From contig JAENZD010000002.1 of NCBI GenBank assembly GCA_016841445.1, positions 310,001-374,000 of the forward strand: 64,000 nt of DNA, in the 5' to 3' direction. The notes under the pieces were generated by a model. It was given only the letters and a program-made list of their open reading frames with translations, was not told the origin of the DNA and did not search any database. The position numbers and the translations under genes are program-made. This document shows positions 1 through 64,000 of this stretch, in pieces. Source of the stretch: Anaerolineaceae bacterium. GTDB taxonomy: Bacteria > Chloroflexota > Anaerolineae > Anaerolineales > Anaerolineaceae. Positions within the stretch are counted from its first letter, which is position 1. Each line of letters begins with the position of its first letter.

Positions 1-63
1 CAACCTGGTCAACGCACTGTTTCCCAAGAAATCATCATTAGTTTGGCCAATTTCGTGAGATAG
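1..63 (+). CDS. Possible 3' end of an upstream gene
   Basis: Frame 1 is open from the window edge to a TAG at 61-63 and would encode the last 20 residues of a protein ending SLANFVR. Nothing identifies the family. The other two frames also close quickly, so this is a guess based only on the open frame at the edge. Confidence 0.25.
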   Translation, partial: QPGQRTVSQEIIISLANFVR

Positions 64-84
64 GCGATCAAGAATAAGGCGATT

Positions 85-111
85 AGGAATTAGGTGATCA
101 GGAATTAGGCA
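85..111. repeat. 27-bp direct repeat, left copy
   Basis: Identical over 27 bases to 963-989, built from AGGAATTAGG-type units. The pair brackets the DUF559 gene and its repeat cluster. Related short units (GATCAGG, AATTAGG) also occur at 60-85 and 885-910. Confidence 0.8.
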
Positions 112-139
112 CGTTGCAAGGTGTGATGAATGAGGGAGT

Positions 140-514
140 ATGAGTCTACCAATAAATAAAAATCTTACAAAAAACGCGCAAACCCTTCGCCGTACTATGA
201 CCAAAGAAGAACGTCACTTATGGTATGACTTTCTGAAGAATTACCCGGTTCATTTCAACCGACAAAAAGTGATAGGCGACTATATTGTCGATTTCTATTG
301 CACCAAAGCTAGGCTGGTTGTGGAGCTGGATGGGTCACAGCATTATGAAGATGATCAGATTGCAAATGATGAGAAGAGAACAGAATACCTGATGAGCCTT
401 GGCCTGGAAGTCCTGAGGGTGCCTAATAATGAGATATGGGATAATTTTGAGGGCGTGTGTGAAGGAATTGATTTTGCAGTAAAGAGAAGAACTAATCATG
501 AAAAGATGGCGTGA
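140..514 (+). CDS. DUF559 endonuclease-like protein
   Basis: A 124-residue single-domain protein of the DUF559 family, whose fold is related to very-short-patch-repair and other PD-(D/E)XK-type nucleases. The family hallmarks are visible: an N-terminal RRxMTKEE segment (residues 18-25), IGDYIVDFYC (45-54) and LVVELDGSQHYE (59-70), where E63, D65 and H69 sit in the expected nuclease-like core, followed by RTEYLMSLGLEVLRV. The ATG follows GAGGGAG at good spacing. Length matches the family. No partner gene such as a methylase is adjacent. The gene is bracketed by identical 27-bp direct repeats (85-111 and 963-989), and hairpin repeats lie just downstream. Biochemical role is unknown; a nuclease acting on the nearby repeats is speculation. 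Confidence 0.85.
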   Translation: MSLPINKNLTKNAQTLRRTMTKEERHLWYDFLKNYPVHFNRQKVIGDYIVDFYCTKARLVVELDGSQHYEDDQIANDEKRTEYLMSLGLEVLRVPNNEIWDNFEGVCEGIDFAVKRRTNHEKMA

Positions 515-540
515 GAAATTGAGCGTTTAAAGAAGTAAAA

Positions 541-586
541 AATACCCTCATCAGTCAGCTGCGCTGACAGCTTCCCCCGAGGGAAG
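541..586 (+). repeat. Two-hairpin dispersed repeat, copy 1
   Basis: Begins AATACCCTCATC, then hairpin 1 (GTCAGC 554-559 with GCTGAC 563-568), then hairpin 2 (CTTCCC 571-576 with GGGAAG 581-586). The first 38 bases recur identically at 700-737. A 26-base segment starting at 581 recurs at 801-826. Confidence 0.85.
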
Positions 587-699
587 CCTTTTTATTAAGC
601 CTTCCCTTAGAGCGCAACGGAACAACTTCAGGTGCTTGGGGAAGCCTTTTCACTCCTTATCCGTATGATGTCGATGATAGATATCTTTGAGAGAAACCA

Positions 700-745
700 A
701 ATACCCTCATCAGTCAGCTGCGCTGACAGCTTCCCCCAGGGGAAG
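700..745 (+). repeat. Two-hairpin dispersed repeat, copy 2
   Basis: Second copy: hairpin 1 is GTCAGC 713-718 with GCTGAC 722-727; hairpin 2 is CTTCCCC 730-736 with GGGGAAG 739-745. The hairpin 2 stem has changed on both arms relative to copy 1, so pairing is kept. Confidence 0.85.
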
Positions 746-820
746 CCTTAAACAATTATCCACCTTCGCCCACGGTTGAAAGTGTTTCGCTTTGCTTCAA
801 GGGAAGCCTTTTTATTAAGC

Positions 821-872
821 CTTCCCCAACGGGGAAGGTGGCACGCCGTTAGGCGTGACGGATGAGGGGCAT
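821..872 (-). repeat. Two-hairpin dispersed repeat, inverted copy
   Basis: Read on the minus strand this has the same order as copies 1 and 2: CCCTCATC, then hairpin 1 (CACGCC/GGCGTG at 842-857), then the CTTCCCC/GGGGAAG hairpin (821-837). The hairpin 1 stem sequence is entirely different from the other copies yet still pairs. A fourth, partial copy of its outer end lies at 926-956, with one mismatch to 855-885. Confidence 0.75.
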
Positions 873-962
873 TTAGGTAACAGGCAACCAGGAATTAGGC
901 AATCAGGAAATTGCCGAGCCTTCAAGCGTGACGGAGGAGGGGCATTTAGGTAACAGTCCATC

Positions 963-989
963 AGGAATTAGGTGATCAGGAATTAGGCA
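963..989. repeat. 27-bp direct repeat, right copy
   Basis: Identical to 85-111. It marks the right edge of the DUF559 and hairpin-repeat segment, just before the M48 protease gene. Confidence 0.8.
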
Positions 990-1020
990 TGACTTTAGGC
1001 GTGTCGGATGAAGGACGTTT

Positions 1021-1962
1021 TTAACTTTTATCCTTTGGTTTGAGCCAGGGCCAGCGTTCTTCCGGGGGCAGTTCAGGTTTTGTCTCAACAACTGGTTCTA
1101 TTGGGTGTACAACCGGCGTTGACGTCCGCGGTGCAGAGCGTTTCGCAGTCCCGCGGATATTGCGGTTCACGCCAGCCTGCATCTGCTGGTACTCCGTCGT
1201 ACGCACATACTCTTTAAGCTTGTTGATCCGCCGGATGATCATCGGATGCGTTTGAAAGATTTCCGCCAGGCGGTTGGATGCCTGGTCATCTTCTGCGTCG
1301 ATCATCGCCAGGGCCTGGTTGAATTCTGACTGGCTGCGGATAGTTGGGGCAACCAGTTTGACCATGGCTGACACGGCGCTGTTTAGATTTCCACAAGCTA
1401 GGAGGCCAGCGCGATCAGCTGAGAATTCGCACATCCGGTTCCACCAGCGAAAAGCAGCATACAGAATGATTGCTGCCCCAAAAGGCGCTGGGATTCCTGC
1501 TAACCCGCCCACAATCGTATTCAGCCAGGTGTGTCCCAGTGCAACATGCCCCATCTCGTGGCCGATGATGAACTTTAATTCCCCGGCATTCATGACTTTG
1601 AGCAGAGGTTTATATAAAACCAGCGCTTTTGGGCTGCCAAGACCGAAAGTATATGCGTTCATCTCGTTTTTCCCGGCAAGGAAAACATTCACCGGACCTG
1701 GCAGTAGTTTTGCTTCACACTCGCTAACCAATGCAGATAATTCAGGTGTATTGTTATCATTGATAGATAATGTTTGCCGCAGTAATGTTTGATGGTGTGA
1801 GCGGATCATCAATGCACTGATCACGAACATCCCCAGAATAAAAACCCCGCTCAAGCAAAACGTGGCTGTTGATGTTATCACAATGACCGCAAGTACTAAA
1901 AGAATGGTCAGGACCAGTACTATAGTCTCGTTATCAACCCTGTATCGGCGGGATCTAAACAT
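1021..1962 (-). CDS. M48 family membrane metalloprotease (HtpX-like)
   Basis: A 313-residue zinc metalloprotease of peptidase family M48, probably involved in membrane-protein quality control with its active site facing the cytoplasm. Two hydrophobic segments lie near the N terminus (about 13-31 and 35-52). The zinc motif HEMGH is at 135-139, and the third ligand region CEFSADRAG follows at about 178-186, as in HtpX/Oma1-type enzymes. A further hydrophobic stretch (150-170) separates them. The C-terminal 60 residues are basic and Pro-rich and end outside the catalytic domain. It lies 9 bp downstream of the PyrF-PyrE gene on the same strand and may be co-transcribed with it. HtpX itself is usually shorter, so I leave the symbol empty. 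Confidence 0.88.
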   Translation of the reverse strand: MFRSRRYRVDNETIVLVLTILLVLAVIVITSTATFCLSGVFILGMFVISALMIRSHHQTLLRQTLSINDNNTPELSALVSECEAKLLPGPVNVFLAGKNEMNAYTFGLGSPKALVLYKPLLKVMNAGELKFIIGHEMGHVALGHTWLNTIVGGLAGIPAPFGAAIILYAAFRWWNRMCEFSADRAGLLACGNLNSAVSAMVKLVAPTIRSQSEFNQALAMIDAEDDQASNRLAEIFQTHPMIIRRINKLKEYVRTTEYQQMQAGVNRNIRGTAKRSAPRTSTPVVHPIEPVVETKPELPPEERWPWLKPKDKS

Positions 1963-1971
1963 GGTTTCTCT

Positions 1972-3402
1972 CTAATGCGCTAAACTCAGAAAATCTCTAA
2001 CGGGGTTGATCTGTTCAATGGGCAGGCGGCCCGTTATCTCCCAATAGTTCATGAGCTGTGTCAGGGTGAATAGGGCATGAAGCCGAAGGCCAGCATCTTC
2101 AAGGGCTTTCCTTGCCCCTGTTTCCTGATCGATAAAGACAACCACATCTTGAATTTTCAACCCGGCATGGTGGAAGCACTCAATCGCATCTAAAATACTG
2201 CCTCCTGTGATGGTCAGGTCGTTGATGACGACAGCAGTTTCACCCGGATTATATAACCCCTCAATAGTTGAAGATTTGCTGAACCTGCTGCTGGTTTTCC
2301 GGGGATAAACAAATGGCCAGTTTCCCTGCAAGCTGATGGCAGTTGTAATCGGCAGGGCAGCGTACGGAATGCCAGCCAAACGGTCAAAGGTCAGGGTTTT
2401 TAAGGTCCTGATATATGCAGATGACACCTGGGTCATCCATCCGGGGAAAGAGACAAGCCGGCGAAGGTCAATTTGTAATGGAGAGGTCTTGCCTGATTTA
2501 AGCTGGAACTCACCAAAGCGGATACAACCCATTGAAAGCATTCCTTCCACCAGAGGCAGCATAGAGATCAAAGGAGGTTTATCCGGTGTTTCAGGTTGGG
2601 GCCGTGTGTCCTGTTGGGCATCCCTGATTTGCATGACCAGATCGCGTGCAACTGCACCCGGGTCATCCGCCGTAAAAAGACAATTTCCAGAGTCTATCAG
2701 CAAGCCTAATCCATCTGGTCGGAGGCTGGCTTGAATGGTGCTTTTTAAGTTCTCCTGGCCAGTGCAAAGTCCTGAGGCCAGGATCCACTGCTGAGGTGCC
2801 ATCTCACGGACTCGCCTGAGAGAATCCGGAAAATCTGCTTCAACAACAAGGCCCAAATTGCTGGAAGTTCCCCATTCCGTCGCTAAACCAGCAACCTTTT
2901 CGTAGACCATCGTCAACCGGTAATGCCCACCTAAAGGCAAATCCTGAAGGTCGACCGATCCCGGATTTGAGGTCTTGCACAACAAGAATACACCCTTATC
3001 AGGTTCCTCTAAGAAAGGTGTGACAGAATCGTAACCGAGGTAAGGACTCAGGGTGATAGCGTCTGCACCAAAGGCGTCAAACGCGCCCATGGCACAAGCA
3101 CGTGCCGCATCCCCGGTGTCTCCCCGTTTTGCATCAAGGATAATGGGGACCTCTTTTGGAATCATCTGGATGAGCGTTTGCAAGGTTTCAAATCCCGATG
3201 CGCCAAACGCTTCGAAATAAGCGGTGTTTAATTTAAAAACGAGGGCAACCTCACTGGTGGCATTCACCAATCTCAGGCAATGCGTTTTGATAGCCTCAGT
3301 AGTTTGCTCGGGGAGATCATCGACAGGGCAATCAAGGCTGACACACAGCAGTGAGTTGATTTTTTTGGCACGCCGCTCTAGTTTATTAAAAAAATTTGGC
3401 AT
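1972..3402 (-). CDS. Fused OMP decarboxylase / orotate phosphoribosyltransferase
   Basis: A 476-residue fusion for the last two steps of UMP synthesis, in the bacterial PyrF-PyrE order. The N-terminal half is a group II OMP decarboxylase: VSLDCP (21-26) and the catalytic D90-x-K92-x-x-D95 signature are present. A Pro-rich linker (about 262-280) leads to the phosphoribosyltransferase half: FGEFQLKSGKTSP, then RK (368-369), then VVINDLTITGGS (391-402). Several phosphate-handling motifs look weakened. ASGLCTGQ stands where PGxGAQGG is usual, and IDSGN where NSSR is usual. The flexible-loop Lys/His region reads RKTSSRFSK, and the PRPP motif has ND in place of DD. The start follows GGGAGG at good spacing. 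It is full length, but activity of either half is uncertain. Confidence 0.85.
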   Translation of the reverse strand: MPNFFNKLERRAKKINSLLCVSLDCPVDDLPEQTTEAIKTHCLRLVNATSEVALVFKLNTAYFEAFGASGFETLQTLIQMIPKEVPIILDAKRGDTGDAARACAMGAFDAFGADAITLSPYLGYDSVTPFLEEPDKGVFLLCKTSNPGSVDLQDLPLGGHYRLTMVYEKVAGLATEWGTSSNLGLVVEADFPDSLRRVREMAPQQWILASGLCTGQENLKSTIQASLRPDGLGLLIDSGNCLFTADDPGAVARDLVMQIRDAQQDTRPQPETPDKPPLISMLPLVEGMLSMGCIRFGEFQLKSGKTSPLQIDLRRLVSFPGWMTQVSSAYIRTLKTLTFDRLAGIPYAALPITTAISLQGNWPFVYPRKTSSRFSKSSTIEGLYNPGETAVVINDLTITGGSILDAIECFHHAGLKIQDVVVFIDQETGARKALEDAGLRLHALFTLTQLMNYWEITGRLPIEQINPVRDFLSLAH

Positions 3403-3624
3403 TCTTGCCCTCCCAAAAAGTAGATCGTAACTATCACTATTGTAATGCGATTTTCTGATAATTTGCTGAATAATATTAAATGCTGATTATCAACAGCGAG
3501 GAATGACAAGATTGACAAATGGGTTGGACCATCAAGAATAAGACGCGTGATGGCATATGTAATTCAATCCCGTCTCAAAACGCCATAAAATACAATTAAA
3601 TCCTTTTTCAATTTCGTTGAATCA

Positions 3625-5139
3625 TCACCCTGTCGAAAATTCTTGAGCCAAATTATCGCAAATATCTTTGATCACATCACGCCCGGAGGCACATGATAGT
3701 TCAACATTGCCGCCAGGCTCAACCCACTGCCCAATCATATAGAAATTTGATAAGCCTGGCAAGGTCTTATCCATCCCAATGCCCATCATCAAACTCATCT
3801 TTCGCGTGGTCAACGCCCAGCCAGCAAAGGCACCTCTCCAGTTGCCGGTATAGCGTTCATAAGTGACCGGTGTGGCAACATCCACCACTTCGACCGAATC
3901 TCGAAGGCCAGGATAACGTCTATCAAGAGCATTGATAACCACATCAGCAACTTCGTCTTTGTGCTGGTTATAGCGATCTTTGTTTGCGCTAAGCCATTTC
4001 CAATAGCCATAATCGGCTTCGCACCACAACGTCAGCACGGACTTCCCCTGAGGTGCCATCGTGGGGTCAAAACAATAATGTTTGATGACCAGGCGGTCAT
4101 GGTATATATTTCCCAGCCAAACGGGTTCCTCAAGCGGGAAATTGACCATTGGCGGCTGTTCAGAGAAATCCATGTCAACACCCAATGAGATCTGGAGGAT
4201 TGATTTGCTGGCGGTCATACCCCCGCTGTAACGTTGAATGATCCTATCATTTGTGTAATGCCCATCAAGCAAATCAAATATTGCTGCACGGCCATCCGAC
4301 GCGGAGATGACCAGGTCGCCTGTCACTTTTGTTTCCCCGTTAAGCTCCAAACCGACAGCTCGATCATCCCGCACGAGAATATCCGTCACCCGGGTGCGGT
4401 AAAGGATCTTGCCGCCGAGTTCGAGATAGTGAGCCTCAAGGGACTCTGCGATAGGTAGTGAGCCGCCTATTGGATAGCCGGCTTCTTCATCGTTCATCAT
4501 TCCCAGGGTGGAAAGATATAACATCATCGGAAAATCAGCGCCTGAAAATTGGAAGAACAAGGGCAGCCCTTCCCGAAGGACCGGGTCTTTGAAACGCTGT
4601 GCGAATTCAGGAAGGGTCACGTTCAACCACCGCAGGGTTGGCATCAAAACCGGCAGCATCTCCCTTCCCATCTTCGCAAATTCCTGTGCGCTGGACGCGG
4701 TCAGGTTAACCGGCAGGTCCAGGCGGCTGAAATCACGGATGCCTTCGACAAGATCATGAATCGGTCGTTTATCCTGTGGCGAGAGCTCTAACAGGTGGGC
4801 TTCCAGCTTGTCTGTGTTGGTATAAAGATGTAATTTCTGCCCATCTTTGCCTTCAATGCATGTAAATTCGTCATAATAGTGAAAGGTTGTATTCTTGAAA
4901 ATATCCAATTCCTGCCAGAGTTGGTACCCTTTAACCTCGGGATGGATACCGGCGAGATAGCGAACTGCGCCATCAAAAACGTATCCCCGGCGCTTCCAGG
5001 AGGTACACAAACCGCCGGGAATGCTGTGCATTTCAAAGATGGTCGAATCAAAGCCATTCATTTGGGCATAAATGCCAGCAGACAATCCCGCTGGACCTGC
5101 GCCAATGATCAATATCTTTTTGTTGTGATTCATCGTCAT
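3625..5139 (-). CDS. FAD-dependent oxidoreductase, phytoene desaturase (CrtI)-like
   Basis: A 504-residue flavoprotein of the NAD(P)/FAD-dependent amine oxidase / phytoene desaturase superfamily. The dinucleotide-binding GxGxxG motif is GAGPAG at 13-18. IPGGLCTSWKRRGYVFDGA follows at about 40-58, typical of CrtI-like proteins. The C terminus carries the second FAD segment (GQWVEPGGNVELSCASGRD), which contacts the isoalloxazine ring in this family. Other carotenoid genes are absent nearby, so a desaturase or retinol-saturase-like role on another hydrophobic substrate is possible. The start ATG follows AAAGGAA; a second ATG two codons later is also possible. It is separated by more than 200 bp from the PyrF-PyrE gene and probably has its own promoter. 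Confidence 0.82.
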   Translation of the reverse strand: MTMNHNKKILIIGAGPAGLSAGIYAQMNGFDSTIFEMHSIPGGLCTSWKRRGYVFDGAVRYLAGIHPEVKGYQLWQELDIFKNTTFHYYDEFTCIEGKDGQKLHLYTNTDKLEAHLLELSPQDKRPIHDLVEGIRDFSRLDLPVNLTASSAQEFAKMGREMLPVLMPTLRWLNVTLPEFAQRFKDPVLREGLPLFFQFSGADFPMMLYLSTLGMMNDEEAGYPIGGSLPIAESLEAHYLELGGKILYRTRVTDILVRDDRAVGLELNGETKVTGDLVISASDGRAAIFDLLDGHYTNDRIIQRYSGGMTASKSILQISLGVDMDFSEQPPMVNFPLEEPVWLGNIYHDRLVIKHYCFDPTMAPQGKSVLTLWCEADYGYWKWLSANKDRYNQHKDEVADVVINALDRRYPGLRDSVEVVDVATPVTYERYTGNWRGAFAGWALTTRKMSLMMGIGMDKTLPGLSNFYMIGQWVEPGGNVELSCASGRDVIKDICDNLAQEFSTG

Positions 5140-5323
5140 TATTTCCTTTCCATTTTTTACATTATTGGATTATACAATTATTTTTGATTCCTCTAAAGCT
5201 AAACTGTTAAAAAAAGTAGAAGGGTTGGTTAATGATGAATGTTAAGTTTCACCAATCCTTTAGGTATTATTAAATTGTGACTGACAAACATTGGTAAGGT
5301 ATCTACTCTTTGAGGTTTAAAAG

Positions 5324-6022
5324 ATGACGGAAAACAAGAAAAAATGGAGCTCACAAGAAACTCTGGCACTGGCCTGGCTGGTAGCTGCTATAGTCCTTGT
5401 GGTGCTATTCTCAATCTGGCAAAGGATCAGTTTGCCATTGTTTACACTGATATTCCTGGGTGTTCCTTTGATCATCCTGATCATTCGAAAAGATGCAAAG
5501 AAGATCGGTATGGGGAAAATCTCATTCCTGCAAATCTTGAGATGGACCGGTATTAATTTTGGTGCGTTAGTGTTGATATACGCGGCTTTTGAGCCCTGGT
5601 CAGGTGCTTATGCATTCTTACTGGAAGAAGCAACCGCAACCGGTACCAGCGACCCAACCTTTCTATGGCTTAAGTTGTTCGATGGTTTTGGCGGTTGGTT
5701 AGGGATGTTCTTATTCTCGGGGTTAATCTCGATTTTTGCGGAGGAATTGTTTTTCAGGGGATGGATATTACGGGCATTTGAACCCAAGGTTGGATCGGTT
5801 TGGGCAAACCTGATCCAGGCGGCCTTGTTCAAACTGCCGCAACTCTTGGTGGCCAGTTTGATGCCGAACCTGGGGATGGGATTGGTTTACGGGTTGGTTT
5901 ATGCGTTCGCAGGGATTGGCTTCATCAATGGATGGGTCTCTCACCGGGCAGGGGCAATTTGGCCTAACCTGATCGCTGCGACAGTTATGAACCTTGTCTT
6001 AAGCTTGATCATCCTGTTGTAA
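5324..6022 (+). CDS. CPBP-type intramembrane protein, catalytic His residues replaced
   Basis: A 232-residue integral membrane protein with about six hydrophobic helices, resembling CPBP (CAAX protease and bacteriocin-processing, Abi) glutamic intramembrane proteases. Motif 1, EELFFR (in FAEELFFRGW), is intact. Motif 2, normally FxxxH, reads FKLPQ. Motif 3, normally HxxxN, reads ATVMN, with Ala in place of His. Two residues needed for catalysis in the family are therefore missing, while the length and hydrophobicity are normal. It may be a non-catalytic relative acting as a receptor or chaperone. The start is preceded by GAGG. It is transcribed alone, convergent with the dehydrogenase at 6115-7278. 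Confidence 0.72.
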   Translation: MTENKKKWSSQETLALAWLVAAIVLVVLFSIWQRISLPLFTLIFLGVPLIILIIRKDAKKIGMGKISFLQILRWTGINFGALVLIYAAFEPWSGAYAFLLEEATATGTSDPTFLWLKLFDGFGGWLGMFLFSGLISIFAEELFFRGWILRAFEPKVGSVWANLIQAALFKLPQLLVASLMPNLGMGLVYGLVYAFAGIGFINGWVSHRAGAIWPNLIAATVMNLVLSLIILL

Positions 6023-6031
6023 CGCAGCAAA

Positions 6032-6070
6032 TAAAAAACCGCTCTGCTTATTTTGATTAGCCAGAGCGGT
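6032..6070 (-). terminator. Intrinsic terminator of the 6115-7278 gene
   Basis: ACCGCTCTG (6038-6046) pairs perfectly with CAGAGCGGT (6062-6070). On the minus strand the hairpin is followed by a run of six T, which places it as the terminator of the minus-strand gene. On the plus strand no T tract follows. Confidence 0.85.
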
Positions 6071-6114
6071 GTAAGCCTCCAGATAAAAAGAGAAGTTAGC
6101 AGAAACAGTGAACC

Positions 6115-7278
6115 TTACTCGGAATACGATTTGTCGCCATTCCAGATGATATTCTCAGCCAATTGGTCTTCCCAGGCTTTCAGTGTTGCCCTGTAAAGGG
6201 CACGCTCAAAATAATCCCCTTCCAGTGAGAGACCATCATAGCCTTTACCAAAAAGGATCGGCATCATGGGGTCCAATTGCTGGGCGTAGTGGATCATACA
6301 CGCTTCGGGGTGAAACCCAGGCCAGGAATAGCAGGTGACGGCGGTCCGCCTGTGTTTTGTGGGAACGCCAGGCGCGATCGTTTTTTCCCAGTCAGGGTCA
6401 TCGGGATGAAAGACGAATTTGTCCAGGTCACCCTTTGGCAACCCTTCAATCCCACGCACGACCGGTGGGTCCGCCTCAGGAATGTAAGGATCCACAGATA
6501 GGTCCAGTAAGATAGCGTGGTCAGGTAGATGCTTGATCCATTTGTTTGGGATGACGGGTTCGGAAGGTTTTCGGCGCTGTGTGGCATCAATCAGGATGTC
6601 TGTATCCTTTAACAGAGCTATCATTTCTTCCTTATGTCCTGTCAGGTTACGCCCCACGGCCTTGCAGGTCGCACCTGGACCACCTTGCTCGATATGCTTG
6701 TTGTTGCGTTCAATATTGCCCAGGTGAACGGCAGCATCCACCGCGTGCCTGCCGACCATTCCTGTTCCAAGCAATAAGGCCTGGATCGGCTGCTGATCCG
6801 GACGGACCAGCCCTGGCCAGATCTCTTCCAATAAGCCGAAAGCGACCTCCAATCCGTTCCAGGCGACAGCTTTCATATTTTCCACCAGGCGGATGTCGTT
6901 ATCTTTCACGATACTGTCCAAAGAGATCGTCTTCAGGCCTAAATCCTGGAATAATGGAACACGGGTGGGGTGGGTGGGGTAATGGAGCATGGAGATCAGG
7001 ATGGTGCCAGGTTTCATGCGCTGAAAATCGTCATCGGGCGAGCGCAAGATCAAAACGACATCCTGGTCAAATGCATCCTGACGGCTTCCGAAAGAAACCC
7101 TGATATTCCCCTGGCGGTAATCTGCTTTATCAAACCCCGAGCGAGATCCATATCCCTCTTCAATCACGACACGTACATCTAATGCAGCCATTCTTTGGAT
7201 GAAGTCCGGTAAAAAGACGCGTTTCTCACCGGCTTCCAGCAGCATTCGTGGAAATCCGATTGATTTAGGGAGGGACAT
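6115..7278 (-). CDS. Alanine dehydrogenase / transhydrogenase-like NAD(P)-binding enzyme
   Basis: A 387-residue protein with the two-domain plan of the AlaDH/PNT and saccharopine dehydrogenase family. The N-terminal substrate domain includes IGFPRMLLEAGEKRVFLP (residues 7-24), which matches the usual opening KEIxxxExRVALtP. The Rossmann nucleotide motif is GTGMVG at 171-176. The substrate could be alanine, lysine/saccharopine or another amino acid; the sequence alone does not decide this. The ATG follows AAAGGAA. It is a single-gene unit ending in a clear terminator at 6032-6070. Confidence 0.72.
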   Translation of the reverse strand: MSLPKSIGFPRMLLEAGEKRVFLPDFIQRMAALDVRVVIEEGYGSRSGFDKADYRQGNIRVSFGSRQDAFDQDVVLILRSPDDDFQRMKPGTILISMLHYPTHPTRVPLFQDLGLKTISLDSIVKDNDIRLVENMKAVAWNGLEVAFGLLEEIWPGLVRPDQQPIQALLLGTGMVGRHAVDAAVHLGNIERNNKHIEQGGPGATCKAVGRNLTGHKEEMIALLKDTDILIDATQRRKPSEPVIPNKWIKHLPDHAILLDLSVDPYIPEADPPVVRGIEGLPKGDLDKFVFHPDDPDWEKTIAPGVPTKHRRTAVTCYSWPGFHPEACMIHYAQQLDPMMPILFGKGYDGLSLEGDYFERALYRATLKAWEDQLAENIIWNGDKSYSE

Positions 7279-7633
7279 AGAAATATTCCTTTCTGGTATT
7301 AAGGGTTGTTAAGGTGGTTGCTTTTAGATAGCGAGTCAACTGCAGGATCTATCAATTTGTAGAGGCCTCAGTGTACCTGTTTTTTAGGGTTATTCTGGAA
7401 ACAATCCCATTTCTGAGTAATCGTCAGGGATGGTCCTGAGAGATTGGTAAAACCAAGATTTATTATACTGGATGGCGCAAATGAATATCATATTTTCCTT
7501 TTGACATAAAACAGTTAAGAATGCTTTTCGGTGTGAAGTATTAAGCAAATGATTTTACCGATGGGGTTATAATGAAAAATATATTGGATCATCGATGAAA
7601 TAATCCAATTGCTTTCACTTACCGAGGGAAGCT
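7279..7633. other. Divergent intergenic region
   Basis: Lies between two divergent genes. It holds the ribosome binding site of the minus-strand dehydrogenase and possible -10 elements (TATACT at 7464-7469), but no convincing complete promoter. I saw no conserved RNA leader or small ORF with support. Confidence 0.4.
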
Positions 7634-7930
7634 ATGGATATGAACAAGAAATCTCAAGCGGATGAAGAGACCATGAAGGAAAAGCGGTTAGCTGGTTGGG
7701 TCCGCTTAACGGCCGTATTATTTCGGGTTTTGATCATGCTGGGTTTGGTTTCCCTGGCAATCCTTATCATTCTCCTGATCTTTACAAATATTTTTGTTAT
7801 TTGGATACTGGCAATACCTTTAGCTCTGATTTTGATCGGGATTGGCCTTGCCCGACTGGAATTCACTCTTCATGACCGCTTGTATGCTGCTGGACACAAG
7901 AAAACAAATCAGATAGATAAAGAAAAATAA
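7634..7930 (+). CDS. Small two-helix membrane protein, unknown function
   Basis: A 98-residue protein with a charged N-terminal tail (about 28 residues), two adjacent hydrophobic helices (roughly 30-53 and 55-75) and a Lys-rich C-terminal tail. No family is recognised. The start ATG follows GAGGGA at suitable spacing. It sits upstream of the mgtE leader and shares the strand, but a 275-bp gap with its own regulatory structure separates them, so co-transcription is doubtful. Confidence 0.65.
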   Translation: MDMNKKSQADEETMKEKRLAGWVRLTAVLFRVLIMLGLVSLAILIILLIFTNIFVIWILAIPLALILIGIGLARLEFTLHDRLYAAGHKKTNQIDKEK

Positions 7931-8008
7931 ACCAGAAATATTCTTGATAAATTTAAAACACAAGCCCATGAAAGCAAAATTTGATTCAACAAAAATATTT
8001 TTTTTGTG

Positions 8009-8014
8009 TATACT
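8009..8014 (+). promoter_or_regulatory. Putative -10 box of the mgtE leader
   Basis: TATACT lies inside GTATACTTAA (8008-8017), a 10-mer that recurs before two other transcription units in the window (27486, 46417). A weak TTCAAC at 7985-7990 could serve as -35. A start near 8021 would produce a leader of about 185 nt before mgtE. Confidence 0.4.
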
Positions 8015-8060
8015 TAAGATAAGATGAACGATGACGATTTTGTAGGTGATAGATATTTTC

Positions 8061-8175
8061 AAGGTTTTAAAGGTATGCAATTTATGAAAGGATGCCGAAT
8101 GCTTTCATAATTTTGCATTACCTTTTCGGGTTTGCGATTAAGACCTTCACAATATCTACACTGTGAAGGTCTTTT
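8061..8175 (+). promoter_or_regulatory. Candidate riboswitch-like leader of mgtE
   Basis: Elements, read by eye. (1) A long imperfect hairpin, 8069-8090 with 8102-8125. (2) Its loop CCGAA (8095-8099) is complementary to TTCGG (8125-8129), a possible pseudoknot. (3) AAGGTTTT (8061-8068) can pair with AAGACCTT (8140-8147), closing the domain. (4) The same AAGACCTT forms the 5' arm of a terminator. Closing the domain would therefore block the terminator. It does not show the conserved start of the M-box Mg2+ riboswitch. The ligand, if any, is unknown; Mg2+ is the obvious guess from the downstream gene. Confidence 0.6.
8140..8175 (+). terminator. Leader terminator (attenuator) before mgtE
   Basis: AAGACCTTCACA (8140-8151) pairs perfectly over 12 bp with TGTGAAGGTCTT (8162-8173), followed by TT and a T-rich stretch. 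It ends 30 bp before the mgtE start, so it is positioned as a premature terminator within the mgtE leader. Confidence 0.85.
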
Positions 8176-8205
8176 GTATTAATCCTATTTATTTTGGAGG
8201 TTATC

Positions 8206-9564
8206 ATGGCAATGGAAGATGTCATCAGTGTTGATGAAATCATTGAAAAGGTCCGCTTAGCGCTTTCAGAAGGCCATTGGGATGAGGCTATCGCTGTTCT
8301 TGAACCCTTAAGACGTTCAGATCAAGCAGAGGTATTTTCGGACCTGCCTCCAGCCCAGCAGCAAGAAATCCTGCCTTTTTTGACACCTGAAAATTCAGCC
8401 GATATCTTCGAAGAGATGGAAGATGAAGATGTTGTTGATATCGCCAACCGGATGCGTACAGACTCTTTGGTTGAGATCGTCAATGAAATGGAACCTGATG
8501 AAGCCGCAGACTTATTAGGGGATATTCCCTCTGCGCAAGCTGAAGAAGTCCTGGCAAAAATCGACGAATCTGAAGACGTCCGGGCCTTACTTTCCCATGC
8601 AGATGAGTCCGCAGGCGGCGTTATGACCGCCCTGGATGTTCGCATTAGCAAGGACATGACCGTGGATGAGGCGATCTGGCATCTCCGGCATATGACACCA
8701 GAATCTGAGCAAATTTATTACCTGTTTGTAGAAGATAAAGGCAGTCACCTGGTTGGAGTGGTCTCACTCCGTGATCTTGTAATTGCTAAACCCGGTACGC
8801 TGATCTCGTCGATTATGGACCCCGATCCGCTGTATTCTGAGGTTGGCGCCGATCAGGAAGAAGCCGCCAAACTGATGCAGCGCTATGACTTGCTAGCTCT
8901 GCCAGTTGTGGATGAAGAGCATCAATTGGTTGGTATGATCACCTACGATGACTTACTGGACGTTTTAGAAGACGAGGCGACGGAGGATATCTACCGCTTA
9001 GGTGGTGTTCCCCGCGAGCAGCCAGCAGATATTGGCGTTGCGTCAGCTATGAAAACACGATTACCGTGGTTGGTCTTGAATTTACTGACGGCACTCATTT
9101 CAGCAGCCGTAATGAGCCTCTTTGAGAATACCATCGCACAAGTCGCGGTTTTAGCAGCATTTTTCCCTATTGTGGCTGGCGTGAGCGGCAGCGCAGCTAC
9201 CCAAACCCTGACCGTCACTGTTCGCGGTCTCGCTTTGGGTGATATTTCACCCAAGGAAGGGATTAAAGCGCTTGGTAGGGAACTTCTGATTGGACTGATC
9301 AATGGGATTTCAATTGGCGTGATCGTTGCGCTGATCGCCCTGGCATGGAAAGGGACGCCATTGTTAGGGTTGGTTACCGGGGCTGCGGTCTTCCTTAACC
9401 TGATCTGTGCCGGGATTGCCGGCGTGATCATGCCATTGTTGATGCACCGGTTGAAACTTGACCCAGCATTAGCCTCTCCCATCCTCGTAACGACCACAAC
9501 AGACACGCTTGGCTATTTTTTCTATTTGGGTTTAGCGACGCTTCTCATCGTGGGATTAACTTAA
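8206..9564 (+). CDS. mgtE: Magnesium transporter MgtE
   Basis: A Mg2+ channel/transporter of about 452 residues. The N-terminal MgtE_N helical domain (roughly 15-120) contains repeats of the type ENSADIFEEMEDEDVV. It is followed by two CBS domains (about 125-255) that sense Mg2+ in this family. The membrane domain (about 280-452) has five hydrophobic helices; the region VSGSAATQT, then VRGLALGD, corresponds to the conserved pore segment. I place the start at ATG 8206, five bases after GGAGG (8196-8200). An upstream in-frame TTG at 8194 overlaps that ribosome binding site and is unlikely. Expression is probably controlled by the structured leader and attenuator just upstream. No terminator is obvious downstream. 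Confidence 0.93.
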   Translation: MAMEDVISVDEIIEKVRLALSEGHWDEAIAVLEPLRRSDQAEVFSDLPPAQQQEILPFLTPENSADIFEEMEDEDVVDIANRMRTDSLVEIVNEMEPDEAADLLGDIPSAQAEEVLAKIDESEDVRALLSHADESAGGVMTALDVRISKDMTVDEAIWHLRHMTPESEQIYYLFVEDKGSHLVGVVSLRDLVIAKPGTLISSIMDPDPLYSEVGADQEEAAKLMQRYDLLALPVVDEEHQLVGMITYDDLLDVLEDEATEDIYRLGGVPREQPADIGVASAMKTRLPWLVLNLLTALISAAVMSLFENTIAQVAVLAAFFPIVAGVSGSAATQTLTVTVRGLALGDISPKEGIKALGRELLIGLINGISIGVIVALIALAWKGTPLLGLVTGAAVFLNLICAGIAGVIMPLLMHRLKLDPALASPILVTTTTDTLGYFFYLGLATLLIVGLT

Positions 9565-9680
9565 TGGCATCCAGGGAGACATACCTTGTAGATTTAATAG
9601 GATAATCGCTTATCTGATGTCAGCAGGTCTTGGTAGAGGGGGCTTAATCATAGCATTCTTATCAATGTATAAGGTTATCA

Positions 9681-9708
9681 TTGACATTTTTTGGGGTTAG
9701 ATTATAAT
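9681..9708 (+). promoter_or_regulatory. Consensus promoter of the zinc efflux operon
   Basis: TTGACA (9681-9686) and TATAAT (9703-9708) are separated by 16 bp, a perfect sigma-70-type pair. Transcription would start near 9715, inside the palindromic operator. Confidence 0.85.
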
Positions 9709-9710
9709 AA

Positions 9711-9734
9711 ATATATGAACATATGCTCATATAT
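9711..9734 (+). promoter_or_regulatory. ArsR/SmtB-type operator
   Basis: ATATATGA (9711-9718) and TCATATAT (9727-9734) form a perfect inverted repeat around ACATATGC. The size and the TGAACA-type core resemble the 12-2-12 operators of SmtB, CzrA and CadC repressors. It covers the predicted transcription start, so repressor binding would block initiation. Confidence 0.8.
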
Positions 9735-9747
9735 TCAAGGATAAGAT

Positions 9748-10077
9748 GTGATAGAAACAAAGGGATTAATCCAAATTTTTGATCAGGATATTGCTTCAGA
9801 AGCGGTTTTCCATGATATGGCAGAAATTTTCAAGGCACTGGGTGACCCCACGCGCCTGACCATTCTGGCGCTGCTCTCTACAGGAGAGAAGTGTGTGAAT
9901 GAATTGGCGGATAATCTCGAGGTATCGCAAAGTGGGGTATCACATCAACTGCGGATCCTGCGCAGCATGGACATTGTCCGCTATCGGAAGGAAGGCCGTG
10001 AAGTCTTTTATTCCCTGGCTGATGAGCATGTACAGGATATACTAATCAGGACGGTTGAACACATTTTACATGAATGA
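9748..10077 (+). CDS. ArsR/SmtB-family zinc-responsive repressor
   Basis: A 109-residue winged-helix repressor. The ArsR core is visible: ALGDPTRLTILALL (30-43), NELADNLEVSQSGVSHQL (51-68) as the DNA-recognition helices, and VRYRKEGREVFYSL (77-90) as the wing. The C-terminal helix has D92-x-H94 and H105-x-x-H108. This is exactly the spacing of the alpha-5 zinc site of CzrA (D84, H86, H97, H100). The N-terminal Cys-rich site used for Cd/Pb sensing in CadC is not evident apart from one Cys (C49). Zn2+ or Co2+ is therefore the likely signal. GTG is the start, after AAGGA. It directly precedes the metal ATPase, with a shared promoter and operator. Confidence 0.9.
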   Translation: MIETKGLIQIFDQDIASEAVFHDMAEIFKALGDPTRLTILALLSTGEKCVNELADNLEVSQSGVSHQLRILRSMDIVRYRKEGREVFYSLADEHVQDILIRTVEHILHE

Positions 10078-10092
10078 GGTGTCATTTTATTG

Positions 10093-12273
10093 ATGGTTGA
10101 AAAAACGATAAAAATAACAGGGTTGGATTGTTTGGAGTGCGCCAGGGGGTTGGAGGGTTCGGTCGCTTCATTAACGATGGTTGACGAAGCCAAATTGAAT
10201 TTTTATGACGGGACTTTGACATTCAGAGGAGAAATAGAGGAACGAGAGGTCCTGAAGTTGATCAATAGTTTGGGTTATGGGGTCGCGGACCGGGAAGAAA
10301 ATGCGCTCCTACCAGAAGAAGAGCCAAATGCTTTGCTTGGATTCTGGCGGTATATTATCCAAAGAATAGAAACCCAAATGGCATTGGGGGCGGGTGGGAT
10401 CGTCCTTCTGTCGCTTTTATTTAACCAGCTTGGCTTTCCGGGTTGGTTGACCATCAGCATGCAGATTGGCGCGCTGGTGCTGGCCGGATGGCCAATTGCC
10501 CGCAGCGGCATGGTTAACTTATGGGTCAACCATACCTTCAATATCAATTTCTTAATGACCGTTGCTGGGATTGGTGCGGTAGTGATAGGGGAATATGCAG
10601 AAGCGGCAGCGTTGATCCTTCTGTTTGACCTGGCGGAAGCCCTTGAAGGCTTCACGAATGCTCGCGCCCGTGGTGCACTTTCAAAATTGACATCGCTTAC
10701 ACCAACCCAAGCCATCAGGCTAGTGAATGGCCAGGAGGAACTGGTGCCGGTTGAGAACCTGGCTATCGGCGACCAAATCCTGGTCCGTTCTGGTGAACGT
10801 ATCCCGATAGATGGTGAGATCATTGAAGGACAGAGCGATATCAACCAGGCACCGATCACAGGAGAATCTATCCCGGTTTGGAAAGAACCCGGGAATGAGG
10901 TGTTCAGCGGTACTGTGAACGGCAGCGGCAAGTTGATCATCAGTGTAACTCGCCTGGTGGCAGACAGCACCCTGCACCGTATCATCCAGATGGTAACGGA
11001 AGCACAATCCCGCCAATCCCGCAGCCAGAAATTCATTGATAAATTTGCACAGTATTACACACCAGCCATGGTGCTTCTGGCGGTCTTAGTGGCTGCATTG
11101 CCGCCTTTATTATTTGGTGAACCCTTTTTGAACCCGGGTACCGGCAACAATGGATGGTTATATCGTGCGCTGGCATTATTGGTGATCAGCTGTCCGTGTG
11201 CCCTGGTCATTTCTACACCCGTCACAATGGTTGCCAGCCTGACCAAAGCAGCCCGGGAGGGAATCTTGTTCAAAGGCGGTATTTTTGTTGAGAGCTTATC
11301 CAAGGTGAGCGCTTTTGCATTTGATAAAACAGGTACGCTGACACATGGTGAACCCGAAGTGGTCGCTTGCAGAGACCTGGATCACAATGCAAGTGAATCG
11401 TGTGAATCCTGTAAAGATATGCTGGCGCTGGCATATGCCCTGGAACGGCACAGCACCCATCCCCTTGCGCAGGCGATCATCGCTGAAGCAGAACGGTGCG
11501 GTGTCATTGACCGGTACCCAGCAGCTAAAAACTTGAAGACCCGCGGCGGTTTGGGATTGGAAGGACTGATCGACGGGCGATTGACGACCATTGGCAGCAG
11601 GCGGTTGTTCAGGGAAGAGCATGATGTTCCCCAAATTATTGATCAATGGGTGGATGAGGCAGAGTCTGAAGGAAAGACCGCGATGCTGCTTTGCGATGGT
11701 GATCATGTGCGCGGATTTATTGCCGTGGCGGATACCCCGCGTCAGACGGCTGTAGAAGTGATACGCAATTTGAAGGCGATGGATAAACATACGGTCATGC
11801 TGACGGGTGATAATCATACCGTTGCTGGTGCCGTGAGTCATTCACTGGGGATAGATGACGTTCGTTCTGACCTTTTGCCCGAAGATAAACAAGCAGCCGT
11901 CACTAAATTGAAAGAAGTATTCGGCTCGGTTGCTATGGTTGGGGATGGGATCAACGATGCACCTGCTCTAGCCAGCGCTGACCTGGGGATTGCGATGGGC
12001 GGCAGCGGCAGTGCCCAGGCGATGGAAACTGCCGATATTGTTTTGATGGCAGATGATATCCATAAGCTGCCTTTTGCGGTGAAGCTATCGAAATTTGCTA
12101 ACCGCTTGATCAAGCAGAACATCATTTTCAGCATTAGCAGCAAACTGGCGGTTGCCGTTCTGGCTGTGCTGGGTTATGCGCCCCTCTGGTTAGCTGTTTT
12201 GGCGGATATGGGTGTGTCTTTATTGGTGACGCTGAACGGCATGCGAGCATTGAGGTACCAGGGCGGAAATTGA
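10093..12273 (+). CDS. P1B-2 type Zn/Cd/Pb-exporting ATPase
   Basis: A heavy-metal exporting P-type ATPase of 726 residues. Order of features: an N-terminal metal-binding domain with C13-x-x-C16 (GLDCLEC), about eight membrane helices, the TGES actuator loop (in APITGESIPV), the membrane CPC motif at 367-369, the phosphorylation site D411 in DKTGTLT, the nucleotide-domain HP (STHPLAQAI) and the hinge GDGINDAPAL. In the last helices a Lys (SSKLAV) and DMG (LADMGVS) match the Zn/Cd/Pb (ZntA/CadA) signature rather than the copper type. ATG 10093 is preferred over an overlapping TTG at 10090. It lies 15 bp after the repressor gene and should be induced by zinc excess. Confidence 0.93.
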   Translation: MVEKTIKITGLDCLECARGLEGSVASLTMVDEAKLNFYDGTLTFRGEIEEREVLKLINSLGYGVADREENALLPEEEPNALLGFWRYIIQRIETQMALGAGGIVLLSLLFNQLGFPGWLTISMQIGALVLAGWPIARSGMVNLWVNHTFNINFLMTVAGIGAVVIGEYAEAAALILLFDLAEALEGFTNARARGALSKLTSLTPTQAIRLVNGQEELVPVENLAIGDQILVRSGERIPIDGEIIEGQSDINQAPITGESIPVWKEPGNEVFSGTVNGSGKLIISVTRLVADSTLHRIIQMVTEAQSRQSRSQKFIDKFAQYYTPAMVLLAVLVAALPPLLFGEPFLNPGTGNNGWLYRALALLVISCPCALVISTPVTMVASLTKAAREGILFKGGIFVESLSKVSAFAFDKTGTLTHGEPEVVACRDLDHNASESCESCKDMLALAYALERHSTHPLAQAIIAEAERCGVIDRYPAAKNLKTRGGLGLEGLIDGRLTTIGSRRLFREEHDVPQIIDQWVDEAESEGKTAMLLCDGDHVRGFIAVADTPRQTAVEVIRNLKAMDKHTVMLTGDNHTVAGAVSHSLGIDDVRSDLLPEDKQAAVTKLKEVFGSVAMVGDGINDAPALASADLGIAMGGSGSAQAMETADIVLMADDIHKLPFAVKLSKFANRLIKQNIIFSISSKLAVAVLAVLGYAPLWLAVLADMGVSLLVTLNGMRALRYQGGN

Positions 12274-12316
12274 TGGTCGTGTTTCGGAAAAAAATTTAAT
12301 TATTCCCCAAGTTAAC

Positions 12317-13315
12317 CTAATCACCTGTGATAATGACCAGGGTCTGACTGCTGAAAGCATAATACCCTTCCGGCATTTGAGCGCCGTCCAGGATGTGATC
12401 TCTGAGGTTATAAGCAAAACCACTCTGATCAACCAGGCGATCATACGGGTCAATTTCAAAAAAGGGTTGATACCTTGCTGCAAAATAGCTTACTCGTCCC
12501 ATATCGAGTTTAATTTGCGGCCAATCATCAAAAGGGAAAAGGATGGGGTGATCAGCCAGCAGGATGATCTCATCCGGCAGGGTAGGCAGCAGGGTTTGAA
12601 AATCCTTTATAAACAGCAGCGGATAGTCAGATTCCCTGAGCTCGTAATCCCGGTTAGCATCTCGATGGATACCGTAGGGATAAAACGCTTCAGAATCATC
12701 CTGAATCCTGACCTGAAAATAAGCTGAACCGTCCGCAGGGATATCTTCAATCGCGATATTTTTGCCTGCTGTTCCACCTAAGACCAGCTGCATTGGCAGC
12801 ATGACGCCATCGAATTCATGGGCAACATTCAGATAATAAACGGTAATTGTCTCACCCAGGAATTCGAAGTTCCGCTGGTGGATTCCCCGGTCGAGGAGTT
12901 GAAAGCTCATGAACGCCCAAAGCTCGTTGACCTCATTCAAGCGGTCAAATCCAATTTGTGTGACATGGCTATAAGACCAATCAACCGGCCTGCCATTGGC
13001 ATCCTGGTAATCGAAAAGCACCGCAGGCTCAAGAGGTGCTGTTGTCGGGCTGGGGGTGGGGCTCATGGACGGATAGGGGGATGGTGTGATGGTGGGGGTT
13101 TGGGAGGGACGTGGTGTGATGGTATTGGCAGGTGTTGAGGTAAGGGTCACTGTTGGGGTTAACGTTTGGGTGGCTGTTGGCGAAATTGTTGCTGTTCGTG
13201 TAATGGTTGTGGTCGGTGTGATTTCTTGTTCAGAGCTCGACACGCATCCGCATGCATTAAATAACATGAACATCCCTGCAATGATCAGATAAAATTTCGA
13301 TCGTAAGCTCGTCAT
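12317..13315 (-). CDS. Secreted lipoprotein with Thr/Pro-rich linker, unknown function
   Basis: A protein of about 332 residues. A hydrophobic signal segment ends in a likely lipobox (FNAC), followed by a Ser/Thr/Pro-rich linker of about 65 residues and a C-terminal domain of about 240 residues with no recognised family. Such linkers hold a domain away from the cell surface. The start is ambiguous: an in-frame TTG at 13333 gives six more residues, and I prefer ATG 13315. The gene follows the MEMO-family gene on the same strand with a gap of about 24 bp and may be co-transcribed. It is convergent with the metal ATPase. Confidence 0.75.
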   Translation of the reverse strand: MTSLRSKFYLIIAGMFMLFNACGCVSSSEQEITPTTTITRTATISPTATQTLTPTVTLTSTPANTITPRPSQTPTITPSPYPSMSPTPSPTTAPLEPAVLFDYQDANGRPVDWSYSHVTQIGFDRLNEVNELWAFMSFQLLDRGIHQRNFEFLGETITVYYLNVAHEFDGVMLPMQLVLGGTAGKNIAIEDIPADGSAYFQVRIQDDSEAFYPYGIHRDANRDYELRESDYPLLFIKDFQTLLPTLPDEIILLADHPILFPFDDWPQIKLDMGRVSYFAARYQPFFEIDPYDRLVDQSGFAYNLRDHILDGAQMPEGYYAFSSQTLVIITGD

Positions 13316-13338
13316 GTCTTTAAATTGTCCCAAATTTT

Positions 13339-14190
13339 TTATTCCGGGCGAGTGATGGCTGCTGCGCCGTAACCAACCACAGAAGTATGGTCACCCGTTG
13401 AGGATCCGGAAGTATCATAATTGAGAATTGTAACATCTTCAGCCCCCAAAGTTTTGGCTGCCCAAAGACTGGCAGCAATTGGCGCCAAACCGCAAGCCTG
13501 TCCCTGTCCCCTTTCTTGGATCTCATAAAGCCCTTCAGGAGAAAAGTCGGCAATTTGGCGGAGCACATTCTGATCCAGCTGGTTAGCCTGTGTTTCATGA
13601 TAAAAATGGGAAAGATCGCTGCTAGCCACTATCAAACAAGATTTATCTCTGAGGACATCTCCCAAAATCTCACCCAATGTTTTTGACACCTCCCGGTTTT
13701 GTGAACGCAGCATGATTGGGATAAGGTGAAATGGATTTTTCAGAGAACGCTGCAGAAATGGGAGTTCAATTTCCAGGGAATGTTCCTGGTCATATTTAAC
13801 CGGTGTCAAGGATAAGTCGGTGCGGATTCTTAATTGTTGATCGATTTCAGAGATAGCTTCGACCGCGAGTGGGATGGTGCCTAAAGGGGTCTGGTAAGCA
13901 TCATGCCCAGTCGTTAATAATGGCTGTGGGTAGTACTGGTGCATGGGCGAGATCACCACAACTTGATCGAAGGATTTACCTTTGACGGTTTTAAAGGCAT
14001 GGCCAGCAACCGGACCGGAATAGCGGAAGCCGGCATGAGGAGCAACCAGTGCAATGACCTCCCCAGGGAGTTCGGGCAGGTCTGCGTTTTCGATGTATCC
14101 GTCCACCTCTTCTGCGAGCCGCACAGGATTTGAATCGTACCAGGTGCCTGCTATCGGAGAAGGACGTACATCAAGGGTTTTATTCTGCAT
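13339..14190 (-). CDS. MEMO-family protein (AmmeMemoRadiSam system protein B)
   Basis: A 283-residue MEMO1-like protein. The family signature GTWYDSNP (15-22) and PHAGFRYSG (51-59) are clear. H52, H84 (SPMHQYY), H195 (SSDLSHFYHE) and C233 (GQACGLAP) occupy the positions of the metal-binding residues H49, H81, H192 and C244 of human MEMO1. The fold is related to class III extradiol dioxygenases. In bacteria MEMO often accompanies AmmeMemoRadiSam proteins A and a radical SAM enzyme, but neither is present here, so its role is unknown. The ATG start gives the usual family length. Confidence 0.88.
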   Translation of the reverse strand: MQNKTLDVRPSPIAGTWYDSNPVRLAEEVDGYIENADLPELPGEVIALVAPHAGFRYSGPVAGHAFKTVKGKSFDQVVVISPMHQYYPQPLLTTGHDAYQTPLGTIPLAVEAISEIDQQLRIRTDLSLTPVKYDQEHSLEIELPFLQRSLKNPFHLIPIMLRSQNREVSKTLGEILGDVLRDKSCLIVASSDLSHFYHETQANQLDQNVLRQIADFSPEGLYEIQERGQGQACGLAPIAASLWAAKTLGAEDVTILNYDTSGSSTGDHTSVVGYGAAAITRPE

Positions 14191-14295
14191 AATTAAATTT
14201 TAGCATATCCCTTTATCCAATTCCATGGTTAAAATATCGATAAGATGAGGGTTTAACGTAAAGCTTTAAGTGGGTTGAATTATAATGATGTCATC

Positions 14296-14355
14296 ATGAA
14301 TCAATTTTGGTCAAACCTTTTTTGTTTAGATCAGTACAAACGAGCGTCGCGATGA
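14296..14355 (+). CDS. Possible 19-residue leader peptide before the DMT transporter
   Basis: An ATG at 14296 opens a 19-codon frame ending in TGA at 14353-14355. That stop overlaps the ATG of the transporter gene (ATGA at 14352-14355). A TATAAT box at 14281-14286 would start transcription only about 3 nt before the ATG, suggesting a leaderless message. There is no family support; the overlap is the only evidence. Confidence 0.3.
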   Translation: MNQFWSNLFCLDQYKRASR

Positions 14356-15254
14356 AGAAACCATCAGTACGATTCGGCGCAATTCTTCTGGCTTTATTTG
14401 TGACAATCTTGTGGTCAAGTTCCTGGGTTTTAGTCAAAATCAATTTGCAGGATATCCCACCGCTGACCTTTGCTGGCCTCCGTTACACCCTGGCGGCTTT
14501 GATATTGCTGCCTGGCTTGGTCAAGCACAAGGCCCAGGTTAAATCGTTGACTAAAAAAGACTGGACACGGCTGGTCATTTTGGGCCTGGTGTTCTATGCC
14601 CTGACCCAAGGCGGCATGTTCCTGGCGTTGGACCACCTGGAAACAGTGACATTAAGTTTGCTGCTGAATTTCACTTCTGTTCTTGTCGCCATAATTGGTA
14701 TCTTCACCATCCGGGAAATACCGAAATTCCTCCAATGGTTGGGTATTGTGATCTTTATTGCGGGGGCATTAGTCTATTTTTATCCCATAACGGCGTTGAC
14801 GGGGGAGGTTTGGGGATATGCGTTCGCAGGGATCACAGTTGTTGGGAACGCTGTTGCTGCGCTGCTGGGACGTTCGATCAACCGGGATAAGCTTGCCCAT
14901 CCAGTTGTTGTCACGGCTGTCAGTATGGCAGTTGGCGCTCTGGTGATGCTGGGGGTTGGTTTGATGGTTGAAGATTTTCCTGCTTTGAACGTCACAAATA
15001 TTTTAGTTATCATCTGGTTGGGGGTGGTCAATACAGCCTTTGCTTTCTCCCTTTGGAACCGCAGCCTGCAAACCCTGACTGCTGTTGAGAGCAGTATTAT
15101 CAATAACACAATGCTGATCCAGATTGCGGTGTTGGCATGGATTTTCCTTGACGAACGGCTTTCATGGATGGATATTGTCGGTTTGAGTCTGGCAGCTGTG
15201 GGTGTCCTTCTGGCACACATTCGTCCCAGGCCAAGTAACATCGCGCCTGAATGA
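14352..15254 (+). CDS. EamA/DMT-family transporter
   Basis: About 300 residues with ten predicted membrane helices in two EamA repeats, typical of drug/metabolite transporters that export amino acids, nucleosides or other small molecules. The opening FGAILLALFVTILWSSSWV and FAGLRYTLAALILLPGL are characteristic of repeat 1. LSWMDIVGLSLAAVGVLL near the end is characteristic of repeat 2. I favour ATG 14352, because it overlaps the stop codon of a short upstream frame (possible translational coupling). A TTG at 14307 would add 15 residues. The substrate cannot be inferred. Confidence 0.82.
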   Translation: MKKPSVRFGAILLALFVTILWSSSWVLVKINLQDIPPLTFAGLRYTLAALILLPGLVKHKAQVKSLTKKDWTRLVILGLVFYALTQGGMFLALDHLETVTLSLLLNFTSVLVAIIGIFTIREIPKFLQWLGIVIFIAGALVYFYPITALTGEVWGYAFAGITVVGNAVAALLGRSINRDKLAHPVVVTAVSMAVGALVMLGVGLMVEDFPALNVTNILVIIWLGVVNTAFAFSLWNRSLQTLTAVESSIINNTMLIQIAVLAWIFLDERLSWMDIVGLSLAAVGVLLAHIRPRPSNIAPE

Positions 15255-15291
15255 AATTATCATTTTTAGAAAAAAGCGAAACCTAAAAATT

Positions 15292-15305
15292 CCGGTGCGC
15301 ACCGG
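15292..15305 (+). promoter_or_regulatory. Palindromic operator candidate before cellobiose phosphorylase
   Basis: CCGGTGCGCACCGG is a perfect 14-bp palindrome. TATAAT at 15314-15319 lies just downstream, so the palindrome covers the -35 region. Size, symmetry and central CG steps resemble LacI-family sugar-repressor operators. No repressor gene is adjacent. Confidence 0.6.
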
Positions 15306-15372
15306 TCTGAGTGTATAATTCCAACATAAAGAAAATTTAAAATCAATTCTGTGTTTTGGAGGGTTCAATACC

Positions 15373-17820
15373 ATGCGGTATGGCTATTTTGATGAACAAA
15401 ACCGGGAATATGTGATCACGCAGCCGGACACGCCGCTGCCCTGGATCAATTACCTGGGGATGCAGGATTATTTTGGGTTGATCTCCAATACGGCGGGAGG
15501 CTATTCCTTCTACCAGGACGCCCGCTTGCGCCGGCTGACTCGTTACCGTTATAACAATGTCCCGCTGGATATGGGTGGCCGTTATATCTATATCCGGGAT
15601 GATCAGGACGGTACATTTTGGTCACCGACCTGGATGCCAACCCGAAACCCAATAGAAGACTATTCCTGCCGGCATGGTTTGGGATATACCCTTATCGGAT
15701 CAAACTATAAAAATATTAGAGCTGATATCCGCTATTTTGTCCCATTGGACCAGACGTTGGAAGTTTGGGATTTGACTGTCAAGAATGAGTCTAACAATCA
15801 ACAGGAACTGTCACTCTTCTCATCGGTTGAATTTTGTTTGTGGGAAGCTATGGATGATGCCACGAATTTCCAGCGCAACTTGAATACTGGTGAACTGGAA
15901 GTGGAAAACTCGGTGATATTCCACAAAACCGAATATCGCGAGCGGCGGAATCATTTTGCATATTTTGCCTGTTCTGAACCCCTCGCAGGTTTTGAGACCC
16001 AAAGGGAAGCCTTCTTGGGCTCATATCGTGGTTGGGAAAGTCCCCAGGTCATTGAGAAGGGGCAAACATCGAATTCACTGCGAGTCGGCTGGTCACCGGT
16101 GGGCGTTCACCATGTTCGTCTCTCGCTGCTGCCGGGTGAGAGCAAACGTGTTATTTACCTGCTGGGATACCATGAAAACCCGGCGGATGAAAAATTCTTT
16201 TCCAACGGATCGCAGATTTTGAATAAGCAATTTGTTTCACCTATTATTGACAAATTCCTGCAGACGGAAGCGGTTGATTCTGCATTTGATCTTCTGAAAT
16301 CCTCCTGGGATAACTTATTAGCTGTTGCCCATGTGGATTCTCCTAATCCGCATGTCAACCGGATGGTCAATACCTGGAACGCCTACCAATGTATGGTTAC
16401 CTTCAACCTTTCACGATCAGCATCTTATTTTGAGTCAGGGATTGGGCGCGGCATGGGTTTTCGCGATTCAAACCAGGACTTGCTTGGCTTTGTCCATATG
16501 GTACCGGACCGGGCGCGACAGCGGATCTTAGACCTTGCTGCAACGCAGTTTGAAGACGGGGGCGCCTACCACCAGTATCAACCGCTGACCAAGCGCGGTA
16601 ATGATGCGGTGGGCAGCCACTTTAATGATGATCCTGCCTGGCTGGTTTTGGGGGTCGCCGCTTATCTCAAAGAAACCGCGGATTGGTCAATATTGAAAGA
16701 ACTGGTACCCTTTGAGAATAAACCGGGGACTGAAGCATCCTTGCTAAGCCATCTTGAGCGCGGCATCGAGTACACGGTTGAGCGGACAGGTCCTCATAGG
16801 CTGCCTTTGATCGGCAGGGCGGATTGGAATGATTGTTTAAACCTCAATACCTTCTCTGAGAAACCTGGCGAATCCTTCCAAACCACGACCAATCGAGATG
16901 GTAAGGTTGCGGAGTCAATTGTGATCGGTGCATTATTTACCATGGCAGCCAGGGAATTGAGCGCTATTACAAAACACCTTGGAATGAATGATGAAGCAGC
17001 AAAGTATCTGGGTCTTGCGGATATGATGCACAAGATAATCCTGGACCAAGGTTGGGATGGCGAATGGTTCATGCGGGCTTATGATGACTTCAGCCAGCCG
17101 GTTGGTTCTGATGCCTGCGCGGAAGGCAAGATTTTCATCGAACCACAGGGTTTATGTGTGATGGCAGGGATTGGGCTTGAAAACGGTTTTGCTCAGAAAG
17201 CGCTTGATTCCATCAAGCGACTATTGGCGACAGAGAATGGGATCGTCCTCCTCCAGCCCCCTTACAGCCAGTATTACCTGCATTTAGGGGAGATTTCTTC
17301 CTACCCACCCGGGTATAAGGAGAACGCGAGCATCTTCTGTCATACCAATCCCTGGGTGATGATTTCGGAGACGCGTTTGGGTAATGGCGAAAGAGCGTTT
17401 GATTATTACCTGAGGATCAACCCCTCAAACAGGGAGGCGATCAGCGACCTCCACCGGTGTGAACCCTATGTTTATGCCCAGATGATCGCAGGTAAAGACG
17501 CTGATCATTTTGGGGAAGCCAAGAATTCCTGGCTGACCGGGACAGCTGCCTGGAATTATGTGGCTATCACCCAGTGGATACTGGGTATCCGACCGGATTA
17601 TGAGGGCTTGCTTGTTGATCCCTGTATCCCGGCGGATTGGAATGGGTTTACATTCGAACGAAAGTTTAGAGGTACGACTTATTTAATACACGTCAGCAAC
17701 CCTGATGGGGTCAATAAGGGGATTAAAGCGATTAGCGTTGATGGGGAGAATATTGTGGGGAATGTTTTACCAGTTTTCAATGATAACGACGTCCACGATG
17801 TTGATGTGATCATGGGTTAA
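15373..17820 (+). CDS. Cellobiose phosphorylase, GH94
   Basis: An 815-residue cytoplasmic GH94 phosphorylase that splits cellobiose with phosphate into glucose 1-phosphate and glucose, saving ATP. The opening [15 protein letters not shown], the N-terminal beta-sandwich and a central (alpha/alpha)6 barrel fit the family. The catalytic acid is D487 in DWNDCLN (484-490). This sequence marks cellobiose rather than chitobiose phosphorylases, which have a different residue after the ND. Length is typical (about 810). GGAGG precedes the ATG. It stands alone with its own promoter and a 14-bp palindrome. Together with the alpha-glucan phosphorylase at 40.8 kb it suggests energy-saving use of beta- and alpha-glucans. 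Confidence 0.93.
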
Positions 17821-17874
17821 TTATTTCTGTAAGAAATTGCGCTTTGCCATTGGGGCTGTTTCTATTCTGTGTGC

Positions 17875-17896
17875 GGGCTGACACGGAGGTCAGCCC
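17875..17896 (+). repeat. Dispersed hairpin repeat, variant 1
   Basis: GGGCTGA (17875-17881), loop CACGGAGG, TCAGCCC (17890-17896), then CTACGCG. The same loop and flank with a different but self-complementary stem occur at 61064-61085. Confidence 0.8.
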
Positions 17897-18031
17897 CTAC
17901 GCGAACAACTGTGGGAAAAAAATATCATTACTTCATTCACCCATGAATTTCCGGCAGGTGTGCTCCACCCTTGTTTTTAGGTTATTTTAGTGTCTGTAGA
18001 AGTTAAAGTTTCCCCGCATTTAAGCGCAGTA

Positions 18032-19249
18032 TTATTGCAAGAAATCCCAGGGGTTGACGCGGCCGTAATCATCGCTGCGCATTTCAAAATGTAAATGTGG
18101 CCCGGTGGATTGGCCCGTACTTCCCATCAGACCGATGGTGTCACCCTGGTAGACTTCCTGCCCACAGCCCACATTGATCTGGCTGAGGTGAGCGTAGAGT
18201 GTTTGCCAACCATAACCGTGATCGATGACGATCATTTCACCGTAGCCATAATCATTCCATCCTGCATAGACAACAACGCCACTGTCGGCTGCATAGATGG
18301 GGTTTCCAAGCCGGCCGGCGATATCAATCCCAAAATGATTTGTCTCGGGACTGTATTCGTAGCCAGAAAGGTAGCGTTCGGATGATGGCCAGATGAAACT
18401 CAGGGTGCCGGTGATACCGTCAAAACTGCCAACGCATGCCCCTGGTCCAAGATTTTTTGCCGTCGCCGGTTCATCACGAGTGATACGAGGTGTCCGGAAA
18501 TCGGGATAGGTACCCCTGCCACCTGGAATGACCAGCATTTTGTCCGCTGGAATATTGGGATTGGCATAATCACCAATTTCATCCGCATTCAGGTCATTTC
18601 CCGGCCAATTAATAATATCTTCCGGCGTGACGCCGTACACCGATGCGACACCGTTCAATCCCTCACCTGCGCCCCAGCGATGATAAACACCGTTAACCGG
18701 GAGGATATTCAAAACCTGACCGGGCACGATGAAATGTGGGTCATCACCCAATGTGTAGCGGTTTCCCCAAAGGATCGTTTCAGGCAGCAGGTTGAACCTT
18801 TCAGCAATAGAGAAGATATTATCGCCATACTCAACCGTGTATTGGGTGACTTCGTACCTTGATCTTCTATCCGGCAGGATCGTATGCAAATCCGCTGAAC
18901 GATCAATGCCATCAGTGTCACTGCCGCCGCCAAAAAATGATGGCGCTGGAGCCGTGAGTGTCTGCGTTGGCAGTGTTTCAGCATTAGCGACAAAGGATGA
19001 AGCGTTTTCATCAGCGGGAGTGGTTTTGATGTAGAACGTATCCGTTACCCAAACGATCAGCAGGATCAACGTGATGGTCAGAACAGCGGTAGAAAAACGT
19101 AGTGCATGCGCGTCAAATCCCCAACGTCGAATACTTCGCCAAAAATTCGCAATTTTAGGCTCAGATTTTTCAACTATGGTTTCGATTTCTGGATCGTTAG
19201 CAGCAGGGTGTGTTTGCGGTCGCTGCCAGGGATTGGGCTTTTCTGTCAT
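18032..19249 (-). CDS. Membrane-anchored LysM and M23 peptidoglycan peptidase
   Basis: A 405-residue cell-wall protein. The cytoplasmic N-terminal tail is followed by one membrane helix (about 50-72), a spacer, a LysM domain (about 131-175, YTVEYGDNIFSIAERFNL), a second, weaker LysM-like segment (about 185-225) and a C-terminal M23/LytM domain (about 295-403). The zinc-site motifs are HFGIDIAG (H and D ligands) and HLHFE near the end, both intact. It should cleave peptide cross-links or act as a wall-remodelling endopeptidase outside the membrane. It is transcribed alone. Confidence 0.9.
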   Translation of the reverse strand: MTEKPNPWQRPQTHPAANDPEIETIVEKSEPKIANFWRSIRRWGFDAHALRFSTAVLTITLILLIVWVTDTFYIKTTPADENASSFVANAETLPTQTLTAPAPSFFGGGSDTDGIDRSADLHTILPDRRSRYEVTQYTVEYGDNIFSIAERFNLLPETILWGNRYTLGDDPHFIVPGQVLNILPVNGVYHRWGAGEGLNGVASVYGVTPEDIINWPGNDLNADEIGDYANPNIPADKMLVIPGGRGTYPDFRTPRITRDEPATAKNLGPGACVGSFDGITGTLSFIWPSSERYLSGYEYSPETNHFGIDIAGRLGNPIYAADSGVVVYAGWNDYGYGEMIVIDHGYGWQTLYAHLSQINVGCGQEVYQGDTIGLMGSTGQSTGPHLHFEMRSDDYGRVNPWDFLQ

Positions 19250-19551
19250 AAATTCTCTGCCAAGAGTCTAACATGTTTTGTTGAAGAAGGCGAATCGATG
19301 TTTTAAGTGAATATCCATTAAAAATCGTTACTTATTGATCTTAGAATACAACCGATATGACACCAAAAGATAATTGCGTGACTAATAAGATCTCTTCTGC
19401 AATCTACGAATAATAAAAGAACCTCATTGCTTTATACCTTAAACTTGGGGAAAGATTAACCCTTTAGATAAAATCCTGCCGCTGAAAGTTGGGTGTCAAA
19501 TCAGCGGCAAGGATCCAATTATTTAGAAAACAACTATGTTTTGCGGCTTGC
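19250..19551. other. Intergenic region upstream of the M23 gene
   Basis: AT-rich. It contains the intrinsic terminator of the ssb operon (19473-19514) and presumably the M23 promoter. Nothing else was recognised. Confidence 0.4.
19473..19514 (-). terminator. Terminator of the ssb-DUF3467-translin operon
   Basis: TGCCGCTGA (19477-19485) pairs with TCAGCGGCA (19501-19509). The stem extends to ATCC/GGAT across a one-base bulge. On the minus strand it is followed by TTTT, matching the end of the minus-strand operon. Confidence 0.8.
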
Positions 19552-20205
19552 CTAACCCTTTTCCAGATGAAAGTCCTTCAACTGGTTGGATAAATCTACA
19601 ATTCTTTTCTCAAGTTCCTGCTGCCTGTAGCTGATGGTGATATCGGCTTGTGTCCGTTCGATGATGCTGCGGGCAATATCTGTTCTGCGGCGCAAGCCGT
19701 AGGTCAGCGCATCAGGAAAATCCATTGTGACCAGTTGGGCGTAAACGTCATCCATAACATCGAGGAGGCGTTCCACTTCTGGAGAATGCCCTTCCCGGAT
19801 GATATCCATGATCCGCCGGCGCAGTTCTCCGACCAGTTCAGACATCCCGTTAAGATAGGTCGCGAATTCGACCTTGAGATCTTCCGGTGAGGGCCAATCC
19901 AGGTTAAGGATGGTTGATACGGTCAGGTGCGCTTCACAATATTCCTTTAACGCATCCTGTGCATACCCGGAGTAATACAGGTCAGGGTCGTTTGATAGGC
20001 CTTTTCGCAGGGATTCTGCCAGTTGATCGGCATCTGCAAGATGCTTGCGTGCTTCCTCTGCATCTTCACGGTGGATGGCGCGGATGGCCAGGGCTGAGTG
20101 ACGCGTCAGATTTCGGCTCTGTGAGAGGGCTTCATCCCTGATTTTATTTTGTCGTTCAAAATGATCTCTTACACGGTCCGCAATTGCTTCTATCTTTTTA
20201 TCCAT
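19552..20205 (-). CDS. Translin-family nucleic-acid-binding protein
   Basis: About 217 residues, largely helical, matching the prokaryotic translin/TRAX family that forms nucleic-acid-binding oligomers. Family-like segments are SGYAQDALKEYCEA (about 86-99), YLNGMSELVGELRRR (about 125-139) and FPDALTYGLRRRTDIARSII (near 175). A heptad-like C-terminal tail (EKRIVDLSNQL) may be a coiled coil. ATG 20205 lies 8 bases after GGAG and is preferred; a GTG at 20211 overlaps the stop of the previous gene. It is the last gene of an operon with ssb and a DUF3467 gene, which supports a role with single-stranded DNA or RNA. Eukaryotic TRAX is an RNase; I could not verify catalytic acids here. Confidence 0.75.
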   Translation of the reverse strand: MDKKIEAIADRVRDHFERQNKIRDEALSQSRNLTRHSALAIRAIHREDAEEARKHLADADQLAESLRKGLSNDPDLYYSGYAQDALKEYCEAHLTVSTILNLDWPSPEDLKVEFATYLNGMSELVGELRRRIMDIIREGHSPEVERLLDVMDDVYAQLVTMDFPDALTYGLRRRTDIARSIIERTQADITISYRQQELEKRIVDLSNQLKDFHLEKG

Positions 20206-20210
20206 AGCCA

Positions 20211-20519
20211 CTACTCCTCTTCCGGATTCGAGTTTGGGCGGAAAAGATCATCTGCCAATGTTTGCGAACGCGGCAGGGTGATCTCTCCGAATTTGGACTC
20301 GTATCGTTTGAGGTTTTCACTCATAGCACCCAGGTAGAGCTTTGCTGCCGTTGGGGACATGACCAGCCTTGAATTAATGGTTGGTTTGGTTACACCGGGC
20401 AGCAACAATGAAAAATCGAAAACAAATTCAGATGCCGTATGCGATATCCGAACAAAATTGGCATATTGTGCTTCAAGATCATCCGGTAGTTCAAAATTTG
20501 GGATAGGTTTATTTGCCAC
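20211..20519 (-). CDS. DUF3467 protein
   Basis: A 102-residue cytoplasmic protein of the DUF3467 family. The core EAQYANFVRISHTASEF (about 14-30), FDFSLLLPG and SRLVMSPTAAKLYLGAMSENLKRYE are the recognisable parts. No function is established for the family. It begins 12 bp after ssb and its stop abuts the translin start, so the three genes form a tight operon. The position suggests an accessory role in single-strand nucleic acid handling, which is inference only. Confidence 0.85.
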   Translation of the reverse strand: MANKPIPNFELPDDLEAQYANFVRISHTASEFVFDFSLLLPGVTKPTINSRLVMSPTAAKLYLGAMSENLKRYESKFGEITLPRSQTLADDLFRPNSNPEEE

Positions 20520-20531
20520 GAGGTCTCCAAT

Positions 20532-20951
20532 CTAGAATGGGATTTCGTCGTCTTCAGCGCCTCCTGCTTCGTCACCCATATCAGCTTCATAGCTAACTGT
20601 TCCACCACCGCTGGGAAGGAAGCGAACATTTTGTGCGTTGACTTCAAATGAGGCACCCATTGAGCCGTCTTTTCTTTGGAAAGTCCTGGGGTTGCCTGAT
20701 TGTGGATCTGGCTTTAGACGACCAACGACCAGAACTGGACGTCCTTTGCTGAGGTACTGGCTGCAGGATTCTGCCTGTGCTCCCCAAACAGATACCCTGA
20801 ACCAGGTGGTTTCATCAACCTTTTGCCCGGCATTATTGGTGTATGAGTTTGATGTTGCGACGCTGAAGCTGGTCACAGCCGTGCCGCTGGGGGTATACCG
20901 CATGACGGGATCGTTCCCCAAATATCCTACGATGGTAAGTTGTTGAAACAT
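20532..20951 (-). CDS. ssb: Single-stranded DNA-binding protein
   Basis: A 139-residue SSB. The OB fold covers about 1-110, beginning MFQQLTIVGYLGNDPVMRYT with the usual TWFRVSVWG core. A short linker leads to the acidic tip DDEIPF, the conserved partner-docking tail of bacterial SSBs. The intrinsically disordered linker is short compared with E. coli. It is first in the operon with DUF3467 and translin genes rather than beside rpsF/rpsR, so it may be a second, specialised SSB; another copy elsewhere cannot be excluded. Confidence 0.93.
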   Translation of the reverse strand: MFQQLTIVGYLGNDPVMRYTPSGTAVTSFSVATSNSYTNNAGQKVDETTWFRVSVWGAQAESCSQYLSKGRPVLVVGRLKPDPQSGNPRTFQRKDGSMGASFEVNAQNVRFLPSGGGTVSYEADMGDEAGGAEDDEIPF

Positions 20952-21013
20952 TCGATCTCCCTTTCTAATGGTTTGGAATACTTTTATTTTACATCATTTA
21001 TTCGCAATTTTAT

Positions 21014-21967
21014 TTACCAATCACGAGTATACCAGCGAAGGTATTGCTCCAAATGTGAGCGCCAGTAGTTTTCAGTGTGACCGCCTGTAAATAAATACCA
21101 TTCATGGGGAATATTTGCTTCATCAAGCTGATTTGCAAAGGTTTGAGCAGTTTGCCATTCCTGATCATCCCTCCCGATATCGATAAACACTTCCGGGAGA
21201 TCTTCTTTTGGGGTTTGGATCAGCCAAGCGGTGATTTTTCCGCCGTCCGCTTCAAACAGCGGCAGGCTGTGAGCACCGACCTTGGTGAAAAGTCCGATGT
21301 TTTCAAACCCAATCCGAACAGCCCAACCCGCGCCGCGTGAAACCCCGCCGATGGCACGAAATGCTTTCTCAGGACGTGTATCATAGACGGAATCGATCCA
21401 CGGGATGAGTTCCTGCGTGACCATATCATCAAATTGTGATCTCTGTGGGGGCAGGTTATGCGTTTCCTGCGGCATCACAAGAATAGTGGGCGGTATTACC
21501 CCATCTGCAATCAAAGCATCCATGGTTTCAGTCACGCCGATGCGGATCCATTGATCGCTATCAAACAATAAGCCGTGCAGCAGGTAAATCACGGGGTACC
21601 CCGTGGGTTCATTAAGTGAACCATAACAGGGGGGGAGATAAACCTGGTAGGACAGCAATTCTTCATTAATCTGGCTGGTAAAGCTGGATCTCTCAAGCTG
21701 GCCACCGTCAAAAATGCAGTTGGCCGTCGGTGTGGGGGACGGTGGAAGGGATGTTGGTTGTGCTGCAGATGCGGTTGGGGATGGTGTTCTCGTCAGCGGA
21801 ATTGTTGTGGATGCGGAGGTGAAGACGGGAAAAGCAGTTAGCGTGGGATTGCGGGTTTCAACGGGCTTACATGCGGGCAAAAAGCATAAAACTGTTGTCA
21901 GTACGATCAGTGAAATGCCCAATCCGATGTTGAATTTTGAGGTTGGAGATGCTTGACGTTTGACCAT
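21014..21967 (-). CDS. Lipoprotein esterase (alpha/beta hydrolase, esterase D-like)
   Basis: About 317 residues. The signal segment ends in the lipobox LPAC, followed by a Ser/Thr/Pro-rich linker (about 50 residues) and an alpha/beta hydrolase domain of the putative-esterase family. This family includes feruloyl and acyl esterases. VIYLLHGLLFDSDQW carries the oxyanion region, GGVSRGAGW the GxSxG nucleophile Ser, DIGRDDQEW the likely acid and TGGHTENYW the His. I start at ATG 21967. A longer frame to 22060 runs through the complement of tRNA-Pro and is an artefact. The surface location and esterase fold suggest removal of acyl groups from polysaccharides or scavenged lipids. Confidence 0.85.
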   Translation of the reverse strand: MVKRQASPTSKFNIGLGISLIVLTTVLCFLPACKPVETRNPTLTAFPVFTSASTTIPLTRTPSPTASAAQPTSLPPSPTPTANCIFDGGQLERSSFTSQINEELLSYQVYLPPCYGSLNEPTGYPVIYLLHGLLFDSDQWIRIGVTETMDALIADGVIPPTILVMPQETHNLPPQRSQFDDMVTQELIPWIDSVYDTRPEKAFRAIGGVSRGAGWAVRIGFENIGLFTKVGAHSLPLFEADGGKITAWLIQTPKEDLPEVFIDIGRDDQEWQTAQTFANQLDEANIPHEWYLFTGGHTENYWRSHLEQYLRWYTRDW

Positions 21968-21982
21968 ACTTCGGATTATACT
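21953..21982 (+). promoter_or_regulatory. Promoter of tRNA-Pro
   Basis: TTGACG (21953-21958) and TATACT (21977-21982) with an 18-bp spacer, ending 10 bp before the tRNA. It overlaps the start of the divergent esterase gene. Confidence 0.75.
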
Positions 21983-21991
21983 CTTATCTGC

Positions 21992-22065
21992 CGGGGTGTA
22001 GCGCAGTCGGCCAGCGCGCCGCGTTTGGGACGCGGAGGTCGGCGGTTCAAGTCCGCCCACCCCGA
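21992..22065 (+). tRNA. tRNA-Pro (anticodon TGG)
   Basis: A complete cloverleaf can be drawn. The acceptor CGGGGTG (21992-21998) pairs with CACCCCG (22058-22064), with discriminator A. The anticodon stem CCGCG/CGCGG holds the loop TTTGGGA, giving TGG. The T arm is GGCGG-TTCAAGT-CCGCC. CCA is not encoded. Confidence 0.96.
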
Positions 22066-22077
22066 CCTGACATTAAT

Positions 22078-22120
22078 GGGGAGGTGAACCGGATGGCTGC
22101 CGCGTTCTCCTCCCTTTTTT
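22078..22120 (+). terminator. Terminator of tRNA-Pro
   Basis: GGGAGG (22079-22084) pairs with CCTCCC (22109-22114); the stem is extended inward by GAAC/GTTC and CGG/CCG. Six T follow directly. Confidence 0.9.
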
Positions 22121-22155
22121 AGTTCATAGATGGGTTATCTGAAAACGAGTTAAAT

Positions 22156-22893
22156 TTGAGTAAACCATATCTTTCCATCATTATTCCTGCTCATAATGAA
22201 GCTGAACGTTTGCCCCCTTCGCTGGCGCGGATTGATGCATTCCTAAGCCAGCAAGATTATGATGCTGAGGTGATTGTGGTCGAAAATGGCAGTTCGGATA
22301 ACACCCTTGAAATCGTTAAGGCTTGCACTAAAAAAATGCCAAACCTGGTAGTAGAACAGGTCAATTCACGGGGGAAAGGGTTAGCTGTCAGGCACGGCAT
22401 GCTGGCGGCTGAGGGTCAATATCGCTTTATGTGTGATGCTGATCTTTCAATGCCGGTTGAGCAGATCAACCGATTTTTACCATCTGCCTCTGGCTCGATG
22501 GATGTTGTGATTGGCTCTCGAGAAGTTGAAGGGTCGAACCGCTATGACGAGCCCAAATACCGCCACCGGATCGGCAGGATTTTCAATGCCATGGTCCGCT
22601 GGCTCGTGCTGCCGGGCTTACAGGACACACAGTGCGGGTTCAAGTGTTTCCCTGGGGAAGTTGCTGAAGCAGTATTCCCGCTGCAAACACTGAGGGGCAT
22701 GTCATTTGATGCCGAGGTGCTCTTCATCGCACGTCAAAAAGGATATCACGTGCAGGAAGTGCCTATCGATTGGACTTTTAACCCAGACAGCCGAGTAAGA
22801 ATATTCAAAGATTCCCTGCGGATGGGTTTGGACCTCCTGACCATCCGCTGGCGGTCAATTCAAGGAAAATATGGCACCCAGGAAAAAGTTTGA
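22156..22893 (+). CDS. Family 2 glycosyltransferase (dolichyl-phosphate glucosyltransferase-like)
   Basis: A 245-residue GT2 enzyme that would transfer a sugar from a nucleotide sugar to a polyprenyl-phosphate or similar acceptor. The N terminus LSIIIPAHNEAERLPPSL and the segment VIVVENGSSDNT are the nucleotide-binding part. CDADLSMP holds the DxD-type metal site. GLQDTQCGFKCF is typical of the DPM/DPG synthase subgroup. No C-terminal membrane helices are present, as in soluble members. TTG 22156 is the first start in frame; the ribosome binding site is weak. The 3' end overlaps rnhB by 23 bp, so the two are translationally linked. Confidence 0.85.
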   Translation: MSKPYLSIIIPAHNEAERLPPSLARIDAFLSQQDYDAEVIVVENGSSDNTLEIVKACTKKMPNLVVEQVNSRGKGLAVRHGMLAAEGQYRFMCDADLSMPVEQINRFLPSASGSMDVVIGSREVEGSNRYDEPKYRHRIGRIFNAMVRWLVLPGLQDTQCGFKCFPGEVAEAVFPLQTLRGMSFDAEVLFIARQKGYHVQEVPIDWTFNPDSRVRIFKDSLRMGLDLLTIRWRSIQGKYGTQEKV

Positions 22894-23557
22894 CCTGAGC
22901 ATCCTCCCGGAGCGACCAGATCTTTCCTTCGAAATTGAAATGTGGGAAAAGGGCTTTCGCTTTGTTGCCGGAATTGATGAGGCCGGCAGGGGGGCTTTAG
23001 CCGGTCCAGTTGCAGCAGGGGCTGTTGTACTGCCCGAAAAACGAATAGATCTTTACGAAAAACTGAATGGGGTCCGGGATTCAAAGGTGATGACACCGGA
23101 AGATCGAGCGTTCTGGGCTTTGGAGATAAAAGCAACCGCTGTTGCTTGGGGTGTTGGGTTTGTGTCTTGCACCGAAATTGATGAGGTGGGAATTGTTCCA
23201 GCCACGTACCTGGCAGCAACACGGGCGCTGGCAAAATTAAAATGTCCTGTTGAGCACCTCCTGGTGGATTTTATCCACCTACCAGATGTAGAAATCCTCC
23301 AAACGTCCCTTGTAAAAGGGGATGCGCGTGCGTTATCCATTGCAGCGGCATCGATCCTGGCCAAGACAGCCCGGGATGCCCTATTGGTCGCAATGGACAA
23401 TGACTTCCCCGGATATTGTTTTGCTCAAAATAAAGGTTATGCCACTGAAGCGCACCGGAAGGCCATTGCAGATTTGGGCCCCTGTGAGCAGCACCGCCGA
23501 TCTTTTTCACCTATTAAGGAATATTTTTCGCTTTTCCCACCTGTTGCCGGAGAATAA
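22871..23557 (+). CDS. rnhB: Ribonuclease HII
   Basis: A 228-residue RNase HII, which cuts RNA in RNA-DNA hybrids and removes misinserted ribonucleotides. GIDEAGRG (34-41) carries the first two catalytic acids D36 and E37. DSKVMTPEDR, LLVDFIHLPD and KGDARALSIAAASILAKTARD supply the other conserved blocks, and the last includes the remaining acids. NKGYATEAHRKAI near the C terminus is the usual substrate-contact motif. The start lies inside the end of the upstream glycosyltransferase gene. It is convergent with nadE across a 10-bp perfect hairpin. Confidence 0.95.
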   Translation: MAPRKKFDLSILPERPDLSFEIEMWEKGFRFVAGIDEAGRGALAGPVAAGAVVLPEKRIDLYEKLNGVRDSKVMTPEDRAFWALEIKATAVAWGVGFVSCTEIDEVGIVPATYLAATRALAKLKCPVEHLLVDFIHLPDVEILQTSLVKGDARALSIAAASILAKTARDALLVAMDNDFPGYCFAQNKGYATEAHRKAIADLGPCEQHRRSFSPIKEYFSLFPPVAGE

Positions 23558-23563
23558 TATGTA

Positions 23564-23590
23564 CGGTGCGGTCTGATTTTGACCGCACCG
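23564..23590. terminator. Hairpin between convergent rnhB and nadE
   Basis: CGGTGCGGTC (23564-23573) pairs perfectly with GACCGCACCG (23581-23590), loop 7. No T tract follows on either strand, so terminator function is likely from position but not canonical. Confidence 0.55.
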
Positions 23591-23605
23591 GTTACCTGGA
23601 AATCG

Positions 23606-24427
23606 TTATGTTCCCCAATCCCGAAGATACAAAAAGTCATACCCAACCGTGCGCTGCGAGAGCTTGGCAATCGGCGGCATGACCCGTTTATAGTGATTCT
23701 GGCGCACCAATTTAATGACGCGTTCAACAAAGGTTTTCTCAAATCCCTTTTCAATGCAGGCTTCAGGGCTGAAGCGCTGATCGATCAGCAAATACAACAG
23801 CTGGTCGACATCTGCATAAGTAAACCCCAGCTCACCCTCATCCGTCTGCCCCTGCCAAAGGTCGGCAGAGGGAGCTTTATTGATGACCGTCTCTGGAACA
23901 CCCATGGCTTTGGCAAGCTGGCGCACCTGGGTTTTGTACAGGTCACCAATTGGCTGGATCGCCGCGGCTGAATCGCCGAAGACTGTGCTGTATCCAAGCA
24001 GAATCTCGGTTTTATTGCTGGTGCCCATCACCAGCCCGTTAAAAGCGACCGACTGGTCATATAAAACGATCATTCGCATCCGGGCCATGATGTTCCCGGC
24101 ACGTAATTTGGTCATATCCTTGTAATGGTTAATCAGCGGGTCCACCATCTCCGTGATCTCGACTGTCATCGATTGGACGCCGAGATCATCGATCATAGTT
24201 TGAGCATCTTCCAGCGTGTCCGGAGAGGAAGTTTTGTAGGGCATCCGAAGCGCAAGCACGTTCTCAGGTCCCAATGCTTTAGCTGAAAGGTAAAGGCTCA
24301 GGGCGGAATCAATGCCGCCGGATACCCCCAAGAGCGCTTTTTTGAAGCCTACCCGGTGGAGTTCAGTCCGGATAAAGCCCGTGAGAATTTTTTCTGCCAG
24401 TTCTGTTTTAATCGTCAGGTCGTTCAT
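23606..24427 (-). CDS. nadE: Ammonia-dependent NAD+ synthetase
   Basis: A 273-residue NadE domain that adenylates deamido-NAD and replaces the adenylate with ammonia to give NAD+. The ATP pyrophosphatase P-loop SGGIDS is at 36-41. MGTSNKTEILLGYSTVFGD and KAPSADLWQGQTDEGELGFTY are further NadE signatures. It lacks the N-terminal glutaminase domain found in glutamine-dependent NadE. That function is probably supplied by the nitrilase-family protein encoded just upstream, which overlaps it by 4 bp (ATGA). The C-terminal part includes MPPIAKLSQRTVGYDF, close to the usual end. Confidence 0.92.
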   Translation of the reverse strand: MNDLTIKTELAEKILTGFIRTELHRVGFKKALLGVSGGIDSALSLYLSAKALGPENVLALRMPYKTSSPDTLEDAQTMIDDLGVQSMTVEITEMVDPLINHYKDMTKLRAGNIMARMRMIVLYDQSVAFNGLVMGTSNKTEILLGYSTVFGDSAAAIQPIGDLYKTQVRQLAKAMGVPETVINKAPSADLWQGQTDEGELGFTYADVDQLLYLLIDQRFSPEACIEKGFEKTFVERVIKLVRQNHYKRVMPPIAKLSQRTVGYDFLYLRDWGT

Positions 24428-25275
24428 TTTTCACCCAAGATTCTTTCCAGCTCACGCTGTACAAATTGGATTCGCTCATCCCGAAGCAGGGGGAGCCGGG
24501 CGCGTGTCCGGCTTAATTGATCAAGATCAATCTCTGCGACGGTCAAAGACTCTTCAAAATCAGGTGCACGGACCACCAGGTCACCGTTTGGGTCATAGAT
24601 GGTCGAACCCCCCCAAAAATTCAGGCCGTCTTCGTAGCCCACACGGTTAGCATGCGCAACAAAATTTGTAAACATACCGGCATACGCACGATTGGTGTGT
24701 TCCACCCATTCGGAGCTGCTCAGCCGGGGTTTTTCATTGAGCCCCCGTCCCGGTGACGCAGATTGAAATAACAGGATGTCTGCCCCATCCAACCATAACA
24801 GGTAAGGTGATGAAGCATGCCAGAAATCCTCGCAGATCAGCATCCCAACCCGTCCGAAACGGGTGTTGAAGGCTTGAACGGAATCGCCAGGTGCAAAAAA
24901 CCGTCCCTCATCGAACATGCCGTAGGTCGGGAGGTAGACTTTATCGTGAATATGGAGGATTTTGCCCCCTGATAAATAGGCTGAGGCAATATAAAACCGG
25001 TGACGGCGGTCTTCATGAACAAATCCAACCATCAGGTCCAATTGTTTACTGGCTTTGAGCAGATCTTCGAAAATGGGGTCGTCCTGGTGAGGTCGCAAGG
25101 CTGAAGCCGATGCAAGGTCCTGCAGGGCGTAACCGGTCAGGGAGAGTTCTGGGAAGATCAATAAATCTGCGCTTTGACCCTGAGCCTGTTCGATTAATGC
25201 CAGGTGCTTATTGAGATTCGCCTGGTTATCACCGAGTTTTGTATTAAATTGCGCAAGTCCGATTTTTATTTTCAT
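24424..25275 (-). CDS. Nitrilase-superfamily amidase, probable NAD-synthetase glutaminase subunit
   Basis: A 283-residue carbon-nitrogen hydrolase. The Glu-Lys-Cys triad is complete: E43 in FPELSLTGY, K112 in DKVYLPTYGMFDEG and C148 in LICEDFWH. The family includes the glutaminase domain of glutamine-dependent NAD synthetases, where it hydrolyses glutamine and passes ammonia to the synthetase. The 4-bp overlap with nadE and the order amidase then synthetase mirror the domain order of the fused enzyme, so a two-subunit version is the simplest reading. A free-standing omega-amidase or N-carbamoyl hydrolase role is the alternative. Confidence 0.85.
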   Translation of the reverse strand: MKIKIGLAQFNTKLGDNQANLNKHLALIEQAQGQSADLLIFPELSLTGYALQDLASASALRPHQDDPIFEDLLKASKQLDLMVGFVHEDRRHRFYIASAYLSGGKILHIHDKVYLPTYGMFDEGRFFAPGDSVQAFNTRFGRVGMLICEDFWHASSPYLLWLDGADILLFQSASPGRGLNEKPRLSSSEWVEHTNRAYAGMFTNFVAHANRVGYEDGLNFWGGSTIYDPNGDLVVRAPDFEESLTVAEIDLDQLSRTRARLPLLRDERIQFVQRELERILGEK

Positions 25276-25462
25276 CTACCAACCCAATCTTTGTCTTTAG
25301 ATCCATTTGTATTCTATTTTACTTGTTTTATTTCAATACTGTATGAAGGGTCCGGGGCAATCGTAAAGCTATCTAAGGGTCACCTAAAGAATCAGCTCTA
25401 TGGGTTGCGAGTATAATCTCGATATCGTTTGTTGTGCGGCGTTGTAATAAAGGTGTAACTAA

Positions 25463-25912
25463 ATGTTGAATCTGAATTTCTCAATCCAGAAAGCCACCTG
25501 GCGTGACTACTCGCAGTTGAACGACCTTGATCGTCAGTGTTTTTCGAAGCAAGATCAATGGCCTTTTTGGGATGTTATTGGCATCCTCACGTTTCCCGGT
25601 TATGTTCGTTTGAAAGCCGTTTACGATGATCAGATGATTGGATTTATAGGTGGTGAACGAAATACTCCTGAACGAACAGGCTGGGTCACAACCCTGTCGA
25701 CTGCGCCAGATTTTCGGCGCAGCCAGGTAGCATTGCGTTTGCTGGATGCCTGTGAAAAGGAACTGGATATGCCTATCATCCGGCTAGCGGTACGCGCATC
25801 GAACGAGCCCGCCATTCACCTTTATGAGAAAGCTGGTTACCTGATGGTGAATCGTTGGAAGAAGTATTATGCAGGGGGTGAAGACGCCCTGGTTTACGAG
25901 AAAAGGCGTTGA
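25463..25912 (+). CDS. GNAT-family N-acetyltransferase
   Basis: A 149-residue single GNAT domain that would transfer an acetyl group from acetyl-CoA to a protein or small-molecule amine. The layout is RimI-like: DLDRQCF near residue 22, the beta-4 strand GWVTTLSTAPDFRRSQVALRLL as the acetyl-CoA pyrophosphate-binding loop (a variant of the usual RRxGxA), and NEPAIHLYEKAGY near 113-125, the hallmark C-terminal motif. Its stop codon overlaps a consensus promoter (25909-25937). A TATAAT at 25412-25417 lies upstream. Confidence 0.85.
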   Translation: MLNLNFSIQKATWRDYSQLNDLDRQCFSKQDQWPFWDVIGILTFPGYVRLKAVYDDQMIGFIGGERNTPERTGWVTTLSTAPDFRRSQVALRLLDACEKELDMPIIRLAVRASNEPAIHLYEKAGYLMVNRWKKYYAGGEDALVYEKRR

Positions 25913-25937
25913 CATAGCAAGGAAGTCGGTTTATACT
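25909..25937 (+). promoter_or_regulatory. Strong promoter upstream of the SWIM gene
   Basis: TTGACA (25909-25914) and TATACT (25932-25937) separated by exactly 17 bp. It overlaps the last codon and stop of the GNAT gene. Start expected near 25944. Confidence 0.85.
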
Positions 25938-25943
25938 GAATTT

Positions 25944-26036
25944 AACAATGCATCAAAAACGGATCAATATGCATCGAGTAAGAGAACAATTAAATATCAC
26001 TCAGCACGCCGGGCTTCCCCGCGCGTGCTGTTTTTA
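25944..26036 (+). ncRNA. Candidate short RNA or attenuated leader
   Basis: Bounded by a consensus promoter (25909-25937) and a strong intrinsic terminator (26002-26036), giving an RNA of about 93 nt. It contains a 34-codon frame (25948-26052) running through the terminator stem and ending 16 bp before the SWIM start. It could therefore be a small RNA, or a leader whose translation influences readthrough. No known RNA family was recognised. Confidence 0.5.
26002..26036 (+). terminator. Intrinsic terminator within the SWIM gene leader
   Basis: CAGCACGC (26002-26009) pairs with GCGTGCTG (26023-26030), with CGGG/CCCC-type pairing in the loop region, followed by TTTTT. It lies 33 bp upstream of the SWIM start. 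Confidence 0.85.
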
Positions 26037-26068
26037 TATCCCTTCCCATTAGAAAGGAAAAGTGTCCC

Positions 26069-26311
26069 ATGGACTACGGATTGATCGGCAAAATTGAGAA
26101 AGCCAAACGTTATGCACAGGAACGCGACCGGATTGAATTCAAGATGTTCAACGTTGTTTTCAAAGGAGAAAACAACCAGCATACAGTGACCTACGACCAG
26201 GGTGACTGGCACTGCACCTGTGATTTTTTTCAAACACGCGGCCGCTGCAGTCATACGATGGCACTTGAAACAGTTTTAGAAGATATGGTAGATATCTCTG
26301 GAACCGACTGA
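26069..26311 (+). CDS. SWIM zinc-finger protein
   Basis: An 80-residue protein consisting almost only of a SWIM zinc finger: C49-x-C51-x8-C60-x-H62 (CTCDFFQTRGRCSH). SWIM domains bind DNA or proteins and are usually parts of larger proteins such as helicases and recombination mediators. A free-standing one may be an adaptor. AAAGGAAAAG precedes the ATG, so translation should be good. The gene is preceded by a strong promoter and a terminator and followed by a bidirectional hairpin. It is probably a single-gene unit under readthrough control. Confidence 0.82.
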   Translation: MDYGLIGKIEKAKRYAQERDRIEFKMFNVVFKGENNQHTVTYDQGDWHCTCDFFQTRGRCSHTMALETVLEDMVDISGTD

Positions 26312-26342
26312 TCTCAAATTGCTTTGATCATGACAAAAACAA

Positions 26343-26366
26343 CAGGCCGCGCTGATCTGCGGCCTG
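26343..26366. terminator. Bidirectional terminator, SWIM gene and aldo/keto reductase
   Basis: CAGGCCGC (26343-26350) pairs perfectly with GCGGCCTG (26359-26366). T-rich sequence follows on both strands (ATTTGTTT on plus, TTGTTTTTG on minus). It separates two convergent genes. Confidence 0.8.
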
Positions 26367-26418
26367 ATTTGTTTATCGATGGGAAAATGTTTGCTATTAA
26401 AACGCTGCTATTGATTGA

Positions 26419-27252
26419 TTACCACGCATCGGGTGCTTTGGCTGGGTGAATGAGCCTGAAATCTTCATCCATCGCATCCATCGCTTCGATCTCACACTCA
26501 TTTAAAGAATAATCAAATATGTCGATATTCTCCATCATGTGCTGCCGGGTGGAGGAGCGTGGGATGGGGATGGTTCCATGTTCAATATGCCAACGCAAAA
26601 TAATTTGGACGGGGGTTTTGCTGTATTTTTTTGCCAGTGTCTGCAGGGGTTGATCCTCGGTGCGTTTGGCACGAAGAATTGGGCTGTACGCCTGGATCCT
26701 GATTCCCTTGGATTTGCAGTAGCTCAACAGGTCCTCCTGATAAAGAAAAGGGTGAAATTCAACCTGGTTGATGCTGGGAATCACCCCGCTTGCGTCAATC
26801 GTTTTTTGGATGACATCCTGTGTATAGTTGCTGACACCGATAGCTCTGGTTTTGCCTTGATGCTTTAATTCAATCAAAGTTTGCCAGGTCTCAAGTGAAA
26901 GATCAAATTTTTCCATGTTTGGCCAATGGATCAACAGCAGGTCAACATAGTCCATTTTTAATTTTGACAGACTATCATTTAAGGACTCAATTGTGGAAGC
27001 GCGTCCCTGGTGTTTATCCTGTATTTTGGTGGTGATGAATAAGCCCTCGCGTGGAATACTGCTTTCATGTGCCGCTTCCCCAACTATTTTCTCGTTATCA
27101 TAACTTTGGGCAGTATCGATCAACCTGTAGCCGGATTCAATTGCTGTAAGTATGGCTTGCTTTCAGGATGATCCCACTAGGAGGGTCGTGCCGAAGCCCA
27201 TCACAGGTATCAACGTGCCATCATTCAGAGTGACCCTGGTAAATTTATCCAT
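26419..27252 (-). pseudogene. Aldo/keto reductase broken by one in-frame TGA
   Basis: The full reading frame from ATG 27252 (after AGGAGA) to 26419 encodes an aldo/keto reductase of about 277 residues. One TGA at 27163-27165 interrupts it after residue 29. Upstream of the stop, LNDGTLIPVMGFGT matches the conserved N terminus. Downstream, GYRLIDTAQSYDNE carries the catalytic Asp and Tyr, and TTKIQ, LLLIHWP and IPIPRSS follow normally. No frameshift is needed. Either the gene is recently inactivated, or translation restarts at ATG 27123 to give a 234-residue protein lacking the first strands of the barrel. A sequencing error is also possible. Confidence 0.85.
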
Positions 27253-27517
27253 GAGATTCTCCTGACCACCCGGGCAAGACTGCCCAGGTGATAAAGTTCA
27301 ACAAATGTCTGATTAAAATCTGATTAAGCATTGCTTTCGAAGTGTTTCTTATTTTTTTTCGATCTTAACTTAACCATACCCAGTCTTGGACCATGAACAA
27401 AATTTTGGGCGCGAAAATAAGGTAAATTAATGCAAACTTTGGGTGTTATGACTGTTCAATCAACCGCAAAAATCAAGATGTATAGGTATACTTAATTTAC
27501 CAACTTCGGAAAAGAAC

Positions 27518-28270
27518 ATGAAAAAAAGATTAATTTGGCTTGACCTGTTCACCCTGTTTTGTTTGCTGGTTCTGAGTGCATGTCATGAAACAGAAGTGAC
27601 CTCAGAGCGATCTGCAGACCAAAGTGAAACACCCTTCGTGACAACCAGGGATGCAAGCATCACCAGTCTTGACACCACAGTAGAAAACACCCTTCGAATC
27701 TATCCCCTAAGGGTTGGCAGCTCGTGGGTCTATGAATACCTGGGATACGACGAAACACAAGAGGTCATCTGGCGTGTGACTGAAACGGTTATGGACGCTG
27801 AGATGGTGGATGGATATTATGTGGCTGAGATGGAACGGGTTGCTGAGCTTTTGGAAGGGACTCCGGATGACGACTTTAAACACACACCAGTAACTGGGGT
27901 TTTCTGGTATATCATTGATGGTGGAAAGATCTACCGTTCTGGATCGGACCCAGGCATAAGGCTGTCGGATGCCCGCTTGGAGTTGATCATCCCTTTTCCG
28001 GATCCTGACGAAGGTTGGTATCCTGACCCCGGCAAACGCGCCAGCCTTGAACCGGGAGGAAATGGGTTCCGGCACGCTTCAGAACCTTATAAAGAAAGCT
28101 TTGCCATGGACGGTTCATTGATCTGTTACAATATCGTCACGGAGGTCTTTGAGGGTAAAGATGAAGGAACCTTCTGTGAGACCGTTGGATTTTTCTATTT
28201 TGAGCAGGTTGACTTTGATCAACCCGTAGGGTTTCGTGTTGAACTTAAGGGGTTTTCACTCCAAAATTAA
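27518..28270 (+). CDS. Lipoprotein, unknown function
   Basis: A 250-residue secreted lipoprotein. The signal peptide MKKRLIWLDLFTLFCLLVL ends in the lipobox LSAC (C23), followed by a short polar linker and a beta-rich domain that starts IYPLRVGSSWVYEY. This opening resembles extracellular proteins with repeated two-sheet structure, but I cannot name a family. GTATACTTAA at 27486-27495 may be its -10 region. The methyltransferase gene starts 6 bp after its stop, so both are probably in one operon. Confidence 0.75.
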   Translation: MKKRLIWLDLFTLFCLLVLSACHETEVTSERSADQSETPFVTTRDASITSLDTTVENTLRIYPLRVGSSWVYEYLGYDETQEVIWRVTETVMDAEMVDGYYVAEMERVAELLEGTPDDDFKHTPVTGVFWYIIDGGKIYRSGSDPGIRLSDARLELIIPFPDPDEGWYPDPGKRASLEPGGNGFRHASEPYKESFAMDGSLICYNIVTEVFEGKDEGTFCETVGFFYFEQVDFDQPVGFRVELKGFSLQN

Positions 28271-28276
28271 GGAACA

Positions 28277-28867
28277 ATGTTAAAGAAACTTCGCCGCTTC
28301 CTTCGTTATAACCTGAAATACCTTGGAAATCCCCCATGGGATACTGGCATTTCCCCACCCGAACTGATTAATTTTCTTGAAAACCATGAAAGCGGTCGTG
28401 CATTGGATGTGGGATGTGGTACTGGAACGAACCTGCTGACCATGGCTGGTTATGGGTGGCGTGTTGCAGGAATGGATATCGCACTGCTGCCTGTTTTGAA
28501 AGCTCGCAAGAGACTTCATGCCTCTGGTTATCCAGACGATGTCTTCCTGGGAAGTGTCACCAGCAGACAACTCGAAAACAGAAGGTTTGAACTCGTTTTG
28601 GATATTGGATGTTTTCACAGTTTGAATGAAGAGGGCAGGAAATTGTATCGACAGAACCTGCGGGAGTGGTTGGTCCATGGCGGACATTTTTTGATCTATG
28701 CGCATTGCCGCCCCACACCATCAGCACCGTATGGGGTTTCCGATCAGGATTTTGAGGCGTTTGAGACTTCCCTTAAATTAGAATGGCGAACGGAGCAGAA
28801 AGAGAAGCGCCCGAACGTCTCCCGTCAGCGGACAACAGTTTGGGCACAGTTCCAAAAACCTGGGTAA
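28277..28867 (+). CDS. Class I SAM-dependent methyltransferase
   Basis: A 196-residue methyltransferase. The S-adenosylmethionine-binding motif I is ALDVGCGTGTN (about 41-51). GMDIALLPVLKAR is motif II, with an acidic residue for the ribose. DIGCFHSLNEEGR fits motif IV. The substrate is unknown. The fold and size resemble small tellurite/thiopurine-type methyltransferases. It is closely coupled to the upstream lipoprotein gene. Confidence 0.85.
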   Translation: MLKKLRRFLRYNLKYLGNPPWDTGISPPELINFLENHESGRALDVGCGTGTNLLTMAGYGWRVAGMDIALLPVLKARKRLHASGYPDDVFLGSVTSRQLENRRFELVLDIGCFHSLNEEGRKLYRQNLREWLVHGGHFLIYAHCRPTPSAPYGVSDQDFEAFETSLKLEWRTEQKEKRPNVSRQRTTVWAQFQKPG

Positions 28868-29063
28868 AGAACAGTCCTGAATCAGCCCACTCTCTCACAG
28901 CATTAAAAAACAATTCAAAAGGATCGGATACGACCTAACCGATTGACCAGTCCAGGAACGAACCATTTGGCGGATGGCATTCACCGGTATTTCGTGGATA
29001 ATATCTCCACATCAGACAGGTTTTTTATCGACTGATCCACAACGATTGGTCAGACTAAGGCAA

Positions 29064-29237
29064 ATGATTTCTCGAAAACTGAACGCCAATAAATGGAAGA
29101 AAACAATTTTATCTGCCTTAGTGGGCACACTTTTGAGTGCCATCCTAGCCATCGTACTCTACCAAATGAGCGGCCAGGGGTTATATCTGGCGATCATCGG
29201 TTTGGGTGCAGGTATGGGTTTTGTCCTTGGAAGTTGA
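29064..29237 (+). CDS. Small two-helix membrane protein
   Basis: From ATG 29064 (after TAAGG) the frame gives 57 residues: a basic N terminus (MISRKLNANKWKK) and two hydrophobic helices (ILSALVGTLLSAILAIVLY, then LAIIGLGAGMGFVLG). A longer frame from 28974 adds 30 residues that look non-coding. No family recognised. It is followed by a strong terminator, which supports transcription through it. Confidence 0.5.
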   Translation: MISRKLNANKWKKTILSALVGTLLSAILAIVLYQMSGQGLYLAIIGLGAGMGFVLGS

Positions 29238-29314
29238 TTGGGTCCAAAAAAATACTGGATGATTAATATGGAAAGTTGACCAAGCTTACCAAATTGAACA
29301 ATATTTTCTCCTCT

Positions 29315-29353
29315 GACCGTACCGGAAGACAAAATCTTCCGGTACGGTCTTTT
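29315..29353 (+). terminator. Intrinsic terminator
   Basis: GACCGTACCGGAAGA (29315-29329) pairs perfectly over 15 bp with 29335-29349 around a 5-base loop, followed by TTTT. It ends the transcription unit containing the lipoprotein, methyltransferase and small membrane protein. Confidence 0.92.
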
Positions 29354-29422
29354 AACACAAAGTCAGTATTAACCATCTATAATGGGTCCTGAGTTTATCG
29401 TTTATAGAATAGAATATAGACT

Positions 29423-32400
29423 ATGATCAGCAGAAGGATTCAATCTTTCCTACCCCACTACCGGATCGTAATGTTTGTGATCCTGATTTCAGGAATCGCC
29501 TTAACCACTGCCAGTCCGGGAAACGCCAATTTCTATCCTTTATCACAATCAAATGCCAGTTTCCAGTCGAGCTGGCCAGCGGTTGGCTATGGGGTTGGTT
29601 CAATGCGGTTTGAGCGGTTTGGAACCGATGAAGGCCTCTCGGAAAATACTGTGCTCACGATCTTACAGGATTCCCAAGGCTTCATGTGGTTTGGTACCCA
29701 GGAGGGATTAAATAAATTCGATGGGTATGTATTTACGGTTTATCAAGCTGATCCCGTTAACGCTGATTCACTGACTGATGATTATATAACTGTCTTGTTG
29801 GAAGCAGGGGATGGTGCGATATGGGTTGGCACATATTATGGTGGCCTAAATCGCTTTGATCAAAACAAAAATTCGTTCACCCATTTTACACCTGATGCTT
29901 TAGATCCCGGTTCGCTTCCGGATGACCGAGTTAACGCATTGTATGAAGATTCCAATGGGAGAATATGGGTTGGAACCCGCGGTGGTTTGAGCCGATTCAA
30001 CCCGAACAGCCAGGACTTCGATCATTTTCAGCATGATTCTGCAGATGAAGCCAGTATCAGCAGCAACGTTGTGCAGGTAATCTTTCAGGACAGAGATCAA
30101 AATATATGGGTTGGCACACCACACGGACTGAACTTATTTGAGGAATCGACCGGTTCATTTAAACGGTTCCTGACAGATTTTGAAACTGGCATCGAAAATG
30201 TGGTGTCAATTTGCAATGGAGAGGGAAATAATATTTGGCTGGGGACAAATGGCGGATTGGTAAATTTCAACACAAAAAATTTTACATACAATGTTTTCCT
30301 TCATGTTGAGGGGAACCCAAAATCTTTGGGAAGCAACCAGATCAATATTGTTTATCGAGATCCATCAGGCAACCTATGGGTTGGATTTAAGGATGACGGC
30401 ATCAGCCTGGTGTCCGATTGGGAAGGGAAGCAGGGTCAGATCATTTCATTTTCCAACCAACCCTCTGATGAAAACAGCCTGAGCAATGATGATGTCAGAA
30501 CAATTTTCCAGGACCGATCCGGGGTTATGTGGTTTGGGACCTTCGGCGGTGGCGTTAACCGGGCTAATCCTGCCACCAGAGCATTTGGAAGGCTCAAACA
30601 CAACCCGGAAGATCTCAACACGATCGCCAGTGATCAAATTGTGTCCCTTGCCTTTGATCCGGTTAGAAAAAGTTTGTGGATTGGGACGTTGAATGCAGGT
30701 TTGGATCAAATGAACCTGGAAACGGGGGAATTTACCCATTTTCGCCACATCCCGGGGGACGATACCAGCCTCAACGGGGATAATGTCAACTTGTTGTATG
30801 TGAGCATCCGAGGGGATTTGTATGTTGGTACACAAGGTGGCTTTTTACAGACGTATGATGAAGATCTACTGGGATTTGTACCGGCAAAAAGTATGCCGGA
30901 TACGGTAGAAGATGTGCGTACCACAACCGCAATTACCGAGGATTCAAATGGCGTGCTGTGGTTGAGCCAGGAATACGGAGAACTGGTCCGAATTGACCCA
31001 GAGAGCAACCAGATGGGTCGTTTTTCACTTGGAACGGGTCTCCCTGATTACATCCAGGACGACATGGTTTTGGCTATCCATGCTGATGACTCTGGTCATA
31101 TCTGGATGGGAACAGAAAACCAGGGCCTGGTTATGTTTGATCCCGGTATGGGCACCTTCTTAATCCTTAATAAAGATGGTACTTCAAAGGGTCCGAGTCA
31201 CAACAGCATAACAGATATCCATGCTGATCACGCTGGTATGATATGGCTTGGTACAGGCGGTGGGGGGCTTAACCGTTTCGAGCTAGGGACAGGTGAATTT
31301 ACTTATTACACAACCAGTGATGGGATCCCATCCAATCGGATTCTCGGCATTGAGGAAGATTTGGATGGAAATTTATGGCTGAGTACAGCCAATGGGCTTG
31401 TCAGATTTGATCCGACATCCGGGGAAGTTCGCCGTTACGACACAAGGGACGGCTTACAGGAAAACGCGTTTAACCAAGATGCCCATACCTCCTCTAGCGA
31501 TGGTGCATTATTCTTTGGTGGCATGAATGGATTAAACGCTTTTTACCCGGAAATGATCGAGGAGAATCAGGTCATTCCTGCGGTGGTGATCACAAAAGTT
31601 TCCCTGTTTTCTGAGATTTTAGTCAGGGACATTGATGGTTGTACTGCCTCATTGACGTTTACACATGATCAAAATTTCATCTCATTTGAATTTGCCGCCC
31701 TGGATTTCACTGCACCCGAGGATAACCAGTTCGCGTATATGATGGAGGGTGTTGATGAGGACTATATCTTAACCAGTGACAAACACAACGCAGACTATCC
31801 AGACCTGCGCCCGGGGCGATATCGATTTAAAGTATTGGGTTCCAATAATGATGGTGTTTGGAACACAGCCCCTACCTGCATCGAGATCAAAATTAAGCAG
31901 CCTTTCTGGGCAACCTGGTGGTTCATCGGGTTGGTTGGTTTATTCCTTGCAGGCAGTGTTGTCGGTGGGTATCGTTGGCGATTGAGCACGATTGAAAAAC
32001 AGCGGCAGGAACTGGCGCTTGATGTTTTTGAAAGGACCACAGAGATTGAACGTCGCCGTCAAATGGCTTCAGGATTGAGTGAGGTGGTGCGATTACTCAA
32101 TACCAACCAACCGCTGGAAAAAAGCCTTGATTTCATTGTTCAACAATCGATTGGATTAACTGCAGCCAGTAAAGCTGTGATTTTTGAACGCCAGGATAAC
32201 CATGTGGTTGCCAGGTCATGCTATCCTGAGGGGGAAACCTATTCGCTGGATTTGTCCGATCCCAACTCCAACACGGCCAGCTGCCTTTTAGAGAGTGTGT
32301 TCCTGAACCGGCTTCTGATCTATTCAAGGTTAAACCCTGCGACACTTAAGTCGGATTCAAAATGGGAATTGGTCAGCGGTGAGTACCGGACAGCGCTCTG

Positions 32401-33190
32401 TACACCGTTATTGGTTGATGAAGAGGTTTACGGCGGGTTGGTTTTATATTACGGCGAAGACCGGACTTTCACACCTGAGGAGATCAACCTGGCGCATGCC
32501 CTTGCCGACCAGGCATCACTTGCTATTGCAAATGACCGCTTGAAAGGAAAAGCACAAGATGCTGCGGTTACAGCCGAACGCAACCGCTTGGCTCGTGACC
32601 TGCATGATGCTGTAACCCAGACTTTGTTTTCAACCAGCCTGATAGCTGAAGTGATGCCGAAGATCTGGAAAAAGAACCCGGATACAGTGGAACAGAGGTT
32701 GGAAGAACTACGCCAATTGACGCGCGGCGCGCTGGGGGAAATGCGGACGTTGTTGATGGAGCTTCGGCCGTCATCATTGGATGAAGCACAACCCAGGGAG
32801 TTATTCAAGCACCTTGCGGACGCCTTCACAGGACGGTCCGGTGTGCCGGTAGAACTTAATGTTGAACCATCGATCGATTGCATAATACCGGTAGAGGTGA
32901 AGAATGTGTTCTACCGGATTGCCCAGGAGGGGTTGAATAATATTTTTAAACATGCTGAAGCAACCCGGGTGTGGTTCCGCTATACTTGCGGGGAAGAGGC
33001 GATAACATTGACGATCATAGATGATGGTTTGGGCTTCGATCAAAAGGATATTCCGCCAGGCCACATGGGTTTGGGGATCATGTCTGAACGCGCAAAGAGC
33101 ATCCAGGCTGATCTAAATGTGGTCAGCCGTCCAGGAGAGGGGACGACACTGCGATTGGTATGGCGTTTTGATAGAAATCCGATAAAATAG
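29423..33190 (+). CDS. Propeller-domain sensor histidine kinase
   Basis: A 1255-residue sensor kinase. After an N-terminal signal or anchor helix (about 13-33) come some dozen periplasmic propeller blades, recognisable as repeated IWVGT, IWLGT or MWFGT motifs (about 50-700). A Y_Y_Y domain follows (about 745-815), then one membrane helix (about 828-848) and a GAF-like domain (about 890-1045). A NarL-type HisKA_3 domain has the phosphoacceptor H1061 in RDLHD, and an HATPase domain ends the protein ([19 protein letters not shown]). This is the layout of glycan-sensing hybrid systems, but it has no receiver domain of its own. The response regulator is encoded 41 bp downstream. Confidence 0.93.
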
Positions 33191-33231
33191 AGAAACCCAA
33201 GAGGAAACGATCTCGGAAGGATGGTATTGAG

Positions 33232-33873
33232 ATGGCAGGCGATAAACAAATTCGTGTCATGATCGTTGATGATCATAAGGTTGTCAGGAGCGGTTTGAGT
33301 GCCTTTTTAATGGCATATGATGATTTAATGCTTGTCGCTGAAGCCGATAGCGGTGAGAAAGCGTTAGCGCTTTGCCAGGAAAGCAGTCCGGATGTTGTCT
33401 TGATGGACCTGGTGATGCCAAAAATGAACGGCGCAGAAGCGACCGAAGCACTGCTGCAAAAGTGTCCAAGTCTTAAAGTGATCGCTCTGACTAGTTTTAA
33501 AGAAAAGGATTTAGTGGAGAGCGTTCTGAAAGCAGGTGCGATTGGCTATTTATTAAAAGATGTTGATGCCGAAGAACTCGCTGAAGCCATCCGTCAGGCA
33601 TATGATGGAAAGCCAACATTAGCGCCAGAAGCAGCCCAGATTTTAATTCAGGCCAGCAGGCAGCCCTATAAGCCGGGTATCGATCTGACGGACCGTGAAA
33701 AAGAAGTCCTTCAGTTATTAGTTGAGGGGTTGACCAACCCTGAAATTGCCAAAAAATTGTTTGTTAGCAAATCCACTGTTAAATTTCATGTCAGCAGTAT
33801 TTTAAACAAATTGCATGTATCGAGCCGTACGGAGGCTGTTGCCAAAGCGCTTAAAGAGAATTTGCTCTCCTGA
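33232..33873 (+). CDS. NarL/FixJ-family response regulator
   Basis: A 213-residue response regulator. The receiver domain (about 7-125) has DD at 13-14, the phosphorylation site D59 (LMDLVMP) and the conserved Thr/Ser (ALTS). A short linker leads to the LuxR-type helix-turn-helix [22 protein letters not shown] (about 147-168) with the recognition helix [13 protein letters not shown]. It is the evident partner of the kinase 41 bp upstream. GGAAGG precedes the start. Target genes are not evident nearby. Confidence 0.95.
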
Positions 33874-34110
33874 TAGACTAATTGGTGTGTCATCCATCCA
33901 TTTCATTAAAAGTTCACTGTTGTATTAAGATTATTATCTATTGTGATATTTTCAATTTATTATAGTTAATTAAGAAAATGGATTCGGTAATTTTTCACTC
34001 GCCCATGAAAAATTATCATGATTTCGTTTCCCGATAAGAGTTCCGGTAGAATCATTATCCACAGCTGATTTCTTTACAATTAATTGAGAAAAACCAGATT
34101 ATTGAATGAT

Positions 34111-34902
34111 ATGTCATTAACGAATGTAAGTGATAAACAAAAGCTTTTAACCCTCTACCGCGAGGAACCCTGCTATACCTTGCCCAATGCATTTTGGAAG
34201 TCGGAATTTAATACTGGCTCCACCAAGCTGGAAGTCAAACGTGACCGGTCAGGAGGCAATCAATCATTGGCGTTTTGGCATGATGAGCGCTTGATGTCAC
34301 TGTGGTTTGATGACCCGCGTCATTCACCGCTTACAAAACAGCAAATAAACACCCTGCATTTCGCACTGGTTCACAGCCATGCACTCCCAATCTTTGATCC
34401 TCAAAGGTTTGCTGAAAAAACAGCATATTTTCGACTGAAATATGCGGGAACACCCCCAGTCGATGATCCCCCCGCCGGTTTTGTGTTCGAGACCTTCGAC
34501 ACCCAAAAGGATATATTAACGAGTACTTTCCTTATCTCTGCTTGCTATCCGAACATGAAGATCAGTGAAGAAGTTGTTCAGGGTTGGATGAAGCACCCGG
34601 TTTATGATCACAAGCTGTGGGTTTGGGTCAAGGAATCCCGGACAGGAAGATACGCTGCCCTGGGTATCGCAGAAGTAGATCACCAGGTCCCTGAGGCATC
34701 CCTGGAGTGGATCCAGGTCCATCCCGCATATCAAAGAAAAGGGTTGGGGAGAGCGATTGTAGGTGAACTTTTGCGCCGGGTTTCAGATGAGGTTAAATTC
34801 ACCACAGTGTCGGGAGAAATGGATAATCCCTCACATCCCGAAAAACTTTACCGTCAGTGCGGTTTTACCGGCTCAGATGTTTGGTGGCTGCTCAAAGATT
34901 GA
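34111..34902 (+). CDS. GNAT-family acetyltransferase, two-domain
   Basis: About 263 residues. The C-terminal 130 residues form a GNAT domain: LEWIQVHPAYQRKGLGRAIVGELL holds the acetyl-CoA loop (QRKGLG), and the end reads HPEKLYRQCGF. The N-terminal 130 residues have no clear family and may be a degenerate second GNAT fold. ATG 34111 is preferred; a TTG at 34084 would add nine residues. The substrate is unknown. Confidence 0.8.
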   Translation: MSLTNVSDKQKLLTLYREEPCYTLPNAFWKSEFNTGSTKLEVKRDRSGGNQSLAFWHDERLMSLWFDDPRHSPLTKQQINTLHFALVHSHALPIFDPQRFAEKTAYFRLKYAGTPPVDDPPAGFVFETFDTQKDILTSTFLISACYPNMKISEEVVQGWMKHPVYDHKLWVWVKESRTGRYAALGIAEVDHQVPEASLEWIQVHPAYQRKGLGRAIVGELLRRVSDEVKFTTVSGEMDNPSHPEKLYRQCGFTGSDVWWLLKD

Positions 34903-34942
34903 AAGCACATTAATGTTAATTTGACAGAGATTGAGTGTGTTT

Positions 34943-36100
34943 ATGGCAAAAAAACAAAAAAATAAAAATAAAAAAATAAAAGAGAAAAACCATCAAAAAT
35001 CACAGAAAACTCAAAAAAAACCGCGATGGGTGTTATATGCAATCGTTTCTCTCCTGACCTTACTGTTTTCAGTTTTCGGCTATTTCTGGTTCCCAGGTGA
35101 CGTTTATTATGAGATCACGGAGACCTATACTTTTGAAGGGGATGAACCAGGCGACATAAATCTGATATTGCTTCTGCCGACAAGCGGCGCTAACCAGGAG
35201 GTGTTGGAGCCTGATATCACCTGGCCGGGGGAGTGGGAACAGAGGCATGAGGGCCGCCTGGAAATTTTAACGTTCAATGCACAGTATTTGCCAGGTGAGA
35301 CAGTAGAAGCCGCCGTTAGGTACAGGGTGCACCTTTGGCAGGGGAGCGCAGATCGTGGGTTAACTCCGGTTACGGATGCTGACCTATTGCCCTCAGAGAA
35401 CATACAATCTGATCATCCGGATATCATCACCCAGGCTAACGATTTGATCGAGCCAGATGATGAAAGGCGAACGGTAAGAAATATCTTCGTTTTCACGATC
35501 AACCACCTGGAAAGGCCTAACGAGACGCAGGCTGACACTGACTCGAGTGCTCTTGCAGCGTACCAATCAGGGATTGGGGGATCCGAGGCACAGACTCACC
35601 TGATGACGGCGCTCAGCCGGGCGGCGGGTATCCCGGCCCATACCGTCAACGGGTTAGCTATGCCTGAAAGTTTCCCCTTTGTCCCTGTAATGAAGACCTG
35701 GGATCACCCCGCCAGTTCGCACACTTGGGCGGAGGTTTTGGTGGAGGGGGTTTGGATTATGGCAGACCCAAGCTTGTCCGGTGCTTTTTATAAACATGAT
35801 TTGCTGGGTTGGACGGATGCAAGGCACCTGGTGTATGACGAATCAGAACAATTTTCGACAATTTATGGACAAATTCTTGCCGAAGCTGAAAAAGAAGGTT
35901 CGTGGGTTGCGGCAATGCCTGATCCCATGAAATTTGTCGCCTGGTCAGATCTTGATGATGAAGGGATGACTTTCACTCCCCAGGTGACCCTCCGCAAAGT
36001 TTGGGATGCTCGCTGGATGATGGTTTTTTCCGGGGTTGTTATTCTTGTTCTCTTAAGCTGGGTGAGCGGCGGCAAACGGAAGTCGAAAGTACAAATATAG
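34943..36100 (+). CDS. Membrane protein with transglutaminase-like domain lacking the Cys
   Basis: About 385 residues. A Lys/Asn-rich cytoplasmic tail (1-27) is followed by a membrane helix (about 28-50), an extracytoplasmic region and a transglutaminase-like core at about 205-280. RAAGIPAHTVNG (226-237), H260 (SSHTWAEV) and D275 (MADP) match the His-Asp part of the triad. At the catalytic Cys position the sequence reads GGSEAQ, placing Ser at 224. A second helix (about 358-376) and a basic tail end the protein. It is therefore probably a non-catalytic or altered transglutaminase-like protein. ATG 34943 is chosen over TTG 34931. It follows the acetyltransferase by 40 bp. Confidence 0.72.
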   Translation: MAKKQKNKNKKIKEKNHQKSQKTQKKPRWVLYAIVSLLTLLFSVFGYFWFPGDVYYEITETYTFEGDEPGDINLILLLPTSGANQEVLEPDITWPGEWEQRHEGRLEILTFNAQYLPGETVEAAVRYRVHLWQGSADRGLTPVTDADLLPSENIQSDHPDIITQANDLIEPDDERRTVRNIFVFTINHLERPNETQADTDSSALAAYQSGIGGSEAQTHLMTALSRAAGIPAHTVNGLAMPESFPFVPVMKTWDHPASSHTWAEVLVEGVWIMADPSLSGAFYKHDLLGWTDARHLVYDESEQFSTIYGQILAEAEKEGSWVAAMPDPMKFVAWSDLDDEGMTFTPQVTLRKVWDARWMMVFSGVVILVLLSWVSGGKRKSKVQI

Positions 36101-36240
36101 GTCAAACGTTTTTTAATACAGATTTTTTGGTAAACTTGAGATGTTGAAGTGCGATCGACAAATCGGTGCAATAAAGACCAATTTGTCAAAGATCTTATTA
36201 ATAACAGATTGATTAACAATAATTAGCTAAAAAGGTAGAT

Positions 36241-36669
36241 ATTATCGGAGCTGCCCAATTTTTAGATCGAAATAATCCGCCAGATCAAGAGCTGATTCAG
36301 AAAACAATCGGCAGGGAAGTGCTGCCTGTGTGGGAAAGCCTTTTGTCCTATCTTGAGAGCCAATTTCCTGAGTATGAATCTGAGCTGATCTTTTATAACC
36401 CGCAGCATGGGTGGGGATTTCGTTACCGTAGAGAGGCACAGCAGTTGTGTGTCCTTTTCCCGGAACGCGGGGCTTTCAAAGCATTGGTAATCCTTAGCCC
36501 GGAGGAAGAAGAAGCAGCCCAAGAAAAAATCAATTTCTTCAATATGCGAATTCGTGAATTGCTGAACCAGCCCTCCACATTGCCCCAAGGCCGCTGGATG
36601 TGGATAAGGCTGGAAGATCATACGGATTTTGTGGGGTTAAGATTATTGCTTGAAATTAAGGTTCCATAA
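36241..36669 (+). CDS. DUF3788 protein, probable ATT start
   Basis: The recognisable DUF3788 region runs ESQFPEYESELIFYNP-type sequence through YGWGFRYRR-like HGWGFRYRREAQQLCVLFPE. A GTG at 36319 gives only 116 residues. The same frame is open back to 36223, and the extra sequence GAAQFLDRNNPPDQELIQ looks like the usual N terminus of the family. No ATG, GTG or TTG lies there, but ATT at 36241 sits five bases after AAAAAGG, a good ribosome binding site. I therefore propose an ATT start and about 142 residues. A mutated ATG is the alternative. Function unknown. Confidence 0.6.
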   Translation: MIGAAQFLDRNNPPDQELIQKTIGREVLPVWESLLSYLESQFPEYESELIFYNPQHGWGFRYRREAQQLCVLFPERGAFKALVILSPEEEEAAQEKINFFNMRIRELLNQPSTLPQGRWMWIRLEDHTDFVGLRLLLEIKVP

Positions 36670-36795
36670 GCTCGTTTCTCCATTACATCATTCTTGATTA
36701 GTTATCTGGGGTTTATCAAATCACTGAATTTGGGGTTTTTATGTCTCTTCTGTTATCCTTAATACAGTGAGGAAATAAAGGAGGAAATTTCTAAT

Positions 36796-37263
36796 ATGAA
36801 AAAATTAACTATCTTATCAATATTGGCTGTTATGGTGCTTTCAGCTTGCGGGTCTATGAACCAAACCAATACTCCAGAATTGAGGTTTGCCCCCAAGTTA
36901 ACAATGTATGAGGAAGGCGTTGTCCATTTTGAGGTTGGCGTTTTGAACCAGTCATCCCAGAAGTTTACAGGAAAGAAAGATGTAAATATTCAGGTTATTG
37001 TTACCGATGATGACGGGAAAATCCGAAACCAGATGCAGATTCATGATTTAGGAGCCATTGCAGAGAATGATAAAATTGTTCCATTTACGAGTGATGCCGA
37101 ATACGAGACAGGTCAATATATTGCTTCCCTGACAGGCGAGGGGATTCCTTCACTCTCTGTTCCATTCGAGATCAAGGTAGATGCAGGGGTTAGAAGTCTT
37201 GCTGCACCGCCTGATTTTATTGATCCGCACACCGAATATACAAGCATTGATCCAAATTTATGA
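36796..37263 (+). CDS. Small lipoprotein, unknown function
   Basis: A 155-residue lipoprotein. The signal MKKLTILSILAVMVLSACGS has a clean lipobox LSAC (C18). The mature part is beta-rich, with sequence patterns of a single Ig-like sandwich (VHFEVGVLNQS, VNIQVIVTDDDGK, YIASLTGEG). No family named. GGAGG-type sequence (AAGGAGGAAA) precedes the ATG. The stop codon lies in a 9-bp hairpin (37261-37292) that could terminate transcription. Confidence 0.8.
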   Translation: MKKLTILSILAVMVLSACGSMNQTNTPELRFAPKLTMYEEGVVHFEVGVLNQSSQKFTGKKDVNIQVIVTDDDGKIRNQMQIHDLGAIAENDKIVPFTSDAEYETGQYIASLTGEGIPSLSVPFEIKVDAGVRSLAAPPDFIDPHTEYTSIDPNL

Positions 37264-37658
37264 TTAAACTTCTAACTCAAGTTGTTTAATCATTGAGAAT
37301 ATTTCAATAAATTAAAATATTTTGAGTTTAGTTTCCATTTAACGCGTATTGGTCAGACCAATCTGTAAAAAAATTCCTGTATGTGCTAAAATTTAAGTCC
37401 ACTGAGTTATATTTGATGATGGGTCAGGGAAAAATGTAAACCGTCCAAAGATGGTGCATTTTGCAGACCTTTTGCAAAGCCTCTCATGGGTGGTTGCAAT
37501 AGTCAAATTTTATTGTTCTCATTTTTTATCCTCAGCATAGTCATTTTTCTCGTTGACGAGGATAGAAATTACGGAACCTTGTTTTGTGATTGTGCTGAAG
37601 ATGAACTTTAGTTTCAATATCAAAACAGCAGGCTCAGGGAATATATAGGAGAGTTTTT
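37264..37658. other. Intergenic region upstream of the MgtC-family gene
   Basis: Contains a 9-bp AT-rich hairpin at 37261-37292 (TGATTAAAC/GTTTAATCA) and a weak ATCCTC/GAGGAT pairing around 37528-37563. About 395 bp is long for this region, so a leader RNA for the MgtC-family gene is possible. I could not draw a convincing switch, and no gene was found. Confidence 0.4.
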
Positions 37659-38336
37659 ATGCTTTCAGAAATCTCAGAAGTCCAGATCATCTTGAGGGTG
37701 CTGGTTGGGGCAGTCTTGGGTGCAGCAGTTGGGTTGGAAAGAGAACGCCAGGATCAGCCTGCCGGTTTGCGGACACACATGATCCTGGTGATTGGTGCAA
37801 CATTAGCGATGGTGTTATCTGTGAACCTGGGATTTCTATATGCCCGTCCCGGAACACCTGCAGACCCTGCCCGTTTAGCTGCACAGGTCATTTCAGGCAT
37901 TGGCTTTTTAGGCGCCGGCGCGATATTACGGTATGGATTCACGGTCAAAGGGTTAACCACAGCGACTTCCTTGTGGACTATGGCGATCGTGGGTATGACA
38001 GTGGGGGCTGGCTATTACCTGATTGGGGTGTTTACAACAGCTTTAATGCTGGTTGTATTAGCATTGCTGAATACTATCGAAAATCGTTTTCTACGTACCT
38101 CTGTCTCCCGCTTTATCACAATTGAGACAGATTATCACAAGGGGACCGTCAAGGATATCCGGAAAATTGTACAGGATTTTTCTGATGAGCTGGCAAGTTT
38201 TAATATTCAGAAACATATTAAGAACAAACGCCTAAGAATTCAGATCGTTGCCAGGATCTCCCGGGATCAGACGCTGGAAGACCTGGTGGATGCGCTTTCG
38301 GACATCGAAGGGGTGAGAAACCTGAAGGTTGAGTAA
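37659..38336 (+). CDS. MgtC/SapB-family membrane protein
   Basis: A 225-residue protein. The N-terminal 140 residues carry four or five membrane helices with the MgtC signature: RVLVGAVLGAAVGLERE, QPAGLRTHMILVIGATLAM and VISGIGFLGAGAILR. The C-terminal 80 residues form a soluble ACT-like domain (about 145-225). MgtC proteins support growth in low Mg2+ and regulate the F-type ATPase in some bacteria. Others of this family may be transporters. GGAGAG precedes the start. A strong terminator follows, so this is a single-gene unit. Confidence 0.9.
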   Translation: MLSEISEVQIILRVLVGAVLGAAVGLERERQDQPAGLRTHMILVIGATLAMVLSVNLGFLYARPGTPADPARLAAQVISGIGFLGAGAILRYGFTVKGLTTATSLWTMAIVGMTVGAGYYLIGVFTTALMLVVLALLNTIENRFLRTSVSRFITIETDYHKGTVKDIRKIVQDFSDELASFNIQKHIKNKRLRIQIVARISRDQTLEDLVDALSDIEGVRNLKVE

Positions 38337-38360
38337 AGTATCATATCGAGTGCAAAATTT

Positions 38361-38387
38361 AACCCACGGCAGATGCCGTGGGTTTTT
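38361..38387 (+). terminator. Terminator of the MgtC-family gene
   Basis: AACCCACGGC (38361-38370) pairs perfectly with GCCGTGGGTT (38375-38384), followed by TTT and AATTTT. Confidence 0.92.
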
Positions 38388-38474
38388 AATTTTGGTTGAA
38401 ATTGTACTAAGGTGAATTATTAAGTGATCAGCGATCCGCTTTGAAATTCTGAAAGAGAACCGAAATCAGGCTGA

Positions 38475-38984
38475 TCACCACTCTCCCGCGTATTCGACGC
38501 AGTAAGGGGGAAGGGTTTGTGTGGTTAGTGCATAGCGCAGTTCAACCAGCTGGCGCAAGTGTAAAAGGTCGTGTGCCTGCCAGGAGACCAAAAAATCACC
38601 GGCCTTCAAGCTGCCCCATGGGAAGGTGATTTCCTGATCCCAGTCCTGATTTTCAAGTCCTCGCAGCCATGCCATGGATCTATCCCGCTCAGTAGAAAAT
38701 AAGCCTACCAGGTCTTCAAGCGGCTGCCCTTTTCGGGCATCATCTTCCGTCCAGGTGCTGCGTGTCTCTTCAAGTCCGGGGGCCGCACTGCTGTTGAAAA
38801 TCTGCCCAATATATTTTCGAAAATCGAAGATCTCTTCAAAAGCGAGGTGATAGACTACTTCTTTAATTGACCAGTTCTCGGCATCCGGTTTCCAGCTTAC
38901 TGCTTCTTCTTCCAGCCCAACAGTTAATGCTATGATTGCTTCAGCGGTGTATTGTAATTTTTTAATAAATCGGTCCAGATCCAT
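38475..38984 (-). CDS. DinB-family protein
   Basis: A 169-residue four-helix-bundle protein of the DinB/YfiT superfamily. The three metal-binding His residues are H46 (VVYHLAFEE), H138 and H142 (WQAHDLLHLRQL). The family includes thiol-dependent transferases (bacillithiol, mycothiol) and proteins of unknown role. The gene lies 30 bp downstream of the HAD phosphatase on the same strand and may be co-transcribed. A second DinB-like gene is at 53.4-53.9 kb. Confidence 0.85.
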   Translation of the reverse strand: MDLDRFIKKLQYTAEAIIALTVGLEEEAVSWKPDAENWSIKEVVYHLAFEEIFDFRKYIGQIFNSSAAPGLEETRSTWTEDDARKGQPLEDLVGLFSTERDRSMAWLRGLENQDWDQEITFPWGSLKAGDFLVSWQAHDLLHLRQLVELRYALTTQTLPPYCVEYAGEW

Positions 38985-39014
38985 CGCACCTCCTTAATTC
39001 CTGTAAACAAGGTT

Positions 39015-39725
39015 TTACACTTCATATTGTTGTATCTTCTTGATGAGGTCCGGCAGCAACCCGATATGTTCAATTGAATAATAGCCTTCCTGAGAGGTAT
39101 CAAACCCTGGCACGGTTTCGTGTTCCCAGGTTGTGTCCGCCTGGATGTGAACAGATTTTCCGCCCAATGCAAGGATCGGGACAACATCAGAGCGGAGCGA
39201 GTTGCCTACCATCAGTATTGAATTTTGATCGATATTGTATTTTTCAAAAACAGATTGGTATGATTGGGGCGTTTTTTCATTCACAACTTCAACCAGGGGG
39301 AAATATCTCTCAAGCCCAGACCGTGAAAGCTTCCCCGTCTGGTCCAGGAGATCACCTTTGGTAATGACCATCAGCGGGAAAGAGCCTGCTAATACTTCGA
39401 GGGTTTCTTTGACGTGGGGGTATAAAACGATCTCAGTTTCAAGCATTGATCGACCCAAGGATAGGATATCCGCAACTTCTTTTCCAGAAACATTGCTTTC
39501 TGAGATCTTAACAGCTGCCTCGAGCATCGAAAGGGTAAACGCTTTGACCCCGTAACCGTAAAGCGGAAGGTTCTTCATTTCGATCTCGTACAGGGTCTCA
39601 TCAATCGTTTGTGGCTCTCCCCAGGTTGATAAGATCTTTTTGAAATCTTCCAGGGCGTCACGGTAGTGCACTTCTCCATGCCAGAGGGTGTCATCTGCGT
39701 CAAATGCAATCATTTCAATTTTCAT
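39015..39725 (-). CDS. HAD-superfamily hydrolase
   Basis: A 236-residue HAD phosphatase. Motif I is DADDT with D9 (nucleophile) and D11 (FDADDTLW). Motif II is MVITKGD, and motifs III-IV lie in MVGNSLRSDVVPILALGG. The cap is an alpha-helical C1 type, as in phosphoglycolate phosphatase and 5'-nucleotidases. The substrate is not predictable. The upstream region is shared with the divergent isochorismatase-family gene. Confidence 0.87.
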   Translation of the reverse strand: MKIEMIAFDADDTLWHGEVHYRDALEDFKKILSTWGEPQTIDETLYEIEMKNLPLYGYGVKAFTLSMLEAAVKISESNVSGKEVADILSLGRSMLETEIVLYPHVKETLEVLAGSFPLMVITKGDLLDQTGKLSRSGLERYFPLVEVVNEKTPQSYQSVFEKYNIDQNSILMVGNSLRSDVVPILALGGKSVHIQADTTWEHETVPGFDTSQEGYYSIEHIGLLPDLIKKIQQYEV

Positions 39726-39882
39726 TGGTCTACCTTATCTTGTGGTCAATACTGAGAATTATACTGTTTCTTTTTCTTACTCAGCGAGGCGTTTATCCGA
39801 TGTTATTTGGAAGGAGTTAATATCTTTCTTAGGTTTAGTGGTTACTTTTAAATTGTATTCAAATATCTACCAGGAGGTTGGT

Positions 39883-40590
39883 ATGTCTTTAGCCGAAAAA
39901 TCGAAAGGTTTTATTGATTACCTTGAAAATTGGGTCAAAAATTTGGCTTCCATAACCATTAATGATGCTATCTCTGAGCCTGCTAAATCAGCGATCATCT
40001 CCGTTGACGTGATCAATGGGTTTTTATATGAAGGTCCATTGAGCAGCCCAAGGGTCGCTAAGATTGATGCGCCGATCACACATCTCATGAAATCTGCGTG
40101 GGAGAGAGGTTTAAAGGATATTCTCCTGGTGCAAGAAGGGCACCGGGAAGACTCGTTGGAATTTGACGCCTTTGGAGAGCATGCCATCAAAGGGAGCCAT
40201 CAGGCAGAAGCTATTGATAAGATCAAATCCCTTCCTTTCTACAGCCAATTAACCACCATTTATAAAGATTCAATTCACCCTGCTCTCAATAATGGTTTTG
40301 ATGAATGGGTTGAAGAACGCGGCGATCTTGATACTTTCATCGCTGTTGGTGATGTAACGGATCTTTGTGTCTATCAATTAACAACATACCTACGTTTGAA
40401 GGCGAACGCGCATCACAAAAAGGGGCGCGTGATCGTTCCGGCAAACTGTGTGCAGACCTGGCACCTTTCCGTAGATGATGCCCGTAATCTCCCTGCTATG
40501 CCCCACCATGGTGATATGCTTCATGCGATCTTCCTGTATCACATGGCGTTGAACGGAATTGAAGTTGTCAAAGAAATCACAACCGATTAG
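39883..40590 (+). CDS. Isochorismatase-family cysteine hydrolase
   Basis: A 235-residue cysteine hydrolase. D42 (VDVINGF) and C162 (GDVTDLCVYQL) are the catalytic Asp and Cys. The region EGHREDSLEFDAFGEH holds the residues that in nicotinamidases bind metal. The family contains nicotinamidases, isochorismatases and ureidoacrylate hydrolases. Nicotinamidase activity would fit with the NAD synthetase genes elsewhere in the window, but this is inference. ATG 39883 follows AGGAGG at ideal spacing. The in-frame sequence back to 39688 is not coding. Confidence 0.82.
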   Translation: MSLAEKSKGFIDYLENWVKNLASITINDAISEPAKSAIISVDVINGFLYEGPLSSPRVAKIDAPITHLMKSAWERGLKDILLVQEGHREDSLEFDAFGEHAIKGSHQAEAIDKIKSLPFYSQLTTIYKDSIHPALNNGFDEWVEERGDLDTFIAVGDVTDLCVYQLTTYLRLKANAHHKKGRVIVPANCVQTWHLSVDDARNLPAMPHHGDMLHAIFLYHMALNGIEVVKEITTD

Positions 40591-40828
40591 TCATCAGGAC
40601 TAATAACTATCCATTTACGTGCCGTAAAACCGGTTTGTCAAAAGATAGCCAGAGGGTAAAATAATGACCTTTGAAGAGTCCTGCATGGGCTTTGTGGTAT
40701 GATTAATGGCTGGAAAGATGAGAATTGCGAACGAAAAAGAGATCAGTTTTTTGAAAAAACCGGATTCCTGCGGAAGTAACCACGTGTTATTTCAGCAGGT
40801 ATTCCATTTAAAATGAGGACATTAAACG

Positions 40829-43018
40829 ATGGCGAAAATTAAAAGAGAAGAACCGATAAAATTCAGTCTTCCTCGGCGCATCAAGCGTTTGGAAGACCTG
40901 GCATATAATCTTTGGTGGGTTTGGAATCCTGAAGCACAGCGGTTATTTAAAGAAATAGACGCCTTGCTCTGGGAGAGCAGCTATCATAACCCGGTCGCAT
41001 TCCTGAGAGACGTGGAGCGTGCCCTGTTGAACGCCGCCACGAACGACCGCTATTTCCTGGATATTTATGATCGGGTCATGCGAGAGTTTGACCGCTATAT
41101 GGGAGAAAAGGACACCTGGTTTTCCGAAACCTATCCGGACTTCAGCGATGAACTGATGGCATATTTTTCCTTCGAATTCGGCTTACATGAGTCGCTGATG
41201 GTTTATGCCGGTGGGTTGGGTATTCTTTCCGGGGACCACCTCAAAGAGTCGAGCGATCTTGGGATCCCCCTGGTGGGTGTCGGCTTTGTATATACCTACG
41301 GTTATTTTTCTCAGCGAATCAGCGAAGATGGCTGGCAGCAAGCCGACAATGTCCCGATCGATTTTGACGCACTGCCCCTGATCCGAATATTGGATGAGAA
41401 TGACGAACCGGTCAAAATCCGGATCGATTTGCCCGGCCGAAAGGTCTTTGCCCGGATTTACCAGCTGAATGTTGGCAGGGTTAAGCTTTATTTGCTGCAT
41501 ACGAATATTCCTGAAAATGATCCCAACGACCGCCATTTGACTGATCGCTTATACATCAGCGACCTGGAACTGCGAATATCACAGGAGATCCTTTTGGGGA
41601 TGGGTGGGGTTCGTGCCCTGCGTGCACTCGGTCATGAACCCACTGCCTGGCATATGAACGAAGGCCATTCTGCATTCCTGACCCTTGAACGTGCACTGGA
41701 ATATGTGGAAAGCGGGAAGACATTTGAGCAAGCCGTCGATATTATCAAAAAGACCAATATCTTCACAACGCATACCCCCGTACCTGCCGGCAATGATGAG
41801 TTCCCCTTGTGGTTAGTTGACAAGTATTTTGTCCAGGTTTGGTCAGATCTTGGGCTTTCCAGGGATGATTTTATAAATATTGCCAAGATCAAGCAGTCCT
41901 GGGGCGGAGATGCTTTCAGTATGCCGATCCTGGCCTTCAAACTTTCTGAACACAAAAATGCTGTTTCGGAACTGCATGGACAGGTTGCCCGTCAGATGTG
42001 GAACTTCCTGTGGCCTGATAAAGAAGAGGACGATATTCCTATTGGCTATATCACCAACGGGATCCACACGGAAACCTGGTTGGCGCGGCGGACAGGCCTG
42101 CTGTTCTCGCGGTACATGGGCGCGGATTGGCAGGATCACCTGGATGAGCCGGAGTTCTGGGCACAGATCGAGAATATCCCGGATGAAGCCTTTTGGCAGG
42201 TCAGGCAGCATTGTAAGCGCAGATTAGTGGCTTACATCATCAACCGCGGCAGGCAAAAATGGCAAACCGCGAATGTACACCCCGTACAGACCATTGCCAG
42301 CGGTGTTTTATTAGACCCCTATGCTCTGACGATCGGTTTTGCACGCCGTTTTGCGACCTATAAGCGAGGGAACCTGATCCTGCGTGACTATGATCGCCTT
42401 CTCAAACTTGTGACGGATGCCCGCAAGCCTGTCCAGTTCATTTTTGCCGGTAAAGCGCACCCTGCAGATGAACCCGGCAAGCAGATGATCCAGGAAGTTT
42501 ACCGGGCGGTGAAAGATGCACGATTTGGCGGACGATTGGCGTTTCTTGAAGATTACGACATGAACATCGCACGGTACATGGTTCAGGGTGTGGATGTATG
42601 GTTGAATACACCCCGCCGGACCCGGGAAGCATCGGGAACGTCTGGCATGAAAGCTGCCCTGAACGGTGTCCTCAATTTCTCGGTTTTGGATGGTTGGTGG
42701 CGTGAAGGCTATAATGGGTCAAATGGGTGGGCGATCGGACAAGATGTTGACCTGTATGCAGACCCTCAGGTCCAGGATGAGGCCGATGCGTTAAGCCTGT
42801 ACGATATAATTGAAAACGAGATTGTACCCCTGTATTATGACCAGCGTTCCGGGGATAACCTTCCCTGTGATTGGATTGCCAGGATGAAGGAAAGCATTCG
42901 TACACTGGGAGGGCAGTTCAGCACCCGGCGTATGTTAAAAGAATATATGACTTCCTACTACGATTCTGCGATGCACAGCGGTATTGAGGAGAGGAACGGG
43001 AAGGAAAAAGCCGGATAA
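40829..43018 (+). CDS. glgP: Alpha-glucan (glycogen) phosphorylase, short form
   Basis: A 729-residue GT35 phosphorylase that releases glucose 1-phosphate from glycogen or maltodextrin. The N-terminal domain (about 10-110, LEDLAYNLWWVWNPEAQRLF) is the DUF3417 segment seen in the short alpha-glucan phosphorylase type. The PLP lysine is K608 in SGTSGMKAALNG. AGKAHPADEPGK and MNEGHSAFLTLERALE are other family marks. It lacks the regulatory extension of classical GlgP, typical for bacterial and archaeal short forms. The stop overlaps the next gene by one base (TAATG). Confidence 0.92.
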   Translation: MAKIKREEPIKFSLPRRIKRLEDLAYNLWWVWNPEAQRLFKEIDALLWESSYHNPVAFLRDVERALLNAATNDRYFLDIYDRVMREFDRYMGEKDTWFSETYPDFSDELMAYFSFEFGLHESLMVYAGGLGILSGDHLKESSDLGIPLVGVGFVYTYGYFSQRISEDGWQQADNVPIDFDALPLIRILDENDEPVKIRIDLPGRKVFARIYQLNVGRVKLYLLHTNIPENDPNDRHLTDRLYISDLELRISQEILLGMGGVRALRALGHEPTAWHMNEGHSAFLTLERALEYVESGKTFEQAVDIIKKTNIFTTHTPVPAGNDEFPLWLVDKYFVQVWSDLGLSRDDFINIAKIKQSWGGDAFSMPILAFKLSEHKNAVSELHGQVARQMWNFLWPDKEEDDIPIGYITNGIHTETWLARRTGLLFSRYMGADWQDHLDEPEFWAQIENIPDEAFWQVRQHCKRRLVAYIINRGRQKWQTANVHPVQTIASGVLLDPYALTIGFARRFATYKRGNLILRDYDRLLKLVTDARKPVQFIFAGKAHPADEPGKQMIQEVYRAVKDARFGGRLAFLEDYDMNIARYMVQGVDVWLNTPRRTREASGTSGMKAALNGVLNFSVLDGWWREGYNGSNGWAIGQDVDLYADPQVQDEADALSLYDIIENEIVPLYYDQRSGDNLPCDWIARMKESIRTLGGQFSTRRMLKEYMTSYYDSAMHSGIEERNGKEKAG

Positions 43019-43545
43019 TGGATGTTTTCTTATCCCCCCAGGCGTGGCTAGTTGCTTTTGGTATTTTTACCGCTCGTTTGGTAAATATTGCAATTGATAC
43101 CTTAAGATTCATGTTTACCTTGCGCGGCAAATCAGCAGTTTCTTGGGTCTTAGGATTTGTTGAGTCGGTTATATTTGTGCTCGTGATCGGCTCAGTTTTA
43201 ACCAACCTCGAAAACCCGTTGAATATCATCGGCTACTCCGCAGGTTTTGCAACCGGCAACGTGATCGGGATGGCAATTGAAAAACGGCTAGCAATAGGTT
43301 ATACGCATTTCAGCATCATCAGCCCCAACCACAGCACTGAGATCGCTGATATATTGCGGTTGGAAGGTTACGGTGTGACGGAGATACCAGCACGGGGACG
43401 AGAGAGTAATTTCATGCTGGTTGACTGCCATGTACGCCGGAAGCAAGCCGATGAAGTTGAATCGCATGTTTTGAAGGTAGACCCGAACGCGTTCATTACG
43501 ACGGAAGACGTAACCCCGCGTCGCAGCGGGATCTGGCGGCTCTAA
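43018..43545 (+). CDS. DUF5698/DUF2179 membrane protein (UPF0316-like)
   Basis: A 175-residue membrane protein. Three hydrophobic helices (about 8-25, 40-62, 68-88) match DUF5698, and the C-terminal 70 residues form a DUF2179 domain (HFSIISPNHSTEIADILR, then GRESNFMLVDCHVRRKQ). Function is unknown; related proteins are called UPF0316. The ATG overlaps the stop of the phosphorylase gene, so both are translated from one message. A terminator follows. Confidence 0.88.
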   Translation: MDVFLSPQAWLVAFGIFTARLVNIAIDTLRFMFTLRGKSAVSWVLGFVESVIFVLVIGSVLTNLENPLNIIGYSAGFATGNVIGMAIEKRLAIGYTHFSIISPNHSTEIADILRLEGYGVTEIPARGRESNFMLVDCHVRRKQADEVESHVLKVDPNAFITTEDVTPRRSGIWRL

Positions 43546-43562
43546 GCTATTAAATAGGAAGC

Positions 43563-43594
43563 AGGCTGTGACTGAAAGGTCGCAGCCTTTTTTA
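43563..43594 (+). terminator. Terminator after the phosphorylase operon
   Basis: AGGCTGTGAC (43563-43572) pairs with GTCGCAGCCT (43579-43588), with one G-U pair, followed by TTTTTT. Confidence 0.9.
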
Positions 43595-43718
43595 ATAATG
43601 CATGAACGCTAATTGAGACTCATACAAATAAAGGTAATAGCGAACAAAAACAAGAAATTTCTAAATGACAGCTAGGTTGATGTATACTAATAATTGTCAA
43701 TGAATAATAGGAGGCGCT

Positions 43719-46190
43719 ATGTCGGAAAAAATGTACCTCGGCAATGGGTATAACCTTGAAAAAAGTGAGATGGGTGACCAGCCTGTCCATTATGATCCAG
43801 ATGACCTGACCACCCATGCTGTGATCACAGGTATGACCGGCTCCGGTAAAACCGGTCTGGGTGTGATCATGCTGGAAGAGGGCGCACTCCAGGGCATCCC
43901 GGCGATTGTAGTCGACCCAAAGGGTGACCTCACCAACCTCCTGCTGCACTTTCCGGATCTCCTTGCCGAAGATTTTAAACCCTGGGTTGATCAGGGTGCT
44001 GCCCGGCGTGAAGGTATCAGCGTGGAAGAAGCAGCAGAGAAAGCAGCCGCTTTATGGAAAAAAGGGTTGGCCTCCTTTGGATTTGGGAAAGCTCAATTAG
44101 AAGCCCTGGAGGATTCTGTTGATTTTTCTGTGTACACCCCGGGATCGGATGCCGGATTTTCCGTGAGCATTTTGGCTTCTTTTGCTGCACCTGCCATCCC
44201 CTGGGAAGGGAACAAAGAAATTTTAAGAGAAAAAATCTCCAGCACGGTGACGGCTGTTTTGGGTTTGGTCGGCTTGAGGGATATTGATCCGGTGCGCTCC
44301 AAGGAACATATCTTGCTTGCCAATATTTTTGAAGATGCCTGGCAAAATGAGAGAGACCTTGACCTGGCAACTTTGATTAGCCAGGTGGCAACGCCACCGT
44401 TTGATAAATTGGGGGTCTTTCCCCTGGAACAGTTCTACCCGGAAAAAGAGCGCTTTGAGCTGGCGATGCTGCTGAATAACTTTCTGGCAGCACCTGCTTT
44501 TCATACCTGGCTGGAGGGTCAGCCTTTAGATATTGGTCAATTATTATATACGCCCTCGGGAAAGCCCCGCCACAGCGTGTTTTACCTGGCGCACCTGAAC
44601 GATGAGGAGCGCATGTTCTTTATCACCCTGCTCTACACCGCCATTGAAACCTGGATGCGGACCCAAAAAGGATCTAGCAGCTTAAGAGCGATGGTGTATT
44701 TTGATGAGATAGCCGGTTACCTGCCGCCTGTTTCTAACCCACCCAGCAAGAACATCATTCTGCGGATGCTTAAGCAAGCCCGGGCGTTTGGTGTCGGTTT
44801 GATCCTTTCAACCCAGAACCCTGTGGATCTCGATTATAAAGCGCTTTCCAACGCCGGCACCTGGATGGTGGGGCGCTTACAGACGGATCAGGATAAGGCC
44901 AGGTTATTGGATGGTTTGGAAGGCGCAGCCCCGGGGTTGGACCGGAAAAAGTTTGATAAGATGATCTCTTTATTGGATAAGCGAGTTTTCTTACTGCATA
45001 ACGTCCATGAGGATGCTCCCGAAGTGTTCCATACCCGCTGGGCAATGAATTACCTGCCTGGTCCGCTGACCCGCGCCCAAATCCCTGCTGTCAATGAACT
45101 TGTAAATGCGAAAATCCATGGTCAGAAAAGTGAAGAGGCTGGTAAGACCGAGGCAGTAAAAGCAGATAAAAGTTCTGATGGTCTCGGTCAATCCGTACAG
45201 CCTGCAATTCCGGGTGCCATCCCGGTTCAGTACCTGCCTGCTGATCGTGGTTTATCGGATGCGATGGCTGAAGCGCAAAAGATTCATCCTGGCGGGTTGG
45301 GGCAGCCCCAAACCTTTTACCATCCCGTGATTGCCGGGCAAGTCAGGGTGGCTTATTTGGACCGAAGCACCAACATCAGTCATGAGTCAGTGTTTGCAAT
45401 TCGGATTGACCAGCTTAAACGAAAGGGTTTGGTCCAATGGGAAGAGTTCCTGGTTGACCCGGTTGAGATGCGCACCTTATCATCTTCTCCCATGCCAAAT
45501 GTCAGTTTTGAATCATTGGACGAACTGACAGCGCTTGATAGTGCTTACCTCAAATCTTTACAGACTGAATTTGAAGATTGGCTTTACCGCACCCAATCCA
45601 TGAAATTGAAAGTCAATGAAACCCTGGGCGTTGTGGCAGGGCCTGATACTTCCGAAGATGAATTTCGCAAATTATGCGAAGCAGCGCTTGAGGAAAAGAA
45701 GGAAGAAGCACTTGACGCTGTAAAAGAGAAGTACCAGAAAAAAGTGAAATCACTGAAAGATAAGCTTGAAACTGAGGAGTATGCGCTGGCTGATGATAAG
45801 CAGGAGCTCAGCCACCGCCGGTTGGAAGAGGGCGGAAAAGCCTTAGAAAATATTGTTGGGCTCCTCGGTGGGAGAAAGCGGAGTCTTTCCACATCCCTCA
45901 CCAAAAGGCGAATGACAGCCAAAGCGAAAGCAGATGTCGAAGAAAGCGAAGAACAAATAGAAGCCCTTCAAAAAGAAATCGCTGAAATGGAGACGGAACT
46001 TGAAGCCGAACTTAAGGCTGTACAAGATCAGCTTTCCAAGGCGCTGGATGATGTGAGCGAAAAGCCGGTCGCGCCCTATAAGAAGAATATTTTCACCGAA
46101 ATGTTTGGGCTATTATGGGTTCCTAATTACGCCTTCAAACAGGATACAGACTGGGTGATTGTATCTGCGACGGACTGGGAGGGCAGCTAA
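43719..46190 (+). CDS. HerA-like ATPase (DUF87/DUF853) with coiled-coil C terminus
   Basis: An 823-residue FtsK/HerA-superfamily ATPase. Walker A is GMTGSGKT (38-45); VDPKGDLTN follows at about 68-76. Walker B is YFDEIAG with D329-E330. RMLKQARAFGVGLILSTQNP is the sensor region, typical of HerA and VirB4/TraG-like motors. Residues about 640-790 are strongly charged and helical (coiled coil), in several segments such as EESEEQIEALQKEIAEMETELEAEL. Such ATPases move DNA or remodel protein complexes. No nuclease NurA or partner gene is beside it, so its role is open. The motif GTATACTAA lies upstream (43682). Confidence 0.88.
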   Translation: MSEKMYLGNGYNLEKSEMGDQPVHYDPDDLTTHAVITGMTGSGKTGLGVIMLEEGALQGIPAIVVDPKGDLTNLLLHFPDLLAEDFKPWVDQGAARREGISVEEAAEKAAALWKKGLASFGFGKAQLEALEDSVDFSVYTPGSDAGFSVSILASFAAPAIPWEGNKEILREKISSTVTAVLGLVGLRDIDPVRSKEHILLANIFEDAWQNERDLDLATLISQVATPPFDKLGVFPLEQFYPEKERFELAMLLNNFLAAPAFHTWLEGQPLDIGQLLYTPSGKPRHSVFYLAHLNDEERMFFITLLYTAIETWMRTQKGSSSLRAMVYFDEIAGYLPPVSNPPSKNIILRMLKQARAFGVGLILSTQNPVDLDYKALSNAGTWMVGRLQTDQDKARLLDGLEGAAPGLDRKKFDKMISLLDKRVFLLHNVHEDAPEVFHTRWAMNYLPGPLTRAQIPAVNELVNAKIHGQKSEEAGKTEAVKADKSSDGLGQSVQPAIPGAIPVQYLPADRGLSDAMAEAQKIHPGGLGQPQTFYHPVIAGQVRVAYLDRSTNISHESVFAIRIDQLKRKGLVQWEEFLVDPVEMRTLSSSPMPNVSFESLDELTALDSAYLKSLQTEFEDWLYRTQSMKLKVNETLGVVAGPDTSEDEFRKLCEAALEEKKEEALDAVKEKYQKKVKSLKDKLETEEYALADDKQELSHRRLEEGGKALENIVGLLGGRKRSLSTSLTKRRMTAKAKADVEESEEQIEALQKEIAEMETELEAELKAVQDQLSKALDDVSEKPVAPYKKNIFTEMFGLLWVPNYAFKQDTDWVIVSATDWEGS

Positions 46191-46590
46191 ATCCCAGAAA
46201 ATCTACGAGATGTGGTTTAACTGCGAGCGTCAAAAAATCGAGTAAGAAACCGGAGGCGAAATGTGTATCTTGAGATTAATTATCGTTTCAGTGTGTGGTC
46301 TCAACGAGGCCGCACCAATTGTTGTTTTCAATAAAACCTGCTGATAAGAAGTGCTCCTGTTCCATTGGGTAGGGCTTGATTCATACCTTTGCATAGAGGT
46401 GTAAAAAAATTTTGCAGTATACTTAAAACCTGTGATAATTTTCATTCTAATAATCTATAGTAGTATATTTTGATATTATTTACTCAATAAATTTACTTTC
46501 AGCTCAGGTTATACAATGCATAAAAATGATGGACAAATGATTGAATACATCTGGTCTACCAGGTAGCTTACCAAATGAAGGAGTGCTCCC
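46191..46590. other. Intergenic region before the ABC transporter operon
   Basis: A hairpin with G-U pairs (46293-46302 with 46306-46315) may terminate the HerA gene. GTATACTTAA at 46417-46426 is a probable -10 region for the ABC operon, which would then have a leader of about 160 nt. No gene seen. Confidence 0.45.
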
Positions 46591-47532
46591 GTGTTAAACA
46601 ATGCAATTAAGGTTCAAAATCTTGATAAGAAATTTGACGAGATCCATGCTGTTGATGATGTCAGCTTTGAGATAAAAAAGGGTGAGATTTTTAGCCTATT
46701 GGGGCCCAATGGTGCCGGGAAAACAACCACGATTGGGATGATCTCCGGGCTGCGGACCCCGGATGCCGGGGAAGTCTGGCTGATGGGGTATTCTGTGCAA
46801 TCAGAACCCAAGAAAGCCAAAGCCGAATTAGGCGTTGTTCCCCAAGAGATTGCGCTTTATGATGATATTTCTGCACGGGCTAATCTCAATTTTTGGGGGA
46901 AAATGTATGGCCTGCGAGGTGAGCCCCTCAACACGCGAGTGTATGAAGTGCTGAAGCTGATTGGCCTGGAAGATCGCCAAAAGGGAACGGTTTCAAAATT
47001 TTCGGGCGGGATGCAGCGCCGTTTGAATGTTGGGATTGCCTTACTGCACCAGCCTAAGGTGATCATCATGGACGAACCCACGGTTGGGATTGACCCCCAG
47101 AGCCGCCGTCAAATTCTTGATTCGGTGAAGCACCTGCGAGACCAGGGGGTAACCATCCTTTACACCACACACTATATGGAGGAAGCACAGGAGCTTTCTG
47201 ACCGGATCGCCATTATGGATCATGGCAAAATCATAGCCATGGGCACCCACGATGAGCTGATCGATATTGTCGGAGAACTGGACCGGATCACGCTTACTAT
47301 CAGCGGCGAATCAAGTGATGTCCTCCCGGTCTGGCAGAAATTAGAAGGCGTTCAGCAGATCACTTCAGAAGACGGTACCCTGCACCTCCTTGTGAAGGAC
47401 AGCAACCAGGTCCTGCCCGGTGTGTTTGAGGCAGCGGCAGGGGTGGGCGTACGTATCAACTCGGTTGATATCCAGGAACCTAACCTGGAAGCGGTCTTTT
47501 TGCACCTAACCGGCCGCGCCCTGCGGGATTGA
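46591..47532 (+). CDS. ABC transporter ATP-binding protein (ABC-2 exporter)
   Basis: A 313-residue ATPase of the drug-exporter (DrrA/CcmA-like) type. Walker A is GPNGAGKTT (about 38-46), the signature FSGGMQRR (about 137-144) and Walker B VIIMDEPT (about 157-164); the switch His is in YTTHYMEEA. The C-terminal 90 residues form the extra domain common in these exporters. The GTG start has AAGGAG seven bases before it. It is the first gene of a three-gene operon with two membrane subunits. Confidence 0.93.
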   Translation: MLNNAIKVQNLDKKFDEIHAVDDVSFEIKKGEIFSLLGPNGAGKTTTIGMISGLRTPDAGEVWLMGYSVQSEPKKAKAELGVVPQEIALYDDISARANLNFWGKMYGLRGEPLNTRVYEVLKLIGLEDRQKGTVSKFSGGMQRRLNVGIALLHQPKVIIMDEPTVGIDPQSRRQILDSVKHLRDQGVTILYTTHYMEEAQELSDRIAIMDHGKIIAMGTHDELIDIVGELDRITLTISGESSDVLPVWQKLEGVQQITSEDGTLHLLVKDSNQVLPGVFEAAAGVGVRINSVDIQEPNLEAVFLHLTGRALRD

Positions 47533-47545
47533 AAGGCAGACCACT

Positions 47546-48832
47546 ATGAAAATGCTATCGATCGCACTTAAAGACATCTGGCGCTCGTTTCGGAGCTTCT
47601 TTGCTCTGGCGTTTATGTTTGGCGTTCCCATCCTGATGACTTTGATTTTCTCGTTCTTGTTTGGCGGTATTGGGAGCGAAGACGGCTTTGAGATACCAAC
47701 CACGGATGTGGTCATCGTCAATCTGGATGAGGGCAGTCCCTATGTTTCGAATTTTGATCATGAGGGTGGTGTTGTCAATTCAATGGGTGAAATGCTTATA
47801 AACACCTTAGAAGAAGACACATTTAAAGATTTAATGAAAATCTCAACTGGTACAGAATCAGAAGCCCGTTTGGCAGTGGATGAACAGGATGCTGGGCTGG
47901 CTATGATCATTCCCGCTAATTTCACCAATGCCCTGATCGGACAATCGTCCAGCGATGCAGAGATCGAATTTTATAAAGATCCCGCACTGACCTTAGGACC
48001 TGACATCGTTAAATCCCTTGTGATGGGTATTGTGGATGGATTTTCGTCTACGACGCTATCCATAGATACAGTTCTTTCGGTACTCAGCGACCAGGGGATC
48101 TCATTGACCCAACAAGAACAGATGGCCTTGGTTGACAGCCTCACATCGGAATCGGAAAACCAAATGCAAGATCGTGGTGTTGGTTTAGAGGTCATTCCAC
48201 CTTCTACGACAGAAAGTTCAGGTGATGACCCGATTAAGGCGATCCTTCGGAGCATTATGGGTGGGATGATGATTTTCTATGCCTTTTACACAGGCACAGC
48301 CACAGCACAAACAATCCTCCAGGAAGAAGAGAATGGCACGCTGGCTCGCCTTTTCACATCACCGACCGATATGGTCACCATTCTCAATGGCAAATTCCTG
48401 GCTGGTTTCTTGTTGATCATTGTTCAGGTTGTTGTGCTTTTGGCATTTGCTAACCTTGCCTTTGGGGTTTCCTGGGGACCTGTTCTGCCTTTGGGATTAT
48501 TTTCGATCGCCCTGGTGATTTTGGCAAACAGTTTTGGTATTTTCATAATGTCATTGGTCAAAAGCACCAAGCAAGCCGGGATCATGTATGGAGCGGTGTT
48601 GACCTTCACAGGTATGCTTGGGATCTCAAGTGTATTCGTGATGGGATCCCCAATTGAAAAAGCATTTAATTTCATCCCTCTGTTGGTACCCCAAGGGTGG
48701 GCAATGGAAGCGCTCGAAGCCTCCTGGCAAGGCAACCTTGGAAGAACCCTGCTGATGTCTGCCGGTATGGTTGGATGGGCGGTTGTATTCTTCTTCATTG
48801 GAAACCTGCGTTTCAGGAAACGTTTCGGATGA
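47546..48832 (+). CDS. ABC-2 type permease, subunit 1
   Basis: A 428-residue membrane protein. One N-terminal helix (about 15-40) is followed by a large extracytoplasmic domain (about 50-230) and five to six C-terminal helices (about 240-425), the ABC-2 layout. The segment QEEENGTLARLFTSP (about 255-270) is the conserved coupling region linking to the ATPase. It starts 13 bp after the ATPase gene. It probably pairs with the next gene product as a heterodimer. The substrate could be a lipid, antibiotic or peptide. Confidence 0.9.
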   Translation: MKMLSIALKDIWRSFRSFFALAFMFGVPILMTLIFSFLFGGIGSEDGFEIPTTDVVIVNLDEGSPYVSNFDHEGGVVNSMGEMLINTLEEDTFKDLMKISTGTESEARLAVDEQDAGLAMIIPANFTNALIGQSSSDAEIEFYKDPALTLGPDIVKSLVMGIVDGFSSTTLSIDTVLSVLSDQGISLTQQEQMALVDSLTSESENQMQDRGVGLEVIPPSTTESSGDDPIKAILRSIMGGMMIFYAFYTGTATAQTILQEEENGTLARLFTSPTDMVTILNGKFLAGFLLIIVQVVVLLAFANLAFGVSWGPVLPLGLFSIALVILANSFGIFIMSLVKSTKQAGIMYGAVLTFTGMLGISSVFVMGSPIEKAFNFIPLLVPQGWAMEALEASWQGNLGRTLLMSAGMVGWAVVFFFIGNLRFRKRFG

Positions 48833-48842
48833 GAGGTGTTTT

Positions 48843-50081
48843 ATGAAGTTTTTAGATATTGCCGTCAAAGATCTGTATCAAATTTTTAAGGATTGGAAGC
48901 CCGCCATTTTCCTCGTAGTCGCACCCATTGCGTTTACATTGATGTTTGGGTTTATGTTCGGCGGTTTCAGCGGCCCGAACCAGGGAAATGAAGACAATCG
49001 TCTGCCAGTCACTCTGGTCAGCAGCGAACAAACACCGATCACTGAGAGTATCCGTTCATACCTGGAAAAATCGGAAGTTATTAAGGTTGAAATCGCAGAT
49101 TCTCAAATTTCCATAGCAGACCTCGAGCAATTAGTTGTTGATGGAGACAGTGCTGCAGCGCTCATTCTGCCTGAGGGGTTCAGTCAGGTTGTCCGTCAAG
49201 AGGGAAAAGTACACCTCCAATTGATCGGTGATGAAAGTTCAACAGCAGGTATTGCTGTGAAGCAGGAGATTGAAGCGGCATCGACCCGGCTGCGAACAGC
49301 GGCGGACACAGGCAGCCAGGCCGTACAAACCTTTGAAGAAAAATCGGAGGGTGCAGATCCTTCCGAAAGAGATACCGTATATGATCAAGCCTTCACAATG
49401 GCTCTTGAAGCCTGGAACGCACCGCCAGTAACAAGCATAGAAACACAGACAAGTTCTGAAGATGACCCAACCAATTCGGATGACAATGCCTTCGCACAGT
49501 CGCTGCCGGGTATGATGGCGCAATTTGCCATCGCCGGTTTGATTGGCGCAGCAGAGATCATCGTTCAGGAGCGCAAATCTGGTGCATTGGAACGTCTGCG
49601 GGGTACAGCCGTTTCTAATTCAGCGATTCTTGTAGGGCATTGGTTGGCGATGTTCATCATGATATTCCTGCAATTCATCATTATGATCATTTTTGGTCAG
49701 CTGTTTTTACGCCTTAATTTCTTTGCTGCTCCGGTTGCAACATTCCTGCTCTCGATCGGAAGCTGTGCTTTTGTCGCCAGCCTCGGGCTGCTGATCGGTA
49801 TCCTGGCGAAAATGCCGGAACAAACCGCAGTATTTGCATTAATACCAATGTTTATCTTTTCAGGGTTGGGAGGTGCCTGGATGCCGCTGGAAATGTTAGG
49901 AGAAACCGTTCAGAAAGTGGCTCAATTCATACCCCTGTCTTATATTATCCTCGGCTACAAAGATATTTTGCTGCGAGGTGCGGGATTGACCCAAACCGTG
50001 ATACCAATCCTGGTCCTGTTTGGTTTCTCAGCTTTGTTTTTCTTGCCAGCTGCTTTGATATTCAAGGGCCAGAATAAATAG
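48843..50081 (+). CDS. ABC-2 type permease, subunit 2
   Basis: A 412-residue paralogue of the preceding permease with the same topology: one N-terminal helix, a large outer domain (about 50-215, rich in Ser/Thr/Asp near its end) and a six-helix C terminus. QERKSGALERLRGTA is the coupling segment. ATG 48843 follows GAGAGG; a longer frame starting 72 bp upstream overlaps the previous gene and is unlikely. The pair resembles heterodimeric ABC-2 exporters. A terminator follows the gene. Confidence 0.9.
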   Translation: MKFLDIAVKDLYQIFKDWKPAIFLVVAPIAFTLMFGFMFGGFSGPNQGNEDNRLPVTLVSSEQTPITESIRSYLEKSEVIKVEIADSQISIADLEQLVVDGDSAAALILPEGFSQVVRQEGKVHLQLIGDESSTAGIAVKQEIEAASTRLRTAADTGSQAVQTFEEKSEGADPSERDTVYDQAFTMALEAWNAPPVTSIETQTSSEDDPTNSDDNAFAQSLPGMMAQFAIAGLIGAAEIIVQERKSGALERLRGTAVSNSAILVGHWLAMFIMIFLQFIIMIIFGQLFLRLNFFAAPVATFLLSIGSCAFVASLGLLIGILAKMPEQTAVFALIPMFIFSGLGGAWMPLEMLGETVQKVAQFIPLSYIILGYKDILLRGAGLTQTVIPILVLFGFSALFFLPAALIFKGQNK

Positions 50082-50103
50082 CGAATGGGAGATTCAAAAA
50101 ATT

Positions 50104-50158
50104 ACCCCGGACAGCTCATTCTTCAATAATGGATCTCCGGGGTCTTTCTCTTAATTTC
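50104..50158 (+). terminator. Terminator of the ABC transporter operon
   Basis: ACCCCGGA (50104-50111) pairs with TCCGGGGT (50146-50153) around a long loop, followed by CTTTCTCTT. Confidence 0.65.
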
Positions 50159-50224
50159 CCATTATTATTCCGCTTAATATAAATCCTGGATAGGTTTTTC
50201 GAGGGAGGGGGGAGAACAATCATC

Positions 50225-50989
50225 TTATTCAGTAGAATTGTGATTTGAATAGAACGCAAGAAATCCCTGGACAGCCTGGCGGAAGATATCCGGTTTGCTC
50301 CACATTAATGGATGTCCACCATGAGGGCTAATGTATAGCCTGCCGTCTTTCAAGGCGTTGAGCATTTCCAATGAATATTCAAGCGGATGCTGAAGCATCT
50401 GATCTTCAAGGCTGGTGGTGATTAAAACGGCGCAGCGGACTTCCTGGGTGGTGTTTTCCAGCCAGTTTCCGCCTTCTTCAACCATGGAGGTTAGCATGGC
50501 TGTATCAGCCTTAACCACTCTTTCCCAGTCTTCACCGTGCGCATTGCGCCAGAACCCAATTTGACCTTCAGAGCGAACCGACCTGTCTTCAAGGACATTT
50601 TTTTCAAGCATCTCTCTGGTAACTCTGGGAGTGAAGCTGTCTGCAACCACTGCTGTCACGAGATCCGTATGTCTTGCTGCCGTGTGCAGCGCAACGACCG
50701 CACCGCCGCTGGTGCCAATCAGAACTGCCGGTTTACCGATATGCTAGATCAGCGCAGCAGCCTGGTCTGCACATGAGCGAAACCAATCCTTACCGAATTG
50801 GGCGAGTCGGTCAGACATGCCCACCCCCAAATAGTCGATGGCTGCTGCGGTGAACGTCTGAGAAAAATAAGCCAAATCATCGCAATGACATTTCGACGAG
50901 GCTGTATTGCCGGGCAGGATGAGAAGCAGTGGGCCGTTTCCCTCGATCCGGTAATGAATTCTTTGATCTGAATACTTGAAATAAGGCAT
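50225..50989 (-). pseudogene. Alpha/beta hydrolase broken by one in-frame TAG
   Basis: One uninterrupted frame on the minus strand would encode about 254 residues of an alpha/beta hydrolase. YFKYSDQRIHYRIEGNGPLL (start), LILPGN as oxyanion region, then GTSGGAVVAL with the nucleophile Ser, and SPHGGHP with the His. A single TAG at 50744-50746 falls eight codons before the GTSGG motif, between the N-terminal strands and the nucleophile elbow. No other defect is seen. The rest is intact, so the stop is probably recent or a sequencing error. The ATG at 50989 is preferred over a TTG at 51007. Confidence 0.85.
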
Positions 50990-51117
50990 TGATTTTTTCT
51001 GAATCAAAAATAAATTAATACATCATGGTAGTTCACGATCTAATGAATCTCTAACAGATAATGGGTATATTATAAATGTAGATAGATATTAATTATAAAA
51101 ATTAAAAGGAGTTTTAC

Positions 51118-51555
51118 ATGATCAAGCGAAAAGCAAACGCAGTTTGGGAAGGCGACCTGATGAAGGGGAAGGGTTCTTTTTCTGTTGATAGTGGTGCTTT
51201 TTCAGGAAAGTATTCTTTTTCAACCCGTTTTGAGGATGAAAAAGGAACCAATCCCGAAGAACTGATTGGCGCAGCCCATGCAGGCTGTTTTTCAATGGCG
51301 TTCAGCGGGGATTTAAGCAAAGCCGGGTATACCGTTGATCAAATTGAAACAGAAGCCCAGGTTTCCATGGAGAAAAAAGATACAGGTTTTGAAATCACCG
51401 GGATCAAGCTGGTCACAAAGGCCAGAGTCCGGGATATCGATATGGAAACCTTCAGAAAGATCGCTTCAGGGGCAAAAGAAAATTGCCCGGTTTCGAAAGC
51501 GCTAAAAGCTGTTCCCATTCAACTGGAAGCACATTTGCTGAAAGCAAATAGTTAG
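51118..51555 (+). CDS. OsmC-family hydroperoxide reductase
   Basis: A 145-residue thiol peroxidase that reduces organic hydroperoxides. The two catalytic cysteines are C57 (HAGCFSMA) and C123 (ENCPVSKAL), and the N-terminal WEGDLMKGKG is typical of OsmC rather than Ohr. It probably works as a homodimer with cysteine pairs reduced by a lipoyl or thioredoxin system. AAAGGAG precedes the ATG at good spacing. It is a single-gene unit convergent with the sugar dehydrogenase. Confidence 0.92.
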   Translation: MIKRKANAVWEGDLMKGKGSFSVDSGAFSGKYSFSTRFEDEKGTNPEELIGAAHAGCFSMAFSGDLSKAGYTVDQIETEAQVSMEKKDTGFEITGIKLVTKARVRDIDMETFRKIASGAKENCPVSKALKAVPIQLEAHLLKANS

Positions 51556-51582
51556 AGATAATCTTAAGTGTGACGAATGAGA

Positions 51583-51606
51583 AGAGGCGAGGTTTTCCTC
51601 GCCTCT
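51583..51606. terminator. Hairpin between convergent osmC-like and dehydrogenase genes
   Basis: AGAGGCGAGG (51583-51592) pairs perfectly with CCTCGCCTCT (51597-51606) around TTTT. Only weak T-richness follows on each strand. Confidence 0.65.
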
Positions 51607-51647
51607 AAGTTCTTAAGGGTATAGAGAACGTTCATTGATGGAAAAGT

Positions 51648-53096
51648 TTATGGGGATACGATCCGGTATACTATTCCCGTATCACCGGATGGCCCGGTGG
51701 AAAGTGATGTCAGGACATAAACTTCTCCCGCCATATCCTGGCCAAAGCCCAACAGGTAAGCATTTAGCTTGCTGCCCTCATGGTTGGCGATCTGTACCAT
51801 CTCAAAATCCCATAAGCCTTGTTCAGCCATTTCTGCTACAAATAATCCCCCTTGGGGTGAACGAAAGCTGGTGCTCCACTGGCCAAAGATATAACGCCCA
51901 TCCCATGCGGGTAGTGCGTCACCGCGGTACACCACACCACCCACAACTGATGTCCCTAAACCGCCGTCGGGGTGGCTTGTATTTCGGAACTCGATGATGG
52001 GGTCGATCAATAGGTCTCCATCGGGACCTTCAGTTGGGCAATCCAGGATGGCTTGCGGATTGCCCGGGTTGGACGTACTGAAGCAATGGGTGCCCTCGCG
52101 CACGTTCCAGCCATAGTTGCCGCCAGCGGAAACAATTGAAACCTCTTCCCACAGATTCTGTCCGGCATCGCCCAGGAAGAGTTCCTGATCACCTTCGGGA
52201 TCAAATGCCATCCGGTAGGGGTTGCGGAAGCCATAAGCCCAGATCTCAGGAAAGGTTTCGCTGATGGGTGGGTTATCCATGGGAACGGCATAAGGATCTC
52301 CGTTATTAATATCGATCCGTAATACACTTCCAAGCATATTTTCTTCGACATCCTGGCCATTGCCGCCAGCACTGATATCGTACCAGTCATCCCCATGACC
52401 TTCGCCGGTATCGTTGGCACCACCGCCATCGCCCAAGGGCACATATAAGTAACCGTCTGGCCCAAAAGCAATAGCGCCCGCATTGTGATTGCCCTGGGGC
52501 TGGTCCACCTGGAGGATCACTCGTTCTGAATCAGGGTCAGCAATATTTTCATTATCTGGTGAAATTGTATATTCTGAGAGGATGCTAGTGTGATCATATC
52601 CTGAGGGTGCTCCCGACTGGAGAGGGGCACTGTAGTACACGTAGATCCGCCCATTATTTTCGAAATCAGGATGGATTGCTAATCCCAGTAAGCCGCGTTC
52701 ATCGTAATTCGACCTCAAATTCACCATGCTGTCCCGCAGGTCCAGCAAAGGTTCGTCCAGTAAATTGTCTTTGCTGTCGACGACTCGAACAAGCCCGATT
52801 TGGTCTGTGACAAACAACCGTCCGCTCCCATCGTTTGGGGCGTCCAGGTCCACCGGTGCTGACAAACCTGTCGCAACTTCTTCTAAACGGATAAGCGGCT
52901 CAAATTCTACAGGTTCCGTGCTGGGTTCCTCAGTTTCGGTCGAAGGCTCTTCCTGCGTTGGATCTTCGGTAATCATCTCTGTTTCATCAGGCGTTTCCTG
53001 AGTAGTGGTATCCGTTGGCATAGGAGAAGCCGCCTGTTGGCAAGCTGTTAGCAGGAAAAGGGTAATGAGTAATAAGGTATAAATTTTTTTTAGCAT
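51648..53096 (-). CDS. Lipoprotein PQQ-dependent sugar dehydrogenase-like protein
   Basis: About 482 residues. A signal peptide ends in lipobox LTAC, followed by an acidic Thr/Glu/Pro-rich linker (about 20-65) and a six-bladed propeller of the soluble glucose dehydrogenase (GSDH/YliI-like) family: LGLAIHPDFENNGRIYVYYS, VLRIDINNGDPY and GWNVREGTHCF. PQQ or a calcium-assisted oxidation of aldoses is known for relatives, but many members have no proven substrate. ATG 53096 is nine bases after GAGG; a TTG at 53105 is too close to that site. Located outside the membrane. Confidence 0.85.
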   Translation of the reverse strand: MLKKIYTLLLITLFLLTACQQAASPMPTDTTTQETPDETEMITEDPTQEEPSTETEEPSTEPVEFEPLIRLEEVATGLSAPVDLDAPNDGSGRLFVTDQIGLVRVVDSKDNLLDEPLLDLRDSMVNLRSNYDERGLLGLAIHPDFENNGRIYVYYSAPLQSGAPSGYDHTSILSEYTISPDNENIADPDSERVILQVDQPQGNHNAGAIAFGPDGYLYVPLGDGGGANDTGEGHGDDWYDISAGGNGQDVEENMLGSVLRIDINNGDPYAVPMDNPPISETFPEIWAYGFRNPYRMAFDPEGDQELFLGDAGQNLWEEVSIVSAGGNYGWNVREGTHCFSTSNPGNPQAILDCPTEGPDGDLLIDPIIEFRNTSHPDGGLGTSVVGGVVYRGDALPAWDGRYIFGQWSTSFRSPQGGLFVAEMAEQGLWDFEMVQIANHEGSKLNAYLLGFGQDMAGEVYVLTSLSTGPSGDTGIVYRIVSP

Positions 53097-53386
53097 TTTT
53101 CTCAACCTCTCTCCAGGAAGAAAGCTCTACCTGGACCTATTGATCTGAAATTATTGAAATCTAAGAATCTGCTTCTTTTATTCATCTTACCTTTCAAGGA
53201 GCGAAGATGAATGCGCTTATGGTTTTAACTGGTTTTGTGGAGGGTTGGAAATTCGTTTGCAGCGTATTATGGCAATAGAATCAAAGATTGTGAATGAATA
53301 CAATGAAATACATTCAGAACAAATAAATACTTCCCCTTAAGTTTTAATCACCGTCATTTTACAACTGTAAAATTTTAGTATCTGCA

Positions 53387-53884
53387 TCAAGAGGGTGTTT
53401 TCGAGGCTAAGATGCTCTTGATCATCTTAAAATGCTCCACCATGTGGTCGGTCAGCATGGTCACCATTTTCCTGACGGTGCTCTCGCTGAGTTTTTTACC
53501 GGATTGATCAAAAAATTGAATTTCATTATCCCAGCGATCCGGGAAATGGTTGATGAGCTCCGCGTAATACGCCCTCTGGGCGCGCATGAGCGCCAGGGCA
53601 TTGGAAACAGGCCGTTGATCAAATGCCAGGCTGTCTGCCCAGGCTTCGTTCCCGGGGAATTCACCAAAGAAGACCTTATTACCAGGCATGGCCAGCGCTT
53701 GTTCGATAAAGAAACCATATACGGTTAAATCCTCCGCCACATGATGAACGACCTGGCGTACTGTCCATTCGCCTTCTTTCGCTGACCAATCCAGGCCGTC
53801 TTCAGGCACTTTGGCGAAGACAGTTTCAAATAAATCCAGAGAAGAAGTAAAATTTTCTACCAGTGTATTTTTATTATCAGACAT
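53387..53884 (-). CDS. DinB-family protein
   Basis: About 165 residues, four-helix bundle of the DinB superfamily. His residues are found in VRQVVHHVAEDL and in TDHMVEHF near the C terminus, the usual metal-binding positions. It is only distantly similar to the DinB-like protein at 38.5 kb. ATG 53884 is chosen with GGAAGGAAG upstream; a TTG lies one codon earlier. Role unknown. Confidence 0.8.
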   Translation of the reverse strand: MSDNKNTLVENFTSSLDLFETVFAKVPEDGLDWSAKEGEWTVRQVVHHVAEDLTVYGFFIEQALAMPGNKVFFGEFPGNEAWADSLAFDQRPVSNALALMRAQRAYYAELINHFPDRWDNEIQFFDQSGKKLSESTVRKMVTMLTDHMVEHFKMIKSILASKTPS

Positions 53885-53982
53885 CAATTTTTTCTTCCTT
53901 CCATTTTTTGAACATCATTGCTTCATGGTATTATAAACCGAAACCATCAAATTTCTCTATTATTGTGCCCTGGAGATGAGCA

Positions 53983-54429
53983 TTGATTATTGAAGAAATG
54001 AACGACGTTACAAAAGAAATATCTAAAGCATTCCAACGCCTGATCCCCCAACTGACGCAAAATACCAACCCCCCGACTTTCGACGAATTGGTTTCAATGG
54101 GGAAATCTCCCAATAGCTATGTTTTCCTGGCTTTTGAAAGTGATTCGGAAAAACGGATCATCGGTTCGGCGACGCTGGCTGTTTTCCAAACACCGACCGG
54201 ATGGCATGGTTGGATTGAGGATGTCATCGTTGATCAAGATGCCCGCCGGCAGGGGGTTGGGCAGGCGCTAACCCGGGCGTGTATTGAGAAAGCGGAAGGA
54301 TTGGGACTGAAAGAAGTCAATTTGACCTCTCGGCCCACAAGAAAAGCAGCAAACGCACTTTATCAGGCTATGGGATTCGAAAAAAGGCAGACCAATGTCT
54401 ACCGTTTTCCGATTGAAAAATCAGGTTAA
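53983..54429 (+). CDS. GNAT-family N-acetyltransferase
   Basis: A 148-residue GNAT protein. GWIEDVIVDQDARRQGVGQALTRACIEKA holds the acetyl-CoA loop (RRQGVG), and NLTSRPTRKAANALYQAMGF is the C-terminal motif. The start is TTG 53983, seven bases after GGAG; an ATG five codons on has no such site. It lies tail-to-tail with the gene at 54431, one base apart. Confidence 0.85.
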   Translation: MIIEEMNDVTKEISKAFQRLIPQLTQNTNPPTFDELVSMGKSPNSYVFLAFESDSEKRIIGSATLAVFQTPTGWHGWIEDVIVDQDARRQGVGQALTRACIEKAEGLGLKEVNLTSRPTRKAANALYQAMGFEKRQTNVYRFPIEKSG

Positions 54430-54430
54430 T

Positions 54431-54898
54431 TCAGGGCAGGGGCGTCAGTGCAGGCAGCGTTTGGGTTGGGACCAGGTTTTCTGCAGGCGCTTCCGTCATT
54501 TCAGGAGAAGATTGTGGGACAGACTCTCCCAACTGGAGCGCAGATGCCAATAATGCCAGTGCTTGCGCATCTGATTGTTGACCGTTTGCCAGGGCGCGCT
54601 GTGCTTGCGCACCCAGTGTATAAGCTGCATCTTCATCCCCTAGCAGTTCCAAACGCAGCGCTGCACGGTCCAGGTCTCCCGTTGCGGCAAAGACCTGGGC
54701 AATCACCAAGCGGTATGACTCTTTGTAATTATCCTTGAGAGTTGAGGGATCGGAAGAGGCATAGCTCACAGGATAAACCAGCCAGGCGAAGATCAGCCCG
54801 GCGATCACACCAATCACCAGCCCGGTCAGCAGGTACCACGGACCCCTGCGGGTTCGAGGTTCTTCAGAAGGAAATCTTTCAGTTTTGTTATGGTTCAT
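54431..54898 (-). CDS. Single-pass membrane protein, paralogue 2 of the hutU operon
   Basis: A 155-residue protein. A basic cytoplasmic tail (1-20), one membrane helix (about 22-42) and an extracytoplasmic region with YKESYRLVIAQVFAATGDLDRAALRLELLGD (about 58-88). This last part matches the neighbour encoded at 54905-55258 (YKADYVLMTAELFQSEGDVAMAIARLSFLGD). A Pro/Thr-rich tail ends the protein. The repeated helical part resembles tetratricopeptide-like pairs. It follows its paralogue by 6 bp. No known family. Confidence 0.72.
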   Translation of the reverse strand: MNHNKTERFPSEEPRTRRGPWYLLTGLVIGVIAGLIFAWLVYPVSYASSDPSTLKDNYKESYRLVIAQVFAATGDLDRAALRLELLGDEDAAYTLGAQAQRALANGQQSDAQALALLASALQLGESVPQSSPEMTEAPAENLVPTQTLPALTPLP

Positions 54899-54904
54899 TT
54901 CTGT

Positions 54905-55258
54905 TCATTCCGAAAGGGATAAGGATTCGACGGCGAGCTTTAGATTGTTCATTAACTGGAGATCACGGGCATCATACTGAACTGTATTTGCATAATTGAT
55001 GGCAGTATCGAGATAACTTGTGGGGGACTGATCACCTAAAAAGGACAGCCGGGCAATCGCCATAGCGACATCCCCTTCCGACTGGAAAAGTTCAGCCGTC
55101 ATCAGTACATAATCAGCTTTGTAATCCTCCCGAAGGGTGTGCGGACCCGTGTCGCGGGTTTGGCGGGGGCTGATCGCCCATCCATAACCGGTACCCGCGG
55201 CGGTCCCGACCGCAATTGCCAGCAGGAAGAAAATGAAACGCCTAAGCCTGACACTCAC
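54905..55258 (-). CDS. Single-pass membrane protein, paralogue 1 of the hutU operon
   Basis: A 117-residue protein. A basic N terminus and one membrane helix (about 8-30) are followed by an extracytoplasmic helical region similar to the protein encoded next (54431-54898). Shared pattern: DYK at about 45, GD...A.ARL..LGD at about 60-75. It starts 4 bp after hutU and is clearly in the same transcript. A function in or around urocanate metabolism is not indicated by the sequence. Confidence 0.72.
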   Translation of the reverse strand: MSVRLRRFIFFLLAIAVGTAAGTGYGWAISPRQTRDTGPHTLREDYKADYVLMTAELFQSEGDVAMAIARLSFLGDQSPTSYLDTAINYANTVQYDARDLQLMNNLKLAVESLSLSE

Positions 55259-55262
55259 TGCA

Positions 55263-56918
55263 TCACTCCTTTAGCATGGGAATATGAATATTGTGCTTTT
55301 TCGCAAAGCGGATTGCTTCTTCATACCCGGCATCGGCATGGCGTACAACACCCAGGCCGGGGTCCACCGTCAGCACGCGTTCGAGTCGTTTGGCTGCTGC
55401 CGCGGTGCCATCTGCCACGATCACCTGCCCGGCATGCTGGCTGAATCCGATCCCGACACCGCCGCCGTGATGGAAAGAAACCCATGTTGCGCCATTGACA
55501 GCATTTAACAGGGCGTTTAGAATGGGCCAATCGCTGACCGCATCGGTGCCGTCCTTCATGCTTTCCGTCTCACGGTTAGGTGATGCGACGGAACCTGAAT
55601 CGAGATGGTCACGCCCGATCACGATCGGTGCGGAGACGATGCCTTCTGCCACAAGGTTGTTGAAAGCCAACCCAGCCAGGGCACGCTCGCCGTAACCCAG
55701 CCAGCAGATCCGGGAGGGCAGCCCCTGGAACGGCACTTTTTCACGTGCCATATCCAGCCAGCGATGCAGGTGGTCATCATCCGGGAACAATTCTTTGATC
55801 ACACGGTCTGTTTCATAGATATCCTGCGGATCGCCTGAGAGTGCAACCCAGCGGAAGGGGCCTTTGCCTTCGCAGAACAGGGGGCGGATATATGCGGGAA
55901 CAAAACCCGGGAAGTTGAAAGCATCTTTGACGCCGTAGTCATAGGCTCGCTGGCGGATGTTGTTGCCGTAATCAAAGACTTCAGAACCTTTATTTTGGAA
56001 GGCCAGCATGGCCTGGACGTGTTTGGCGATGGCAGCCTGGGATTGTTCAGCGTAAGCTTCAGGGTCTTTCTGAAGCAGGTCCTGGGCTTGGGCCATCGTC
56101 ATTCCGGTTGGTACGTAATTGTGCAGGTCATGAGCAGGCGTCTGATCGGTGACCACATCCGGTACCACGCCGCGGATCACCAGCTCAGGGTAGACATCAG
56201 CGGCATTCCCGATCAGCCCGATGGATTTCGGGGTGCCCTCATCAATGGCTTCTTCAACCAGGGTCATGGCTTCTTCCAGGTCGTCCACCACAGCATCGAC
56301 ATAACCGATGTCCAGGCGGCGTTTGGCGCGCTCCGGGTCAACCTCTACGATCAGCCCGACGCCTTCATTCATGGTAATTGCCAGCGGTTGTGCGCCGCCC
56401 ATGCCGCCTAAGCCCGCGGTGAGGACGAATTTGCCTTTTAGGGATGGCCAGCCTTTGAGATGTGCCAGGGAGCCCAGGGTTTCATAGGTGCCCTGCAGGA
56501 TGCCCTGGGTGCCAATGTAGATCCAGGAACCGGCCGTCATCTGGCCGTACATGATCAGACCCTTGGCGAAGAGGTCGTCGAAATGTTCCTGTGTCGCCCA
56601 ATGGGGGACGAGGTTGGAGTTAGCGATCATCACCCGTGGGGCATCCGGGTGGGTCTTGAAAACACCCACCGGTTTACCGGACTGCACCAGCATGGTCTCA
56701 TCATCTTCAAGTTCTTTCAGGGTTTCGAGGATCGCGTCAAAAGCCTCCCAGCTCCGGGCCGCGCGTCCGCTGCCGCCGTACACCACCAGGTCGTCCGGGC
56801 GTTCCGCGACTTCTGGATCGAGGTTGTTCTGGATCATGCGGAATGGGGCTTCTGTCAGCCAGGATTTACAGGTGAGTTGTGATCCTCGCGGGGCTTTGAC
56901 GGGACGTGGTTTTGACAT
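55263..56918 (-). CDS. hutU: Urocanate hydratase
   Basis: A 551-residue cytoplasmic NAD+-dependent enzyme that turns urocanate into imidazolone propionate in histidine breakdown. The NAD motif [10 protein letters not shown] lies at about 169-178. [31 protein letters not shown] and [15 protein letters not shown] contain conserved active-site sequence. [19 protein letters not shown] near the C terminus is diagnostic. The genes for histidase, imidazolonepropionase and formiminoglutamase are not in this window. Instead two small membrane proteins follow in the operon. Its GC content is above that of its neighbours. Confidence 0.95.
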
Positions 56919-57030
56919 GGGAGGTCCTCCTTTTTGATGGGTGAGCTACTTATTTATTATAAGGCTTTCTGGGAAAAGTGAATGGAGAGTTGTGAATGGT
57001 GAATGGGGGGGATCTGGTAATCAGGCGATC

Positions 57031-57075
57031 AGGTAGTGGGCAATCAGGTAGTGGGCAATCAGGTAGTAGGCTACC
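57031..57075. repeat. 15-bp tandem repeat, three units
   Basis: Two identical copies of AGGTAGTGGGCAATC (57031-57045, 57046-57060) and a third, diverged at its end (57061-57075). Related to the AATTAGG/GATCAGG units beside the DUF559 gene. Confidence 0.8.
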
Positions 57076-57116
57076 AGGTCTATTATAGTAAAGTTGTCTT
57101 TTCCTATAGTTGGTAG

Positions 57117-57136
57117 GGGCTCGGCATGTCGAGCCC
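57117..57136 (-). repeat. Dispersed hairpin repeat, variant 3
   Basis: GGGCTCG (57117-57123) pairs with CGAGCCC (57130-57136). On the minus strand it ends GAGCCCCTACC, like the GCCCCTACG ends of the repeats at 17875 and 61064. TTTTT follows on the plus strand. Confidence 0.6.
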
Positions 57137-57372
57137 TTTTTGTGTTATTTTATGGTCGATGGATATTGAAGGAAATCAATCGCCTACGACAAAAAATTCT
57201 GTTCATGCTGGTGTCATCACCAGCATTTTTACATCAGGCGCTCGGTCAGGAGACCGGCGCCAACGGAGGGGGAAAGCGGTGCGAACGGAAAAAATGATTC
57301 TGTCACGTAGGTTGCTGACGCAGCCAACCGTGACCTACATGCTACACGAAATCTGTCCCATATATTAATCAA

Positions 57373-57402
57373 TTGCGAACCGCCAACCAAATGTACTATA
57401 AT
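57373..57402 (+). promoter_or_regulatory. Probable promoter of glnS
   Basis: TTGCGA (57373-57378) and TATAAT (57397-57402), spacer 18 bp; the -10 is perfect and the -35 has four of six matches. The start codon follows about 57 bp downstream. Confidence 0.6.
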
Positions 57403-57458
57403 AAACCTTCAATACCTCGAAAACAGAAATTATCCATAAAAAATCTTGGAGAACGATC

Positions 57459-59138
57459 ATGAGTGACGAAACCAGCGCAACCCTTTCAAACTTTATCACC
57501 GACATCATCGATGAACACCTCGAAAACGGCCGTTTTGACCATGTGCACACCCGCTTCCCCCCGGAGCCCAACGGCTATCTGCACATCGGCCACGCCAAGT
57601 CGATCTGCCTGAACTTCGGCACCGCCCAGCAGTACGGCGGCCTGACCAACCTACGCTTTGACGACACCAACCCGACCAAGGAAGAGGTGGAGTACGTTGA
57701 ATCGATCAAAGCGGATGTTAAATGGCTGGGGTTTGACTGGGATGACCGGCTTTATTTTGCCTCGGATTATTTTGGTGTGCTGTACGAATACGCCATCCAG
57801 CTGATCAAGCAGGGCAATGCCTTCGTGTGTGACCTTTCAGCGGAAGAACTGCGCCAATACCGCGGCACCCTGACCGAACCCGGCAAAAACAGCCCCTACC
57901 GTGACCGTTCGGTTGAGGAAAACCTGGACCTGTTCAAGAGGATGAAAGCCGGCGAGTTCGCGGATGGCTCACGCACCCTGCGCGCCAAGATCGACATGAG
58001 CTCCCCCAACCTGAACATGCGCGACCCCGTCATGTACCGCATTTTGCACGAAGAACATCACCGCACCGGTGACGAATGGTGCATCTATCCCATGTACGAC
58101 TACGCCCACTGCGTCTCCGACTCGCAGGAGCACATCACCCACTCCATCTGCACCCTGGAATTTGAGGACCACCGCCCGCTGTATGACTGGTACCTGGACC
58201 AGCTCGGGATCTTCCATTCCCAGCAGATCGAGTTCGCCAGGCTGAACCTGACCTACACCGTGATGAGCAAGCGCAAGCTCCTGCAGCTCGTGAAAGAAGG
58301 CACTGTCAGCGGCTGGGACGACCCCCGTATGCCAACCCTCTCAGGGATGCGCCGCCGGGGCTACACCCCGGAAGCCATCCGGACTTTTGCTGAAACGATT
58401 GGCGTCTCCAAGGCTAACAGCGTGGTGGATGTGGAACTGCTGGAGCATGTTTTGCGGGATGACCTCAACAACCGTGCCCGGCGTGTGATGGCGGTGGTTG
58501 AACCCTTGAAAGTCATTATCGATAACTACCCCGAAAACGGGGAAGAGTTCTTTGATGTCGCTTACTTCCCCTATGACCGAGAGAACAGCCCCACCCGGCC
58601 GGTGCCCTTCAGCAAAGAAATTTATATTGAGCGCTCTGATTTCATGGAGGAACCGGTCAAGAAGTTCTATCGGCTGGCACCCGGGCAGGAAGTCCGGCTG
58701 ATGAACGCTTACTACATCACCTGCACCGGTGTGGTTAAGGATGCGGATGGGGAGGTGGTCGAACTGCATTGCACGTATGACCCCGAATCGAAGGGCGGCA
58801 TGTCCCCCGATGGGCGCAAGGTGCGCGGTACGATGCACTGGGTTTCCGCCCGGCACGCATTGGATGCTGAACTTAGATTGTACGATTATTTACTGACCAA
58901 GGCTGATCCCTATGACATTCCCGAAGGCGGCGACTTCACCGACAATATCAACCCCGATTCGCTGCAGGTGCTGACCGGTGCCAAACTGGAGCCCAGCCTG
59001 AAGGACGCTAAAGTGCTGGAACCCTTCCAGTTCATGCGCCAGGGATTCTTCTGCGCCGATTATGATTCAAAAGAAGGCGCGCTGGTCTTCAATCGCACGA
59101 TCTCCCTGGTGGATACCTGGGCGAAGATGCAGAAGTAA
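57459..59138 (+). CDS. glnS: Glutaminyl-tRNA synthetase
   Basis: A 559-residue class Ic synthetase that charges tRNA-Gln directly. HIGH motif: LHIGH (41-45) in [15 protein letters not shown]. The KMSKS equivalent is VMSKRKLL with M269-S270-K271. The C-terminal beta-barrels (about 340-550) that bind the anticodon follow. Length matches the bacterial enzyme. Presence of GlnRS means direct glutaminylation, alongside or instead of the GatCAB route. Base composition is unlike the neighbours: one 60-base line (57541-57600) counts 39 G or C, which may reflect transfer or strong codon selection. Confidence 0.95.
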
Positions 59139-59522
59139 TTTTTGTCAGAGCGAGCCTCCGCAGGGGGAGCGGCGATCTCATCTTTTGGGCAATGGTGAAT
59201 TGTGAATGGTGAATCGGAAAACAGGCATCCATCGGTTTTTACCAATTGCACGGGCGTAGGGTAACAATGCTGTCAGATCCGGTGTATATGTCATTTTCCC
59301 CGGAGAGGCGAGGCACGCCTCGCCCTTTAAAGAAAGAGAATTTATTCAACATCAGTAAATTAATCGGGGCAAAAATTAATAACGGGCTCAGCACAAAGGG
59401 TCGAGATGACGAAGACAGGCCGAACCCCTACGAATTACGGAAACACTACCGCTTTCCAACTGCTCTCTTTCAGCTATAAGCTGCCAACTTTTCTTCAAAA
59501 AGCTCCCTGAATTTTAATAGCA
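59139..59522. other. Intergenic region with dispersed repeat copy A
   Basis: Holds a repeat of about 135 bp (59191-59326) that recurs at 60841-60973 on the other side of the hydrolase gene. It includes GGCGAGGC/GCCTCGCC (59307-59324), an 8-bp palindromic hairpin. No gene seen. Confidence 0.6.
59191..59326 (+). repeat. Dispersed repeat, copy A (left of the hydrolase gene)
   Basis: Shares, in the same order, GTGAATGGTGAAT, GGCATCC, a TTTTT run, TTGC-CGGG, AGGG-AA-AATGCT, CAGATCC/CTGATCC, and a GAGGCACGCCTC end with copy B at 60841-60973. Confidence 0.7.
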
Positions 59523-60698
59523 TTATTCCGCGTTCATCACGCCCCACTGAATACCTTCCAGGTTAGAAATCGTACCCTCAGAGAGGTATTCCTGATAATT
59601 TTCATAGCCTTGCAGATGATACCCGAAAAAGGCAGTGGCAAAATAGGCGAGCTGAGCCACGATATCAGGATCATAGATCATCATGTGATCTTCGTTAAGA
59701 ATGGTAATGAACGTCTTATCCTCGGAAGGAAGGTCCTCAAAAATCAGCACATTCTCCCTGTAGAGGGAGTCTTCTGAACTATCAATCATTAATATAGGCT
59801 GATCAATTAAACTGAGATCAAAAAGCCAGTACCCCTCTGTCGCCAGGGGCATAAAAGCTTTTATGCGTTGATCCGTGATGGCCTGCCAAATGCCATCGTC
59901 ATCGATTGTGAGGACCTGCTCCGCATCTGCTTTAAATGTTTCCCAATCTTGCGCAACGCTGCATGAAAAACATGACATGTCTCCCCAATCCGGAATATTA
60001 TCGGGATCAGCACAGTTGGATAGATAAAGCGATGAGTCAATCCGTGCACCGCTTAAAGTGAGGGCATTATTGCCATCAAACGAATACCCGATGGAGCCGA
60101 CAACATCCGTGTTGATCAAGCCCTCCAGGCCTGCCGGGGGATTCTCGGCGACCTGGTCCAGGGCAAACAGCAAGTCTAAAGGTTGCTGATAAATTTCAGC
60201 ATTCAATTTCATGTAGGTGTCGATGCCGTTCACGCCAATCCAGGTAAACCCGTGGCTGACGAGGTACGGCGCTAACTGGTTCGCCATTTTGGTGCTGGAA
60301 AGAATTGCCGGGTAAGGTGCGGCACTGAAATCGGGTTCAGCATCTTTGGCGATATACATATAACTACCTTCCCGCTCAGTTAATGCAGGGTAGAAAACAG
60401 TGATATTGACACTTCTATCATCGCGGGAGGTATCGATAAACTCAAAAGTTGATTTTCCAGCATAATATGGACCAAATTGAAGCAATTCTTGATTTGATGG
60501 ATTGGGGGTTGGCTCAGGTATTGATGTCGGGGTTTCTGAGGCTTCCACGATTGATACCGTGTAGATCGGCTCAAGCGTTATTGTTGGTACCGCTGTTTCT
60601 AGAGCTTCTGAACAGCTGGTCAGCATGAACAGTAATAAAAATGCCAAAACAAGAAATCGTGATGCTGCATTTTGGATTAAGCGCGACATATTTTCCAT
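59523..60698 (-). CDS. Secreted lipoprotein hydrolase (alpha/beta fold)
   Basis: A 391-residue lipoprotein. After a short basic start the signal segment ends in lipobox LTSC, followed by a Thr/Pro-rich linker (about 35-70). The hydrolase core resembles platelet-activating-factor acetylhydrolase / dienelactone hydrolase-like proteins: TVFYPALTERE, the nucleophile region IGYSFDGNNAL (Ser at the elbow, with Asp in place of one usual Gly), DQPILMIDSSED for the acid and NEDHMM for the His. GGAGG precedes the ATG. It is a lone gene flanked on both sides by copies of a dispersed repeat in the same orientation. Confidence 0.75.
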   Translation of the reverse strand: MENMSRLIQNAASRFLVLAFLLLFMLTSCSEALETAVPTITLEPIYTVSIVEASETPTSIPEPTPNPSNQELLQFGPYYAGKSTFEFIDTSRDDRSVNITVFYPALTEREGSYMYIAKDAEPDFSAAPYPAILSSTKMANQLAPYLVSHGFTWIGVNGIDTYMKLNAEIYQQPLDLLFALDQVAENPPAGLEGLINTDVVGSIGYSFDGNNALTLSGARIDSSLYLSNCADPDNIPDWGDMSCFSCSVAQDWETFKADAEQVLTIDDDGIWQAITDQRIKAFMPLATEGYWLFDLSLIDQPILMIDSSEDSLYRENVLIFEDLPSEDKTFITILNEDHMMIYDPDIVAQLAYFATAFFGYHLQGYENYQEYLSEGTISNLEGIQWGVMNAE

Positions 60699-60840
60699 TC
60701 GAGAACCTCCATTCTTAAATCGTCCTGATTACAGTATAAGAAATCTCGTTTTTCAAAGCAAGTGCGAAGAAAAAACGGAGTGCGAGTCACTTTAACTCAA
60801 ATTTTGCACCAATATTCCAGTTAAATGGGAAAAAATATTG

Positions 60841-60973
60841 GTGAATGGTGAATGTTGAATTGGAAAGCTGGCATCCGTCCGTTTTTTCCATTGCTCGGGT
60901 ATAGGGCAATCAATGCTATCTGATCCCGTGGGTAAATCATATATCCCCGTAGGGGAGAGGCACGCCTCGGCCT
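60841..60973 (+). repeat. Dispersed repeat, copy B (right of the hydrolase gene)
   Basis: Diverged second copy of 59191-59326 in the same orientation, with small insertions. The ends GTGAATGGTGAAT and GAGGCACGCCTC are conserved. Confidence 0.7.
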
Positions 60974-61063
60974 GAGAAACATAAGAGTTTGTGATAACTT
61001 CAGTATGCTTATGAAAAGTTCAATTGAAGTCGGGTTCGGTATGCCGATTTTGACTGTTAAATA

Positions 61064-61085
61064 GGGCAATCACGGAGGATTGCCC
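61064..61085 (+). repeat. Dispersed hairpin repeat, variant 2
   Basis: GGGCAAT (61064-61070), loop CACGGAGG, ATTGCCC (61079-61085), then CTACGCG. Loop and flank are identical to the copy at 17875; three stem positions differ on both arms while all pairs are kept. Confidence 0.8.
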
Positions 61086-61250
61086 CTACGCGCGGGTTGA
61101 AAGGACCTGCAAATTTCTTCTCTGGTGAAAATCTGGTTAGCTGGTGCCCAGTATCTTATTGCTGAACCTTCCCCACTAAAAACCGCCACCTCCTATCAGC
61201 TTTGAGCTGCTCCTACCAGCTACAAGCTACTAACGCCTAACTATCCTGTA

Positions 61251-61259
61251 TGGTATAAT
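61251..61259 (+). promoter_or_regulatory. Extended -10 promoter of tRNA-Met
   Basis: TGGTATAAT, an extended -10 (TGN before TATAAT), lies 16 bp before the tRNA. No good -35 was seen. Confidence 0.65.
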
Positions 61260-61275
61260 TTTTCCCAACCAACTG

Positions 61276-61347
61276 GGGCCCGTAGCTCAGCGGCAGAGCA
61301 GGCGGCTCATAACCGCTCGGTCGTAGGTTCGAATCCTACCGGGCCCA
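61276..61347 (+). tRNA. tRNA-Met (anticodon CAT)
   Basis: Acceptor GGGCCCG (61276-61282) pairs with CGGGCCC (61340-61346), discriminator A. D arm is GCTC-AGCGGCA-GAGC. Anticodon stem GGCGG/CCGCT holds loop CTCATAA, giving CAT. T arm is GTAGG-TTCGAAT-CCTAC. The paired 1-72 end argues against initiator tRNA. An Ile-lysidine tRNA with CAT cannot be fully excluded. CCA not encoded. Confidence 0.94.
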
Positions 61348-61730
61348 TGTTTCTTATCAGACGCTTAAGGGTGGTAATAAAAATTCTAATTTGTAAATTA
61401 GTAAGCTGCTAAAACTAGAACTGAGATGCAAAAATTGTGTGGAACTCAATATCCAGAGCATTATTCGTGTAAATCCGATTATTTTTCGGATATCTACTAG
61501 TTAGTCACACATATTAAAAAGCGTACCAATAAGCCAAGCAACTGCTGCTTTACCAAATTCAACCGCAGTATTTGTAAATCTACCTTAGGAAGAGCGCATC
61601 TGGATATGGCCAGTGATCATCAAATTTGTTTGATGTTTTCTAACAGTTAGTGTACACAGGTTTATACCAATTACTGACATTCTAGGTTGTCCAAATTGAA
61701 AACAAATTTTAGTTAGAGGAGATTGAAAAA
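61348..61730. other. AT-rich intergenic region downstream of tRNA-Met
   Basis: The first part of the segment lying between the tRNA and its partial copy. Low GC, no recognised gene, integrase or terminator. An A/G-rich ribosome binding site (AGAGGAGA) before the SDR start is the only feature. Confidence 0.5.
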
Positions 61731-62633
61731 ATGAAAGTATTAGTAACAGGTGGTACCAATGGAATGGGAAAAGGCGTTGCAAAAGTTTTAGCCGGAAGTG
61801 ACAATCAAATTCATGAAATTATTATTTTGTGCAGATCTGAAGAGCGTGGTAAAGCCACGATCAAAGAACTTGAAGCCAGCACTAAAAATAATAAGATTTC
61901 TTTGATTTTATGTGACCTCACTAAACTCAGTGATGTCCAAAAAGCAATCAAAGAGATCCACAGCCAGCATGATTTTTTGGATGGCTTATTTATCAATGCC
62001 GGTTTAGGTTACGCCCCTGAACGTGTCGAAACTGAAGATGGCATGGATTCGCATTTCCAGGTAAATTATTTGTCTCAATTTATGCTGACTTTGAATCTAT
62101 TGGACTTATTGGAAAAATCCGAGAATGGCGGAAGAGTCATTTTCAATGTAACTGAAGGTGGCGAAATATTTTGGGACGATATGCAGATGAAGAAAAAATG
62201 GGGTTATGAAAGTGGGATCCATCAAGCAATGGTCGCTAAAAGAATGTTTTGTGATCGTCTGCATAATTATTATAGGAATAATGAAGGTTCGGGGTTGTCC
62301 TTTATTGGATTTCAAATCGCGAAAACGGTGTGGTCCAATCAAATAAATATTATTCCACTACCCATGAAAATAATGGCTACGGTGATGAAGATTTTTGGCA
62401 CCTTTATCTCAATTGAGGAATGCGGGATGATTATGTCCCCTTTGTTCACTGAAAACCAGGAAGAGAGTCTGAAGAGGTCTGGAAAATTTATCACATGGAA
62501 AAAGAATAAGTTCACTGAAATTGCGCAAGATAATAGCGTGTATGATAAAAAAATGCAGGATAAACTGTGGAACATTAGTTTGGATTTGTGCAAAGACAAA
62601 AAAACAACTCAAATCGCTGAGAAATTTATTTAA
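61731..62633 (+). CDS. Short-chain dehydrogenase-like protein, catalytic Tyr replaced
   Basis: A 300-residue SDR. The nucleotide motif is TGGTNGMG (6-13), followed by LCDLTKLSDVQKA as the adenine-site Asp, and FINAGLGY as the NAG-type strand. At the active site, FNVTEGGEI replaces the usual Ser by Thr, and the YxxxK motif reads AMVAK, keeping Lys but not Tyr. The overall order matches retinol/protochlorophyllide-reductase-type SDRs. GC is low (20 of 60 bases in 62521-62580). With a partial tRNA copy after it, the gene looks acquired. AGAGGAGA precedes the start. Confidence 0.78.
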   Translation: MKVLVTGGTNGMGKGVAKVLAGSDNQIHEIIILCRSEERGKATIKELEASTKNNKISLILCDLTKLSDVQKAIKEIHSQHDFLDGLFINAGLGYAPERVETEDGMDSHFQVNYLSQFMLTLNLLDLLEKSENGGRVIFNVTEGGEIFWDDMQMKKKWGYESGIHQAMVAKRMFCDRLHNYYRNNEGSGLSFIGFQIAKTVWSNQINIIPLPMKIMATVMKIFGTFISIEECGMIMSPLFTENQEESLKRSGKFITWKKNKFTEIAQDNSVYDKKMQDKLWNISLDLCKDKKTTQIAEKFI

Positions 62634-62781
62634 ATATGACGTTGAGAAAAAATCGAACCAGGGAAATACCGAACATCTGAAGGAGCCTGCCTTGCATCGC
62701 TCACTGTTATGCAAACGGTTTGGGAAAAGAATTCTCTGAAAATTTATAGAGAATAACCCAAAAGGAATAAATCCTTTATCT

Positions 62782-62825
62782 GCTCGGTCGTAGGTTAGAA
62801 CTACCCACAGGTCGTACCGGGCCCA
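62782..62825 (+). repeat. Degenerate copy of the tRNA-Met 3' end (possible attachment site)
   Basis: GCTCGGTCGTAGGTT (62782-62796) equals tRNA bases 61315-61329, and TACCGGGCCCA (62815-62825) equals 61337-61347, separated here by an altered middle of 18 bases against 7 in the tRNA. This is the arrangement left when DNA integrates into a tRNA gene and the 3' end is duplicated. Confidence 0.8.
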
Positions 62826-62850
62826 GGTTTTTCCCATATTTCCTCCAAGG

Positions 62851-62887
62851 CATATCCCGATTTTAATGCCGAACGGGATATGTGCTT
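62851..62887 (+). terminator. Terminator downstream of the tRNA remnant
   Basis: CATATCCCG (62851-62859) pairs perfectly with CGGGATATG (62874-62882), followed by TGCTTTT. It probably was the terminator of the tRNA before the insertion separated them. Confidence 0.75.
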
Positions 62888-63211
62888 TTATCCCGGGGAT
62901 CACAAGTTCATATTCTAATTGGAATATGAAGAACAACCTATTAAACACCTCCCTTTGTCTAGGATAGCTTGTGGTTCCTAATTAGGCTGATCTCCAGATT
63001 CGATTTTGGATTAAGATGAGAGGGGTTCCTGATAAATGGCTAATAATTCTTTGACTGATATTTGGTGATTGAAAGAAAATTAACCATAGGCCTCAATGTG
63101 AACAAGGCTATTATAGAGGAAAAATAACAAACAAGGATTAGTATTTACGTTCCAAGTAATTATACAGTATTTCCACAAGATGATTGGCTAGTCCAAAAAC
63201 AAGGAGAAAAA

Positions 63212-63928
63212 ATGTCGCAACGTAAACAAGTTAATGAAACCAATGCTAGAGATTCTCGCTTGCATTGGCTCTATAAAGTGGCTGGCATGTCAGCCCTAGT
63301 CACAGCCTTGCTTATCGTGGTCCAAATGATCGTCTTTATCATCTGGCCACCACCCAGCACCGCCATCGATACCTTTAAGTTGTTTCAAGAAAATACGCTT
63401 TTGGGATTCCTAGCGCTTGATATCTTGTATGTTATCGACAATGTTCTCCTTATCCCGATTTTACTAGCTCTTTATTTCTCCCTCCGCAAGACAAATGAAT
63501 CATTCATGCTAATCGGTGTAGCTCTTGGTTTTATTGGGATTGCCTCCTTATTCGCATCCAACCCGGCTGCTAACATGAACTTCCTCAGCGGGCAATACGC
63601 GGCTGCGGCCACGGATGCGCAGCGAACGCTCTTTCTTGCAGCAGGGGAAGCGATGCTGGCTATCTTCTCCGGCACAGCTTACCATATATCATTGATCGTT
63701 GGATCCGTTGCATTGGTGATAATCCCCATCGTCATGCTGCAAAGTAAAATCTTTGACAAAGCAACCGCTTATATGGGAATTCTGGCTAATGTACTCGCAC
63801 TTGGCTTTTATGTGCCCAAGATAGGAATCTACATATTACTCTTTTCCGTCATATTCTTGTTCGTGTGGTATATCTTGATTACCCGAAGGCTGTTCCAGCT
63901 AGGGCGGGACATACCGAATGAAGAGTAG
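63212..63928 (+). CDS. DUF4386-like membrane protein
   Basis: A 238-residue integral membrane protein with six hydrophobic helices (about 25-48, 65-90, 97-115, 135-165, 170-190 and 205-230). The pattern, with an N-terminal charged segment (HWLYKVAGMSAL) and the central NPAANMNFLSGQYAAAATDAQRTLFLAAGEA, resembles DUF4386 proteins. Function is unknown. AAGGAG precedes the ATG. It lies close to the window edge; no downstream gene can be seen. Confidence 0.65.
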   Translation: MSQRKQVNETNARDSRLHWLYKVAGMSALVTALLIVVQMIVFIIWPPPSTAIDTFKLFQENTLLGFLALDILYVIDNVLLIPILLALYFSLRKTNESFMLIGVALGFIGIASLFASNPAANMNFLSGQYAAAATDAQRTLFLAAGEAMLAIFSGTAYHISLIVGSVALVIIPIVMLQSKIFDKATAYMGILANVLALGFYVPKIGIYILLFSVIFLFVWYILITRRLFQLGRDIPNEE

Positions 63929-64000
63929 CAATGAAACTTTCGAGGAGGGTTGAAAGAAAAGCCGCCAATCACCGGCTCCACCTGGCCTCCTTCGGCGTGC

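Follow-up and report, generated by a model that had tools for sequence, protein, structure and literature searches.

A short acidic reading frame before mgtE in an Anaerolineaceae bacterium as a probable Mg2+-responsive leader-peptide attenuator

The enterobacterial leader peptides MgtL and MgtQ are described as sensing Mg2+ through an acidic nascent chain (PMC11282234, PMC8092293, PMC11552253; here and below the available parts of the cited papers are referred to). For E. coli MgtL, full translation at high Mg2+ is reported to lead to termination, and drop-off of ribosomes at EPDP at low Mg2+ to expression (PMC11282234). The effect of this intrinsic ribosome destabilisation falls within the first 30 residues (PMC11282234), and bL31 is described as required for MgtL control (PMC11552253). 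The M-box is known as a transcriptional off-switch in Bacillus (PMC12810186), and the mgtE motif SRC-65-1 is a further candidate regulatory RNA found before mgtE (PMC11109978).

We analyzed the leader of mgtE in an Anaerolineaceae genome of 3.35 Mb (8 contigs). The window, i.e. the whole stretch of 64,000 nucleotides that was analyzed, is part of contig 6. The leader is probably a Mg2+-responsive leader-peptide attenuator which operates via intrinsic ribosome destabilisation. It shares with MgtL of mgtA (E. coli, Salmonella) a short acidic or proline-rich ORF, a Mg2+ transporter gene and alternative RNA folds, as far as the available descriptions go (PMC11282234, PMC11552253). By analogy, expression at low Mg2+ through ribosome drop-off would be expected here as well. 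Unlike MgtL, the leader precedes mgtE and not mgtA, has a near-leaderless start and carries MNDDD instead of EPDP, and termination looks intrinsic rather than Rho-dependent. We propose that it works like MgtL; it is not classed as a member, and common ancestry is not claimed. MgtQ of the Salmonella mgtCBRU operon is similar in that acidic codons start a short ORF governing a Mg2+ transporter gene, but the available part of the source describes it as intergenic, acting on mgtB translation and having no terminator (PMC8092293). SRC-65-1 is set apart by its description, which places it in Thioalkalivibrio only, where a stem holds both the ribosome-binding site and the AUG (PMC11109978).

The features of the locus are as follows:

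8009 to 8014, plus strand: TATACT, putative -10 box of the leader promoter; all 4 aligned leaders of the genus conserve the TGTGTATACTTA block
8024 to 8110, plus strand: leader ORF of 28 codons plus stop, MNDDDFVGDRYFQGFKGMQFMKGCRMLS; all 5 genomes of the genus in which this mgtE was found have an MNDDD or MNDDE start
8030 to 8038, plus strand: acidic tract, Asp codons 3 to 5, with another Asp at codon 9 (8048 to 8050); differences at third positions only
8045 to 8069, plus strand: predicted 5' strand of the antiterminator (codons 8 to 16), partner 8139 to 8162, from the minimum free energy (MFE) fold; a competing fold is predicted for all 4 leaders of the genus
8070 to 8124, plus strand: inner hairpin; present here, unconserved by the pair counts of relatives
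8140 to 8175, plus strand: intrinsic terminator with a 12-bp stem and a short T tract; the 5' arm and loop of this hairpin double as the 3' strand of the antiterminator; kept by the pair counts of relatives
8196 to 8200, plus strand: GGAGG, ribosome-binding site of mgtE as read from the sequence
8206 to 9564, plus strand: mgtE, Mg2+ transporter of 452 aa; TIGR00400 at 376 bits (cut-off 233), Pfam MgtE, MgtE_N and CBS

Among 16 genomes of the genus that were searched, an mgtE orthologue at at least 75% identity was present in four (the own genome, G010, G011 and G013). In G009 mgtE is broken, the match comprising only residues 257-334 with a stop inside, and the MNDDD leader start is intact. 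The leader of this genome (L006) has a terminator-like hairpin situated within the ORF. The peptides start with MNDDDFVGDRY in the own genome, MNDDDLGSDRY in G010 and G009, MNDDDLAGDRY in G011 and MNDDEPVGDRN in G013. All 16 pairwise differences in codons 1-5 of the same-genus leaders are at third positions, and pN/pS amounts to 0.04 for codons 2-5 and 0.44 for codons 2-12. The product had no match in Pfam. It is highly improbable that the ORF encodes a small functional protein in front of an ordinary terminator: the N-terminus is conserved, but the remaining peptide diverges in length and sequence within the genus.

The leader ATG lies 9 nt after the -10 box, so that the start is near-leaderless, and a -10-like hexamer at equal spacing was also found in other mgtE leaders. 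The putative -35 box TCAACA (7986-7991) is unconserved among the aligned same-genus leaders. Within the own genome ATGAAYGAYGAYGA occurs a single time, at the mgtE leader. When 101 genomes were searched at the DNA level, all hits with E < 0.01 beyond the own genome came from four genomes of the same genus.

Judged by its sequence, the locus has a conserved short ORF before a terminator, as a leader-peptide attenuator would, and acidic or proline-rich residues near the N-terminus (MNDDD..D), as would an MgtL-type sensor. The Asp codon run 5' of the terminator would also suit a classical amino-acid attenuator sensing charged tRNA-Asp. We regard this as very unlikely, since Asp, Glu and Pro interchange between lineages (codon 5 is changed from Asp to Glu in G013), which argues against tRNA-specific attenuation; moreover, mgtE is not a gene of Asp metabolism.

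A first-pass annotation had presented the leader as a candidate new riboswitch class, without mention of the ORF at 8024-8110, which contains the 5' strand of the antiterminator. The terminator hairpin it placed before mgtE was confirmed with 12 of 12 pairs (8140-8151 with 8162-8173), and the antiterminator pairing of AAGGTTTT (8061-8068) with AAGACCTT (8140-8147) with 8 of 8 pairs, one of them G-U. The antiterminator of the MFE structure is longer than these 8 pairs, as 8045-8057 also pair with 8151-8162 and thereby reach into the terminator loop. Folding of the leader (8009-8180) gave -49.3 kcal/mol versus -30.3 +/- 3.4 kcal/mol for shuffled sequences (z -5.6), and 0 of 200 shuffles were as low. 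The T tract of the own leader is short (TTTTGTATT). A transcription-attenuation switch with mutually exclusive stems, as the annotation had suggested, is supported, and the leader matched no Rfam family at gathering score.

The structures of the proposed enclosed domain fared differently. The enclosed long hairpin is present here (8070-8093 with 8099-8124 in the MFE fold), as is the complementarity for a pseudoknot (CCGAA 8095-8099 with TTCGG 8125-8129), but three same-genus relatives keep neither of them. Only 8, 9 and 11 of the 22 hairpin pairs and 2, 3 and 1 of the 5 pseudoknot pairs are retained, counted in one four-sequence alignment which is gappy in these parts. The terminator is kept, with 11 of 12 pairs in each of the three relatives (single alignment). 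A ligand-binding aptamer is not supported, because these relatives keep neither the enclosed domain nor the pseudoknot and the upstream conservation is codon-like. On present evidence, the leader is not a new riboswitch class.

A true riboswitch, in which the leader RNA binds the ion directly and the ORF is incidental, would agree with the stable, mutually exclusive stems; even for mgtA, according to the available part of PMC11552253, it is not entirely settled whether RNA binding or translation is decisive. Given the poor retention of the enclosed structures in three relatives, the codon-like conservation and the missing Rfam match, we nevertheless consider it improbable. The sensor is more likely to be the translating ribosome than a folded RNA, since the -10 box, the start codon and acidic codons that differ only at third positions are what is kept upstream. 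Two weak Rfam matches in the leader, RsaJ (21.8 bits, cut-off 100) and PyrR (20.9 bits, cut-off 54), were taken as chance. Rfam searches of 20 related loci gave 3 matches, all of them animal microRNA families below the cut-off.

The M-box (RF00380), the start of which the first-pass annotation had not seen either, gave no covariance-model match in the window nor in 7600-8500 at E-values up to 10. Under stricter filters, 9 of 199 genomes in this class contained a match and the own genome did not. The M-box precedes mgtE as well, also in one relative of the same class, G298 (M-box at 19546-19715, mgtE match from 19841 on the same contig, C121), whereas no M-box was found and no aptamer seen in the leader analyzed here. 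In this class, mgtE can therefore follow a Mg2+ aptamer or, as we propose, an acidic leader peptide.

Switching was predicted by equilibrium folding, not kinetics, with the ribosome footprint masked codon by codon. For the free leader, the terminator probability was 0.075 in the own genome, 0.086 in G010, 0.166 in G013 and 0.106 in G011, and ranged from 0.01 to 0.17 across the tested 3' ends. It rose to 0.97-0.99 in the four same-genus leaders when the translated part was covered. Dinucleotide shuffling of the upstream part resulted in median terminator probabilities of 0.95-0.98. The observed value was matched by 0 (own), 16 (G010), 13 (G013) and 1 (G011) of 300 dinucleotide shuffles and by 1, 3, 6 and 0 of 300 shuffles of the leader codons, respectively. 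The competition is therefore strong in the own leader and G011, whereas G010 and G013 show no more than a modest one.

The outcome predicted for one ribosome depended on its position. At codons 1-3 the terminator probability was mixed (0.04-0.76). At codons 4-8 the terminator prevailed in the own leader and G011 (at least 0.93), and the antiterminator in G010 and G013 (terminator at most 0.12). The model accordingly needs drop-off and not pausing in two of the four leaders, and it counts against the attenuator that a paused, undropped ribosome would be predicted to terminate there. A ribosome at codons 9-13 gave 0.94-0.99 in 4 of 4 leaders, and one at codons 14-20 mostly favored the terminator as well, with the exceptions of codon 14 in G010 (0.46) and codon 20 in G011 (0.45). 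A lone ribosome at the stop codon left the antiterminator in all four (terminator 0.01 own, 0.03 G010, 0.17 G013, 0.28 G011), so that repression would need trailing ribosomes; one ribosome queued behind it raised the values to 0.96, 0.59, 0.97 and 0.98, respectively. A model with a single ribosome waiting at the stop codon was rejected for the reason that the antiterminator stays open. Overall, ribosomes beyond the acidic tract are predicted to turn mgtE off, and their absence to turn it on.

For the Mg2+-responsive attenuator we infer the following course. Transcription would start a few bases before the ATG of the 28-codon ORF, the product of which begins with MNDDD. With enough Mg2+, ribosomes would clear the acidic tract and cover codons 9 onward, i.e. 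the 5' strand of the antiterminator; with this strand covered, the intrinsic terminator would form and mgtE would be off. At low Mg2+, ribosomes would be destabilised by the acidic nascent chain and would drop off at or soon after the acidic tract, and the freed RNA would form the antiterminator and allow transcription of mgtE. The same attenuator could also respond to a signal other than Mg2+ (e.g. general ribosome or initiation capacity, pH or polyamines), as the predictions show only translation-dependent folding and near-leaderless initiation could itself be the regulated step. This is unlikely in view of the Mg2+ transporter gene downstream, the recurrence of acidic residues and the M-box before mgtE in one relative.

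Acidic leader ORFs recur before other mgtE genes. In total, 155 leaders from genome sequences and 78 from named records were collected (1 of 156 loci with less than 200 nt and 2 of 80 named loci with less than 150 nt were left out), and the 233 leaders were reduced to 198 by removal of duplicates; 100 of the sampled stretches had been chosen by us among the matches listed. The scan for acidic starts required a start codon followed by [DEN][DE] and an ORF of 8-70 codons within 300 nt. Such ORFs were found in 47 of the 198 mgtE leaders (chosen among the matches listed) versus 9 of 198 on the reverse strand; in at least 4 of the 47 loci (L041, L042, L045, L172) the match falls in the end of the preceding gene, and close relatives do not count as independent. 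Control leaders of the class had acidic starts in 1 of 28 corA and 2 of 30 cation-efflux loci, together 3 of 58 (Fisher p 6e-4), with gene starts called automatically at the most upstream in-frame ATG for controls and by alignment for mgtE. Of the control loci, 28 of 30 for corA and all 30 for cation efflux could be used. Applied to the corA leader of the own genome, the scan gave no acidic ORF.

ATG ORFs with at least 4 D/E in residues 2-9 were present in 11 of 155 leaders (including L172, a gene tail), compared with 1 on the reverse strand and a mean of 0.5 in shuffled sequences (20 rounds, never more than 2). When 3 D/E sufficed, the count was 24 of 155 versus 5.2 shuffled and 5 on the reverse strand. 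A peptide-blind test of 211 leaders revealed 12 ATG ORFs located 8-11 nt after a -10-like hexamer, and 1 on the reverse strand. These 12 ORFs had on average 3.0 D/E in residues 2-11 versus 0.86 in 399 other ATG ORFs (Mann-Whitney p 3e-7); four of them belong to this genus and four to the Herpetosiphon group, which lowers the number of independent cases. Among 72 leaders, 13 had a -10 hexamer at a distance of 8-11 nt from the leader ATG, most often 9 nt; these near-leaderless ORFs come from this genus, the Herpetosiphon group and others. The number is no frequency, as the 72 leaders were picked by eye from the set of 198 and 19 more. The distribution is patchy: 4 of 5 sister-genus homologues (L036, L038-L040; 56-59% identity) were without a clear acidic ORF by scan, and the genus has five divergent MgtE copies (L170, L171, L173, L174, L176), of which only L170 matched, with a 10-codon TTG ORF.

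Four kinds of mgtE leader were distinguished, here named (a) to (d). Kind (a), that of this genus, combines MNDDD with a terminator and an antiterminator. Kind (b) has MNTDPD and similar starts, and a terminator-like hairpin follows 22-36 nt past the stop codon in L041, L045, L046, L056, L057 and L061. The hairpin probability in their free RNA is 0.98, 0.98, 0.76, 0.87, 0.62 and 1.00, respectively, which leaves an antiterminator unsupported in most MNTDPD-type relatives. The terminator scan found none in L049, L172, L086, L047 and L052, nor in L037 (MQEELALDPDP), though one is visible there by eye. Kind (c) was gathered in 22 leaders from several Anaerolineae and encodes an MDDxSxxSSKGHxS..ANRI peptide; the leaders were found largely via the first three codons, which are therefore no independent evidence. 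RNAalifold on 17 of the 22 gave one consensus hairpin, located over the ribosome-binding site of mgtE and pointing to translational control. In L105, L101, L108, L112, L145, L152 and others the peptide lies about 130-170 nt before mgtE. Kind (d), MSTDG, belongs to the Herpetosiphon group; in H. geysericola (L219) the hairpin probability is 0.00 in free RNA and 0.96 when covered.

The patchy distribution, the short T tract of the own leader, the shuffles that match the observed value in G010 and G013 and the antiterminator unpredicted in most MNTDPD-type relatives count against the attenuator. As a wider and more tentative possibility, which we hold to be somewhat doubtful, acidic leader peptides may serve throughout the phylum Chloroflexota as Mg2+ sensors for mgtE that arose repeatedly and offer an alternative to the M-box. 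Depending on the lineage, they would then be coupled to an intrinsic terminator or to a hairpin over the mgtE ribosome-binding site, and where the ORF is near-leaderless, initiation by 70S ribosomes may add a second Mg2+-dependent step.

Titles and abstract openings of the open-access literature gave no report of an mgtE leader peptide and, for mgtE with uORF, none on Chloroflexota. Likewise, no open-access report was found on mgtE riboswitches in Chloroflexi or on ribosome destabilization with mgtE. If the attenuator proposed here is true, a further phylum would exploit the ribosome's own Mg2+ dependence, and would do so for a different transporter and with different expression platforms. An independent system lacking a conserved aptamer would allow a direct test of RNA binding versus translation. 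Riboswitch-like leaders should be checked for short ORFs.

Some further observations concern the leaders and their surroundings. The motif AACCGNATN is enriched in mgtE leaders, with 18 of 198 (chosen among the matches listed) versus 2 on the reverse strand, e.g. in L105, L108, L145 and L163. It often encodes NRI of the leader peptide and was also seen by eye in L348 and L358. Directly 5' of the leader, 7634-7930 is a hydrophobic ORF of 98 aa with no match in Pfam or NCBIfam. The region 9681-12273 carries genes for an ArsR-family regulator and a heavy-metal P-type ATPase behind a perfect-consensus promoter (12 of 12 positions). In G010, the sequence 3' of mgtE (L033, before position 1501) contains repeated near-identical copies of a unit which includes GTAGGTCACGCTTCCAGCGTGAC.
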